In this document: positions 1 to 42,762 of the stretch, in pieces
Layout of the letters: each line of letters starts with the position of its first letter
Numbering within the stretch: the stretch's first letter is position 1
Virus record (IMG/VR): IMGVR_UViG_3300048587_000730
Span: 1 to 42,762 of that record
Origin: a virus
Length of the DNA: 42,762 bases
Strand: one strand, 5' to 3'
Made by a program: the position numbers and the translations under genes
Notes under the pieces: generated by a model
What the model saw: the letters and a program-made list of their open reading frames with translations, nothing else
Told to the model about the DNA's origin: nothing
Databases searched by the model: none

Positions 1-278
1 TCAAGGCTCACTCTGATGCGGAGAGAGAGCTGTCCGTGGCAAGAAAAAGGATCGAAGATGCCATCGAAGGAAACCAGGACCTGCGGAATATCGTAACAGA
101 TTGGTCCTTTCACATGGTGGACTTCGCCCACGAAATGGTCGGAAACTCCCGCATTGCCGCCCTGGTCATCACCTGCTGCATCGAATACATGAGGCCACGC
201 CTTCCGCCGGCGGAGGAGTTCAAAAGCCCACTGCGGGAAGTCTGGATCAACAGGGAAAGGGCTCCATGGACGAGCTGA
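1..278 (+). CDS. C-terminal part of an unrecognised phage protein (5' truncated by window)
   Basis: The frame is open from the first bases of the window, so the gene begins upstream; a GTG at 36 is internal. About 92 residues are visible, with a charged helical start, a hydrophobic stretch around 'AALVITCC' and a proline-rich tail. It overlaps the start of the baseplate V gene by 13 nt, which places it in the same late operon. I do not recognise the family; by position it would be a tail-completion or head-tail joining protein, but nothing in the sequence proves that. Confidence 0.6.
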   Translation, partial: KAHSDAERELSVARKRIEDAIEGNQDLRNIVTDWSFHMVDFAHEMVGNSRIAALVITCCIEYMRPRLPPAEEFKSPLREVWINRERAPWTS

Positions 279-922
279 CAATGGAGCTTCTCGTTGTGGT
301 CCAGGACCTTCAAAGACGGGTGAATAACCTTCTTCGGCCTGGGCGCATCATCGCCGTCGATCCCAAAGCTGAAACCGTTCGCGTTCGACTTTCCGATGGT
401 GATGGCTCGGAAGGAAGTCTTCCGCTCGATACTCCCTGGATCAAGGTCATGCAGGAGCGTGCAGGCGAAACGTCGAGCTGGGAGTTTCCCGAGATTGGCG
501 AGCAGGTCCTGGTGCTATCGCCTGGTGGCGAACTCAGTGGCGGCCTTGTTGGGCATGCGATTCATTACGCTGATCACCCATCGCCATCCACTGATCCCAA
601 GGTGAAGATCCATCGCTTTTCGGACGGATTCTCGTTCAGCTATGACCAGACCTCGCACACGCTTCTGATCTCCCGCCCTTCGGAACTTAGCATCGTCATC
701 GATGCCGAAAAGCTCCAGGTCAAAGCAAAAACTGTCGAGTTTCAGACTGAAAAAGCGGCCATTCGCAACGCAGCCGGCGACGAGTTTTTGGGACTGACTT
801 CCGCAGCATTCAAGTCTGTGCAGAAATCGCAAACCGCAACCATGATGGGTCCGCAGCCCCTTCTCCCAGCTTCAAGCGAGCTGAAAGGGATGACTACCAA
901 AATGGACTCTTTCGGAGGATAG
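266..922 (+). CDS. V: phage baseplate assembly protein V (P2 gpV / Mu gp45-like spike)
   Basis: Central spike of the contractile-tail baseplate, which pierces the outer membrane on contraction. The N-terminal part is an OB-fold-like stretch ('GRIIAVDPKAETVRVRL') followed by 'PWIKVMQERAGE', 'FPEIGEQVLVLSPGGEL' and 'GGLVGHAI', the typical gpV pattern; the C-terminal half holds short beta-rich repeats ('KLQVKAKTVEFQTEKAAI') as in a trimeric beta-helix. ATG 266 is chosen over the longer in-frame 101 start because the upstream extension is a shadow of the preceding gene and an AGGGAAAGG sits just before 266. It is first in the V-W-J-I order of P2-like phages, with no visible terminator in the cluster. 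About 218 aa, normal for the family. Confidence 0.9.
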   Translation: MDELTMELLVVVQDLQRRVNNLLRPGRIIAVDPKAETVRVRLSDGDGSEGSLPLDTPWIKVMQERAGETSSWEFPEIGEQVLVLSPGGELSGGLVGHAIHYADHPSPSTDPKVKIHRFSDGFSFSYDQTSHTLLISRPSELSIVIDAEKLQVKAKTVEFQTEKAAIRNAAGDEFLGLTSAAFKSVQKSQTATMMGPQPLLPASSELKGMTTKMDSFGG

Positions 923-924
923 CC

Positions 925-1110
925 TTGCCACTCATAGGCACTGAAAGCGCACTGGCCGATGCTCTCCATGCAGCCGCAACAGCCACCAGCGGTGATGCAA
1001 AAGTCGCCTGGAAGAAAGTTGCGGAAATCATCATCAGCCATATCACGGCCAACGCCCTGGTCACAGGTACAACTCCGAATGGCCCTCTGACCAACGGAAA
1101 GGTCACATGA
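925..1110 (+). CDS. small phage protein between baseplate V and W
   Basis: A 61-residue ORF starting with TTG two bases after the V stop and overlapping the next gene through ATGA. It is alanine-rich and probably helical ('ADALHAAATATSGDAKVAWKKVAEIIISHI') with a 'TGTTPNGPLTNGKVT' tail. Small proteins of this kind are often found between spike and gpW homologues in Mu/P2-like tail operons, but I know of no assigned function. The tight spacing on both sides supports its being real. Confidence 0.7.
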   Translation: MPLIGTESALADALHAAATATSGDAKVAWKKVAEIIISHITANALVTGTTPNGPLTNGKVT

Positions 1111-1418
1111 TCGGAATGGACGAAGTCACCGGCCAGCGCATCGAAGGCGACAGCTGGCTGAGGCAGGCCGTCCGACGCGCAATACGAACACCAAAGGGAA
1201 CAAGGCCGATGTTGAGGTGGTACGGAACAAACTATCTAAAATACATAGCCGCGCCGATCACGAACGCATCCCTTCTTGAACTGACCGGCGATCTCGCCGA
1301 CAGCATCGAAGCCACCATCCCCGGCAGCACGCTGCAAACCCTCACCGACCAGAAGAACGGTTCAGAAATTCTCATCTCGCTCACCATCGGAAAAGAGCAA
1401 AAAATCATCGGAGTTTAA
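1107..1418 (+). CDS. W: baseplate wedge protein W (GPW/gp25 family)
   Basis: Baseplate wedge component and lysozyme-domain-like fold of the gpW/gp25 family, which joins sheath and wedge. The N-terminus 'MDEVTGQRIEGDSWLRQAVRRAIRTPKGTRPMLRWYG' matches the family pattern of an invariant region (G..I.G...L.QSI..IL.TP.GSR.M.R.YG). Length of 103 aa is usual. Its ATG overlaps the upstream stop (ATGA), indicating translational coupling, and gpJ follows 4 nt later. Confidence 0.88.
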   Translation: MIGMDEVTGQRIEGDSWLRQAVRRAIRTPKGTRPMLRWYGTNYLKYIAAPITNASLLELTGDLADSIEATIPGSTLQTLTDQKNGSEILISLTIGKEQKIIGV

Positions 1419-1422
1419 GCCC

Positions 1423-2265
1423 TTGGATCTTCCGCAGATTATCGAAACGCCAGACTTTCAGGCGCAATTCAAAGACGCCCTCAAACGCTTTACTGAATCC
1501 TATCGCAAGATCGTTCCCGACTTTTTGGAACCGACCGCCGCTGACCCCATCTATCACATTCTTATTGAACTCACGCTCAACAAGGTGATCGGAACTGAGA
1601 AAATCAATAGCGCTGCATACGCGCAGCTCGTCAAACTCTCGAATGAAATTGACTTTATATTCAAAGGAAAAATCCGCCCTGGTGAAAGCTATGAGGCCTA
1701 CCGCGACCGCATGCGTGGGACCAAGGACCAGGCTTCCACGGCCGGCACCCCGGCCATGTATAAGGCCCTGACCTTTCTTTACGGTGAGGCATCCCTTACG
1801 GCCGCGGGCTTGACCCGAACGGCCTCTGTCATGGACGCTTACGTGCAGGCTGCGAACGGTGAGCTTTTGATCTCGGTGCTAATCAACTCGGACGCCGCTG
1901 ATCTCAAAGCTGCCGTCGTAAACTCACTGACCGAAGCGTTTAAAAAGGAAACCGTCAAACCCGCTCTCGATTCTGTGACTTTTATCGAAGCAAGGGCCGT
2001 TCCCTTCTCCATCAATGCTGTGATCTCACTCCAGCCGGGTTACACAAAGGCCTATCAGGCGCGCATCGAAGAGAACTTCCGAAAGTCATTTGAAGCTCAG
2101 AAAAAACTTGGCTGGGCGCCGACCATGAGCTGGATCGTGCGCGAACTCCATCAGCCCGGTGTCCGCTCGGTCATCCTGCAATCGCCCGCAACGAATATCC
2201 CGGTTCAAGCCGATCGCTACGCGACCATTACGCGGCTCGATCTCACGGTCGAGGAAAGCGCATGA
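1423..2265 (+). CDS. J: baseplate assembly protein J
   Basis: Baseplate_J family wedge protein that, with W and I, forms the baseplate periphery. It has the typical order: N-terminal helices, 'AAYAQLVKLSNEIDFIF' in the first third, a 'GESYEAYRDRMRG' loop, then 'GELLISVLINSDAADLKAAVVNSLTEAF' and a C-terminal 'VRSVILQSPATNIPVQADRYATITRLDLTVEE'. TTG start after GGAG at the end of W. It ends by overlapping ATG of gene I by 4 nt. The 280-aa length is close to P2 gpJ (about 300). Confidence 0.9.
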   Translation: MDLPQIIETPDFQAQFKDALKRFTESYRKIVPDFLEPTAADPIYHILIELTLNKVIGTEKINSAAYAQLVKLSNEIDFIFKGKIRPGESYEAYRDRMRGTKDQASTAGTPAMYKALTFLYGEASLTAAGLTRTASVMDAYVQAANGELLISVLINSDAADLKAAVVNSLTEAFKKETVKPALDSVTFIEARAVPFSINAVISLQPGYTKAYQARIEENFRKSFEAQKKLGWAPTMSWIVRELHQPGVRSVILQSPATNIPVQADRYATITRLDLTVEESA

Positions 2266-2666
2266 TCGAGACTCATATCCGGCAATACTACCCCGACTAT
2301 GATACAGCGCCGATCGTTTCGATAAGGCTATCCCAGGACCCCGCCATCCGCGATGCAATCCTCTGGGAATACGGACTTGATCCTTTGCTCCCTTTCGCCA
2401 TCGACCCGGCGCGCATCAACGACGAGATCACCGACTTCATTCGTCTCCGTGGCACTGTTGCCTCAATTCGCCTGGCACTGCGCTGGGTCGGTTTTCCCGA
2501 TGCCCGCTTTGTCCGCCTCAGCTCTTCCACCTATGAAGTGGACGCCGGCCGAAAGCCAAACGAAAGGGAAATCCTGGCAATTCGCGCTGCACTTTCTGTC
2601 TCGGTGCAGGCTCGCGGAACTCTTAAACGCATCTTTAACAAGGACTTTGAAATCAAGTATGGCTGA
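2262..2666 (+). CDS. I: phage tail protein I
   Basis: P2 gpI-like baseplate protein linking the wedge to tail fibres. Visible family features are 'ILWEYGLDPLLPFAIDPARINDEITDFIRLRGTVASIRLALRWVGFPDARF', the usual helical core with the conserved 'G.P' near the middle. It is shorter than P2 gpI (134 against about 176 aa). In P2 the fibre genes H and G follow directly; here the sheath follows instead with an 8-nt overlap (ATGGCTGA), so the fibre genes are missing from this place. Confidence 0.82.
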   Translation: MIETHIRQYYPDYDTAPIVSIRLSQDPAIRDAILWEYGLDPLLPFAIDPARINDEITDFIRLRGTVASIRLALRWVGFPDARFVRLSSSTYEVDAGRKPNEREILAIRAALSVSVQARGTLKRIFNKDFEIKYG

Positions 2667-3138
2667 TGGATACGTACACGGAATTGTAATCAAGGAAGGC
2701 TCGGGTGAGATTCGCACCATAAGATCGCCAAGTCCTTCCGTCGTTGGACTCGTTGGAACTGCAGCGGCCGCTGGCACGACTCTTAAGGCTCTTGTCCCCG
2801 AGGTCTTCTTCAAAGAAAACACTGCTCTTGAAGCTGTTTATCCTTCCGGTTCAAGCGGACCAAAGGGAACTCTCTACCAGGCACTTCGCGGAGTCTATGA
2901 GCAAACCGATGCAACGGTCGTGGTGGTGCGTGCCCTATCCAGCTCCGACGCCGATATCATGGCAGCAATTGATAAACTCGAAGACGCCGAGGCCTTGACT
3001 GGCTTTAAGCCAAAGATTCTGGCTGCACCTGGGTTTGGCTACACCCCACCTGCCGAAGTTCAATCCGTTTCCATACCTTTAACGGCACCATTGAATAACA
3101 AAAAGACAACTGCCACTGTGGAGGTAATCAATGGCTGA
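2659..3138 (+). CDS. FI: contractile tail sheath, N-terminal half (split gene)
   Basis: A 159-residue protein equal to the N-terminal part of a P2 FI/Mu L-type tail sheath: 'SPSVVGLVGTA' near the start, then 'LYQALRGVYEQTDATVVVVRAL' and 'FKPKILAAPGFG', the usual block before the sheath core. Instead of running on into 'NP.A..L...A..L.A.....GP', it carries a short beta-hairpin-like segment and ends at TGA 3136-3138. The rest of the sheath lies in the next ORF, in another frame. The start ATG 2659 overlaps gene I by ATGGCTGA. Added to the next ORF the length is about 409 aa, the usual sheath size (P2 FI is 396). Confidence 0.82.
   Translation: MADGYVHGIVIKEGSGEIRTIRSPSPSVVGLVGTAAAAGTTLKALVPEVFFKENTALEAVYPSGSSGPKGTLYQALRGVYEQTDATVVVVRALSSSDADIMAAIDKLEDAEALTGFKPKILAAPGFGYTPPAEVQSVSIPLTAPLNNKKTTATVEVING
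3120..3124 (+). promoter_or_regulatory. Shine-Dalgarno GGAGG for the second sheath ORF
   Basis: A perfect GGAGG lies six bases upstream of ATG 3131, inside the end of the first sheath ORF. It shows that the second half has its own ribosome entry and argues against a simple sequencing frameshift. Confidence 0.75.
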
Positions 3139-3883
3139 TGAAGTGGCGAACCCCATCGCCGTAAAACTTAAATCCATGGGCAAACGCCTGGGGGCCATCG
3201 TTTGCCTCGATGGACCGGATGACTATGCCGAAGCAGAGAAATTCCGAAAGCTTAACGGCGATGAACGCATTTATATTACATCGCCGCGCCTCAAGGTATC
3301 CGACGACAGTATGATCGTGAACGTTCCTTCCAGCGCGACCGCTGCCGGCATCTTCGCACTTATCGACTTCTGGCGCTCACCCTCCAATCAGGAAGTCCAA
3401 GGGGCACTCGGGACATCAGTTCCCATTTCCTTCGCGCTGGATGATCCACAATCCATGGGTCAGCGGCTCAATGCCATTCAAGTGGCAACCTTCGTTCGGC
3501 AGGATGGTCTGAGGCTTTGGGGCGCCCGCGGCACAGGTGATCAAACCAACCTTGCGACCAATCAGATCCAAAAGGTTCGCATCCGCGACGCCATACGGGA
3601 GGCGATCATCGCATCACACCGCTGGGCGGTGGCGGCCGGAATCACAAACAACCTTTTCTCTGCAGTCGCATCAAGCGTCAATGCTTACCTGGATGAACTC
3701 ACACGTCTCGGCGCGATTGCCGGTGGCAAATGCATTCCTGACGGCGACTTTAACACACCGGGGAACCTCAACGACGGCAAGGCATTCTGGACTTATGACG
3801 TCACCCCTACCCCTGTCGTTGAAACCATGACCTTCACCGAAGTCCTCACTCAAAAATATCTGGCTGGAATAGGAGCAGCCTAA
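3131..3883 (+). CDS. FI: contractile tail sheath, C-terminal half (split gene)
   Basis: A 250-residue protein equal to the C-terminal two thirds of a P2-like sheath. 'NPIAVKLKSMGKRLGAIVCLDGP' is the sheath core block usually fused to 'APGF'; later blocks are 'FALIDFWRSPSNQEVQG', 'GLRLWGARGT', 'RIRDAIREAIIASHRWAV' and the last beta strands 'FTEVLTQKYL', which in other sheaths make the interlocking C-terminal arm. ATG 3131 has GGAGG at six bases' spacing and overlaps the first half by 8 nt (ATGGCTGA, the same octamer as at the I/sheath junction). It may act as a two-chain sheath; a less likely alternative is a +1 shift at the UGA giving one chain. Confidence 0.85.
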   Translation: MADEVANPIAVKLKSMGKRLGAIVCLDGPDDYAEAEKFRKLNGDERIYITSPRLKVSDDSMIVNVPSSATAAGIFALIDFWRSPSNQEVQGALGTSVPISFALDDPQSMGQRLNAIQVATFVRQDGLRLWGARGTGDQTNLATNQIQKVRIRDAIREAIIASHRWAVAAGITNNLFSAVASSVNAYLDELTRLGAIAGGKCIPDGDFNTPGNLNDGKAFWTYDVTPTPVVETMTFTEVLTQKYLAGIGAA

Positions 3884-3887
3884 GCTG

Positions 3888-5156
3888 ATGACAAACTCGA
3901 TCCGTCTGATTTTTCTTTCCGTAGCCCTGTTTCTCACTCTGGGCGTATTCGCACAGACCACCACCCCACCTTTCTCTGACAATGAACAGCCGATTTTTTC
4001 CAACACCTACCTGATCGACAACGTGTCGAACAACTCGGTCAGCGGTGATCTCACGCTTCGCATCAATAAAAAAGCCCCTTTTGATTGCAAGACCAAGGCG
4101 GACTGCCCTGCGTCGGTGATCATCTCCAACGCCAACGGCAGCGTGAACATGCCGGTCGATGTCAATGTCGGCTCACTTTATGTTGGCAAGGCTCTGACCA
4201 TTGACTCGACTGGTCGCTGGGTTGGACCTAGCAGCGGTCTGCGCGGTGATAAGGGCGACACAGGCCCGCAAGGTCCCATGGGCCTTCAAGGCCCAAAGGG
4301 CGACGCCGGCCCCATCGGACCAGCGGGACCTCAGGGTTTGAAGGGCGATACCGGAGCAACCGGAGCAACCGGAGCAACCGGAGCAACTGGTCCACAAGGC
4401 CCTCAAGGACTCAAAGGCGACACTGGTGCCACAGGGCCGGCTGGTCCTCAGGGTATCAAAGGCGATACAGGAGCTACCGGAGTGGCAGGACCGCAAGGTC
4501 CAAGAGGCGACATCGGCCCGGCAGGACCCCAAGGCATTCAGGGCTTCAAAGGAGACACGGGTGCGATGGGACCTCAAGGACCACAGGGCGTCAAAGGCGA
4601 CACAGGCCTGACAGGAGCTCAAGGCATCAAAGGCGACAAAGGAGATCCGGGGGATGGTTGCTGGTATGACGATCAAACGCAAAGGATCAACTGTGCTGGC
4701 GGAACATGGATTCCCCTTTCCTCGATCAAAGGACCGCAAGGCGATCGCGGAGCAAGCGGACCCACGGGACCCACGGGCGCAACCGGTCCTGCGGGACCGA
4801 CCGGACCAACTGGGCCTTCGGGAGCGACTGGACCAACTGGACCTCAAGGACCTGCCGGCTTTCGTGAATGCCGCACCGTTACTGCAGACATAGGACCTGA
4901 TTCGGCGGGTGGGACCAATCCACAGACGCTTTTTGTTTTCGCCGACTGCAACGGAACAGCGAAGCCATCCATTGTAACAGGCGGGAGCTGTTTTGCCTCA
5001 AGTGGAAGACCACTGCTTTTGAACGTTCCAACGATTGATTCCACGATCAACCCAAGCACAGGAAAACCCATATTCAACCGCTGGCAGTGTCGCGGCGAAA
5101 GTACCAACAACACCTCGGGAAGACTCACCGCCACAGCCATCTGCTGCAGTAACTGA
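3888..5156 (+). CDS. secreted collagen-like protein inside the tail operon
   Basis: A 422-residue protein with a clear Sec signal peptide (basic 'MTNSIR', hydrophobic residues 7-21, likely cut after 'VFAQ'). Residues about 24-115 form a non-repetitive head with a Cys pair (C67, C73). Gly-X-Y collagen repeats run from about 117 to 257, rich in [11 protein letters not shown] and [10 protein letters not shown] units; a 25-residue break with '[17 protein letters not shown]' follows; a second Gly-X-Y block covers about 282-324; a Cys-rich globular C-terminus (C328, C354, C368, C401, C419, C420) ends it. Phage fibres often contain collagen repeats but have no signal peptide. Export suggests a host-surface or periplasmic cargo protein; a fibre role remains possible because none is seen elsewhere. 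The GC-rich minus-strand ORF opposite is a shadow of the repeats. Confidence 0.85.
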
Positions 5157-5175
5157 TCTCGACCCCTAATCCTCC

Positions 5176-5207
5176 GCGGCTGGCTCCCAGCCCACCATGC
5201 CAGCCGC
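5176..5207 (+). other. RNA hairpin between collagen-like gene and tube gene
   Basis: GCGGCTGG (5176-5183) and CCAGCCGC (5200-5207) form a perfect 8-bp stem with a 16-nt loop, followed by a pyrimidine tract but no T run. It lies in the only sizeable gap of the tail operon and may be a partial terminator, processing site or stabiliser for the highly expressed tube mRNA. Confidence 0.45.
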
Positions 5208-5231
5208 CTTCTCCTCTCCCTGGAATCAAAG

Positions 5232-5747
5232 ATGAAATATCCCAAGCATTTGAAAAACTTCAATGTGACATTCGGCGTGTCGGAATTTTCTGGCGTCTGC
5301 GAAGAGATCACCCTTCCAAAGATCAAATACAAAACCGAGGAATGGCGCGGTGCGGGAATGGACGCGCCCATCGAAATCCCTGTTGGACTTGAAAAGCTTG
5401 AATGTACCATGAAATTCGGTGAGCAAACCATCGAAGGTTACGTGTCTGCAGGCGTTGTCCTTTCAGGATTTGTTACCGTAACCATCTTTGGTCACATCGC
5501 AGCCATCGATGGAAAGACCGATAACCTCACCTGCATCCTGCGCGGCTGGATCAAAACGGTCGATCCTGGAACTTTCAAAGCTGGTGATCCCAAATCCGCA
5601 ACCCAGACCCTTGAGATGTCCGTTATCAGCTGGATAATGACTCGCGGCGTCATTCCTCTTGTGACGATTGATGTCATGCGCGGCATCACGATGCACGGAC
5701 CACTCGATCAGCACGAAGCGGCGCGCAAAGGCCTCAAACTCACCTGA
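5232..5747 (+). CDS. FII: phage major tail tube protein (P2 FII-like)
   Basis: Inner tube subunit surrounded by the sheath. The N-terminus 'YPKHLKNFNVTFGVSEFSGVCEEITLPKIKYKTEEWRGAGMDAPIEIPVGLEKL' is the hallmark of the FII/phage_tube family (L..LN.F..G..Y.G...E.TLPKL....EE.RGAGM...V....G). The length of 171 aa is normal. Weak ribosome site (TGGAATCAAAG). It follows the sheath after the inserted collagen-like gene and precedes the assembly chaperone, as in P2. Confidence 0.93.
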   Translation: MKYPKHLKNFNVTFGVSEFSGVCEEITLPKIKYKTEEWRGAGMDAPIEIPVGLEKLECTMKFGEQTIEGYVSAGVVLSGFVTVTIFGHIAAIDGKTDNLTCILRGWIKTVDPGTFKAGDPKSATQTLEMSVISWIMTRGVIPLVTIDVMRGITMHGPLDQHEAARKGLKLT

Positions 5748-5771
5748 TCCCACCCACTCCAGGAGATAAGC

Positions 5772-6104
5772 ATGGACCTTCCTTTGATCGAACCCTTTCA
5801 CTTCAAGGGCAAAAAATACGAGTCTGTCACGCTCTCCGACTACTTCAAAACCCGCCACAAGATGGCTCTTGCGAATAACGTCAGCAGAACCGAAAGCGAG
5901 CAGCACGAAGCACTTGTCATGTCTTTCTGCGAAAACCTGCCAGCCGAATCCTTTGGCGATATCTCTGCGGACGACATGGACCTGATTGCAAATCACGTCA
6001 ATGAAGTCATGGAAAAATACGCCGCGCGGCATGGCCTCATGGAGCAGGGCGGTGCTGGAAAAAAGCCAGGGAAGCCATCCAGCGGGAACCGGCAAAAACG
6101 CTGA
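5772..6104 (+). CDS. E: tail assembly chaperone E
   Basis: Short form of the tail assembly chaperone (P2 gpE, Mu gp41 type) that coats the tape measure during tail assembly. 'MDLPLIEPFHFKGKKYESVTL' is the family's usual start (a beta strand, then 'G..y..l.l'), followed by helices and an acidic 'PAESFGDISADDMDLIANHVNEVME'. AGGAGATAAGC precedes ATG 5772. The gene has the slippery heptamer at 6059-6065; ribosomes that do not slip finish at TGA 6104, whose last base is the first of the E' ATG (TGATG). Confidence 0.85.
   Translation: MDLPLIEPFHFKGKKYESVTLSDYFKTRHKMALANNVSRTESEQHEALVMSFCENLPAESFGDISADDMDLIANHVNEVMEKYAARHGLMEQGGAGKKPGKPSSGNRQKR
6059..6065 (+). promoter_or_regulatory. programmed -1 frameshift site A AAA AAG in gene E
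   Basis: In the E frame the codons are GGA AAA AAG, giving the canonical A_AAA_AAG heptamer (as in dnaX). A slip into -1 leaves the frame open (ARE AIQ REP AKT L...) through 13 codons straight into the E' ORF, yielding a fusion of about 165 aa. A purine-rich GGAG...AGGGCGG lies 10-20 nt upstream, as in other SD-stimulated sites. The position matches the E+E' frameshift of P2-like phages. Confidence 0.8.
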
Positions 6105-6268
6105 TGCGAAGCATCGCCATCATGCGCGAACGCTACGGATTCACAGCCACCGAATGCCTGGAGATGGCCTATGAGGAATTCGATCGCTGGCTTTGCGCAC
6201 TGATAGACGAGGAGTCGAAAAGCGATGACGAGGATGGAGAGGAAACCTGGGAAGCCGTAAATGCCTGA
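6104..6268 (+). CDS. tail assembly chaperone extension E' (GpE-like), reached by -1 frameshift
   Basis: A 54-residue ORF (M-R-S-I-A-I-M-R-E-R-Y-G-F ... W-E-A-V-N-A) between E and the tape measure. 'YGFTATECLEMAYEEFDRWLC' is placed and shaped like the short GpE domain of P2 (a hydrophobic helix following a 'f..s..El..M...el..W' pattern). It overlaps the tape measure ATG 6261 by 8 nt. It may be made separately from ATG 6104, but the upstream slippery site and open -1 frame suggest that it is mainly the C-terminal part of the E-E' fusion, which in other phages recruits tube subunits to the tape measure. Confidence 0.78.
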   Translation: MRSIAIMRERYGFTATECLEMAYEEFDRWLCALIDEESKSDDEDGEETWEAVNA

Positions 6269-9200
6269 TAGACATGTAAGCGTAAAGATAAGGGCTGCAT
6301 TTGATACAGCCTTCAACGCAACCTTCATGACGGCCGATGAGCGGGTCAAGGGACTTGAAAAAAGCCTTAAAGGACTCAAGGCTACGTCGGCCGATATCCA
6401 AAACTATAAGACCAGTCGGGAGTCGGTACAAAAGCTGACGGCGGATATTGCATCCCAGACTGCTGAGCTGGAAAGAGCCAAGGACTCAAGAGTCAAGGCA
6501 GCAGGGGCTGCGAAGGTCTTTAACGATGCCGAACGAAAAGCTTCAGCAGCTGTGCAGCAGAGCCTCGCCGACTTTCGACTGCGACGTGACGCCTATGCGA
6601 AGGAGAAGGAAGCCCAGGAGAAACTTCTCAATCCCTCCAAGGCCCAAAAGGAATACCTGCGCCAGTTGAAAAGAGAGCGCGATGAGGCGAAGAAGGTCCA
6701 CGAGTCGGCTACTTCCGAATTGAAGAAAGCCACTGCCGCCGCCAATGATCATCGGAAAGCGGCACTTGCTGATGGAACCAGCGTTGAGCTTCTTACCAGG
6801 AACGAAAAGGCTCTGGCTTCCACACTGAAGGCAACTGAAGCCCAGCTTAAAAAGAGCGAGGAGAATTCAAAGAAGTATGCCGAGTCTTTGAGAAAGGCCG
6901 GGGTCAATGTCGATGAACTGGATGCAGCAGAAAAGAAGCTCAACCAGACCATGGCCCATCAGAATGCTGCCATTAAAAGCCATAGCCGGGCTCGAACCTT
7001 TTCTGATCGCGCTGACGAGTTGCGCTCGGATGCCACCCGGAATGCAGTTATGGCCGTCGGGCTTGGCTACCTTTTCACCAAACCTCTGGCCTCTGCCATT
7101 GCTTTTGAAAAGCAAATGTCCCGCGTCAAAGCCATGGCCGGAGCGACATCGGCTGAGTATAAGGTTCTGAAGGATGATGCAAGGCGACTTGGCGCTGAGA
7201 CCGTGTACTCGGCCCTGCAGGTTGCGGAAGCCCAGAACGAACTGGCAACGGCCGGCTTTCGGACCAACGAAATCATTGAAACGATGCCACACCTTTTGGC
7301 CCTTGCCAATAGCAGCATGACGAGCCTTGCGCGAACGGCGGAAATCACAGCATCGGTCCTTCGTGGCTTCAGCATCGATGTCAGTGAAATGGAGCGGGTC
7401 GGTGATGCACTGACGGCCGCCTACACTTCGTCCGCATCAAGCCTTGAATCTCTCGGTGAAATGCTGAAATACGTCGCGTCCATCGCCACAGTCACCGGAT
7501 CAAGCCTTGAAGAAGTCCTCGGCGCTTCGTCGGTTCTCCACAACAATGGCATAACAGGCTCAATGGCCGGCACCACAATGCGGGCGTTCCTCCTTCGCCT
7601 CTCCGATCCCCCGCGAGCCACGAAGAAGGTTTTGGAGGACATGAACGTCAAGCTTCGTGATGGCGCAGGCAATATGCGCAACTGGCTTGATATCATCCAC
7701 GATATGAATAAAGCCCTTCTCGGAACAGGCACCGCCCAGCAGGCAGCAGTCTGGAAAAAGGTTGCTGGCGAGGAAGCTGCGCCTGGCGTGGCGAAGATAG
7801 CGGAGGCCGAAAAGAGCGGAGCCCTTCAGCTTGAGATCAAAAAGTATCAGCTGGCTCCAGCTTTCAATAAGCTGGGCGAGAATCTTCTCAGCATGCCTGA
7901 CACAAAGATCAAGGAACTGGCTGGTAGTATGGGCGTTCAGTTCAATCGCGCCATGTCGGGCGGCGGGATGATTCAAAGCCTTGCGGGATCACTCAAAGGC
8001 CTCAAAGGCGAAGCTTACAATCAGCAGCTGGCGAAGATTATCTCCGGCATCGGAATGGCTCCATCTCTCTCCGATATAAAGACGGCCGAGTTCGACGCTA
8101 AAGATCCTGCGGCCCAGAACGCTTTGAAAGCCCTTCGGATTAAACCTACAAAAGCCCTTGGTGGTCAAAAGTCCAATGAGGAGCTGACGCGCGAAGTCAA
8201 GACTGCACTTCAAACCCTGCCAATGGAAGAGCAGCTTAAATACATCGAGATTTTCTTCTCCAAAACCCGCCGTGGAATGCGCGATCTCTTCAAGGAATTC
8301 TCGCGGAGCGGCAAGGATTCCGATCAGCTCGTTCAGGCTCTGGATGAAACCCAGAACATGAAGAAGACCCGCAAGGCACTGAGCGAGAATGCGGCCAACG
8401 ATCTGGAGCAAATCACAGGCGACTTCGGCGACATGATGGTGTCGCTCGGCGACGCCTTTCTGCCGGTGCTCAAGGACATTACAAATACCGTCAAACCACT
8501 AACTGAGTCGTTCTCAAAGTGGATCTCAAAGCACCGTGAAGTGGCCAAGTGGGTCATGATAACTGTTGGCGGGCTCGCCCTTCTCAATGGTGTCCTTGCC
8601 GTCAGCAGGTTCGCATTAGGTGGCGTTGTCGAAGCCGTCGGCAAAACCTACAAAGCTTTTGGCAAGAATAAGCTGCTTGGCCGCATCTCGCGAGGGCTGT
8701 TCAAGGGAGCGAAACGTGGCGGATCAGGCATCCTGAGAGGAGCAAAGTTTCTATCCAAGGCTGGGCTGGGCGGACTTTCAAAGGTTGCCCGGGCTGGCGC
8801 AAAGATCGGAATGAAAGGCATCAGCATGGGCGGATCACTTTTGCTCCAGGGCGCGCAGAAGCTGATCTCTATGGGTCCAGCCATTTCCAGCGCAATTGGT
8901 GTCGTCATCACCGGCATTCGCGCGGTCGGTGCGGCGCTTCTTACGACGCCGATCGGTCTGACAATTACCGCCATCTCCGTCGCGCTCTTTCTCGTTTGGA
9001 AAAACTGGGGTGTGATCCAGCCCTGGCTCATCAAAAAATGGGAAATGCTGAAGGTTTACTTTTTCGATCTGCTCTCGCGCGTCACGACGGCCGTCAGGTC
9101 CGCCTGGGGTTGGATCAAAGAGCACATGAGCTGGCATCCGGTCGTCTACATTGCGAAAAACTGGGAAAAGTTGATCGGCATGTTTAAGACGGTCTACGAG

Positions 9201-9578
9201 AAGATCAAGCCATACATAAGCAAAATATTTCCAACGGACGATACCGACATCTCGATTAGCGGCCCTGAGAAGCCAGGCTTTCTTTCCCGCATGGTGGACG
9301 CGGCCGATAAAGGCACGAACGATGCGAAGGATTTTTTTTCTGGGCTGTTCGAGTCGCCAGTCAAGGACATCAAATCCGACGTTCCAACTCTTCCCAGCGA
9401 AGCCCGTAGCGAAGCTGGCTATACCCAGCGCAATGTGATCACCGTCAATGCAAAGATTCATGTTGATGCAGGCCCCAAAGCGCCCATCGAAGTTGCGCAA
9501 AAAATCAAAGCAGAGATTCAGTCGGCGTTTCGCATGACGCCATCATTTGATCTCTTTGATGAACCCATGGTGAGCTGA
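6261..9578 (+). CDS. T: tail tape measure protein (P2 gpT-like)
   Basis: An 1105-residue protein that sets tail length and helps DNA passage. Residues about 20-245 are a long charged coiled coil; about 270-480 is the tape-measure core ('AFEKQMSRVKAMAGATSAEYKVL', 'ELATAGF', 'MTSLARTAEITASVLRGF', 'ASSLESLGEMLKYVASIA', 'NNGITGSMAGTTMRAFL'); further helices follow; hydrophobic membrane-type segments lie near 757-785 and 893-915; a short C-terminal part has 'VNAKIHVDAG'. P2 gpT is about 815 aa, so the tail may be somewhat longer. Stop overlaps the next ATG (TGATG). Confidence 0.93.
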   Translation: MPDRHVSVKIRAAFDTAFNATFMTADERVKGLEKSLKGLKATSADIQNYKTSRESVQKLTADIASQTAELERAKDSRVKAAGAAKVFNDAERKASAAVQQSLADFRLRRDAYAKEKEAQEKLLNPSKAQKEYLRQLKRERDEAKKVHESATSELKKATAAANDHRKAALADGTSVELLTRNEKALASTLKATEAQLKKSEENSKKYAESLRKAGVNVDELDAAEKKLNQTMAHQNAAIKSHSRARTFSDRADELRSDATRNAVMAVGLGYLFTKPLASAIAFEKQMSRVKAMAGATSAEYKVLKDDARRLGAETVYSALQVAEAQNELATAGFRTNEIIETMPHLLALANSSMTSLARTAEITASVLRGFSIDVSEMERVGDALTAAYTSSASSLESLGEMLKYVASIATVTGSSLEEVLGASSVLHNNGITGSMAGTTMRAFLLRLSDPPRATKKVLEDMNVKLRDGAGNMRNWLDIIHDMNKALLGTGTAQQAAVWKKVAGEEAAPGVAKIAEAEKSGALQLEIKKYQLAPAFNKLGENLLSMPDTKIKELAGSMGVQFNRAMSGGGMIQSLAGSLKGLKGEAYNQQLAKIISGIGMAPSLSDIKTAEFDAKDPAAQNALKALRIKPTKALGGQKSNEELTREVKTALQTLPMEEQLKYIEIFFSKTRRGMRDLFKEFSRSGKDSDQLVQALDETQNMKKTRKALSENAANDLEQITGDFGDMMVSLGDAFLPVLKDITNTVKPLTESFSKWISKHREVAKWVMITVGGLALLNGVLAVSRFALGGVVEAVGKTYKAFGKNKLLGRISRGLFKGAKRGGSGILRGAKFLSKAGLGGLSKVARAGAKIGMKGISMGGSLLLQGAQKLISMGPAISSAIGVVITGIRAVGAALLTTPIGLTITAISVALFLVWKNWGVIQPWLIKKWEMLKVYFFDLLSRVTTAVRSAWGWIKEHMSWHPVVYIAKNWEKLIGMFKTVYEKIKPYISKIFPTDDTDISISGPEKPGFLSRMVDAADKGTNDAKDFFSGLFESPVKDIKSDVPTLPSEARSEAGYTQRNVITVNAKIHVDAGPKAPIEVAQKIKAEIQSAFRMTPSFDLFDEPMVS

Positions 9579-10042
9579 TGGCCGTCGATCCCATCCCACT
9601 GACAAGAAAAGAGGTCCTGGCGCGGCTCGGTGATTTTTCGTTCGAGCTGCTCACCCTTGTGCCGGACAAGATGGATAGGGAGACGACCTATCGCTGGGTT
9701 CGGCAGGAGCCGATCAATGCGCCGCCGGTCTTCCAATACCTCGGTGCCAATCCCCGCGATGAAACCGCCACCGCGCACCAGGATATCTGGACAGTTGCAG
9801 GTGTTCTCTATCCCGAGGTGTCGGGCCGCATCGATCACCTTAAAAAGCTGCGGGAAATCGCACTCTCTGGAAAGCCGCAGCGCTTCGTCTATGCAGACAC
9901 TGTGCTTGGCCAGAACCTTGGACTTTGCATTATTCACCGCATAAAGGAATCCCGGACTATCTTTTACGGTGACGGGATTCCCCGCAAGATTGAATTCACT
10001 CTTGAACTGGAAAAATTCAGTGCGCAATCGACCGCTCAATGA
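9578..10042 (+). CDS. U: phage tail protein U (tail terminator/completion)
   Basis: P2 gpU-like protein. Family marks are 'LARLGDFSFEL', 'YRWVRQEPINAPPVFQYLGANPRDETATAHQDI', 'VLYPEVSGRIDHLKKLREIALSGKPQRFVYADTVLGQNLGLCIIHRIKESRTIFYGDGIPRKIEFTLEL', closely the gpU scheme (p....e..G.....i.i.G.iyP...G....l..lr..a..G.p..l..g.G...G...i..i.e....f..dG.pr.i.F.i.L). 154 aa, normal size. It overlaps the tape measure stop and runs 23 nt into gene X. Confidence 0.9.
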   Translation: MAVDPIPLTRKEVLARLGDFSFELLTLVPDKMDRETTYRWVRQEPINAPPVFQYLGANPRDETATAHQDIWTVAGVLYPEVSGRIDHLKKLREIALSGKPQRFVYADTVLGQNLGLCIIHRIKESRTIFYGDGIPRKIEFTLELEKFSAQSTAQ

Positions 10043-10247
10043 CGGCGAGGAGCTGGACCGTATCTGCTGGGATGAGTATGGCGAGCTGCCTGGTTCGGTG
10101 GAAGCCGTCCTGAGAGCAAACTGGGATCGGCTCGACCTTTTTGACAATCTCGGCCGCGTCACTCCATTGGCTCTTCCCACCACCATTTTTCTTCCCGACC
10201 TCACCCGCCCTACCGACACAACACAAAGTGTGAGAATTTTTGATTGA
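10020..10247 (+). CDS. X: tail protein X
   Basis: A LysM-like small tail protein: 'GEELDRICWDEYGELPGSVEAVLRANWDRL' followed by 'LPTTIFLPDL' matches the gpX pattern (gDtLD.Ic...YG...g.vE.vLeaNp.La......p.g..i.LPd). GTG 10020 is chosen, giving 75 aa and a short overlap with U; the longer 9969 start runs deep into U. In other phages gpX helps attach the tail tip or contacts peptidoglycan. The final codons overlap the TTG of gene D. Confidence 0.85.
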   Translation: MRNRPLNDGEELDRICWDEYGELPGSVEAVLRANWDRLDLFDNLGRVTPLALPTTIFLPDLTRPTDTTQSVRIFD

Positions 10248-11242
10248 TCCCGAACTTCCGCATCATCTCCGATGGCAAGGATCTGACCAACGCCATCAGA
10301 AGTCGCCTCCTTAGACTTACAATCCGCGACGAAAAGAAGCTGAAGTCAGACTCCCTCTCTATTGAGTTGGCCGATGACCCGCCGATCACTTTGCCAAAGG
10401 ACAACCAGGTCTTCGATGTCGCCATCGGCTACAAAGACCTTCTGGTCAATGTCGGCAGCTTCGCAACCAAGCATATCGCCGTATCCGGTCCACCGCGCAT
10501 TTTGAAGATCGAAGCTTCGGCAATGAACCAGGCAGCGGCGATCAAGACGCGGCGCGAGCAGTCCTGGGAGTCCACGACGCTTGGCGATCTGGTCGCGGCC
10601 ATCGCCCGCCGAAATGGACTTACGCCCGCGGTGATCCAGGACCTCAAATCCATTCCAATTTCTCATGAGAACCAGACGGAGTCGGACGCCGCCTTCCTTC
10701 AGCGGCTCGGGCGCCGGTACGATTTTCTGTTCAAAGTCGCAAACGGACGATTGATTGCAACCCCTTTTGACAAGAGCCGCAAGGCTTCTGGCGGTGAGCT
10801 TCCAAAGATCGAAGTTTCAAACCCAATACGGTACGAGTTTTCAGGAGATCAGACTAGAAAGTATACGGGCGTAAGGGCCTACTGGTACGACTCCCAGGCT
10901 GCAGCGAAGCGTTATGTTTTTTTCGGGCAGCAGGGCGTTGTGCTGGAACTTGAATTCAATCAAGTGTCCGAAGCCCAGGCGCGCAAGGTTGCCGAGGCGA
11001 AGTTCCGTGAGGTATCCCGGAAAGGCAAGACGCTTAGCTTTACCGTGCCTGGCAACCTGGACTTGGCAGCGGAAAGGAAGTGTATGGTGACAGGCATACG
11101 CCAGGGGATCGACGGAGAATGGATCATCAAGACCGTAGAGCACACCATTGATGCAAGCGGCTTTCTGAGCAGTGTTGAGTGCTCTGTGAGCGGTTATGCT
11201 CTCCAGAGCCCAGTTGATGAATCAAGCGAAGATGACTCGTGA
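10244..11242 (+). CDS. D: phage late control / tail hub protein D
   Basis: P2 gpD-like baseplate hub (gp27-like) at the end of the tail operon. Visible features: 'PNFRIISDGKDLTNAIRSRLLRLTIRDEKKLKSDSLSIELAD' at the start, 'SWESTTLGDLVAAIARRNGLTP' in the middle, 'ENQTESDAAFLQRLGRRYDFLFKVANGRLI' and 'AEAKFREVSRKGKTLSFTVPGNLDLAA'. TTG start. Its stop is only 7 bases from the stop of the convergent repeat gene, so neither gene has room for its own terminator between them. Confidence 0.92.
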   Translation: MIPNFRIISDGKDLTNAIRSRLLRLTIRDEKKLKSDSLSIELADDPPITLPKDNQVFDVAIGYKDLLVNVGSFATKHIAVSGPPRILKIEASAMNQAAAIKTRREQSWESTTLGDLVAAIARRNGLTPAVIQDLKSIPISHENQTESDAAFLQRLGRRYDFLFKVANGRLIATPFDKSRKASGGELPKIEVSNPIRYEFSGDQTRKYTGVRAYWYDSQAAAKRYVFFGQQGVVLELEFNQVSEAQARKVAEAKFREVSRKGKTLSFTVPGNLDLAAERKCMVTGIRQGIDGEWIIKTVEHTIDASGFLSSVECSVSGYALQSPVDESSEDDS

Positions 11243-11249
11243 TGCGCTC

Positions 11250-12494
11250 TCAGGGCCATACTATGCGAAAGCTTTTTTTCTCAGCTGTCCGTTTAGGATG
11301 TGTCCTTTCAATGAACCCATATTTTTCCAAAGAAGTCATTGAAGTCGAAACGTGCGTAAAGTGACAGTTCGTTCCTTGCTCAATTTCTTGATTGGAATAG
11401 AGAAGCCACCCTCTTCCCTCTCTGATTGTTCGGCCAAGCAGATATAGAGCAATTCTAATCTCTCGCAGTCCAAACTCAGAAGATGCTAAGTAGCTAACCA
11501 CCCGAGAAACAAATTCTCTTTCCGCTTCATTTGAATCGGTTAGTAGGCTTTGTATCAAAGTGTTTTCGCTAGTACTGTGCGCGCCCTTCTTGACTAGCGT
11601 CACCTCTTTTGCTTGCTCTACGATAGGTGATTCGACGCTTACCGATTCGGCTTTAGCTATATTAGCGTTTGCCGTTTTAGCGATTGCCTTTTGGGCATTT
11701 GCTGTTTCAGCGAACATACTATCTGATATCGCCAATTCAGTCTTGGCCTGATCTGACTTAGACGCATCAGGAATTGCCGATACAGCTATTGCCGTTCCAG
11801 CATTTTCTGAATTGGCTTTAGCTAATTGAGCGTTATCTGTTTCGGCTTTTGCTTTGATAGCATTTTCTGCTTCAGCTTTTCCTATTTTAGCATTTTCTGT
11901 TTCGGCTTTTGCTGTCTCAGCTATTGCTGTACTAGCAAAATCCGACTCGGCTATATCCATTTTAGCTTTTGCTGTTTTAGCTATTGCCGAATCAGCAAAT
12001 CCTATCTCGTCTACAGCTATTACAGCGTTCGCTGCTTCAGCAATTGCTAATTCGGAGTTTGCTGAATTAGCAATAGCCGCTTCGGCTAAATCGAATTCTG
12101 ACTTAGCTGAAGAAGCATTTGCCAAATCAGATATAGATGTTTCAGCATTAGCTGACTTGGCGTCTGCTGAAATGACTTCACATGTTTCAAGTCCAGGTTC
12201 AGACACAGTTGCAGAAACGATATTCTCTTGCGTGGAGATCGTGTTCGAGTCTGAAAAACTGCTCGCTTCTGGATCAGTCCGCGGAGTAACTGCACTTTCA
12301 CGCGCTTCCGATTCAACGGCAGCATCATGATTAACTAACGGTAATGACTCCAATTTATCTGAAATGTCATTAGCTGAATCAGCTAATGCTGAATTAGCTA
12401 AGTCCCCTGCTGAAGTAGCTTGTTGCTTCTTCAACTTTTGAGGCGGTTTCGCGGTCTTTGAACGACCTTTGGCAAGGAGGCTTTCAATATCCAT
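11250..12494 (-). CDS. pentad-repeat protein with C-terminal winged helix, coupled to ParA
   Basis: 414 residues in three parts. Residues 1-30 are basic ('LLAKGRSKTAKPPQKLKKQQ'), reminiscent of ParB/ParG N-terminal tails that touch ParA. Residues about 110-285 (plus a short copy at 30-45) are roughly 35 five-residue units with Ala almost invariant (AIAET, AKAET, ENAKI, DNAQL). This is similar in rhythm to pentapeptide repeats, but the usual central Leu/Phe is Ala. Residues about 310-414 look like a winged helix ('REIRIALYLLGRTI', 'LYSNQEIEQGTNCHFTHVSTSMTSLEKYGFIERTHPKRTA'). The start overlaps the parA stop by 11 nt with GGAGG upstream, so the two are coupled. I infer a DNA-binding partner of ParA; a replication regulator is the alternative. 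The repeats are also DNA repeats found outside the gene. Confidence 0.7.
   Translation of the reverse strand: MDIESLLAKGRSKTAKPPQKLKKQQATSAGDLANSALADSANDISDKLESLPLVNHDAAVESEARESAVTPRTDPEASSFSDSNTISTQENIVSATVSEPGLETCEVISADAKSANAETSISDLANASSAKSEFDLAEAAIANSANSELAIAEAANAVIAVDEIGFADSAIAKTAKAKMDIAESDFASTAIAETAKAETENAKIGKAEAENAIKAKAETDNAQLAKANSENAGTAIAVSAIPDASKSDQAKTELAISDSMFAETANAQKAIAKTANANIAKAESVSVESPIVEQAKEVTLVKKGAHSTSENTLIQSLLTDSNEAEREFVSRVVSYLASSEFGLREIRIALYLLGRTIREGRGWLLYSNQEIEQGTNCHFTHVSTSMTSLEKYGFIERTHPKRTAEKKSFRIVWP
11640..12420. repeat. about 40 degenerate 15-bp repeats inside the coding sequence
   Basis: On the plus strand the stretch reads as successive 15-mers near TTCAGCNATTGCTGA, for example at 11978-11992 (TAGCTATTGCCGAAT), with the core AGC-N4-GCT recurring once per unit. 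The core can be palindromic (AGCAATTGCT), so both strands look alike. The units encode the pentad repeats of the minus-strand gene. Dense between 11640 and 12167, with a separate cluster at about 12366-12420. Confidence 0.8.
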
Positions 12495-13518
12495 GGGTCA
12501 CAGCCTCCGCGACGGTAGCAGCACCCTTCTTAGCTTTAGAACCTAACTGGGTTTTCCAAGAATCGATTTCGAACAACTCAACAAGCAGCTTATCGATGCT
12601 ATCTAAAGCCGGTGCCTTAGTACGTGGTACGCTCCAAATGGAATCGCCACTGGTCAAAGCTTTTACAAGCGCGTTAGAGTTTGGAATGACTTCTTTGCAG
12701 AGATGCTCTTTGCTGAATACCATGTTCAAGTCTGACAACATTTCAAACGATAGATTCGTCCTCTGGTCGAATTTATTGATCACGACCTTATAGTCACCTT
12801 CTGACTCATATTCCTGTTTAACAAAATCAATATGCTTCTTCATGAGCTTCAAGCCCTTAACAGAAAAGCCTTCAGTATTGACTGGAATAAGTGCGCATCC
12901 GGTAAAAGCATGGGCAGCAAAAGAAACTCGATTGAACTCTCCAGCCAGATCGACAAAGATTGCGTCATACTCGTCTTTCGCACCAATCAATAGACGCGAA
13001 AATATCTTGCCGACGTCTGCGCCAGAGTTCACAAGCGCCAAATCCAGTTCCGCTAATCCAAGGTTAGATGGAAGAACGTGAAGGTAAGGCGTAACTTCAA
13101 AGAGCGCATCATGCCAGTCATAGGTTTCGCCAGCGATACGCTTATCAAATAAATCCTTCATAGTTACGACGTCTTTATGATCGTCGTTAATGCCCAAACT
13201 ATTTGTCGCATTCGCTTGCTTATCTAAGTCAATGACCAGCGTTCTATGAGCGTATGTGCTGGCTCTGGTGCTCAAGCCATGCGCTAAAAGTGTCTTACCG
13301 ACGCCACCTTTAACGTTATGATGGCAAAATGCACGCTTCTTCTTCTTCAAACTGCCACGCAAAGAAATGATTCTATCTAGGGTCGCCGGATAGATTCTAT
13401 GCTGTCGCTGCCCTTTTTGCTGAGTCTCAATCCCATTGTCTTTGCACAATTTGTGCAAACCTTGAACAGTAATGCCGAGGACATTCGCTACATCAACTGG
13501 TGTCAAGTACAATTCCAT
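12484..13518 (-). CDS. parA: ParA-family partition ATPase with N-terminal HTH
   Basis: A 344-residue deviant Walker ATPase. Residues 5-30 are a helix-turn-helix ('TPVDVANVLGITVQGLHKLC') followed by 'QHRIYPATLDRII', as in type Ia ParA proteins that repress their own promoter. The Walker A motif is K70-GGVGKT-76 with the signature lysine; 'VIDLDKQANATNSLG' (95-109) is the A' block, with Lys where Pro is usual; 'YDAIFVDLAGEFN' is Walker B. It segregates low-copy replicons by binding nucleoid DNA and a centromere-bound partner. The next gene overlaps it and is the best partner candidate; a ParB-like protein lies 10 kb away. An inverted repeat overlaps its promoter. Confidence 0.9.
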   Translation of the reverse strand: MELYLTPVDVANVLGITVQGLHKLCKDNGIETQQKGQRQHRIYPATLDRIISLRGSLKKKKRAFCHHNVKGGVGKTLLAHGLSTRASTYAHRTLVIDLDKQANATNSLGINDDHKDVVTMKDLFDKRIAGETYDWHDALFEVTPYLHVLPSNLGLAELDLALVNSGADVGKIFSRLLIGAKDEYDAIFVDLAGEFNRVSFAAHAFTGCALIPVNTEGFSVKGLKLMKKHIDFVKQEYESEGDYKVVINKFDQRTNLSFEMLSDLNMVFSKEHLCKEVIPNSNALVKALTSGDSIWSVPRTKAPALDSIDKLLVELFEIDSWKTQLGSKAKKGAATVAEAVTHGY

Positions 13519-13543
13519 CGCCGCGAGACTCCCCCAAGAGTTT

Positions 13544-13588
13544 GGTTTAAAAAAATCATAGCATGCGGCTGTTGATTTAAACCATCAA
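13544..13588 (-). promoter_or_regulatory. candidate parA operator/promoter
   Basis: GGTTTAAA (13544-13551) and TTTAAACC (13576-13583) form an inverted repeat around a minus-strand -10-like TATGAT (complement of 13555-13560) and a GCATGC palindrome. The right arm sits in a second palindrome, TTGAT (13572-13576) and ATCAA (13584-13588). It lies 26 bp upstream of the parA start, suited to autorepression by the HTH domain. Confidence 0.5.
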
Positions 13589-13648
13589 AAATAAACTTTC
13601 TGAATAAAATACTGAGGTGTCCAAAGTGTCGGGCTGGTTGCACACCTT

Positions 13649-13750
13649 AGCTATTTTAGCTTTTTCTTTTTCAGCGAAAGCTGTTTCAGCTAACTTGCAT
13701 ATTAGCCGTTTTAGCAATTGCGCTTCTAGCAAAAGCTGCATTGGCTAACT
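13649..13750. repeat. degenerate copies of the AGC/GCT 15-bp repeat upstream of parA
   Basis: About seven decayed units (TTAGCTATTTTAGCT, TTCAGCGAAAGCTGT, TTTAGCAATTGCGCT and similar) of the same family as inside the downstream gene. No open frame of note covers them, so here the repeat is not kept for coding. Confidence 0.65.
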
Positions 13751-13893
13751 TGTACCGCCCCTTCGATTGTAGCGAACAGTCAGATTTACGATTGTCTTAC
13801 TGTCTGTCTCAGAGCTTGTCCTATTGGCTGTCTCAAAGCATGCAATATTGAAAAATTAGATTTTCTACGGTACACCGGGAGATCCGAGCAAAT

Positions 13894-14043
13894 CTGTCGC
13901 TGCTAAACTGGCAATTGCTACAACAGCTGTCGCCAATACAGCTGTCGCCAATACAGCTGTCGCCAATACAGCTGTCGCCAATACAGCTGTCGCCAATACA
14001 GCTGTCGCCAATGCAGCTGCTGCTAGATCAGCGATTGCCGATT
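13894..14043. repeat. 15-bp tandem iteron array before the replication gene
   Basis: Five perfect tandem copies of CAGCTGTCGCCAATA (13924-13998), a sixth with one change (13999-14013), and degenerate units on both sides, including CAGCGATTGCCGATT at 14029-14043, which matches the coding-region unit at 11978 in 12 of 15 bases. It ends 111 bp before the primase-helicase ATG. Iterons of this kind serve as replication origins or partition centromeres; which one cannot be told from sequence. The adjacent 13760-13860 holds two CTGTCTCA(G/A)AGC copies (13804, 13828). Confidence 0.85.
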
Positions 14044-14154
14044 CGTACGATTATATTTTCAAATTTAACTCGTTAGACTTTTTAAAGTTAGAAGTGCGGA
14101 CTGCGAAGTCAGCACGGAAGTTTACAACCTTGCATTTGGACCCGGCTGCCAAGG

Positions 14155-17100
14155 ATGACCAACCAGAATTTACTCATGGAGCACGCCAGTGAACTGGCCG
14201 ACCTCGCTGCCGCATGCGGGATCGATTGGTATCAGATCAAGGATCTGACGGCCGGCACGCATCATGATCTCCCCACAATCCATAAGAAGTACAGCAAACG
14301 CTGTACCATGTGGGTCCGCGAGTTCACAGATAAGGGTGGCAGTCCGCAACTCAGCATCACTTTCCACACTCGCAAGCACGGCGGTGTCACACGCAATTGG
14401 TATTCGCGCTCACCCGGTGGCTACGGAGGACAGCTTCCGAAGCGAAACGTCAGCCGCGAGGAAGCCGAACGAAAGCGCCGCAAGGAACGGTTCCTTGCCT
14501 ACCAGAAAGGCTGGGACTCCGCGCAAAAAAGCACCGGGTTTCCCTATCTCGATACAAAAGGCATCGCTGCCATCCTAGATCATTTTGAGCTGCGGCAGAC
14601 CTCGGATCGCAAGGTCACAGGCAGCGGAAGCGTGACCCCATTCATTTGTTTTCCGCTTTTCAACCGCGACGGACACTACGTTGGACTTCAGCGCATATAC
14701 GCCGATGGAACCAAAAAGCTTACTGCTGCTGTGATGGAAGGGCAGTACGTAGGTGCTCATTCCGTCATCGGAGATCCGGAGGCGAGCAATGTTATCTACA
14801 TTGCTGAAGGCTTCGCCACCTGCGCCAGCATTTTTCTGGCCACGGGTTCCGCGGTTGTTTTCGCCTATAGCGCGAGCAACCTTGATCCGGTCTGTGCCTA
14901 TTTCCGCTCAAAGTACCCCGAACGCGAAATCGTCATCGCGGCCGACAACGACTGGACACCAAAGGGCAACACCGGGGTGTTCAAGGCTCTGGAAGCTGCG
15001 CAGCAGAACCGGACCCGTGGCGAAGGTCTTAAGGTCATAGTCCCGCCCCTGATCGGTCAGCAAAAGACTGACTTCAATGATATTCATACCTGCCTGGGAC
15101 TCGGTGAGCTTCGGGAAACCCTGGCAAATCCTGCCAACACTCTACGGCCATCGAGGGAGCGCGATCAGTTTTTACTAACCCTTCTCAGCCATGCCTACGC
15201 GCAGCAGATGCCGGCGATTGTGAGAAGACTGGCCGTATTGCTCAAGGTTCCCCATCTCATATCAGAGGAAGCGCTCCGCGAGCGGATCACCGAGGCCCTT
15301 GGCATTCGGGCTGATCAGCGCATGATCTTCAAGGCTATCCGCTCGGTCGTGATCGCAGGCAAGTACAAGGCCAAGGCCATTGCCGGGATTGATCCGAACA
15401 AGGTTCAGCATTATCGGCAGTATCAAACGGTGCGAAACGAGGGCGGGCACCTCGTCATCGGTGAGGACGCCGTCCAGGCTGTGATGGAGGAGCTTCAAAA
15501 GGGAAGAACCGTTATCGTCAAGTCCCCGATGGGGAGCGGAAAGACAGAAATTCTGATCCGAAAGGCGATGCGGGGAGCAGGCCGTGCAGCCCATATCCTG
15601 CCGAGGGTGTCGGTCGTCAACGATGCCGCCGGTCGGCTTCAGCTTGACCACTACCGCGATATCGACAAATTCCGGGCCTACTTCACCGATCAAATGGTCA
15701 GCTGTATCAACTCCATGGGAGCCAAGCGATTCATGGCAGACAATGGTCGCAACTGGTTTGAAAACCTCGACCTACTTTGCCTCGACGAAGCCAGCCAGGT
15801 GCTCCCGCAGGTGGCCTCGCTGGGGAATCCCTTGCGCCGACGTGCCAACCACCTAGCCCTCGTCAACTCCATAAAGACTGCGGGTTCTATTCTGATTGCC
15901 GATGCCGACGCAAATGACTTTCTGGTGAATGAGTTGAAACGGATCGATCCTGATCGGAGCATAACGCTCATTGATATCGGCCATCCACCGGCCGAGCAGA
16001 AACGCTTGCGGGTAGGAGTTACAGACTCCGTTTCCTTTGTCAGAAAAGCCCTGCTTGATGCCGCCACTGATGGCGAGCGTTGTCTCCTGGCAACGGATAA
16101 CCGGCAAAAGGCCATTGAGATCGAGCGGGCGATTCGCTATCTCCGGCCAGGGACAAGGGTTCTGAACATTCACAGGGAGCCCTCCAAGGCCAATCTTGAG
16201 AAGATCCGCCGCTTCTATGACAATCCAAACACCGAGTGCCTGGACTGCGATGTACTGATCTACTCGCCCGCCATTACTTCGGGTGTCTCGATTACAACTC
16301 CTCATTTCAGGAAGCACTTTGGAATCTTCACGGGCATCATCAAGGTGAACGACATGATGCAGATGCTCGGCCGCGATCGGACTGCAGAGGAATGGCTTCT
16401 GGCTCTGGCGCCGCGCAGCTGGGCTGAACAAAGACTTCGCGCTTCGATTGACCTTGAAAGCGTGGGGGAGTCACCGACGCTCTTTTCCGAACTGAAGTAC
16501 GCAACTGATCGCTATGAAATCGAGGCACGAGAGAACCTTACTGTCCTGGCCATGAATATCCTGAAGATGAAGGGCCACAGGGTTTCCATGCTCGATATCA
16601 CGTCCTGGGAAGGGGCGGGAGCCATCGATATGCTGACGATGAATATCGCCAAAGGCATGAAGCAGGAGCGTCTCCGGCGAATTCTGGGCCAGCCGGAAAT
16701 CAGTGAGAGCGACTATCAAAGTCTTAAAAGACACTGGTTGCCAGACGAGAACGAGGCTGCAGCCATCTACGCTTATAAAATCCGCCATGTCCTTTGTGCT
16801 GATCTCACCGAAGAAAACGTCTCGTTCATGGATCAGGGTGGACTCAAAAAAGTCGCCCTCTTTGAAACACTGCTTGGAAGCGATGCCGACCTGAAGCGCT
16901 TTGATGCGGACGAGAAGCAAACCCTCGATCCATCGCTCCGCTACCACGCGGCCGCAAAAAAGGAATTTCTGACCGCGGTATTCGAACGTCTTCAAATCTC
17001 ACTTAAAACCTTTGTTGGTGAATTTACGCATAAGGAGTGCCAGGCTGTGGTTGCCCTCTTTATGGAGCAGGCGCAGAAAGCCAATGCCGTGTTCGACGGA

Positions 17101-17322
17101 ATCATCGATCCTGAGCACCCGCCCCGTTGCGCGACCACGTTTGTCCAAAAGATTTTCCGAAGACTCGGCCTCCGTATTGGGGGGAGAAAATCCAACGGGC
17201 GCATGATCCGCTTCGTTGAGACTTCCGATCTATCCCGCATGCTGACCCTCCGTGATCGCCGCCTGGCCAATGGAAAATCACTTTACTCCACTGCAATAAA
17301 GACAGAATCCGAGGCTGCATAG
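14155..17322 (+). CDS. TOPRIM primase / SF2 helicase replication protein (CyRepA1 / origin-binding helicase-like)
   Basis: A 1055-residue two-part replication protein. The N-terminal half is a TOPRIM primase: 'VIYIAEGFATCASIFLATG' near 213 and 'EIVIAADNDWTPKGNTG' near 258-274 supply the catalytic Glu and Asp pair. The second half is an SF2 helicase like herpes-type origin-binding proteins: Walker A SPMGSGKT (457-464), Walker B 'LLCLDEAS' with D544-E545, 'LLATDNRQKA', 'IYSPAITSGVSI' and motif VI QMLGRDR from 736. It probably opens the origin and primes synthesis; plasmid and phage-plasmid initiators share this plan. ATG 14155 is kept although its ribosome site is poor; ATG 14176 is an alternative. 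The iteron array just upstream makes it the natural initiator. Confidence 0.82.
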   Translation: MTNQNLLMEHASELADLAAACGIDWYQIKDLTAGTHHDLPTIHKKYSKRCTMWVREFTDKGGSPQLSITFHTRKHGGVTRNWYSRSPGGYGGQLPKRNVSREEAERKRRKERFLAYQKGWDSAQKSTGFPYLDTKGIAAILDHFELRQTSDRKVTGSGSVTPFICFPLFNRDGHYVGLQRIYADGTKKLTAAVMEGQYVGAHSVIGDPEASNVIYIAEGFATCASIFLATGSAVVFAYSASNLDPVCAYFRSKYPEREIVIAADNDWTPKGNTGVFKALEAAQQNRTRGEGLKVIVPPLIGQQKTDFNDIHTCLGLGELRETLANPANTLRPSRERDQFLLTLLSHAYAQQMPAIVRRLAVLLKVPHLISEEALRERITEALGIRADQRMIFKAIRSVVIAGKYKAKAIAGIDPNKVQHYRQYQTVRNEGGHLVIGEDAVQAVMEELQKGRTVIVKSPMGSGKTEILIRKAMRGAGRAAHILPRVSVVNDAAGRLQLDHYRDIDKFRAYFTDQMVSCINSMGAKRFMADNGRNWFENLDLLCLDEASQVLPQVASLGNPLRRRANHLALVNSIKTAGSILIADADANDFLVNELKRIDPDRSITLIDIGHPPAEQKRLRVGVTDSVSFVRKALLDAATDGERCLLATDNRQKAIEIERAIRYLRPGTRVLNIHREPSKANLEKIRRFYDNPNTECLDCDVLIYSPAITSGVSITTPHFRKHFGIFTGIIKVNDMMQMLGRDRTAEEWLLALAPRSWAEQRLRASIDLESVGESPTLFSELKYATDRYEIEARENLTVLAMNILKMKGHRVSMLDITSWEGAGAIDMLTMNIAKGMKQERLRRILGQPEISESDYQSLKRHWLPDENEAAAIYAYKIRHVLCADLTEENVSFMDQGGLKKVALFETLLGSDADLKRFDADEKQTLDPSLRYHAAAKKEFLTAVFERLQISLKTFVGEFTHKECQAVVALFMEQAQKANAVFDGIIDPEHPPRCATTFVQKIFRRLGLRIGGRKSNGRMIRFVETSDLSRMLTLRDRRLANGKSLYSTAIKTESEAA

Positions 17323-17344
17323 AACAGGCCCCAGCCACGGTTTT

Positions 17345-17369
17345 CCAGAATCCGGGGTCCGGGTTCTGG
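17345..17369 (+). terminator. hairpin after the replication gene
   Basis: CCAGAA-T-CCGG-GGT-CCGG-G-TTCTGG folds into a strong stem 23 bp after the stop codon. No T tract follows, so it is a Rho-independent terminator only in shape; it may protect the 3' end. The rest of 17370-17600 shows no gene. Confidence 0.45.
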
Positions 17370-17617
17370 ATCTCTGCGTCCTCAGTCCGCGGAACTGGGC
17401 TCACCTCGGCCTCACGGAGACTGGATCTCACTGCTTGCACGCCATTGAGACTATGTGGATGAGCTTTTATGCATCGATCGTACAGAAAAAGTGAGTGTTT
17501 TTGAACTTTTGAACCTATATTTATAGATAAAAACAAGAAATCACGAGATACGTTGCCACCTCCAGCAAAGCTTATGCATCTATCTGCATAACTAGAACGG
17601 GCTCTATCTACTTAGTC

Positions 17618-17663
17618 AGGGAGACTTAACTATGCATCTTATCAAGACAGGCAAAGTCTCCCT
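17618..17663. repeat. 10-bp perfect inverted repeat with TATGCATC site
   Basis: AGGGAGACTT (17618-17627) and AAGTCTCCCT (17654-17663) flank 26 bases that contain TATGCATC (17631-17638). TATGCATC also occurs at 17468 and 17573, and an inverted TGCATA lies at 17585. It marks the border between replication genes and the lower-GC cargo. Could be an operator, a hairpin or a recombination site. Confidence 0.5.
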
Positions 17664-17711
17664 TGGTATGTAGGCGTTAAAGCTAAAGCAATGGACAGAA
17701 ATCCAGTAGGT

Positions 17712-19016
17712 CTACTTAATCAAAGGGCGAAAATCCGAAAAACGACTCCAGAGTTCCTGGTCTTTTTCAGACCAACGTATAAGTGGCAGCTTAAACTCAT
17801 CCTCTAGAATAGGAATCACTCGTTGAACCAGCAGTATAGCTTCCTGCGGCGACGTTGCTTGACAGACCAATTGTCCAAAATAGTCTAGGTTGCTAGTGCA
17901 GGCTCTGACGTCGCCATCGACTTTTATCGTAACCTCGATTCTATCGTCGAAAAATCTGCGGGACGTCCATGGTGCTCGGAAGACCGTATCTACCTCTGAG
18001 GCTAGGAGCCGATTCAAAAGGTGTGCCTTCACCGGCAGATTTTGCAACTTAACAGGCAGGTTAACATGTGCATTTAGAACAGCACGCGCAAGATCGATAC
18101 CATAGGCTTTCTCGATGAGTTCGGGAATGCCAACTCCAGGTAACCTGGGATTGAAATCTAACAAGCGAAAACCTCTCTCGCCATAGATCATCTCGATATG
18201 ACACATTCCCCAATTAAAACCGATTGCTTGACAGATAGCCTTTGCAAAACTCTCACAATTCGCCCACGCTTGTTTACTAAGATAACCTGGTACTAAGGAA
18301 CCGAGTTCTACGGATTCATTGTGCTGAGCCCTTTGCCTTTGGGAGAGAGTGACTAATTGAAACTCGTTCTTGGAAACCAGACATTCGGCTGAAAGGAGGA
18401 TGCCTTCCAGATATTCTTCACAGATATAGTCTGGATTGGAACCGAGAACCTCGTTGGCTAGTGTCTTACTATTTTTGAAAAGTTGTAGCCATGATCGGAG
18501 ATCTTCGCGGGTATGAACCTTTTGCACATTTAGGCTTGAAACTCCGCCTCGCGGCTTCAGTATTAGAGGGAAATCCGAATCTTCAATCATATGCATCGAA
18601 TCGGAATTGAAGTTCTTGTTGTAAGCAAGTCCATGATCTTTCAGGACGCGTTGGATCCCAAACTTGTCATGAGCTAGTTTGGATGCTTGGAGGCTTAGAA
18701 AGGGAACCACTATTTGGTCACAAATGATGGCTAGCTTTTCAATAATGAAGTGCTCCAAGCAGATTACTGCATCGATAGGTAATTCTCGATTGATGCGGTC
18801 AAGTTCACTTTTCATCAGCTCAAGATCGTTTGAATCTCGGATTACGACAAACTTTCGGCAGTATTGAGCAAAGAGACTTTCCTGAATATCGAATTGGTAG
18901 AAGGTATGCTGAAATACGACGATCGATAATTTCGCTTCTTCAGCAATACATTTTAACATTTTGATGTAGAAAGTCGCGTTAGGACAGGGTCCAAATAAGA
19001 CTACATGTTTTGCCAT
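17712..19016 (-). CDS. ATP-grasp family ligase
   Basis: A 434-residue ATP-grasp enzyme of the carboxylate-amine ligase type (carnosine synthase/BacD-like plan). An N-terminal Rossmann-like domain ('KHVVLFGPCPNATFYIKML') is followed by the ATP-grasp fold: 'FPLILKPRGGVSSLNVQKV' (K154), 'ICEEYLEG' (E200-E201), 'MCHIEMIYGERGFRLLDFNPRLPG' (E275, D287, N289, R291), so the metal and ATP ligands look intact. It would couple a carboxylate to an amine, forming an amide or peptide; the substrate cannot be read. GGTGG precedes the ATG. It stands alone on the minus strand next to a divergent operon, so it is probably cargo. Codon and base use are AT-richer than the phage core. Confidence 0.8.
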   Translation of the reverse strand: MAKHVVLFGPCPNATFYIKMLKCIAEEAKLSIVVFQHTFYQFDIQESLFAQYCRKFVVIRDSNDLELMKSELDRINRELPIDAVICLEHFIIEKLAIICDQIVVPFLSLQASKLAHDKFGIQRVLKDHGLAYNKNFNSDSMHMIEDSDFPLILKPRGGVSSLNVQKVHTREDLRSWLQLFKNSKTLANEVLGSNPDYICEEYLEGILLSAECLVSKNEFQLVTLSQRQRAQHNESVELGSLVPGYLSKQAWANCESFAKAICQAIGFNWGMCHIEMIYGERGFRLLDFNPRLPGVGIPELIEKAYGIDLARAVLNAHVNLPVKLQNLPVKAHLLNRLLASEVDTVFRAPWTSRRFFDDRIEVTIKVDGDVRACTSNLDYFGQLVCQATSPQEAILLVQRVIPILEDEFKLPLIRWSEKDQELWSRFSDFRPLIK

Positions 19017-19255
19017 TGCATGCCACCTTCACCATAATAGGTGGTGATATCGGGCAAAAGTTCCCTCTACTTAAATCAATCATATTGTCCAGCCAACTTC
19101 TCGAAGGCACTCTTCTAGTCTTCGAGGGACTCTCTGACTTCTTGCGACCACAAAACGATCAAGTCCTTCAGGGATGATCGGATGATCAGGTAGGACTTGG
19201 ATGAAGATTCATGACCAACGAGATGGCATTGACCATGATTACATTTTATTCACTT

Positions 19256-19271
19256 TTGTATAATTATACAA
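19256..19271. promoter_or_regulatory. 16-bp perfect palindrome overlapping a -10-like TATAAT
   Basis: TTGTATAATTATACAA is a perfect palindrome in the 393-bp gap between the divergent ATP-grasp gene and the acyltransferase-like gene. It contains TATAAT (19259-19264). TTGACC at 19229 is 24 bp away, too far for a standard -35. Likely promoter with an operator, 140 bp before the 19410 gene. The gap 19017-19250 shows no gene. Confidence 0.4.
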
Positions 19272-19409
19272 CAATATTAAGATGTTACGCGGCGAAATAT
19301 TTTTATAACTAGCCACAAACATGGCATTTATTCCAGCCATGCCTGGTACAATAGTTGTGGTACGTATGTTGCTCCAACGGACTCAAATAAGTCCAACCAG
19401 GAGTCAATC

Positions 19410-19994
19410 ATGAAATGTAGGGTCATCCGCACAGATGATGAATTGAAAAAATATGTCGAACGTTTTGCGGAATACTCTGGGATTATTTATCCTTTTCAAT
19501 ACTTACGCCCAGCAAAAGTATTCGGAGTGTTCGACTCCGAAACGCTCGTAGGTGGGTTCATTCTCGCAGATGGCGACAATATTCGATGGATGAAGCAGGT
19601 CCCTCTCGAAAATAATGAATTCTTCAAAACCGTCGATCCATCCATGCTTGTCGAACTCAACGGGGTTTGGCTTGATGCGTCGCTCCGAAAATCTAACAAA
19701 ACCATCGATTTCTGGTCATTCGTTGCCAAGGAAATCGTTGCCTTTGGAAAGCCAATTCCCACTTTTGCATACCTTACAGAAAGAAAAGGGCTTGCTGAAC
19801 TCTATATGCCTATAACTGTTGGGAAAATTTTTTCAGGCCAAATGATCACAACTGATAAACACCTGACAGTATGCTATTCAAATCTATTTAGATTCCGATA
19901 TTTTAAAGTATTATATGCGAGTCGATACGTAACTCGATACTTTAGAGATGGCGGAAAAAGTGAGCAGCATCTCCAAAAAGCAGCTCGAAGCTGA
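19410..19994 (+). CDS. acyltransferase-like (GNAT-type fold?) protein
   Basis: 194 residues: a beta-rich start ('MKCRVIRTDDELKKYVERFAEY'), 'AKVFGVFDSETLVGGFILADGDNIRW', then helices and strands ending 'FRYFKVLYASRYVTRYF'. The 'vfgvfd.e.lvGGf.l' pattern is like strands 2-4 of GNAT or autoinducer-synthase acyltransferases, but no clear acyl-CoA loop (Q/RxxGxG/A) is seen, so the call is tentative. It overlaps the next gene by 47 nt, indicating an operon with the cyclase and the methyltransferase. Confidence 0.45.
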   Translation: MKCRVIRTDDELKKYVERFAEYSGIIYPFQYLRPAKVFGVFDSETLVGGFILADGDNIRWMKQVPLENNEFFKTVDPSMLVELNGVWLDASLRKSNKTIDFWSFVAKEIVAFGKPIPTFAYLTERKGLAELYMPITVGKIFSGQMITTDKHLTVCYSNLFRFRYFKVLYASRYVTRYFRDGGKSEQHLQKAARS

Positions 19995-21324
19995 AAAGCT
20001 ATACCAACGCTTTTTGAACGCTCAGGCAACCAAAGTAATCGGAAGCCTCTGGGGACTGCTCCTCATCGCAGTGCTTCTTGCTCTTGTGACATATGATATA
20101 TTCAATTTTAAAGACGATTTGGATCGCCTACTAGTCGGGGGGCGCTTCGCGCCTTGCATCCTTCTGATCCTGATTTCGATTTACAAACATAATAGTGTGA
20201 GTCCTTCCTGGGCAGAGAGAGCTCCTTATGTGTTCGATCTGATCTGTGTTTCATATGTGGGAGCCTCGGTACTCTTGACAATCATATCTCACAAAACAGA
20301 ATTCCCGTTGGATTCTGCTCCGATTCAAATCTCGCTCTTTGCTGCTTGCATGCTCGGTTTTCACAGCCTTCGTTACATCTTGGTTCGGAATATACTCTTC
20401 GTGGGAATGGTTAGTCTGGCACTTGTGCTGTTCGATTCGACTACTCTTCTGATCGCGCAGGCAGCTCAACTTATCGTAGGTGGCGGGATAGGATCTGTGA
20501 TCTTTTTGTTGATAACCAACAGTTTGTTTCGGACCCAGTACATTATCAGTACCCAGTTGAGCCAGCAGACGCTGGACTTTCGATCACATCTGGAATCGAC
20601 CAAATACGATCATCAGAAGACTATGATTTTCGACGGCTTCAAGGAAGAGGAAACCATGCCGTGCCATGCCGGGGAAGCTCTGGTGTTTAAGCTGGATGTC
20701 ATTGATAGTTCAAAAATACGCGACACCAATTATCCGAAGCACTTTGAAGCTTTCTGCGAAGAAGTAGAGGCTGAATTATTGTCACGTATGACAGTAGCCA
20801 GTATGGATCCTATATTTCTTAACGGTCGAGGATATTTCATAAAGAGCGTCGGTGACGCAGCCATTTTTTCAATAGGAAATCCGGTTTCCGTTGCGAAGCC
20901 CGATACCATGCAGGAAGCTACAGATTTCCTATTGAAAACGATCGACACAACCTTCAAAAAGCACATGTCAAATGTTTCATCCGAAATACCAATACGTTAT
21001 TGCATCGGGGTTGCATACGACAAATTGCAAGGTGGCTTCTCAGGAAAGCGAAAACTATATGACTTGAATGGCAGAGGCCAAATTCTTGCAGAGCGCTACG
21101 AGAACCTAAGGAAACGATTCCAATCACTGGCAATACAGACTCCCAATGGAAATTTTCTAATAGTTCAAGATAAGGCAAAGGCTTTCCTTAAGAATGAATT
21201 GCTTTATACGTTTGAAAAATTTCCTGTAGATGCGATACGTGATGACGAGACTGCAACATTCTTCTGGATTGCCCAACGTCGGAAAGATGAAACCCAGATG
21301 ATATCGTTTGATCAAGTTTCATAG
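19948..21324 (+). CDS. membrane-anchored class III nucleotide cyclase-like protein
   Basis: 458 residues. Five or six membrane segments (about 31-49, 66-79, 95-113, 127-141, 147-172, 176-192), a linker helix, then a class III cyclase homology domain (about 244-400). The metal-binding aspartates are seen as 'LVFKLDVIDSSKI' (D250) and 'FIKSVGDAAIFS' (D303, the usual K..GD). 'YDLNGRGQILAERYENL' (371-387) aligns with 'G..VN.AARL': the Arg (R383) is kept but the Asn appears to be Ile, so activity is uncertain. It would make cAMP or cGMP at the membrane. ATG 19948 lies within the previous gene; it is chosen because it precedes the first membrane segment and fits coupling. Confidence 0.75.
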   Translation: MAEKVSSISKKQLEAEKLYQRFLNAQATKVIGSLWGLLLIAVLLALVTYDIFNFKDDLDRLLVGGRFAPCILLILISIYKHNSVSPSWAERAPYVFDLICVSYVGASVLLTIISHKTEFPLDSAPIQISLFAACMLGFHSLRYILVRNILFVGMVSLALVLFDSTTLLIAQAAQLIVGGGIGSVIFLLITNSLFRTQYIISTQLSQQTLDFRSHLESTKYDHQKTMIFDGFKEEETMPCHAGEALVFKLDVIDSSKIRDTNYPKHFEAFCEEVEAELLSRMTVASMDPIFLNGRGYFIKSVGDAAIFSIGNPVSVAKPDTMQEATDFLLKTIDTTFKKHMSNVSSEIPIRYCIGVAYDKLQGGFSGKRKLYDLNGRGQILAERYENLRKRFQSLAIQTPNGNFLIVQDKAKAFLKNELLYTFEKFPVDAIRDDETATFFWIAQRRKDETQMISFDQVS

Positions 21325-21345
21325 CGATATACGGAGATAACAAGT

Positions 21346-21915
21346 TTGGAAAAGATGGTTGTTGCCCTCAAAATTTTGTTGATTGTGCAGCTGGTCGCCT
21401 TCAGAGTGATTTACCGCAGCCAGATTTTCTGGAAGGATAAAAAGTCAAAATCTGAGAAAGATGTCGGCTGGCTTAAAAATCTTCTGCTACCCATGCAGTT
21501 AGGAATTTTTGTTGTCGTTGCCTGGGCTATGAAAAGCGAAATATCTTTTGCACTCCTTGCAACTGGCAACTTTATTTCGTTTTGCGGGTTGTCGCTAATT
21601 TTTTGGGCCAAAAAAACGCTAGGAGAAAACTTCTCTGAGTGTGTAGATATGTATACTCCTCACTCGATTGTCACTGTGGGGCCGTATAAAACTATCCGCC
21701 ATCCGATCTACACTGGAAATATGGTTTTCCTATCAGGTCTTGCGATCGCCTGCTCGTCGATTGTGCTTATAGCCATTACTGTTTTCTTTGTAATTTTCTA
21801 TGTAAAATCTGCGTCAATTGAAGAGCAGGAACTACAATTGAAGTATCCCGACTATCAGAAGCACATGGAAGTCACTGGACGATTCCTGCCAAAAATCCTC
21901 AAAGACAAAAAATGA
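21346..21915 (+). CDS. isoprenylcysteine carboxyl methyltransferase (ICMT/PEMT)-like membrane protein
   Basis: 189 residues with about four membrane segments (6-20, 50-65, 67-87, 125-150). The family signature is present: 'GPYKTIRHPIYTG' (112-124) and 'EEQELQLKYPDYQKHMEVTGRFLPK' (159-183), which hold the SAM-binding Arg/His and the Glu pair of ICMT-like enzymes. It should methylate a small or lipidic substrate in the membrane; bacterial members have varied substrates. TTG 21346 is preferred, with GGAG nine bases upstream; ATG 21355 is an alternative. Third gene of the cyclase operon. Confidence 0.82.
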   Translation: MEKMVVALKILLIVQLVAFRVIYRSQIFWKDKKSKSEKDVGWLKNLLLPMQLGIFVVVAWAMKSEISFALLATGNFISFCGLSLIFWAKKTLGENFSECVDMYTPHSIVTVGPYKTIRHPIYTGNMVFLSGLAIACSSIVLIAITVFFVIFYVKSASIEEQELQLKYPDYQKHMEVTGRFLPKILKDKK

Positions 21916-21936
21916 CTGCATGATTTTTCCAGGATC

Positions 21937-23115
21937 TTAGCTGATAGTCTCACGACTACGGTGGACCTCCGCCGCTTCCAGGCCGGGAGGTTGATCAATG
22001 ACGGCTTGAAGTGCATCAGTGTCAGACTTCAAATAAAGATAATACCAGTAGCCGGAGATGCGGTTCATCTTTTCTGCATAAGGAATCATGGCAGCAATCT
22101 CTTTTTTCGTGAAACCTTTCTTTTTCAGCTCTGTAGAGGTGTAGCAGGGTTTCGGGTCTTTCAACCGGAGCGAATACTCGGCTTTGATCCGATCCAGCTC
22201 GGAAGCATGATAGAGCGGGTGTATCATTTTGCCATGAATGTAAGCTTCGCCGGATTCCTCCAGTTCATCACGAAACCACTGATACTTTGGGAAGCGTCCA
22301 AGCGGCCAGAGGTGTTCTGGTACCTCGCTTTTGCGAACATATATTGTAGAGTACAAGTCCTCGGCTTCGAGCCAGGCGATGGAATGACCAAAGAAGATTT
22401 GCGCAAACTCCTCTTCAATAGCTTCGGCTCGCACCCAGCCTCTTACCGTAGGAGCAGACCAATGGTCGGGTATAGACGGCCTGATCCACCAGCGTTTCCA
22501 AAAATCTGACATGAAGCTTGCGTACCTGCTATCACGCGCCCATTCGTCGAACTCGCACGAGCGCAGGTAATCCATGGCTTCAATTTCAGCCTCTCTTTCA
22601 GCTCTTATTCTATTGACCCGTTCCCGCTCTTCAGGCTTTGTAAGGTAGAACCAGACGGCTCGGCACGCAAAGGTGTCAGCGAGTGCTCGATGATTTGGAC
22701 TATCTCCAAAGTGGACATAGCGTGCCGCCGTTGCTAGCTTTTGCCAGCGATAGTTTCCATGATATTCGCTCCAGTCCCCATATTCTTCAGCGAATGCAAG
22801 CATACAACACTCAACACTGGCGGGTTCCAGACCTCGCAGAAATCCCATATCAAAACCAGCATTATAGATTATAAGGTCATTCCCATTTACGATTTCTGCG
22901 ATCCGGTCCATGAGTTCGTCGAGTGTGGGTGCATTTTCCACCATTGCTTGTGAGATACCGTGAATCTCCTCTGCCTCGGGCCAGGACTGATTTTTTTGGG
23001 GACGGACCAGGGAATCAAGAAGCACCCGTCCAGCCTCATCGACAATTGCTATCTCCAGAATTTCGTCGTGATCCGAATCGAGTCCGGTAGTTTCAGTATC
23101 CAGAAATATCTGCAT
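21937..23115 (-). CDS. DnaQ-like 3'-5' exonuclease with extra C-terminal domain
   Basis: 392 residues. The N-terminal about 175 residues are a DEDDh exonuclease: 'MQIFLDTETTGLDSDHDEILEIAIVD' (Exo I, D6 and E8), 'IHGIS', 'LIIYNAGFDMGFL' (Exo II) and 'PNHRALADTFACRAV' (Exo III with His and Asp). The C-terminal 200 residues are of unknown fold, Trp/Tyr-rich. ATG 23115 is chosen because AGGAGG stands at the right distance; an upstream in-frame GTG or TTG would add eight residues. It lies 16 bp after the ParB-like gene. It could proofread, trim recombination ends or degrade foreign nucleic acid. Confidence 0.82.
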   Translation of the reverse strand: MQIFLDTETTGLDSDHDEILEIAIVDEAGRVLLDSLVRPQKNQSWPEAEEIHGISQAMVENAPTLDELMDRIAEIVNGNDLIIYNAGFDMGFLRGLEPASVECCMLAFAEEYGDWSEYHGNYRWQKLATAARYVHFGDSPNHRALADTFACRAVWFYLTKPEERERVNRIRAEREAEIEAMDYLRSCEFDEWARDSRYASFMSDFWKRWWIRPSIPDHWSAPTVRGWVRAEAIEEEFAQIFFGHSIAWLEAEDLYSTIYVRKSEVPEHLWPLGRFPKYQWFRDELEESGEAYIHGKMIHPLYHASELDRIKAEYSLRLKDPKPCYTSTELKKKGFTKKEIAAMIPYAEKMNRISGYWYYLYLKSDTDALQAVIDQPPGLEAAEVHRSRETIS

Positions 23116-23131
23116 GGGTTCCTCCTGAAAC

Positions 23132-24007
23132 TTAGCCAATCATGCCCCGACAGCTGGAGCAGAGCGGACGGCCGTGTTTGAATCGGACCACGGAAAGCAG
23201 CTTGATCTTATCGCATACCCCGTCCAGCACATCGCCATTGCCCGCACTGATCATCATCAAGCCTTTGGACCAGTCAATGATATTGGCTTTGGCATTGCTT
23301 AGAGCCGCGGACACATCCTCTTCGGTACGCTTCATATTCTCGCTCTTGGGCGGCTGCACGGTTTCTGTGCCGGGGGCGTGGGCGAGACGCTGAACCTCGG
23401 CTTCCAGTTCCTTCACCCGTCTGAGAGCGGCCGAGAATTTATCCATGGAGAGCTCACCCTGAAGACTCCGGACTTCCGTCTCCAGCTGCTCGACTTTTCG
23501 CTGCTGCGCCTGACGGCTGCTGCGCTCTTCGTTGACCAGCTGCTCCAGCCTCTTCACTCGAATTTTAGCTGGCTCTGAAATCTGAAATGGGGATTTTCCT
23601 TCAATGACAAGATCGACAGCTGCGGCGAGTGTCTGGCGCGACTTCAGCACGCGCCGCCTGCCGTCGCTGGTCACTCGGCCCTGGTCTTTGAATGTGGTGC
23701 GCGCCAGCCGCATGAGCATGCGCAATGGAAAGCGATCTTCGTGAATTAGAATTTTCGCGCGGATCTGCGAAGGCCACGCCGCGGCCTTGATCATACGCGA
23801 GACGGTGGCCTGGCTGACGCCGAGTGCCTGACCCATCATGGGCTGCGCATGTCCGGCTTTGTCGAGCAATAGGAGCTGGTCGCCCAGATCAAACCACTCG
23901 TCGGCCGCAGCCGGCGGCTTCAGTCCTATCAGCTGGGAGGGCACCACGCGGAGTTTGAGCGGTCTTCCACGTCGTTTCTTTGTCTCCAGGGCGACAGAAC
24001 TGGCCAT
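23132..24007 (-). CDS. ParB/KorB-like DNA-binding protein with coiled coil and CxxC tail
   Basis: 291 residues. An AT-hook-like 'KKRRGRPLKL' (10-19) precedes a ParB-type HTH ('GHAQPMMGQALGVSQATVSRMIKAAAWPSQIRAKIL', about 52-87) and the following helical part typical of the central ParB domain ('FPLRMLMRLART'). Residues about 150-210 form a coiled coil. The end has 'FKHGRPLCSSCRGMIG', half of a zinc ribbon. The N-terminal CTPase (ParB/Srx) domain with GERR box is absent, so it is not a standard ParB. It may be a specialised plasmid-maintenance or regulatory protein, possibly a partner of the distant ParA. First gene of an operon with the exonuclease. Confidence 0.65.
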   Translation of the reverse strand: MASSVALETKKRRGRPLKLRVVPSQLIGLKPPAAADEWFDLGDQLLLLDKAGHAQPMMGQALGVSQATVSRMIKAAAWPSQIRAKILIHEDRFPLRMLMRLARTTFKDQGRVTSDGRRRVLKSRQTLAAAVDLVIEGKSPFQISEPAKIRVKRLEQLVNEERSSRQAQQRKVEQLETEVRSLQGELSMDKFSAALRRVKELEAEVQRLAHAPGTETVQPPKSENMKRTEEDVSAALSNAKANIIDWSKGLMMISAGNGDVLDGVCDKIKLLSVVRFKHGRPLCSSCRGMIG

Positions 24008-24330
24008 TTTTCCAACTCCTGTTTTTATTCCGGGAATGAAAAATCATATATCACCAATATAGAAAAGATATTCCTGGATTTGAAATCCACATTTTTTCTC
24101 ACCAGCCTTGAATATTCAAAATGAAATCAGGCCAGTATGGCCGAAAAAACGCCCATGGCGAGGGCCATCTCCTGGTTTTTTCAATGATTTCTGATAGATA
24201 AAATCTATGGGCTGGAAGTGATCGAAATACATCTGTATTTAAATCGCTTATTTTTTGTGCAATCAGCGAAAATCGAAAAGACATTAAACACTATAATTTT
24301 GTATAATAAATAAAATACCTTATTTTGTCT

Positions 24331-24359
24331 TTGACTTTTAATGGCAATTGTCCGATAAG
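24331..24359 (+). promoter_or_regulatory. candidate promoter of the toxin-antitoxin operon
   Basis: TTGACT (24331-24336), 17-bp spacer, GATAAG (24354-24359), 29 bp before the antitoxin ATG. Two further TATAAT boxes lie at 24292 and 24302 in an AT-rich tract. The intergenic 24008-24330 holds no gene that I can support. Confidence 0.35.
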
Positions 24360-24387
24360 AGACATTAGCTATCAGGAGGTGCTGTTC

Positions 24388-24732
24388 ATGAGTGCTGAAG
24401 ACATCGTGAAAAAACTGCTCGCCGGCATTGAGAACTCACCGAGCTGGACGGCATCGGACGCGCGGAATAAATTCGACCGGTTGCTTGACCAGGCCCTCGA
24501 AGGCCCCCAGGTCATCGCCCCGATGCGTGGCCACAAAGAAAAATTCGTCTGTATATCCCTGGCTCACCTCAACGAGCTGAGTGATAAGCTTCAGCGCCTC
24601 GATGCCGAAGTTCGCAGAACCCGAGTCTCGAAAGTTCTTGAGAAGGTGAGACAGTTCTACGAAGAAAATCCTGAAGCAGAGTTGACCATAGAGCGCGACC
24701 CGGAAAAACCAGCCATTGATTTTGAAAGCTGA
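24388..24732 (+). CDS. Phd/YefM-type antitoxin
   Basis: 114 residues. 'ENSPSWTASDARNKFDRLLDQALEGPQVIAPMRGHKEKFVCISLAHLNELSDKL' is the Phd/YefM pattern (t.seaR.nl..ll.....gp..It..g...avlis...y..l), giving a DNA-binding N-terminal half, with an acidic C-terminal tail to neutralise the toxin. ATG 24388 follows a strong AGGAGG. It ends 4 bp before the toxin ATG, the standard antitoxin-first order; the pair would repress its own promoter and stabilise the element. Confidence 0.85.
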   Translation: MSAEDIVKKLLAGIENSPSWTASDARNKFDRLLDQALEGPQVIAPMRGHKEKFVCISLAHLNELSDKLQRLDAEVRRTRVSKVLEKVRQFYEENPEAELTIERDPEKPAIDFES

Positions 24733-24736
24733 ACGT

Positions 24737-25156
24737 ATGCCCAGAATCGTTGTTGTTGATACCTCCGTTCTCTCCCAGTTCTTCAGAAAGACAGGGCCAT
24801 CGGCGAAACTTCAGGCGTGGTTCGAGCAGTCGCTGAATGACCGGCTCCTGATATCGACCATAACACGCTACGAAATGATGAGTGGCTTGGCCATGCTGCC
24901 ATCAAGGTCGATCATTGATGACTTTTGCGAGTTCCTCACAGGTGGTGGATTTGGCGTAGTTCCCGTCAGCACGGAAATTGCTGACATTGCCGGATTGAAG
25001 AAGGCTGAGCTTCTTCGTCAGGGAAGGACGCTGCATATCGCTGATCTGCTAATAGGGTCCACAGCGGCATCGATGGAAAATTCTAATATCAGCATCGCCA
25101 CAGCAAACGAGAAAGACTTTGATTTCTGGGGAATTGACCTCATAAATCCAATCTGA
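24737..25156 (+). CDS. vapC: VapC-type PIN-domain toxin
   Basis: 139 residues from ATG 24737 (the longer TTG 24716 start overlaps the antitoxin and is less likely). The acidic PIN quartet is visible: 'VVVDTSVL' (D8), 'TITRYEMMSG' (E46), 'LHIADLLIGSTA' (D103) and 'TANEKDFDFW' (N124/D127). PIN toxins are metal-dependent RNases cutting tRNA or rRNA sites. With the Phd-like antitoxin directly upstream it forms a plasmid addiction module. Confidence 0.9.
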   Translation: MPRIVVVDTSVLSQFFRKTGPSAKLQAWFEQSLNDRLLISTITRYEMMSGLAMLPSRSIIDDFCEFLTGGGFGVVPVSTEIADIAGLKKAELLRQGRTLHIADLLIGSTAASMENSNISIATANEKDFDFWGIDLINPI

Positions 25157-25173
25157 ATTCTTCAGGATACTCC

Positions 25174-26343
25174 ATGACCGAGGAAGCAACCGACAATCCG
25201 CGTTTTGAAAAATTCGTCCACGAGATGATTGCGAGTTCAGATCACGGAGTGAACCTGAACTTTCTCCTCGGCGTGGAACCCTTGCTTCCCGCCATCCGGG
25301 AAAAGCGACGATATACATACGGAGATTGCCTACGTGTTGCCGAGAGGCATGAGGCGGCCATGGCAGATTTTCGTGGCATCAAGAGATATCGAAAAGGTGA
25401 TATAGCTGCCCAGGTGGCGAATGGCCTCATGATGTTCATGGAGTCGCCGGAAATGGGCGTGATCAACAGGAACATCAACTACTGCGCAGCCCGATGCATC
25501 GAAGGCGGCTTCGCTCCGGTCTACGTTCTTGGGAAAAATTTCTTCGATGATCTTTCGGATTCGGATGTTGGTGATGTGACCGTCTCGGTTCTCCCCGAAT
25601 CATTTCGCGGTGTCCTGAAATTTCCAAAACCTCTATATGACCAGGATGGTTATCAATTCGATGAAGTGATGGTGGTCCTCGACAGGGCGGATCTGGTCGA
25701 GAAGGTCGTCGGCATTACCAAAGGAGCAGTCACACTGCGTGAACGGGTCCTTCGGGGTGATGATATTGACGACTATTATCTGGGCATGTGCTGGCACGCG
25801 AAGGGGCCCGTCGGCCTTCAGCCAGGCGAGAGTAAGCCTCGGGCCAAGATCGATGCCGGATACTTCTCCACCTTTCTTCCGAAAGATAAAAGCATTAAGA
25901 TCGCTGAGCTTTTCGATCGCCACCAGTACCGGACGCTTGGTGCGCATAATATCGGTACGCTCGATATGATTTTTGAAGCCAGCAGATCTGAGCTGAGTGA
26001 TGGCTATACGAAGTCGATGAATTCTCTCTTCGCAGCCCTGGTGTACGTTCTTTCAGGCCAACCTGATCTGCGTTTTTACAAAAATCCAGTACGGACGCAG
26101 TCACCACAGTCCAGGACTCCCATCAAAGCCGACAAGCATTTGTCCTCGGCCGTCGATATTCATCTGGTCAACTACAGCTGGAAGAAAGATCCGGTCTATA
26201 AGAAAGGCGTCTGGCGGGTGAGGTGGCATAAGCGCCTTCAGCCGTATGGCCCAGACAAAAAGCTGACTAAGCTGGTTTATATCCAACAGCACTGGCGGGA
26301 GCGATCGGCGCTCAAGGGTTCCTTAAATCCACCAGCTGAGTAA
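25174..26343 (+). CDS. 389-aa protein of unknown function, possibly AcrVA2-like
   Basis: A soluble mixed alpha/beta protein starting 18 bp after the toxin stop, so probably cotranscribed. Seen: a helical N-terminus, 'SVLPESFRGVLKFPKPLYDQDGYQFDEVMVVLDRADL' in the middle and a C-terminal block 'WRVRWHKRLQPYGPDKKLTKLVYIQQHWRERS'. That last block resembles the 'W..G..R.Q.YGP....r.iwI.p...rG' tail that I associate with a widespread plasmid/phage family, to which AcrVA2-like anti-CRISPR proteins may belong; this is from memory and unverified. No catalytic motif is evident. Confidence 0.6.
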   Translation: MTEEATDNPRFEKFVHEMIASSDHGVNLNFLLGVEPLLPAIREKRRYTYGDCLRVAERHEAAMADFRGIKRYRKGDIAAQVANGLMMFMESPEMGVINRNINYCAARCIEGGFAPVYVLGKNFFDDLSDSDVGDVTVSVLPESFRGVLKFPKPLYDQDGYQFDEVMVVLDRADLVEKVVGITKGAVTLRERVLRGDDIDDYYLGMCWHAKGPVGLQPGESKPRAKIDAGYFSTFLPKDKSIKIAELFDRHQYRTLGAHNIGTLDMIFEASRSELSDGYTKSMNSLFAALVYVLSGQPDLRFYKNPVRTQSPQSRTPIKADKHLSSAVDIHLVNYSWKKDPVYKKGVWRVRWHKRLQPYGPDKKLTKLVYIQQHWRERSALKGSLNPPAE

Positions 26344-26548
26344 AGATTCTGCGGGGTTCTCAGTCCCAATGCGCAGGGACATATACGCCGTGAAAGCATT
26401 GTCGAAAGGCAAGGGGAGCCGGGGGGATGCCGAGCTGTCTCGGGAACTTCCAACGTATGTCCGAACCTTGGTTTAATCGGTCAGCAATCCGATTGTCAGT
26501 TCATGTGGAGGTTTGTCACACAGCCCGGTAACGGGAGGAAACCTTCGC

Positions 26549-27194
26549 ATGGAAATCCGCTTTGAAAAGGTCGCCGAAAAGTTCACGAGCCTATTTGCGA
26601 TTGCTCTTGGGCTCGTCTTTTTCTACATACCCCTATTTGATTTCATCGAAAGTCAGTCACACCAACGAGAATTCTCTGAATCAGAGAAGGCTGATATTCA
26701 GTCAATCCGCGAAAGTCAGAGCCAGGCGGCGTTGGGCTGCTGTGCAGCGGCTCATGGCCAGACCCGATATCTCACGGGTCCACGTTCTGAAAGGCGAATA
26801 CGAATACCCTGCTTTAGAAATAAAGCTTGGAAAGAACTCGCATCCAGGGGAGATCGAACGTCACGTAAATCAAAATGAAAAAGGCTTCTGGATCTATATT
26901 GGCTATAGCACAGTGCTCACGCCTGCCATCAGCCCAATGCATGAGGCAAAAGAAGTCATCAAAATACTGGGTTCAGCGACCGGTGGGCTTTGCCTTGTCG
27001 TCATAGGGGTCATGAGTCTTGTTGGTGTTTCTTCAAAATCGGAGCGCAAGCGCGATGAAAAAACACCATCAAGCTCCCATCCGTCGCCGCCTGAACTAAA
27101 GAAGGAAATGCCAGAGAAAGAAGTGTATGGGCCCATCAAATATGGCAAGCCAAGGCTTGTGAAGAGTGAGGATGATGAGGTCCGCCCTGCATGA
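26549..27194 (+). pseudogene. two-segment membrane protein split by a frameshift
   Basis: From ATG 26549, behind GGGAGG, the first frame gives 'MEIRFEKVAEKFTSLFAIALGLVFFYIPLFDFIE', an N-terminal anchor and a charged helix to about 26735, then turns to nonsense. A second frame, +1, carries on with 'RRRWAAVQRLMARPDISRVHVLKGEYEYPALEIKLG', a soluble domain, a second membrane segment ('GGLCLVVIGVMSLVGV') and a charged Pro-rich tail to 27194. Joined they make one sensible protein of about 215 aa. An indel near 26725-26740 is the likely cause: either a true pseudogene or a sequence error. Family unknown. Confidence 0.55.
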
Positions 27195-27382
27195 CGAGTA
27201 TAGGATTTCTCCAACGCAGGTATGCCTCCACATACTGATGATTCTCGTAGTCTTGAAACTTCTCCAATAACTTTATGAAAGCCTCTTTCGAATGTTGATG
27301 TTGGATGCTTCTCTGCAGCATAAATATGGTTCACGGCCGCCCACACTATGATATGCTTCGGTATTAATATGGGGGTAATGCG

Positions 27383-27988
27383 ATGAAAGCAAAGATCCGG
27401 CTTTTTATTTTCGGCCTCGTTTCTGTTTTTTCGTTGAAGACGCATGCTCAGGGAATCGAGAAGTTCAACATCTCATGTGTAAGGACCGAGTTCGTCAGTA
27501 TTTCTCTATCAAATGGTGTAGAGCCGCTGCATCGTCTTTTCTCATCAGTGCCCTGCAAATTCATAAAGATTCTGCAAGACTCCTCGGATCTGAATGCTGT
27601 TGAACTTGAGAAAGATCCATTGCGCTGGGACGCGTTCAGATTCAGGTCTCCCGAAAAACCAGGTGCTCATGGATTTACAAAGTTTGAATATCTTGGGGAA
27701 GCTTTTGCCTATGGGCCAAGGCAGATTGGAATTGTACTCGATAAACAAATGAAAAGTGAATTTGAAAAAGGAAAGATCTATCTCGAAAATACGGCAGCAT
27801 CTCTGAGACACGGAATAGCATTTCTTAAAAAGGATATGCCGTTTTCGAAAGTGGAGGAGATAGCAAAAGATCCGAAGCTTATTCACCCTTACCTGGACAA
27901 TCACCTTGTCCTGTACGCATTCCCAGAAAATACGGGGAAACCAATAATCAGTGGAGTCTCTGAATCGAGAGATGCCGAAAAACCATAG
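27383..27988 (+). CDS. secreted protein of unknown function
   Basis: 201 residues with a Sec signal peptide ('MKAKIRLFIFGLVSVFSLKTHAQ', probable cut after 'THAQ' or 'THA'). The mature part has two Cys ('ISCVRTEF', 'SVPCKF') likely to form a disulphide, and mixed alpha/beta content. Not recognised. GGGGGTAATG-like ribosome site. It lies in the AT-richer cargo region and could be a lysogenic-conversion factor. The 188-bp gap before it is empty. Confidence 0.65.
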   Translation: MKAKIRLFIFGLVSVFSLKTHAQGIEKFNISCVRTEFVSISLSNGVEPLHRLFSSVPCKFIKILQDSSDLNAVELEKDPLRWDAFRFRSPEKPGAHGFTKFEYLGEAFAYGPRQIGIVLDKQMKSEFEKGKIYLENTAASLRHGIAFLKKDMPFSKVEEIAKDPKLIHPYLDNHLVLYAFPENTGKPIISGVSESRDAEKP

Positions 27989-28210
27989 AGGCAAGCAAAG
28001 ATTTCTTAACTTGACTAAATATAAATGCTCTGAGTCCTGCCACGGTTTGTAATTTGAAATGATTATCAGGAGCCGAAGACCGGCTCCTGTCTTACATGTC
28101 TTCAAGCTTTCTTACGCTTTGCCAATAGCAGCCTATTCAATTCATTAACAACTGCGGTCTTATCTGGACCGAGTTATGCAACGGTCTGAAATTCGCTGGC
28201 CCAATTGATT

Positions 28211-28846
28211 CTAAGTCCGTGGTGGAAGAAGTTGGAATTTTCCTTCGATTTCCACGAATATGCCAGTGCCAAAGCTCGGAGATAGAATAATGGGGATCGT
28301 AGTTATTCCGCTCTTATTCGGATCTCCGGTCCAGAAAAACGGATCAACATTGAGCGCAGAGTATTCAATCAGATTGTTGGCTTTGGTAAGAGCAGAGACA
28401 GTTGCTTCAAATTGAACAATCAAAGTTGCTTTCTTGAATTCGCCCTTGGTATATAAATTTATCCATTCTGAAGGTGTTTGAAGAGTGCCGCCAGGGCCTT
28501 GATTCGTAGCTCCAGATCTATATTCTTCACCTCCAATCATTTCGCCAAACCACTGGACTTTGCATCTAAATCCGATTTGCTTCACTTCTAATGGATCATT
28601 GTAAAACTTGATTCGTGCTCTTATCGTTTCATTAGGCGCGCAACGGAATTCTATAGGATTATTGGAGGCCGCCCGAACGAAATAGTTGTTCTTCTGGACT
28701 CGATAAAATTCAAGTAGATTTTCGTAGTATTCAGGGTTTTCGCTTCTCAAAAACTGATTGTTTTTTTCAAATTCAAGTAGAAATTGCTTTTTTTCTGATG
28801 ATAGATCTGATTTACTCGACCGAGCTTTCTTTTTACGTGGCGCCAT
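28211..28846 (-). CDS. unrecognised cytoplasmic protein with basic N-terminus
   Basis: 211 residues. 'MAPRKKKARSSKSDLSSEKK' is a basic, probably disordered tail; 'NNPIEFRCAPNETIRARIKFYNDPLEVKQIGFRCKVQWFGEMIGGEEY' and the following part look like a beta-sandwich; the end is 'FGTGIFVEIEGKFQLLPP'. Gly and aromatic content suggest a beta-rich binding domain. No family recognised. It is convergent with the secreted gene and divergent from the lipoprotein gene; low GC like its neighbours. Confidence 0.6.
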   Translation of the reverse strand: MAPRKKKARSSKSDLSSEKKQFLLEFEKNNQFLRSENPEYYENLLEFYRVQKNNYFVRAASNNPIEFRCAPNETIRARIKFYNDPLEVKQIGFRCKVQWFGEMIGGEEYRSGATNQGPGGTLQTPSEWINLYTKGEFKKATLIVQFEATVSALTKANNLIEYSALNVDPFFWTGDPNKSGITTIPIILSPSFGTGIFVEIEGKFQLLPPRT

Positions 28847-28874
28847 TGAATAAACTCCCTTTTTCGAGGTCTAG

Positions 28875-29342
28875 ATGATGCGTCGATTTTCTTCGATATT
28901 CGTATTGTACCTATGCTCAGGTTTTTTTGTAATGTCATGTGGCAAAAAGTCAGAAACGGCTCCAGTTGGCCAGGGAAGTCTGGATGCTTCGCCTGCTACA
29001 ATGGATGGATTCAAATCTGTAGCCATTGGCTTGGATAAAGATGTCTTAAGTCTCCATAGTAAACCGGTGTCTTACGTTTTTCTGTACAAAGGGAACGACA
29101 AATCAAATGGTGTCAGAATCGGAATTCCTCCTGGCGAATTGGTAGATATTTCCGCTTTACCTCCTTTCTCATTAGAAGTCGCTTTTGCTTTTATGATTCC
29201 AAATGATGGTCACTACAGAACTTTCTCAACTTCGTATGGGAATTGTAAAGATATCGAGATAACAGAAAAGACGCAGACGCCATTTCTCGTAAGGCTAGAT
29301 TCTTTCTGTGAAAATCCGGATCCAACGACGATTCCCAAATAG
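28875..29342 (+). CDS. lipoprotein of unknown function
   Basis: 155 residues with a type II signal peptide: 'MMRRFSSIFVLYLCSGFFVMSCGKK' with the lipobox ending at C22, so the mature protein is lipid-anchored, probably in the outer membrane (Gly at +2 is not a retention signal). The mature part contains 'SVAIGLDKDVLSLHSKPVSYVFLYKG' and two Cys near the end. Surface lipoproteins on prophages can exclude superinfecting phage; that role is only a guess. A terminator follows. Confidence 0.7.
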   Translation: MMRRFSSIFVLYLCSGFFVMSCGKKSETAPVGQGSLDASPATMDGFKSVAIGLDKDVLSLHSKPVSYVFLYKGNDKSNGVRIGIPPGELVDISALPPFSLEVAFAFMIPNDGHYRTFSTSYGNCKDIEITEKTQTPFLVRLDSFCENPDPTTIPK

Positions 29343-29379
29343 AACATAAGAGCGATAAGGCGAATAAGTCTGAGACTTT

Positions 29380-29427
29380 GGCTCGTGATTATCCGTCACG
29401 AGCCGCTTTACTTTACTGCTTGTTTTT
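29380..29427 (+). terminator. Rho-independent terminator after the lipoprotein gene
   Basis: GGCTCGTGA (29380-29388) and TCACGAGCC (29396-29404) form a perfect 9-bp stem with a 7-nt loop; a T tract follows only after 18 bases (29423-29427), so strength is uncertain. 38 bp after the lipoprotein stop. Confidence 0.65.
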
Positions 29428-29797
29428 AAGAATCATAGTTCAATTCCCTGTTAAAAACCGTTCATCTATCCCAACGACTGCAAGTTAACTTACGACCATC
29501 TGTTAAACCTAGGTCTTTGCCTCCATCCACCTTCGATCATTTTGTGCAGACAAATGGAACTCGCTGTATCCCGCTTTCTGACCTCTCACTTTTTTGGGCC
29601 GCCGATCTGCTAACCCTGATTTTCGGGGTGATGGTTGTCTGTCAAGATCGTGCGCTGGTAAGCGGATGACTCTACACAAGCCTCTAGAAGCTATTTCCAG
29701 GTTTAATGGAGTAATCGTGAGAAATTCAAGAGTGAACCCGTGATGGGGAACAAAATCCGTTTTCAGTCCTGCTGGACACCGAATCGGTTCACGCCAG

Positions 29798-29825
29798 TTT
29801 TATTGATAATCCATTATCAATAAAA
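29798..29825. repeat. AT-rich perfect palindrome (12-bp arms)
   Basis: TTTTATTGATAA (29798-29809), TCCA, TTATCAATAAAA (29814-29825). With T and A runs on both sides it would fold in either transcript as a bidirectional terminator, or serve as an operator. It sits in the 900-bp gene-free stretch 29343-30240. Confidence 0.55.
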
Positions 29826-29901
29826 AATGAAACTTCGTCGCCCTCGGGCGATGATTTCCTTTTTTTGGCACTGCTGCTGTTGGTCGAAATCAGTTGGCTG
29901 A

Positions 29902-29968
29902 GTAACCATAGTTACCCGCTGATGCTATAGAGATCCTATAGAGATCCTATAGAAATCCTATAGTATTC
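29902..29968. promoter_or_regulatory. operator-like cluster: GTAAC inverted repeat and four 11-bp CTATAG repeats
   Basis: GTAAC-CATA-GTTAC (29902-29915) is followed by four tandem 11-mers: CTATAGAGATC (29925, 29936), CTATAGAAATC (29947) and CTATAGTATTC (29958). Eleven-base spacing puts a palindromic CTATAG on the same helix face once per turn, as for cooperative regulator binding. It lies 270 bp before an XRE gene; further AT-rich palindromes (CGTATATACG, 30183-30192) are near the gene. The rest of the stretch shows no gene. Confidence 0.6.
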
Positions 29969-30240
29969 GATCTTAAAATCCTGAAACTCCTGCCATTCAC
30001 CAGAATGCAAACGGCATCTTCATTTCATCGGGGAGTTCGTCCACTTGCTACCTGTAATCCTTCAGTCAGGTGTCATTTGCTTGGAAATGTATTTTGAAAA
30101 ATACCAAAAAAAATAACAACATCCAGTCAAAGATGGACCAAATTAAAGACACAATAACTTAAATAATATTATATATTTATATCGTATATACGTCGCCTGA
30201 CATCGTGGTGTAATGCTCGCGCATCGCCGATGATGCAAAG

Positions 30241-30492
30241 ATGAAAAAGAAAACGTCGGCCCGCGAAGCAAAACGAACAAGCCTTAAGAATTTGAAGGAG
30301 CGTGTTGGACGCAACGTCCGACGTATGCGTCGAGCCATGGGTCTTACTCAGGAGCAGCTGGCTGATATGCACGGACTGAATCTCAGATCACTTCAGTCCA
30401 TCGAAGCAGGGGCGACTGACTTCAAGCTTTCATCGCTTTGGCGACTGGCCCGAGCCTTTGGTGTCGACGTTGAAGAGCTTATCAGAGAGTAG
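30241..30492 (+). CDS. XRE-family HTH regulator
   Basis: 83 residues: a basic leader, then a complete XRE/Cro HTH: 'VGRNVRRMRRAMGLTQEQLADMHGLNLRSLQSIEAGATDFKLSSLWRLARAFGVDVEELI'. The helix pair 'LTQEQLADMHGLN' and recognition helix 'RSLQSIEAG' are intact. Small single-domain members act as repressors or antirepressors; its upstream region has repeat operators, so it could govern a lysogeny or copy-number switch. Weak ribosome site. Confidence 0.85.
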   Translation: MKKKTSAREAKRTSLKNLKERVGRNVRRMRRAMGLTQEQLADMHGLNLRSLQSIEAGATDFKLSSLWRLARAFGVDVEELIRE

Positions 30493-30539
30493 TTGTGAAG
30501 TTGCCGTGAGGACTGGATTTTCTAGGAATTGGGCTTTGT

Positions 30540-30734
30540 TCAAACTGTTCGTTTGCACTCATCTTTCGCTGACTGGGACCATTCATCAATAAGTTTGTCA
30601 AGCTCGATGATAGTCTGCATTGTGACCACCCATAATCCATACTGCCACAGTGTTCCGGGCTCAGGCTGATCAAGTTCATTGAGTTCTCGTGCGAATGATT
30701 GCCTTATGCTGATCAGATCATCTAGCGTGTGCAT
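30540..30734 (-). CDS. small hypothetical protein
   Basis: 64 residues, helical and acidic ('MHTLDDLISIRQSFARELNELDQPEPGTLWQYGLWVVTMQTIIELDKLIDEW'). AAGGGAG lies seven bases before the ATG, good support for translation. Not recognised; convergent with the XRE gene. Confidence 0.5.
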   Translation of the reverse strand: MHTLDDLISIRQSFARELNELDQPEPGTLWQYGLWVVTMQTIIELDKLIDEWSQSAKDECKRTV

Positions 30735-31051
30735 CGGCTTACTCCCTTAACGCGTTTAGCCAACACTGTGTAAAATAAGCTCCCCTTAAGTACACTCATC
30801 AGTAAATATAGACCAAATTTGCAGCGAATTATTGCGGATTTACGCTTTCCATTCCGCGATGTTAACAACTTATATAAGTTCAGGTGAGCAATGTTTAACA
30901 ACTGTTGAACATCTCGAAGCGGACACCAGTCCTCGGGTTTGGAGTTGACGCGCAGAGACAACAAATTCATAATCCTTATTGCAGCGAGGCTGTAAAAAAA
31001 AGTTTTCGACACGAACCACTGCCTTGCCAACCACGAATTTTTTTCCGCCAA
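30722..31051 (-). CDS. possible small HTH-like protein
   Basis: 109 residues from a TTG start, ending inside the start of the preceding small gene. 'CPLRDVQQLLNIAHLNLYKLLTSRNGKRKSAIIRCKFGLYLL' has the look of a MerR-type or excisionase helix-turn-helix, but composition is not strongly coding and the start is poor (GGGGGTG upstream). Two near-palindromic TGTTAAC/TTTAACA sites lie within it (30858-30910). Low confidence. Confidence 0.28.
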   Translation of the reverse strand: MAEKNSWLARQWFVSKTFFYSLAAIRIMNLLSLRVNSKPEDWCPLRDVQQLLNIAHLNLYKLLTSRNGKRKSAIIRCKFGLYLLMSVLKGSLFYTVLAKRVKGVSRCTR

Positions 31052-32097
31052 ACACCCCCGGAGTTCAATTTTTCATCTTCCACGGTCTAACACTTTTAGA
31101 TAGTCTCTGCGGGATGTCGTCTGCTCACGTCAGTCTATTGGCAGGAGCGAGGATGAACGGAGGGCTACTGAATGGAATCTGGAATGGCTCTTGACTATGA
31201 AAACGATCGTCCTGCAGTTTTGCTGCAGCTCATTTTTGAGGAGTGGGAGTGAGCCCAAAAAGAAGGGGGCTTTGCGACTGGTGGAACAATCGCAAAACCT
31301 GTCTGGGACGGGTATCCACAGAACTTAAAAAAGACTTACCAAGTCTGCATTCTGTATGACCCGCCCTGGGCTTCTCTGGCAATTAAAAAAAATCATTTAG
31401 ATGAACATTTGTTTTCGGATGACTGAATTTTTATTCGTGACGAGTAAAAGTGCTTTCTATCGTTCGTCCGGTAAACCATGTCCATACATGGTTCCGTGGT
31501 ACAGATAGTCGGGCTCAAACGACTCCAATCCCGAATACCATCCGATGCGATTCCGTGTGCGTTGCTTCTGCCAATGCATAGCCGAGAGGCGTGAATCTAG
31601 TGGATCGAAGAGCTGTCGCTCCCTCTTCGTGCTGATGGCGACCTAAAATTTTCAAGGCGTTACAAAAACGCCGGTCTTCGATTGAATGACGCAGCTGCAA
31701 AAGAAGTCTCGAAGTATCAGATGTTTGCAGTGAAGTAGGCTCTTCAATTGAACAGTCCAGAGAGGTTGATTACCTCATAAATATCGGATGGTTATACGTT
31801 TTTTCTCGTTCAATTGAATGCTTTTTGAAAAGCGTTGTTTTGGAATGAGACTGGAAAACTGTCGTGATTTTAGCTGATTGCAAGAATGATCATTATGACA
31901 TCGCAAGGCACTAAACCTAAAAGAATACGTATTATCAGGAGGTTGCAGGATCACATGAAGATGACCTAATCAAGGTCCCGTTTCCCGGACATCATTTTTT
32001 CTCTGCACGCAAAGGCGTGTGCCGTAATGGCTCTCTACCCATAGAGAGATATATGGAGAGAGGGGTATTTTCTTAAAACAGGGTTTTAAGACTGCAG
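31052..32097. other. gene-free stretch of about 1 kb
   Basis: No ORF here looks coding; the small open frames are short and lack ribosome sites. Visible structure: AACCATGT-CCAT-ACATGGTT hairpin (31474-31493), CTGCAG...CTGCAG near 31212, and CTCTCT-ACCCAT-AGAGAG (about 32033-32050) before a GGGGTATTTTCTT run. Probably regulatory DNA ahead of the early operon or decayed sequence. Confidence 0.4.
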
Positions 32098-32226
32098 ATG
32101 GAAAAACCAACGCAAAGGAATCGAAGCTTAAGGCTTCGCAGCTGGGAGGAAGCGAAGCTAAACGCTTCGCGGCTGGGAGGAAGCGAAGCTAAACGCTTCG
32201 CGGCACTGAAAGAATGCTCGACATGA
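32098..32226 (+). CDS. possible 42-aa leader ORF over hairpin repeats
   Basis: ATG 32098 opens a frame of 42 codons (M-E-K-P-T-Q-R-N ... L-K-E-C-S-T) to TGA 32224-32226, 18 bp before the primase-helicase ATG. It contains Arg/Leu/Ser-rich text encoded by the hairpin repeats. No clear ribosome site, so it may be a fortuitous frame or a leader peptide. Confidence 0.3.
   Translation: MEKPTQRNRSLRLRSWEEAKLNASRLGGSEAKRFAALKECST
32113..32201 (+). repeat. three tandem hairpins, 31-bp repeat
   Basis: Two copies of a 31-bp unit (32140-32170, 32171-32201) and a degenerate first one. Each contains GCGAAGC-TAAAC-GCTTCGC (32152-32170, 32183-32201) or CGAAGC-TTAAG-GCTTCG (32122-32138), separated by CTGGGAGGA. 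The array lies just before the primase-helicase gene and could fold in the mRNA leader or act as an origin or binding array. Confidence 0.7.
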
Positions 32227-32244
32227 ATTGGAGATTGGCCAGAA

Positions 32245-34698
32245 ATGCTGTTCCCTGAAGAAACCATCCAGCAGATAAAGACGCTGATGCCGCCCGAAAA
32301 GCTTGCCGGAATTCTCGGCATTCCCGTTAAACATCACATGATCGTTTGCCCATACCACGACGACACGAAGCCAAGCATGAGCTGCAAGGACCCATTCGTC
32401 TTCAACTGCTTTGCCTGCCAAACGAAGCGTAACGTCATCATGTTCTATAGCGAGCAGCGTGGACTCACCTTTCCTGAAGCCGTACGGGAGCTTGCTCTGC
32501 ATACCGGAGTCGTACTGCCGGAGCAGCCGGCGAAAAAGCCCGCGCTGAAGAAGACCCGCTCCAAAGATGGCGGTCTTTCGTTTGCCTCGATTGAGGAGGC
32601 GCGTCGATACTATTCCCAGCGTCCTGGCTTTCGTCTCGTCGCTGATCACGCCTGGCTCAACGATGACGGCAGCCCCAATAAGCATGTCTTTCGGTTGCAC
32701 CCTGTCGATCCATTTGAACGCAAGCAGTTCCCGACGATCTTTCCGTCTGACGGTCGCTGGGTGAACAAAAAGCCAGCGGGTCATCCACGCCCCCAGCCCT
32801 ACTTCTGGAATGCCTGTGGGGATTCGGACGAGATCCTGATTTTTGAGGGCGAAGGTGATGTTGAGGCCGCACAGCGTGAAGGATTCCCCGGAACGACAAC
32901 GGGCAACTGTAACAGCTGGCACGAGGACTATCAGCGGTATTTCAGAGGGCGTCGTGTTGTGGTTGTTCCTGACTGCGACGAGCATGGGGCCCGATACGCC
33001 AATGCCATTGTGGAGTCGCTGCGTCCTGTTTGTCTCGGTCTTAAGATAATCGACATTGGTGGCTCGGACGGATTCGACTTCAGGGACTGGCTAAAGGCCG
33101 GTGGGACGCCTGAAGCCTTTCGGAAGCTCATTGATGCAGCTCCTGATATTCTCCTCGCCTGGAACGCCCCAAAGGCGTCCTGGAACGGATTCGAGCGCAT
33201 CCCTCGGTTCGATGCCGATGAGATGCTCCACTGGTCGATTCGCTACCGTATTGAGTATCTGGCGGATGACCTCCAGTCGCCAGTGGACGCAATAGCCGCT
33301 TCAGTCATCGCAGGCCTCTCAGCTGTGATAGGTGCGAAGGTCTTCCTCTATCCCAAGGTCCATAGCATGACCTGGCGTGTCTATGCCTGCCTTTGGTATC
33401 TGCTCGTTTCGCCGCCAGGTGACAAGAAGACTGCGATCCAGAAGGCCGCACTCGCGATGCTTTTTCAGTTCGACAAGGAACTCGGGCTCCTGAATAAGGA
33501 AAGGGCTGCGGCGCGCGAGGCAGAAGAATCGATCCTGCGAATAGAGAAGCGTCAGCTTGAGGCGAATTTGGCTGTGGCGATTGAGAAAGGTGGCGATGTT
33601 GCTTTTCTCCAGGAGCAATTGGCTCGAAAGGTCGCTCGGCTGAATGAGCTTGCTGATGAGGGAAAACGGGCTGTTATCGTCGGGGACGTAACGCCTGAAA
33701 AGTTGATGGAGCTTCTAGTCCAGAATCCGGTAGGTCTTTGCAAGTTTCACGATGAGCTGGGAGGCTGGTATCGTAGCCTTGATAAAGGCACTGTCAGTGA
33801 TGCCCGCTCTCTCTATCTTGAAGTCTGGAACGGTGGCGAAATCAAAGTTGACCGTAAGAAGGGCTCGTTCTCTGGTTGGTCGATTCTCTCGTTCATTAGC
33901 AGCACTCAGCCCGATTGGCTAAAATCAATCATCGATGAGATCGTGGCCGGAACCGAGCAGAACGATGGCCTCATTGCCCGCTTCGGCCTGATCATTGCCC
34001 ATGATCGCCCTATCGGAGCTTTCAAGTGGCATGACGCTCCTTTTCATCCCGAGGGCTGGATGCTTTTCGAGGAAGTGTTCCGTCGGCTTTGGGAACTTGA
34101 AGTACCCGAAGATCAGAAAGCCCTGCACTTCGACGCCGAGGCGCAGGCGTTTGTAGTCGAGTGGATGGAAAACCACCACAACACTTGGCGTGACAGTCCT
34201 GCCCGCCCTGCTCTTCGTAGCCACATGGATAAGCAGGTAAGTCTTTTCTGTTCTCTCTCAATCATCTTTCACATGCTTTTTTGCTTCGAGGCGGGTGAAT
34301 TCAACAATGCAAACAGTAAGTTCAGCAAGCAGATCTCCATCCATTCTGTGCGGATGGCTGCCAGCTGGTGCCGCTACATAGGCTACCATGTGCGCAAGGT
34401 CTACGAGCCCAAACATGGCTACTGGGACCCGGCGGTTCGCTCATTTGCAGCTCAGGTTATGGCAGGCAAGATCATAGACGGCATGTCGCGCACAGACATC
34501 CTTTTGAAGCGTTTTCAGCACCTCAAGACTGCGAAGGACCTGGATCGGGCCCTGCAGGGTCTACGCGAGCTGAATCTCGTGCAGGAGACTGAGACTTTTC
34601 AGCCCGGTGGCGTGCGCACGCAGAAAGTCATTCGCATCAACCCGGCATCGCTGGAACGCCCTGGTTCAACTGCTGCCAAGGAATATGAAAATGCATGA
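32245..34698 (+). CDS. phage primase-helicase: CHC2 zinc finger, TOPRIM, DUF3987
   Basis: 817 residues. A CHC2-like zinc finger (C35-P-Y-H38 and C55-F-A-C58) binds template DNA. TOPRIM residues are at 'ILIFEGEGDVEAAQREGF' (about 197-214) and 'VVVVPDCDEHGARYA' (about 237-251). From about 280 a DUF3987-type helicase part begins: 'YACLWYLLVSPPGDKKTAIQKAAL' holds the P-loop, 'GLCKFHDELGGWYRSL' the Walker B-like acid pair, and a helical C-terminus has a winged-helix look ('DLDRALQGLRELNLVQE'). It would prime and unwind at phage forks. The element therefore has two primase-type proteins. Ribosome site TTGGAGATTGG before ATG 32245. Confidence 0.85.
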   Translation: MLFPEETIQQIKTLMPPEKLAGILGIPVKHHMIVCPYHDDTKPSMSCKDPFVFNCFACQTKRNVIMFYSEQRGLTFPEAVRELALHTGVVLPEQPAKKPALKKTRSKDGGLSFASIEEARRYYSQRPGFRLVADHAWLNDDGSPNKHVFRLHPVDPFERKQFPTIFPSDGRWVNKKPAGHPRPQPYFWNACGDSDEILIFEGEGDVEAAQREGFPGTTTGNCNSWHEDYQRYFRGRRVVVVPDCDEHGARYANAIVESLRPVCLGLKIIDIGGSDGFDFRDWLKAGGTPEAFRKLIDAAPDILLAWNAPKASWNGFERIPRFDADEMLHWSIRYRIEYLADDLQSPVDAIAASVIAGLSAVIGAKVFLYPKVHSMTWRVYACLWYLLVSPPGDKKTAIQKAALAMLFQFDKELGLLNKERAAAREAEESILRIEKRQLEANLAVAIEKGGDVAFLQEQLARKVARLNELADEGKRAVIVGDVTPEKLMELLVQNPVGLCKFHDELGGWYRSLDKGTVSDARSLYLEVWNGGEIKVDRKKGSFSGWSILSFISSTQPDWLKSIIDEIVAGTEQNDGLIARFGLIIAHDRPIGAFKWHDAPFHPEGWMLFEEVFRRLWELEVPEDQKALHFDAEAQAFVVEWMENHHNTWRDSPARPALRSHMDKQVSLFCSLSIIFHMLFCFEAGEFNNANSKFSKQISIHSVRMAASWCRYIGYHVRKVYEPKHGYWDPAVRSFAAQVMAGKIIDGMSRTDILLKRFQHLKTAKDLDRALQGLRELNLVQETETFQPGGVRTQKVIRINPASLERPGSTAAKEYENA

Positions 34699-34783
34699 TT
34701 TGAAGCACTTTCGTGCAATGTTTATATCAAGTTTTTGTCTGAACAATTGGAACTTCCCGTCCGATACAAATGGAGATAGCGCA

Positions 34784-34891
34784 ATGTCTGACTTTGATAT
34801 TCCCAAGGAAAAGCCGCTTTCCGATGAACCCTTTCAGGGATACCCACCGCCCGGCGATCTGCCGATCATCATGATTGGAGTCCTCTTATGA
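34784..34891 (+). CDS. 35-aa protein
   Basis: A short ORF starting M-S-D-F-D-I-P-K-E-K with a proline-rich centre and hydrophobic end, preceded by GGAG at good spacing and overlapping the next gene by ATGA. Coupling suggests a real small early gene. Function unknown. Confidence 0.5.
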   Translation: MSDFDIPKEKPLSDEPFQGYPPPGDLPIIMIGVLL

Positions 34892-35181
34892 TGTTTTGTC
34901 CCGTATGCAGGGAGGAGGTTTCGGGGTGGCTCCACGACTGCTATCTGGAGCTTGATTGCCGCGAGCATGGGTTTGCAAAGTGGGAAGTTGTGCGTGGGTC
35001 TTCGCCAGTTGAGGCTGCGATCACCTATGCAGAGCTGCTGGATAAGCGCGAGGGCCGCGGTCCAAGGAACCGGGTTATTGATGCAGCATTTATCGCTGAT
35101 GACAAAGACTTCTACGTTTACGATATCCGGTTTGATGGCGAGGAATACCTGGCCATTACAAAGTTTGAACCGGACACCTGA
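34888..35181 (+). CDS. small zinc-finger-like early protein
   Basis: 97 residues. 'MMFCPVCREEVSGWLHDCYLELDCREHGFAKW' has CxxC plus later Cys and His, consistent with a zinc knuckle; the rest is a beta-rich small domain ('DKDFYVYDIRFDGEEYLAITKF'). Not recognised; it overlaps the 35-aa ORF and lies between the primase-helicase and an HTH gene. Confidence 0.6.
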   Translation: MMFCPVCREEVSGWLHDCYLELDCREHGFAKWEVVRGSSPVEAAITYAELLDKREGRGPRNRVIDAAFIADDKDFYVYDIRFDGEEYLAITKFEPDT

Positions 35182-35219
35182 TCCTTAAGTTTCCAATTCA
35201 CCAGCAAGGGGGCCTTACC

Positions 35220-35480
35220 ATGTCCATGTTTGCCGAACTGATCAAAGAGTGGATGAGCGGACACCCATCACGCTCTCCCGCAGCGCTCCATCGCGTCACC
35301 GGAGTCTCAAAGCCTCAGATTGGGCGCATCCTGAAGGGAAAGACGCCAACCATCGATGAGGCTCTGCGGCTTGGGGCAGTGCTTCCGGCCGGGAAGGTTC
35401 TGAAGTTCATGAACGAGCACTACCCTTGCTGGCAGATTTTCATTTCCAAGGTGATGTCAACTGGGAACGTCGCCGCCTGA
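35220..35480 (+). CDS. small HTH protein
   Basis: 86 residues. 'PAALHRVTGVSKPQIGRILKGKTPTIDEALRLGAVLPAGKVLKFM' is a Cro/XRE-like helix-turn-helix with 'SKPQIGRILKG' as recognition helix. ATG 35220 or 35226 could start it; GGGGG lies upstream. Likely an early regulator. Followed by a structured intergenic region. Confidence 0.65.
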   Translation: MSMFAELIKEWMSGHPSRSPAALHRVTGVSKPQIGRILKGKTPTIDEALRLGAVLPAGKVLKFMNEHYPCWQIFISKVMSTGNVAA

Positions 35481-35572
35481 GATTTTGAGTAACTGGCAGT
35501 TACTAAATCGACTTTCACGTCAGCGATTTTCTTTGAATCCGAAAAACGGGGACTGTATATTCCCGAGTGTAG

Positions 35573-35637
35573 GCGACGCCGAAAACTTGAGCCGGCGGCG
35601 CTTCAGGGCCTCCCCTTGAGTCTGTTTGGGGAGGCCC
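35573..35637 (+). ncRNA. structured leader: two consecutive GC-rich hairpins
   Basis: GCGACGCCG (35573-35581) pairs with CGGCGGCGC (35593-35601) with one mismatch, and GGGCCTCCCC (35606-35615) pairs perfectly with GGGGAGGCCC (35628-35637). There is no T run after the second. The pair sits 33 bp before the GTG of a 34-aa ORF and may be a cis-regulatory leader or a small RNA; no known riboswitch class recognised. Confidence 0.5.
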
Positions 35638-35669
35638 ATTCCGCAAGGTTGCTAATAAAGGAGAAACCA

Positions 35670-35774
35670 GTGAACAAGCCGACCGACAAAAAGCTGGAGC
35701 CCCGCGTGGGCGCCTTTCTTAGCACCTGGCGTCCCGGGGAGATTCCCCGGGGTGCTTTTTATCCCGAGGACTGA
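35670..35774 (+). CDS. 34-aa ORF with strong ribosome site
   Basis: GTG 35670 has AAAGGAG eight bases upstream. The product starts M-N-K-P-T-D-K-K-L and ends G-A-F-Y-P-E-D. The second half is encoded by a terminator-like hairpin, so translation and RNA folding would compete, as in attenuation. Unknown function. Confidence 0.45.
   Translation: MNKPTDKKLEPRVGAFLSTWRPGEIPRGAFYPED
35721..35760 (+). terminator. strong terminator-like hairpin with T tract
   Basis: CCCGGGG-AGATT-CCCCGGG (35733-35751) is flanked by AGCAC/GTGCT, which can extend the stem past a bulge, and followed by TTTTT (35756-35760). It lies inside the 34-aa ORF. Confidence 0.65.
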
Positions 35775-35832
35775 TGCACCACTTCATTTTCTCTTCTGAA
35801 AGCATCCCCGTCTCTCGGAGTATGGACCATGG

Positions 35833-36057
35833 ATGCATCACTACCGCGTTACCATCCCCTACATTGATGCTGTCGATGAACCCATCGAAGCCGAATCCGC
35901 AGCGCGAGCCGCGCTCAAACTTCTAAACACCCAAAGGGTCATTGAGCTGATCGAAACGGGCGACGAGATCGAAGCCGTTGTCGAAACTGATCTCGGGACA
36001 AAGCTCGTGTTCAACGCGACCGCAAACATTTCCTTTCACCTCCAAAGGGTAGGCTGA
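35833..36057 (+). CDS. small phage protein upstream of the exonuclease
   Basis: 74 residues: 'HHYRVTIPYIDAVDEPIEAESAARAALKLLNTQRVIELIETGDEIEAVVETDLG', a small alpha/beta domain. Weak GGAG-like site upstream. It overlaps the exonuclease ATG by 1 nt (TGATG), so it belongs to the recombination operon. Not recognised. Confidence 0.6.
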   Translation: MHHYRVTIPYIDAVDEPIEAESAARAALKLLNTQRVIELIETGDEIEAVVETDLGTKLVFNATANISFHLQRVG

Positions 36058-36932
36058 TGCAGCCCGGTATTTATCCGGATCTCGACATTGCGAAGTATCA
36101 CAAGAGCGTCGGCGTATCGAAGACGAGCCTCTGCAAGCTCGATCGCGCACCGAAAGTATTCCGTGACTATCTCGATAACCCAGACGCCGGGAAAAAATCC
36201 CGCTCGCTCACGACGGGCAGCATCTTTCACCTGGCCATGGAGGGTGCCTTCGAGCGTGATTGCCGCGTGAGCCCTGAAGTTCCTGACAAGCGGTGCAAGG
36301 AATGGAAGGATTTCGTGAAGGCGCATCCAAACCATTTCTGCGTGACGCCGGCCGAGGCCCAGACGGTCATGAACATGCGTTCGGCCATGCTCTCGTCCGA
36401 AGCTGCCCGCGAATATCTCACCCGCCCGGGCCGCTTCGAGGTGTCCTACTACTGGCTCCATAAGCTCACGGGCACCCTTTGCAAGTGCCGCCCGGATTGG
36501 ATCTCGGCCGACCAGACGGTCGTGATCGACTTCAAGACGGCGGCCGACGTCACGGAGGATCGCTTCGTCCGCGATGCCCTGCGCTATCACTACCATGTTT
36601 CCGCGGCCCTTACCGTTGATGGGATACATACCATAACCGGAATCCGCCCCCGATACATCTTCCTCGCCATTGAACCCCATTCGCCCCACCTCACCTCCGC
36701 CTTCGAGGCTACGGCGGACGATCTGCGGCTTGGACGCAGCTTCATCCGTCGTAACCTCGCCCTCCTGCGGCGCTGCGAGGAAAACGGGACCTGGCCGGGA
36801 CTGCCCGAAGAAATCCGGGCGCTGGATGTCCAGCGCTTCCTCCGAAATATGGCTGATCAGTATCCCGACGATGATGATACCGACGTCGATGCTGACGCCA
36901 GCGAGTCCTTGCCAGCCAACTACTGGGAGTAA
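36057..36932 (+). CDS. RecE-like PD-(D/E)XK exonuclease (DUF3799 type)
   Basis: 291 residues. 'DIAKYHKSVGVSKTSLCKLDRAPKVFRDYLD' and 'TTGSIFHLAMEG' are the usual N-terminal blocks (Y.....vS.s.L......P..f......tlG...H). The catalytic core is 'CKCRPDWISADQTVVIDFKTAADV', with D147, D158 and K160, followed by helix 'YHYHVSAAL' in place of the Q-Y motif. It degrades one strand of double-stranded DNA to feed single-strand annealing. Next to it is a Sak4-like ATPase and then SSB and RusA, a typical phage recombination module. The C-terminus is acidic and probably flexible. Confidence 0.88.
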   Translation: MQPGIYPDLDIAKYHKSVGVSKTSLCKLDRAPKVFRDYLDNPDAGKKSRSLTTGSIFHLAMEGAFERDCRVSPEVPDKRCKEWKDFVKAHPNHFCVTPAEAQTVMNMRSAMLSSEAAREYLTRPGRFEVSYYWLHKLTGTLCKCRPDWISADQTVVIDFKTAADVTEDRFVRDALRYHYHVSAALTVDGIHTITGIRPRYIFLAIEPHSPHLTSAFEATADDLRLGRSFIRRNLALLRRCEENGTWPGLPEEIRALDVQRFLRNMADQYPDDDDTDVDADASESLPANYWE

Positions 36933-36938
36933 ACCAAA

Positions 36939-37880
36939 TTGAGTCTGAAACTACGGGCGGCCGAACGAAAAAAGGTTTTCGTCAAGGCTGGCCTGACCGC
37001 TCCAAGCGGCCATGGAAAAACCTTCTCCGCGCTCCTGATCGGGCGCGGCCTTGCCAGTGCCTGGCAGAAGGTCTGCATCATCGACAGTGAAGGGTCCGGC
37101 GATAAGTATGCTGGCCACAGAGGGCTGGGACCATACCAGGTGATCAATCTCTTTGAAAACGAGCGCGATCCTGATCGCTTCTCGCCCGCGCGCTGGGTGG
37201 ATGCTATCCACATGGCCGAGGAAGCCGGCATGGAAGTGGTCATCCTGGACTCGGCAAGCCACGAGTGGCAATGGTGCCTTGAACTGAAAGAGAAGATGGG
37301 AAAGTCCATCCACGACTGGAAGCTGATCACGCCGCACCACAATAAGTTCATCCGCGCCGTCAACCAATGCAAGATGCACGTCATCGTCTGCACCCGCCGA
37401 AAGGTCGAGTATATCCTGCACGAATCGGGCGGGAAAAAGACGGTGGAAAAGGCCGGCATGAAGTCCGAGATGCGCGAAGGTTTCGAGTATGAACTCGACG
37501 TGAATATCAGCCTTGATCGCGGTCACCTTGCAACGATTGAAAAGGATCGCGCGGGCATCTTCCACGATCGGGCGCCGTTCGTGCCGACCCAGTTCACTGG
37601 CAGGGAGCTGCTCGCCTGGTCGCGTGCCGAGGACTTGAAGCCGGAAAGCGAGCGCCAGTCCGTGACCAGCAACGCGCCGATCTCGATTCAAGATCCCCGA
37701 ATGCGGGACTGGATTCATAAGCAGCTTCAGCAGCTCAAGGTTCCCGAATCGGAGTGGCCTGGGATCACGCAAATGCTCCACGGCTGTCCGCGCAATGAGC
37801 TGCGTTCACGTCTCGATGAAGCCGCAGCCGCTCTTGCGCCGCCCGTGGATGAAGCCAATTCTGATGAGGCCTTTTCATGA
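36939..37880 (+). CDS. Sak4-like RecA-fold ATPase (AAA_24)
   Basis: 313 residues. Walker A APSGHGKT (21-28, K27), 'VCIIDSEGSGDKYAGH', Walker B 'VVILDSAS' (about 100-107), then 'HVIVCTRRKVEYIL'. Sak4 proteins are short RecA-like annealing/recombination ATPases of phages. The C-terminal 70 residues are a helical add-on ('MRDWIHKQLQQLKVPESEWPGITQML'). TTG start with GGGAG ten bases upstream. The stop overlaps a 32-aa membrane ORF (ATGA). Confidence 0.85.
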   Translation: MSLKLRAAERKKVFVKAGLTAPSGHGKTFSALLIGRGLASAWQKVCIIDSEGSGDKYAGHRGLGPYQVINLFENERDPDRFSPARWVDAIHMAEEAGMEVVILDSASHEWQWCLELKEKMGKSIHDWKLITPHHNKFIRAVNQCKMHVIVCTRRKVEYILHESGGKKTVEKAGMKSEMREGFEYELDVNISLDRGHLATIEKDRAGIFHDRAPFVPTQFTGRELLAWSRAEDLKPESERQSVTSNAPISIQDPRMRDWIHKQLQQLKVPESEWPGITQMLHGCPRNELRSRLDEAAAALAPPVDEANSDEAFS

Positions 37881-37975
37881 GTTTTCTTATTTTTCTCTGC
37901 CTTTTTCCTTTCGCCATTTTTGCAGCCGGATTTTTCTTTGGCTCGCTATTCACCCGGAGTGATCTCAATAAATGA
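37877..37975 (+). CDS. 32-aa single-span membrane peptide
   Basis: Residues 2-26 are almost entirely hydrophobic (F-L-I-F-L-C-L-F-P-F-A-I-F-A-A-G-F-F), ending in 'TRSDLNK'. Coupled on both sides: ATGA with the ATPase and ATGATG with the next gene. It is too short for many gene finders. Function unknown. Confidence 0.55.
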   Translation: MSFLIFLCLFPFAIFAAGFFFGSLFTRSDLNK

Positions 37976-38613
37976 TGCGCCCCAATCCCAACCACCGCGA
38001 CCCTTTGTGTATTCACCAGTCTCTCTCCCGCATCCTTGGCTTTCCGCCCGATACGGAGGATGCTCATGGCCGCACACTCATTTGGGCAATGGCTGCAGCG
38101 GAATCCGGCGCTCGTATAAAGCGCAAGGGTTGGTCCGATAGTAGTTACCTTATCATTCGCAATGGTGTTCCCAATGCTGCAGATGGTTGTTTCACCGTGG
38201 CTCCTTCGCTTCGCCGTTCAGCATTAGCGCAACCGGGTAAAAAGCGCCTTATTCATGTGAGGAATGGTCACGCCAGCTTCGGCTGCGGAAGCATGCTGTT
38301 TGACGAGGGATCTGAGCCGTTTGGCGGTTGGTGCATCGCTGGTGATGGCCATAGCTTCCAATGGGCTTATGAGCAGATGAAGTCCGGTAAGCGTGTTTCG
38401 CGCACAAGCTGGCCCAAGGGTGTGTTTCTATGCATGGCCGAGGGTTTTGAGATCGAACGATTGAAAGGCGGCCGCTCTCTCAGCGAAGGGATTCAGAAAA
38501 AGCTTGCGGTCGACCCGAAGGTCACGGTTCTTGCGCTTGTGTATGAGGACATGATCAGCGAACTCCGCGATTATCCCCTGTCGAGCTTTGACTGGAAACT
38601 GGTGGACTCATGA
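37972..38613 (+). CDS. tandem DUF2829/Tad2-like protein (candidate Thoeris inhibitor)
   Basis: 213 residues made of two related halves. The second (about 128-212) fits DUF2829/Tad2 well: 'SFQWAYEQMKSGKRVSRTSWPKGVFLCMAEG' then 'YPLSSFDWKLVD' (family: sF.eAL..lk.Gk.v.R.gWn.kg.fi.lvpg ... ...DW..v). The first (about 35-125) repeats it: 'TLIWAMAAAESGARIKRKGWSDSSYLIIRNG' then 'FGGWCIAGDG'. Known Tad2 proteins are single-domain, about 90 aa, and sequester the signal of the Thoeris defence system as tetramers. A fused pair could form the same pocket. It lies in the early recombination operon just before SSB. DUF2829 homology is my reading; the anti-defence role is inferred. Confidence 0.7.
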   Translation: MMRPNPNHRDPLCIHQSLSRILGFPPDTEDAHGRTLIWAMAAAESGARIKRKGWSDSSYLIIRNGVPNAADGCFTVAPSLRRSALAQPGKKRLIHVRNGHASFGCGSMLFDEGSEPFGGWCIAGDGHSFQWAYEQMKSGKRVSRTSWPKGVFLCMAEGFEIERLKGGRSLSEGIQKKLAVDPKVTVLALVYEDMISELRDYPLSSFDWKLVDS

Positions 38614-39041
38614 GCAGCATAAATTCCGTAATACTCGTCGGTCGCCTCGGCCGCGATCCAGAGCTGAAGCACACGCAGGGCGGGCATGCCTTCGTCCGCC
38701 TCAGCCTTGCGACGAGCGAAGGCTGGACCGACGACGAGGGTCAGCGCCAGGAAAAAACCGAATGGCATTCGGTCATGGTCTGGAAAAAGCAGGCCGAATA
38801 CGTCGCAAAATACGGCAAAAAAGGATCTCTTCTCTTCGTCCGCGGTCATCTGGAAACCCGCTCGTGGGAGGACCAGGCAGGGGTGAAACGATACCAGACG
38901 GATATCGTTGCCGAGAAACTGAAGCTGATCGACTGGCAACGCGAGGAAAGTCCGCCCACCGATGCACGGCCGCGCGCAGGAAAACCAGTGAACATCCAGG
39001 GTGATTTCGGCAATGCCGATCTCGGAGAAATTCCATTCTAA
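38610..39041 (+). CDS. ssb: single-stranded DNA-binding protein
   Basis: 143 residues. A complete OB fold: 'INSVILVGRLGRDPELKHTQGGHAFVRLSLATSEGWTDDEGQRQEKTEWHSVMVWKKQAEYVAKYGKKGSLLFVRGHLETRSWEDQAGVKRYQTDIVAEKLKLI', then a short linker and the acidic tip 'NADLGEIPF', which recruits partner proteins. It protects single strands during replication and works with the exonuclease, ATPase and resolvase around it. ATG overlaps the previous stop by 4 nt. Confidence 0.95.
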   Translation: MSSINSVILVGRLGRDPELKHTQGGHAFVRLSLATSEGWTDDEGQRQEKTEWHSVMVWKKQAEYVAKYGKKGSLLFVRGHLETRSWEDQAGVKRYQTDIVAEKLKLIDWQREESPPTDARPRAGKPVNIQGDFGNADLGEIPF

Positions 39042-39582
39042 CGGTGCGCAGTCTATCAAATTCTTCATTCCAATCGAACCGCATGGCAAGAAAGAAGCCC
39101 GGCGCAACCTGAACGGCCAGGTGTTCAAGCATCCAGATACCCGGCGCCTGATGAAGTCCATCGCTGCTTTTGTCCAGAGCATTTATTCCGGCAGCCCGAT
39201 CGATGGTCCACTTCGCGTCCGAATTCGCGCCTTTCGCACAAGGCCAAAGTCAAAGCGAAAGGAAATCTTCGCTGATACGAAGCCGGACGCAGACAACATT
39301 CAAAAGCTGATTGGCGATGCGCTGGAAGGCATTCTCTGGACCAACGATTCACGCATTGTTGATGTCAGGTGTCTGAAGCTTTTTGCGCCGAAGGGGATGC
39401 CTGGCTGGATCGAGATCACCGCCGAGGAAATCGAGCAAACCTCTCTGAGAAGCCGCTGGCTTCGTCAAAAAAACTGGAGAAACCATGGATCTGAACCCGG
39501 AGACGCTGCAGTCTCTCGCCGTCGGTGCATCAGGCGGCATCCCTCTCACGCTGCTGCTCTTAAGCTCCGTCCGCTCTCTTAA
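39013..39582 (+). CDS. rusA: RusA-family Holliday junction resolvase
   Basis: 189 residues from ATG 39013 (AGGGTG at nine bases; GTG 39001 is an alternative). 'IKFFIPIEPHGKKEARRN' at the start and 'FADTKPDADNIQKLIGDALEGILWTNDSRIVDVRCLKLFA' are the RusA signature, with the catalytic Asp residues D-x-D-N and N-D. It resolves branched phage DNA before packaging. Family members have about 120-140 aa; the last 33 residues overlap the next gene in another frame and are Arg-rich, so the conserved domain ends near 39440. Confidence 0.9.
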   Translation: MPISEKFHSNGAQSIKFFIPIEPHGKKEARRNLNGQVFKHPDTRRLMKSIAAFVQSIYSGSPIDGPLRVRIRAFRTRPKSKRKEIFADTKPDADNIQKLIGDALEGILWTNDSRIVDVRCLKLFAPKGMPGWIEITAEEIEQTSLRSRWLRQKNWRNHGSEPGDAAVSRRRCIRRHPSHAAALKLRPLS

Positions 39583-39724
39583 GGACAGCTTCAACGATCT
39601 CTCCTCGCGCCTACTAAAGCTTGAAGTTATTTTCGAGGCTACCTGCCGCGATGCCGTTCAAAAGCTGACATCGCGTGTGGAGGATCTCGAAACCGAAATT
39701 GAAAAACTAAAGGATAAGACATGA
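39485..39724 (+). CDS. small membrane protein with coiled coil
   Basis: 79 residues: a hydrophobic segment about 10-27 ('LAVGASGGIPLTLLLLSSV') followed by a coiled coil ('LLKLEVIFEATCRDAVQKLTSRVEDLETEIEKLKDK'). GGAG seven bases before ATG. The layout suits an i-spanin or holin-like accessory in the lysis region, but the muramidase is three genes away, so this is a guess. Confidence 0.55.
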   Translation: MDLNPETLQSLAVGASGGIPLTLLLLSSVRSLKDSFNDLSSRLLKLEVIFEATCRDAVQKLTSRVEDLETEIEKLKDKT

Positions 39725-40041
39725 GATTGACCTTTGACCAGATTGCTGAGGAAGCGAAAGCCTACTCGAACCTGACTTCTGACCAGCTTGATGGCATGGC
39801 GACGGAGACGCTTCACGAGCAGCTCTCGCTCCGCCTTGTCGCAGAGGAGGAGGTGGGCGCCAGCAAACGTTTGCTCGCGGGTTCGGCCAATGAGCTTTTG
39901 AAGCGCATCCGCGCTGATGTCCTCTGCATCAATCGGGAGATCCGCCGCCGTCATTCGGCCGAAAATGAGGAGAATATGCGCAGTGAGACACTGAATCTTG
40001 AGGCTCTGCCGGAGCCATTTGATGTTGAAGTTGTCGGCTGA
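39721..40041 (+). CDS. hypothetical phage protein
   Basis: 106 residues, helical and charged ('MRLTFDQIAEEAKAYSNLTSDQLDGMATETLHEQLSLRLVAEEEV'). Starts through ATGA overlap with the previous ORF. Not recognised. Confidence 0.6.
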   Translation: MRLTFDQIAEEAKAYSNLTSDQLDGMATETLHEQLSLRLVAEEEVGASKRLLAGSANELLKRIRADVLCINREIRRRHSAENEENMRSETLNLEALPEPFDVEVVG

Positions 40042-40078
40042 TTGTCAGCCGATTCTGGTTACTCGAATTGGAGTTTGA

Positions 40079-40363
40079 ATGTCCGTAGTTAAAGAAAAAG
40101 AGTTCGCTGATGTGCTGCTGCTTGTGGTGGCCATCGCAAAGTTTGTTCGCAAGGAGCTGGCCGGCGATGGTCTTCAAACCACTGATCTGATCAAGCTTGC
40201 CGCCTCGCGCGAGTTCCAGTCGCGCTTTGTGGAAGCGATTGCAGGGGTGGGTGAGATCCCAAAGGAATTCTCACAGTTCACCGCGCTGGACGGTGTTGAT
40301 CTGGCCATTTTTGCGCTGACCGCCGCCCGCGAGGTGGTGTCGGACGAGGGGCGCGCAGCCTAA
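40079..40363 (+). CDS. hypothetical phage protein upstream of the endolysin
   Basis: 94 residues; alpha-helical with a hydrophobic first helix ('FADVLLLVVAIAKFVRKEL') that is amphipathic rather than clearly membrane-spanning. Its stop overlaps the endolysin ATG (TAATG), so the two are coupled. By position it could serve lysis; not recognised. Confidence 0.55.
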   Translation: MSVVKEKEFADVLLLVVAIAKFVRKELAGDGLQTTDLIKLAASREFQSRFVEAIAGVGEIPKEFSQFTALDGVDLAIFALTAAREVVSDEGRAA

Positions 40364-40860
40364 TGGATTTCCAGGCAGCCGTCAGGCTGGTCCTGGATTT
40401 TGAGGGTGGGGGACGGGTTGTCTCTCACCCCAAAGACCCAGGCGGGCTGACCAAATACGGAATTTCACTCAAAGCGCATCCTGAGCTCGGGGCCGCTGGA
40501 ATCCGAAATCTCACCGAGGCTGAGGCCATCAGCATCTACCGGCGGGACTACTGGGAGCCGCTTGGGCTGGATCGCTTCGCTCCTGAGCTGGCTCTACCGC
40601 TCTTCGACGCGGCCGTGAACCTTGGAGTCAGCAGCGCCGCACGGGTCTTTCAAAAGACACTCGTTCGGCTCGGCATTGACCTCAAGGTCGATGGAGTCCT
40701 TGGTCCAAAGACGGCTGGCGCAGCCAGTCGTATTTCTCCGCGAACCCTGCTCGCTGTCTTTCTCACAGAGCGTTTGCGTTACTACCGGGAACTTGAAACG
40801 TATGAAACATTTGGCTTTGGTTGGGATCGGCGTATAATTGAGATCGCATTGGCTTCATGA
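40363..40860 (+). CDS. GH108 N-acetylmuramidase endolysin
   Basis: 165 residues. The start 'FQAAVRLVLDFEGGGRVVSHPKDPGGLTKYGIS' holds the glycosyl hydrolase 108 signature with catalytic Glu14 (E-G-G-G) and 'DPGG.TkyGIs'; 'IYRRDYWEPLGLDRF' and 'LFDAAVNLGVSSAARVFQKTL' follow; the C-terminal 'VDGVLGPKTAGA' is the peptidoglycan-binding-like part. It cleaves the glycan backbone at the end of infection. No signal peptide, so export needs a holin. Confidence 0.93.
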   Translation: MDFQAAVRLVLDFEGGGRVVSHPKDPGGLTKYGISLKAHPELGAAGIRNLTEAEAISIYRRDYWEPLGLDRFAPELALPLFDAAVNLGVSSAARVFQKTLVRLGIDLKVDGVLGPKTAGAASRISPRTLLAVFLTERLRYYRELETYETFGFGWDRRIIEIALAS

Positions 40861-40867
40861 GGTTAGA

Positions 40868-41056
40868 ATGAACTCTGAGTTGAAAAAACGTTTGCTTGCC
40901 AACGTGATCCAGGGCACGAAATCCACTCCAATCAGCTACCGCAAGCGGAAGCGTTTGCCATTGACCTTTGGTGGCATGATTACGGCCGTGGCAATGTTCA
41001 TGGCATTTATAGGCCTTTTCATGCTACTTCTTTCCATAATCCGGCCCTATTTCTGA
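40868..41056 (+). CDS. small single-span membrane protein, holin candidate
   Basis: 62 residues from ATG 40868 (GAGGTTAG upstream). Basic N-terminal half ('KSTPISYRKRKRLPL') and one membrane segment (about 35-60, 'GGMITAVAMFMAFIGLFMLLLSII'). Immediately after the endolysin, so a holin or antiholin is possible. The topology would place the basic end inside. Confidence 0.55.
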   Translation: MNSELKKRLLANVIQGTKSTPISYRKRKRLPLTFGGMITAVAMFMAFIGLFMLLLSIIRPYF

Positions 41057-41063
41057 GGTGTCC

Positions 41064-41300
41064 ATGGCCCATCCCGGCCAGCTTCTGAAGTCCATCCGAT
41101 TGAAGCACCGTCTGTCTCTCCGCGATCTTGAACGTCTTTCGGGCTACTCACGAGGCTATATCCAGGACATTGAGTCTGGACGCCGCGCTCCCCGAATCTT
41201 CGTGGTGCGCTGCATTGCTGATGCGGTCACGGCCGATAGTGAGGAGCGCACCCAACTGGTCCAGGCCTTCGCCGACGAACTTATGGGGGCTGCATGCTGA
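41064..41300 (+). CDS. XRE-family HTH regulator
   Basis: 78 residues: 'HPGQLLKSIRLKHRLSLRDLERLSGYSRGYIQDIESGRRAPRIFVVRCIADAV' is a complete XRE helix-turn-helix. ATG 41064 with AGGTG is preferred to GTG 41058. Placed inside the late-type gene run, so it may regulate the downstream operon. Overlaps the next gene by 7 nt. Confidence 0.8.
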   Translation: MAHPGQLLKSIRLKHRLSLRDLERLSGYSRGYIQDIESGRRAPRIFVVRCIADAVTADSEERTQLVQAFADELMGAAC

Positions 41301-41872
41301 CCATTGCTGTATCGGACGATGGTGATGGGTGGGTAGGGGAGAATTTCAGGAGTGAAGCCCGCCGCGCTGCGGATGCTCTGAACCGGACAGCTGCACTCGC
41401 CGTGGAAGAGATCCGTGCAGAGATGCCGTTGAAGTTCACCCTCAGAAACAGCTGGGTTCTGAAAGGTGTCCGCTGGGATCGTGCGAATGCGAATGATCTG
41501 CAGGCCGAAGTCTACGACATGGACCCTTACATGCAAAAGCAGGAGGATGGTGAGCACTACGAGCCGCAGGGGCATGTAGCGATTCCCTCGGCTGCGAGGC
41601 CCACCAAGGGTTCACCGATTCCACGAAGCATGCTCCCCAATGCTCTTCGCGGCCGTCCGGATGTCTTTCGCTTCGACTTCTCAACGAACGCCAGTTATAA
41701 GCCCTACCCCCTCAATGGAATTTTCCAACGTGTCGGCGGCGGAAAATACTTCAAGGTGCTCTACCTCCTCAAAGACCAGAAGGATACGCGCCCCACCTGG
41801 AACTTCGCCGAAACTGTTGATCGGGCTGTCGACACTCACTTTCGTGGCAGCTTCGCCTCGGATTCAGATTAG
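41294..41872 (+). CDS. phage structural / tail-completion-like protein
   Basis: 192 residues. 'ARRAADALNRTAALAVEEIRAEMPLKFTLRNSWVLKGVRW' and 'EPQGHVAIPSAARPT', then 'YFKVLYLLKD..DTRPTWNFAETVDRAVDTHF', follow a layout seen in phage minor tail or completion proteins: an N-terminal helix, a 'lR..yvl.Gi' strand and a C-terminal helix. I cannot name the family. It precedes the methyltransferase by 23 bp. Confidence 0.5.
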   Translation: MLTIAVSDDGDGWVGENFRSEARRAADALNRTAALAVEEIRAEMPLKFTLRNSWVLKGVRWDRANANDLQAEVYDMDPYMQKQEDGEHYEPQGHVAIPSAARPTKGSPIPRSMLPNALRGRPDVFRFDFSTNASYKPYPLNGIFQRVGGGKYFKVLYLLKDQKDTRPTWNFAETVDRAVDTHFRGSFASDSD

Positions 41873-41895
41873 AAATTTTGGAGATCATCAGGAGA

Positions 41896-42762
41896 ATGTT
41901 AAGTGGTCTGGATTTGTTTTCCGGGTACGGAGGTATCTCGCTCGGACTCGCCGAGTGGGTCCGTCCCGTCCTTTATTGCGAAATCGAACGATATCCCCAG
42001 TCCATCCTGCTCTCGCGCATGGCCGATGGACAGCTGGCCCAGGCTCCGGTCTGGGACGACATCCGAACGCTTCGCGGCCACCCGTGGCGAGGAGCAATCG
42101 ACATCATATATGGTGGTTTCCCCTGCCAGGACATCTCTCTTGCAGGAACTGGCCGCGGTCTGGATGGCGAGCGTTCGGGACTTTTCTTTGAAGTCGTGCG
42201 GCTGGCCGAGGAAATCGAGCCCACGTTCGTATTCCTCGAAAACGTGCCCGCGATCCGGACTCGCGGTCTGGACCGGGTTATCGGGGAGTTTTCCCGCCTC
42301 GGGTATGACTGTCGCTGGCGAACTCTTTCCGCTCATGCTGTCGGAGCCCCGCACGTCAGAAACCGCTGGTTCCTGCTTGCTGCCCACCCCGACCGCATCA
42401 AACGCTGGCACCAACCGCTCGCCTGGCGCCAGCAATGTGCGTCCGTCTCTGCATCACATGGCCCGGCACAACCTCTGGCCGACGCCGACCGTTCACGGGA
42501 ACTATCAGAACAAAAAGCAGGGTGGATCGCAGCTGATCGGGCTGGCCACGGCAGTCCGCCTATGGCCGACGCCGCTGGCGAGGGACTGGAAGTACCCGGG
42601 CGGAAACCGAAAGACCATTCCGCTCAGTGGGCTCAGTGGTGGTCCGCTGAACCCATTGTGGGTGGAACTCCTGATGGGTTTGCCCGTTGGCTGGACATGT
42701 ATAAAGCCCCAGTTCAATGCATGGTTAAAAGGATAGCTGTGTATGCCCATTGCCGCGAAGAA
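41896..42762 (+). CDS. C5 cytosine DNA methyltransferase (frame conflict in last third; runs to window end)
   Basis: ATG 41896 follows AGGAGA. Motifs in the first frame: I 'LDLFSGYGGISLGL' (5-18), IV 'GGFPCQDIS' (PCQ at 76-78), VI 'FVFLENV' (E115), VIII 'VGAPHVRNRWFLLA'. From about 42370 the +1 frame carries a typical phage Dcm tail, LPTPT (42380-42394), two later 'LWPTP' boxes and 'LNPLWVELLMGLPVGWT' (42647-42697), ending at TAG 42736. The first frame stays open to the window end and reads 'WWSAEPIVGGTPDGFARWL' over the same bases, but no 'GNAVVP' motif X appears. One extra base near 42370-42379 would explain this. It would protect phage DNA by methylation. Confidence 0.8.
   Translation, partial: MLSGLDLFSGYGGISLGLAEWVRPVLYCEIERYPQSILLSRMADGQLAQAPVWDDIRTLRGHPWRGAIDIIYGGFPCQDISLAGTGRGLDGERSGLFFEVVRLAEEIEPTFVFLENVPAIRTRGLDRVIGEFSRLGYDCRWRTLSAHAVGAPHVRNRWFLLAAHPDRIKRWHQPLAWRQQCASVSASHGPAQPLADADRSRELSEQKAGWIAADRAGHGSPPMADAAGEGLEVPGRKPKDHSAQWAQWWSAEPIVGGTPDGFARWLDMYKAPVQCMVKRIAVYAHCREE
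42743..42762 (+). CDS. start of a next gene, cut by the window end
   Basis: ATG 42743 begins M-P-I-A-A-K six bases after the +1-frame stop of the methyltransferase. Too short to judge. Confidence 0.25.

What the first reader, a model, noticed from the sequence alone, without database searches (positions are those of the whole stretch)
11250..14050. ParA locus in which centromere/iteron-like 15-bp repeats have become the coding sequence of the ParA partner
parA overlaps a 414-aa gene with a basic N-terminal tail, roughly 35 pentads and a C-terminal winged helix. The pentads are encoded by 15-bp units with core AGC-N4-GCT. The same unit family occurs as non-coding DNA on the other side of parA, both decayed (13649-13750) and as a clean array (13894-14043). 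Known par loci have separate centromere repeats and a ParB-type gene. Here the partner gene may itself contain the DNA sites, so the protein could bind the DNA that encodes it, or the repeat could have spread into the gene. Repeats on both sides of parA recall loci with two centromeres. I know of no described system like this.
Basis: partly seen in the sequence, partly recalled or inferred. Interest (0 to 1): 0.88.

Follow-up and report, generated by a model that had tools for sequence, protein, structure and literature searches.

The report
Segregation sites written inside partner gene
A plasmid-like phage, and a wider set of related plasmids, appear to keep the DNA sites that steer them into daughter cells inside the very gene whose protein probably binds those sites, so one stretch of DNA seems to serve both as protein code and as a segregation site.

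Summary
The window is a tailed-phage contig with an N15-type repA. ParA (12484-13518, minus) overlaps a 414-aa partner gene whose A-x-A-x-x pentads are encoded by 15-bp units. Their core is the palindrome RGC-N4-GCY: 18 in the gene (21 A-x-A steps) against 7.9±1.9 in synonymous-codon shuffles (0 of 5000 reach it); 17 against 8.2 in a relative. Both phages carry the same units in non-coding DNA between parA and repA. The winged-helix end is 87/89 identical between them, the pentad region 73/185: sites are kept while the protein drifts. Two sister phages hold a ParA-ParB cassette with parS-like palindromes in the same slot.

Plasmid relatives of this ParA show the same layout with other, mostly 11-bp, iterons, several read in two or three frames inside the partner gene. 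In two viral contigs 19 TGGAGTCA copies lie only inside the gene.

Conclusion: a type-I partition system whose centromere array lies partly, sometimes perhaps wholly, inside the coding sequence of its DNA-binding partner. Binding is inferred, not shown. In-gene sites have precedents (SCP2 parT, lambda O, pSK41 rep): a new variant of a known kind.

The parts
11250..12494 (-). Partner gene, 414 aa: basic N-terminus, A-x-A-x-x repeat region, C-terminal winged-helix-like domain; proposed centromere-binding protein
   Evidence: ORF and translation; relative L006 433 aa, 53% identical overall
12420..12494 (-). Basic N-terminal tail (residues 1-25), proposed ParA-contact peptide
   Evidence: Residues 1-40: 32 of 39 aligned identical in L006; basic starts also in plasmid partners. 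Role inferred
11649..12168 (.). In-gene array: 15-bp units with palindromic core RGC-N4-GCY (17 phased cores; one more, out of phase, at 12381-12390)
   Evidence: 18 cores vs 7.9 in 5000 synonymous shuffles, none reaching it; positions
11253..11519 (-). Winged-helix-like C-terminal domain (about residues 326-414)
   Evidence: 87/89 identical to L006 although 39 of 87 identical residues use another codon; PHROG 186 E=0.0013
12484..13518 (-). parA, 344 aa, deviant Walker-A (KGGVGKT), N-terminal HTH_17-like segment (residues 4-50)
   Evidence: Pfam AAA_31 E=1.2e-25, HTH_17 E=2.6e-4 (below its cut-off); PHROG 164 ParA-like E=8.8e-33
13649..13750 (.). Non-coding, partly decayed array upstream of parA; intact cores at 13673 and 13728
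   Evidence: equivalent non-coding array in L006, cores at 5534, 5590 and 5646
13910..14039 (.). Non-coding clean array upstream of repA, 9 cores at exact 15-bp spacing
   Evidence: equivalent in L006, 7 cores from 5786 to 5876
14155..17322 (+). repA, 1055 aa, N15-type TOPRIM/helicase replication protein: presumably the phage's own initiator, next to the par cassette
   Evidence: PHROG 4913 E=3.2e-135; tblastn to phiHAP-1, VP882, PY54 and N15 RepA, 27-32% identity

Best explanation
This is the plasmid-partition (par) cassette of a phage-plasmid. ParA is a type-I ParA ATPase. The overlapping 414-aa gene encodes its centromere-binding partner, replacing ParB: a basic N-terminal tail touches and stimulates ParA, and the C-terminal winged helix binds the palindrome RGC-N4-GCY. 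Arrays of that site lie in the parA-repA intergenic region and, as 15-bp units, inside the partner's own coding sequence, where they are translated into a tolerant A-x-A-x-x spacer. Together the arrays form the centromere; the copies next to parA and repA may also regulate those genes. Shown by computation: gene order; DNA-level constraint on the units inside the gene; matching non-coding arrays; cassette swap with a canonical ParABS-type cassette; the same layout, with other repeats, in plasmid relatives. Inferred: that the winged helix binds the units, that the tail activates ParA, and that the arrays act in segregation.
For: (1) RGC-N4-GCY inside the gene far above synonymous shuffles: window 18 vs 7.9±1.9, L006 17 vs 8.2±2.0, 0 of 5000 each. 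(2) A motif learned only from L006's non-coding DNA finds 21 sites in the window gene vs 5.0±2.0 in shuffles (0 of 200); one learned from the window's own non-coding DNA (tandem copies collapsed) finds 29 vs 9.3±2.9 (0 of 200). (3) The winged-helix end is nearly invariant (87/89) while the pentad protein drifts (73/185). (4) Same place, other cassette: L004 and L005, RepA 95% and 92% identical, hold ParA + ParB (ParB_N and HTH_ParB above cut-off) + three 18-19-bp palindromes each, the third degenerate in L005. (5) Plasmid relatives: 8-mers shared between partner gene and DNA upstream of parA exceed synonymous shuffles at <=1% in 13 of 22 loci, the window and L006 included; motifs learned upstream recur in the partner gene at 0-1 of 200 shuffles in 9 of 16 loci, but 9 control ParA neighbours with a motif had no hit at all, and 2 more controls gave no motif. 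(6) 11-bp iterons inside such genes fall in all three frames: L136 3/3/3, L168 7/7/5. (7) In the AlphaFold2 model of a Legionella partner (L147) the low-confidence stretches 20-93 and 198-224 flank a confident winged helix and hold its two motif hits, residues 58 and 210.
Against: No binding or stability data. The partner's winged helix is weakly recognised; its similarity to the plasmid partners' is not significant (hhalign probability 4%, E 0.0095). Winged-helix matches point to replication proteins (PHROGs 186 and 428; Phage_rep_O), and two plasmids examined whole show no annotated rep in an incomplete gene table. 9 of 22 loci fail the shared-8-mer test at 1%: L145 (4/300), L146, L147, L148, L140, L130, L167, L168, L169. 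The 22 are not independent. One parA control is against specificity: L148's parA holds 2 motif hits (1 of 100 shuffles reaches that). Four of the 11 control partner genes are short (252-327 bp), so they test little.
Confidence: 0.7

Rival explanations
1. The partner is a replication initiator or helicase-loader relative (lambda O / RepA_N / DnaD type) and the in-gene array is a replication origin, as ori-lambda lies in O; ParA is only its neighbour.
For: Weak winged-helix matches to PHROG 186 (DnaD-like), 428 and O-like families and to Phage_rep_O; ori inside O and Rep boxes in the linker-coding part of pSK41 rep are close architectural precedents; no rep gene annotated on the two plasmids examined whole (gene table incomplete); the published P. 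salmonis plasmid study names no initiator on three of four plasmids (PMC6963756, passages).
Against: The window phage has its own N15-type RepA, and sister phages with 92-95% identical RepA carry a ParAB cassette instead, so this gene is not needed to replicate that backbone. The partner follows parA in all 22 loci tested; L142, a partial match cut by its record end, was not tested. The window, L138 and L141 partners end at the winged helix with no further domain. On pPSA1-1 a separate HTH_36 protein is a candidate initiator (role inferred).
Confidence: 0.15
2. The repeat is selected as protein: the pentads do the work, and the DNA repeats are slippage by-products, with the non-coding copies being decayed pseudogene pieces.
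For: 15 bp is in frame; TRF sees tandem duplication; L006 has six identical NADTS-coding units in a row.
Against: Synonymous positions keep the palindrome; the pentad region is much less conserved than the winged helix; in plasmid relatives the 11-bp unit is read in all three frames; the longest exact same-strand match between window gene and intergenic DNA is 12 bp and is unit sequence, so the non-coding arrays are not recent gene copies.
Confidence: 0.07
3. The arrays are bound by ParA's own N-terminal helix-turn-helix (operator repeats), not by the partner.
For: ParA has an N-terminal HTH_17-like segment and arrays lie upstream of parA; in type Ia systems ParA regulates its own operon (PMC8465637, start of abstract seen).
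Against: Arrays inside the downstream gene and beside repA are far from a parA promoter. In Rickettsiella L149/L150 the C-domains are nearly identical while winged helix and iteron both differ, which fits the winged helix as reader; but their ParAs were not compared, so it does not decide.
Confidence: 0.08

Closest known systems
SCP2 ParA-ParT-parS of Streptomyces coelicolor (PMC12260392; passages read)
   Same: ParA with a non-canonical DNA-binding partner whose N-terminal peptide activates ParA; the parS site lies inside the partner's coding sequence
   Different: One 18-bp inverted repeat, not an array; ParT keeps ParB-like middle and C domains; no matching non-coding arrays are described in the passages read
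Phage lambda O protein and ori-lambda (PMC5043065; passages read)
   Same: Initiator binds inverted repeats located inside its own gene
   Different: Replication origin, not partition; four 19-bp-type repeats; no ParA partner (recalled)
pSK41-type RepA_N initiators (PMC5703833; passages read)
   Same: DNA-binding domain binds Rep boxes inside the gene; the linker encoded by those boxes is dispensable as protein
   Different: Replication; four boxes; no parA-rep gene overlap mentioned in the passages read
ParA-ParB cassette of the sister phages L004 and L005
   Same: Same genomic slot between the tail gene and repA; one palindrome copy lies inside the 3' end of parB
   Different: ParB_N/HTH_ParB partner and 18-19-bp palindromes at and just after the end of parB; opposite orientation
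pNOB8 centromere-binding protein (PDB 4rs8), one Foldseek match of the Legionella partner model
   Same: A winged-helix centromere-binding protein
   Different: Weak match (E 0.016) among many MarR/ArsR winged helices; no in-gene array known to me (recalled)

Membership tests
Type I (ParA-ATPase) partition locus | ParA ATPase with deviant Walker A | tested here: met
   AAA_31 E=1.2e-25; KGGVGKT in the translation
Type I (ParA-ATPase) partition locus | Adjacent DNA-binding partner gene in line with parA | tested here: met
   11-bp overlap, same strand; winged-helix recognition weak
Type I (ParA-ATPase) partition locus | Repeated centromere sites at the locus | tested here: met
   Arrays in gene and intergenic DNA; that they are centromeres is inferred
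Type I (ParA-ATPase) partition locus | Partner binds the sites and stimulates ParA; locus stabilises a replicon | not testable with these tools
   Needs experiment
Canonical ParB-CTPase ParABS | ParB_N and HTH_ParB domains in the partner | tested here: not met
   No Pfam family at E 0.1 for the 414-aa protein; both domains found in L004 and L005 ParB
SCP2 ParATS | ParT-like middle domain and C-terminal dimerisation domain | tested here: inconclusive
   No usable structure obtained for this protein; the protein ends with the winged-helix-like segment
lambda O / RepA_N initiator | Winged-helix DNA-binding domain matching the family model above cut-off | tested here: not met
   No such Pfam hit for P0001; Phage_rep_O for P0005 at 19.4 bits against cut-off 28.7
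lambda O / RepA_N initiator | Binding sites inside the gene's linker-coding region | tested here: met
   (sites as sequence; binding untested)
Pentapeptide-repeat protein | A(D/N)LXX pentapeptide model match (motif recalled) | tested here: not met
   No Pfam or NCBIfam hit for P0001; L006 protein only NF052603 at 12.4 bits against cut-off 125

The most novel reading that the evidence does not exclude
A family of partition systems, spread over phage-plasmids and plasmids of several bacterial groups, stores its centromere in the coding sequence of its own centromere-binding protein. The disordered linkers are essentially translated centromere DNA, read in any frame, and each lineage has its own iteron. 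In some members (viral contigs L168/L169, Bdellovibrio plasmid L130) no array was seen outside the gene in the 8.6-11 kb examined, so the gene may be the whole centromere.
Probability: 0.55. Interest if true: 0.85.

Novelty: new variant of a known kind. Interest (0 to 1): 0.76.

Why it matters
If right, it gives many natural examples of DNA under selection at once as a protein-binding array and as code, with the frame-independent 11-bp cases showing that the DNA role dominates. It would make linked inheritance of a centromere and its binder automatic, so that a partition specificity moves as one gene, and would explain why such linkers look like meaningless repeats. It also supplies a recognisable signature (an iteron shared between the parA upstream region and the linkers of the downstream gene) for finding unannotated partition partners: the published survey of P. 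salmonis LF-89 plasmids reported no iterons (PMC6963756, passages), yet they are plain in an LF-89 scaffold (L152). Finally it raises the question whether partition partners and origin-in-gene initiators share ancestry, which can now be tested.

Tried and rejected
Strict AGC-N4-GCT core: not above own-codon shuffles for the window gene (196/1000 at 6 of 6 matches, 61/1000 at 5 of 6); for L006 4/1000 and 48/1000. Replaced by RGC-N4-GCY, a core I chose after seeing the codon-position table, so it was not fixed in advance. learn the motif from other DNA and are the independent check.

Internal-repeat excess over synonymous shuffles was dropped as evidence because the ParB control L143 also shows it.

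First motif run for the window learned only the exact tandem array and found nothing in the gene; redone with the relative's DNA and with tandem copies collapsed.

Ten that I picked from the stronger ones encode Ala-rich or other low-complexity frames, and phmmer found no ParA or partner in L010-L129.

Searches with no relative: the whole 414-aa protein against phages; its C-terminal domain against plasmids and phages; genome contigs with A1; L138 partner in viral contigs.

AlphaFold2 of the 414-aa protein with two sequences: mean pLDDT 39, not used. Structure searches with the Legionella partner model gave generic winged helices.

L150 was first tested with a wrong upstream region because its parA is split; redone from the upstream ORF. 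Fetched but not put into the upstream tests: L137 and L141 (no upstream DNA), L139 (same partner accession as L138), L142 (partial match at the end of its record).

Literature searches for an in-gene centromere array; for origin-in-gene; for the Piscirickettsia plasmids. No title or abstract start listed there describes a ParA partner with an iteron array in its gene; the library lacks most subscription papers.
Full report
What the window is. The record is a 42.8-kb virus contig. Its left part is a contractile-tail module (tail sheath, tape measure, baseplate, tail protein). An N15-type RepA lies at 14155-17322 (PHROG 4913, E=3e-135; tblastn matches phiHAP-1, VP882, PY54 and N15). I read it as a fragment of a phage-plasmid.

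The locus. On the minus strand parA (12484-13518) is followed, with an 11-bp overlap, by the 414-aa gene (11250-12494). The finding's coordinates are right. Its strict core AGC-N4-GCT is not significant in the window gene (196 of 1000 own-codon shuffles reach it), though it is in L006 (4 of 1000). The symmetric core RGC-N4-GCY is clear in both: 18 in the window gene for 21 A-x-A steps, against 7.9±1.9 in 5000 shuffles of synonymous codons, none reaching it. The reversed control YGC-N4-GCR is not enriched (1 against 3.2). I chose this core after the codon table; the independent check is the motif transfer. A motif learned only from the relative L006's non-coding DNA finds 21 sites in the window gene (5.0±2.0 in shuffles, 0 of 200). 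One learned from the window's own intergenic DNA finds 29 (9.3±2.9, 0 of 200).

Outside the gene. The parA-repA intergenic region holds 11 cores against 1.07 expected (0 of 2000 Markov sequences): a decayed stretch near parA and a clean 15-bp array before repA. Elsewhere in the window cores form no 15-bp-phased chain.

Relatives at the same place. L006 (IMGVR_UViG_3300048930_000647) has ParA 331/344 identical, a winged-helix end 87/89 identical with 39 of 87 identical residues in another codon, and a pentad region only 73/185 identical. Yet its gene keeps 17 cores for 20 A-x-A steps (8.2±2.0, 0 of 5000) and its intergenic region 10 (0.86 expected). So the domain that could read DNA is frozen, the sites are kept, and the protein made from the sites drifts. 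L003 is practically the same phage as the window and was not counted. L004 and L005, RepA 95% and 92% identical, carry in the same slot between the tail gene and repA a ParA and a ParB with ParB_N and HTH_ParB above Pfam cut-offs. Three 18-19-bp palindromes (ATGGGACACGGTGTCCCAT type, the third degenerate in L005) lie at and just past the end of parB, the first of them inside parB's last codons. The slot is thus a partition slot, and the 414-aa protein stands where ParB stands.

Plasmid relatives. The closest ParAs listed from the plasmid collection (30 of 2760 records listed, 28-32% identical over most of the length) come from Bdellovibrio, Piscirickettsia and Legionella. Each record I opened has a gene directly downstream called hypothetical or, once, a winged helix-turn-helix regulator. 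These partners have basic N-termini, low-complexity linkers and a winged helix, most with a further C-terminal domain; L138 and L141 lack that domain and so have the window partner's architecture. I counted 8-mers shared between the partner gene and the DNA upstream of parA (399-1199 bp) and compared with synonymous shuffles. At 1% or less: window 2/300; L006, L131, L132, L134, L135, L136, L138, L149, L151 and L152 0/300; L144 1/300; L150 2/500: 13 of 22 loci. Not at 1%: L145 4/300, L146 179/300, L147 95/300, L148 69/300, L140 206/300, L130 227/300, L167 252/300, L168 163/300, L169 174/300. They are not independent: L131/L134/L135 are alleles, L136/L152 are the same gene, L132/L144 are close, and L167-L169 are close. 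Left out: L137 and L141 (no upstream DNA), L139 (same partner accession as L138), L142 (partial match). As a control the parA gene itself was tested the same way in 22 runs (controls and the mis-set L150 included): none was in excess (lowest 48/300). For the ParB cassettes L004 and L005 the test was made against DNA downstream of parB and gave 1/300 and 2/300, as expected from the palindrome inside parB; for the ParB control L143, upstream DNA gave 265/300.

De novo motifs. Motifs learned only from the DNA upstream of parA (up to 1 kb) and counted in the partner gene: 9 of 16 non-control loci at 0-1 of 200 shuffles (L006, L131, L134, L136, L138, L144, L145, L149, L151); weak L132 6/200, L146 9/200, L147 9/200, L148 19/200; none L130, L140 and the window, whose run learned only the exact tandem array and was redone. 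L135, L150, L152 and L167-L169 were not run in this test. Against specificity, the parA of L148 holds two hits (1 of 100 shuffles) and that of L144 one (13 of 100). Controls: 11 other ParA neighbours (L143, L155-L162 and the two sister phages): 9 gave a motif and none of these had a hit, 2 gave no motif. Four control genes are only 252-327 bp long, and in L156 the gene taken is not the one directly after parA.

Frame argument. In Piscirickettsia L136 nine cores of an 11-bp iteron (GGAACACAAAC type) lie in the gene with codon phases 3/3/3, and the same iteron recurs in non-coding clusters upstream of parA. In L131 the 24 GGAACA/GGAACG cores split 12/12 over two phases. In viral contigs L168 and L169, 19 perfect TGGAGTCA copies, mostly at 11-bp steps, lie in phases 7/7/5, all inside the gene and none elsewhere in the 8.6-8.7 kb held. 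L167 has 28 inside the ORF and three just before it, where an expanded array seems to have shifted the frame, or the assembly is wrong. A protein-level repeat does not explain one DNA word kept in three frames.

Where the iterons fall. In the AlphaFold2 model of the partner in L147 (a Legionella genome contig), residues 20-93 and 198-224 are below pLDDT 50 while the winged helix and C-domain are mostly confident; its motif hits are at residues 58 and 210. In L144 hits are at 34, 49, 188, 203 and 232; the last lies beyond the linkers. In Rickettsiella L149 and L150 the C-domain is nearly identical but winged helix and iteron differ, so specificity does not follow the C-domain. I did not compare their ParAs, so this does not say which protein reads the iteron.

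Mechanism. Best supported: the winged helix of the partner binds the palindromic units; its basic tail works on ParA as the N-terminal peptides of ParB and ParT do (PMC12260392, passages); the arrays in the gene and in the intergenic region form the partition complex. The pentads are a tolerated spacer made by translating sites, as the pSK41 Rep linker encoded by its origin is dispensable (PMC5703833, passages). Binding, ParA activation and segregation are inferred. The strongest rival is an initiator with an origin in its gene (lambda O: PMC5043065, passages). It fits the winged-helix matches and the lack of annotated rep genes on two plasmids (incomplete gene tables), but fits the window badly, because repA is present and the cassette is exchangeable for ParAB. 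For the plasmid members the two readings remain open. The homology between the window's winged helix and the plasmid ones is not established by sequence; the tie is ParA similarity, gene order and layout.

Known or new. A single parS in its binder's gene is published (SCP2), and origin iterons in initiator genes are classic. I found no description of centromere-type iteron arrays forming the linkers of a ParA partner (listings; open-access library only). The P. salmonis LF-89 plasmid paper reports that no iterons were identified (passages), whereas the LF-89 scaffold L152 shows them. Hence: new variant of a known kind.

Noticed in passing
window 17712-19016: A 434-aa ATP-grasp ligase-like gene (ATP-grasp_4 E=1.4e-13) in a phage contig, next to repA; unusual cargo.
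   Followed up: no
window 32245-34698 and 14155-17322: Two primase-type replication proteins in one phage: CHC2 zinc finger + DUF3987 and the N15-type RepA.
   Followed up: no
window 29921-29963 and 32116-32204: Two further tandem arrays (11-bp GATCCTATAGA x3.9; 31-bp unit x2.9), the second ending 41 bp before the start of the primase-helicase ORF; possible sites of another system.
   Followed up: no
window 24325-24732: Phd/YefM antitoxin-like gene (E=2.3e-5, below the Pfam cut-off), a possible addiction module.
   Followed up: no
window 3888-5156: Collagen-like tail fibre with 9-, 27- and 45-bp repeats.
   Followed up: no
L004 5665-5756 and L005 5668-5758: Sister phages carry ParA-ParB with three 18-19-bp palindromes, the first inside the 3' end of parB.
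   Followed up: partly
L149 and L150 (Rickettsiella massiliensis contig): Two par loci whose partners share a nearly identical C-domain but have different winged helix and iteron; parA of L150 is split in two overlapping ORFs.
   Followed up: partly
L167-L169 (viral contigs): Partner gene with 19-28 perfect TGGAGTCA iterons in three frames; copy number differs between contigs and in L167 the reading frame before the array is shifted or misassembled.
   Followed up: partly
L154 (Piscirickettsia plasmid pPSA1-1): Terminase, portal, capsid and head protease genes on a plasmid with this par layout: it looks like a phage-plasmid.
   Followed up: no
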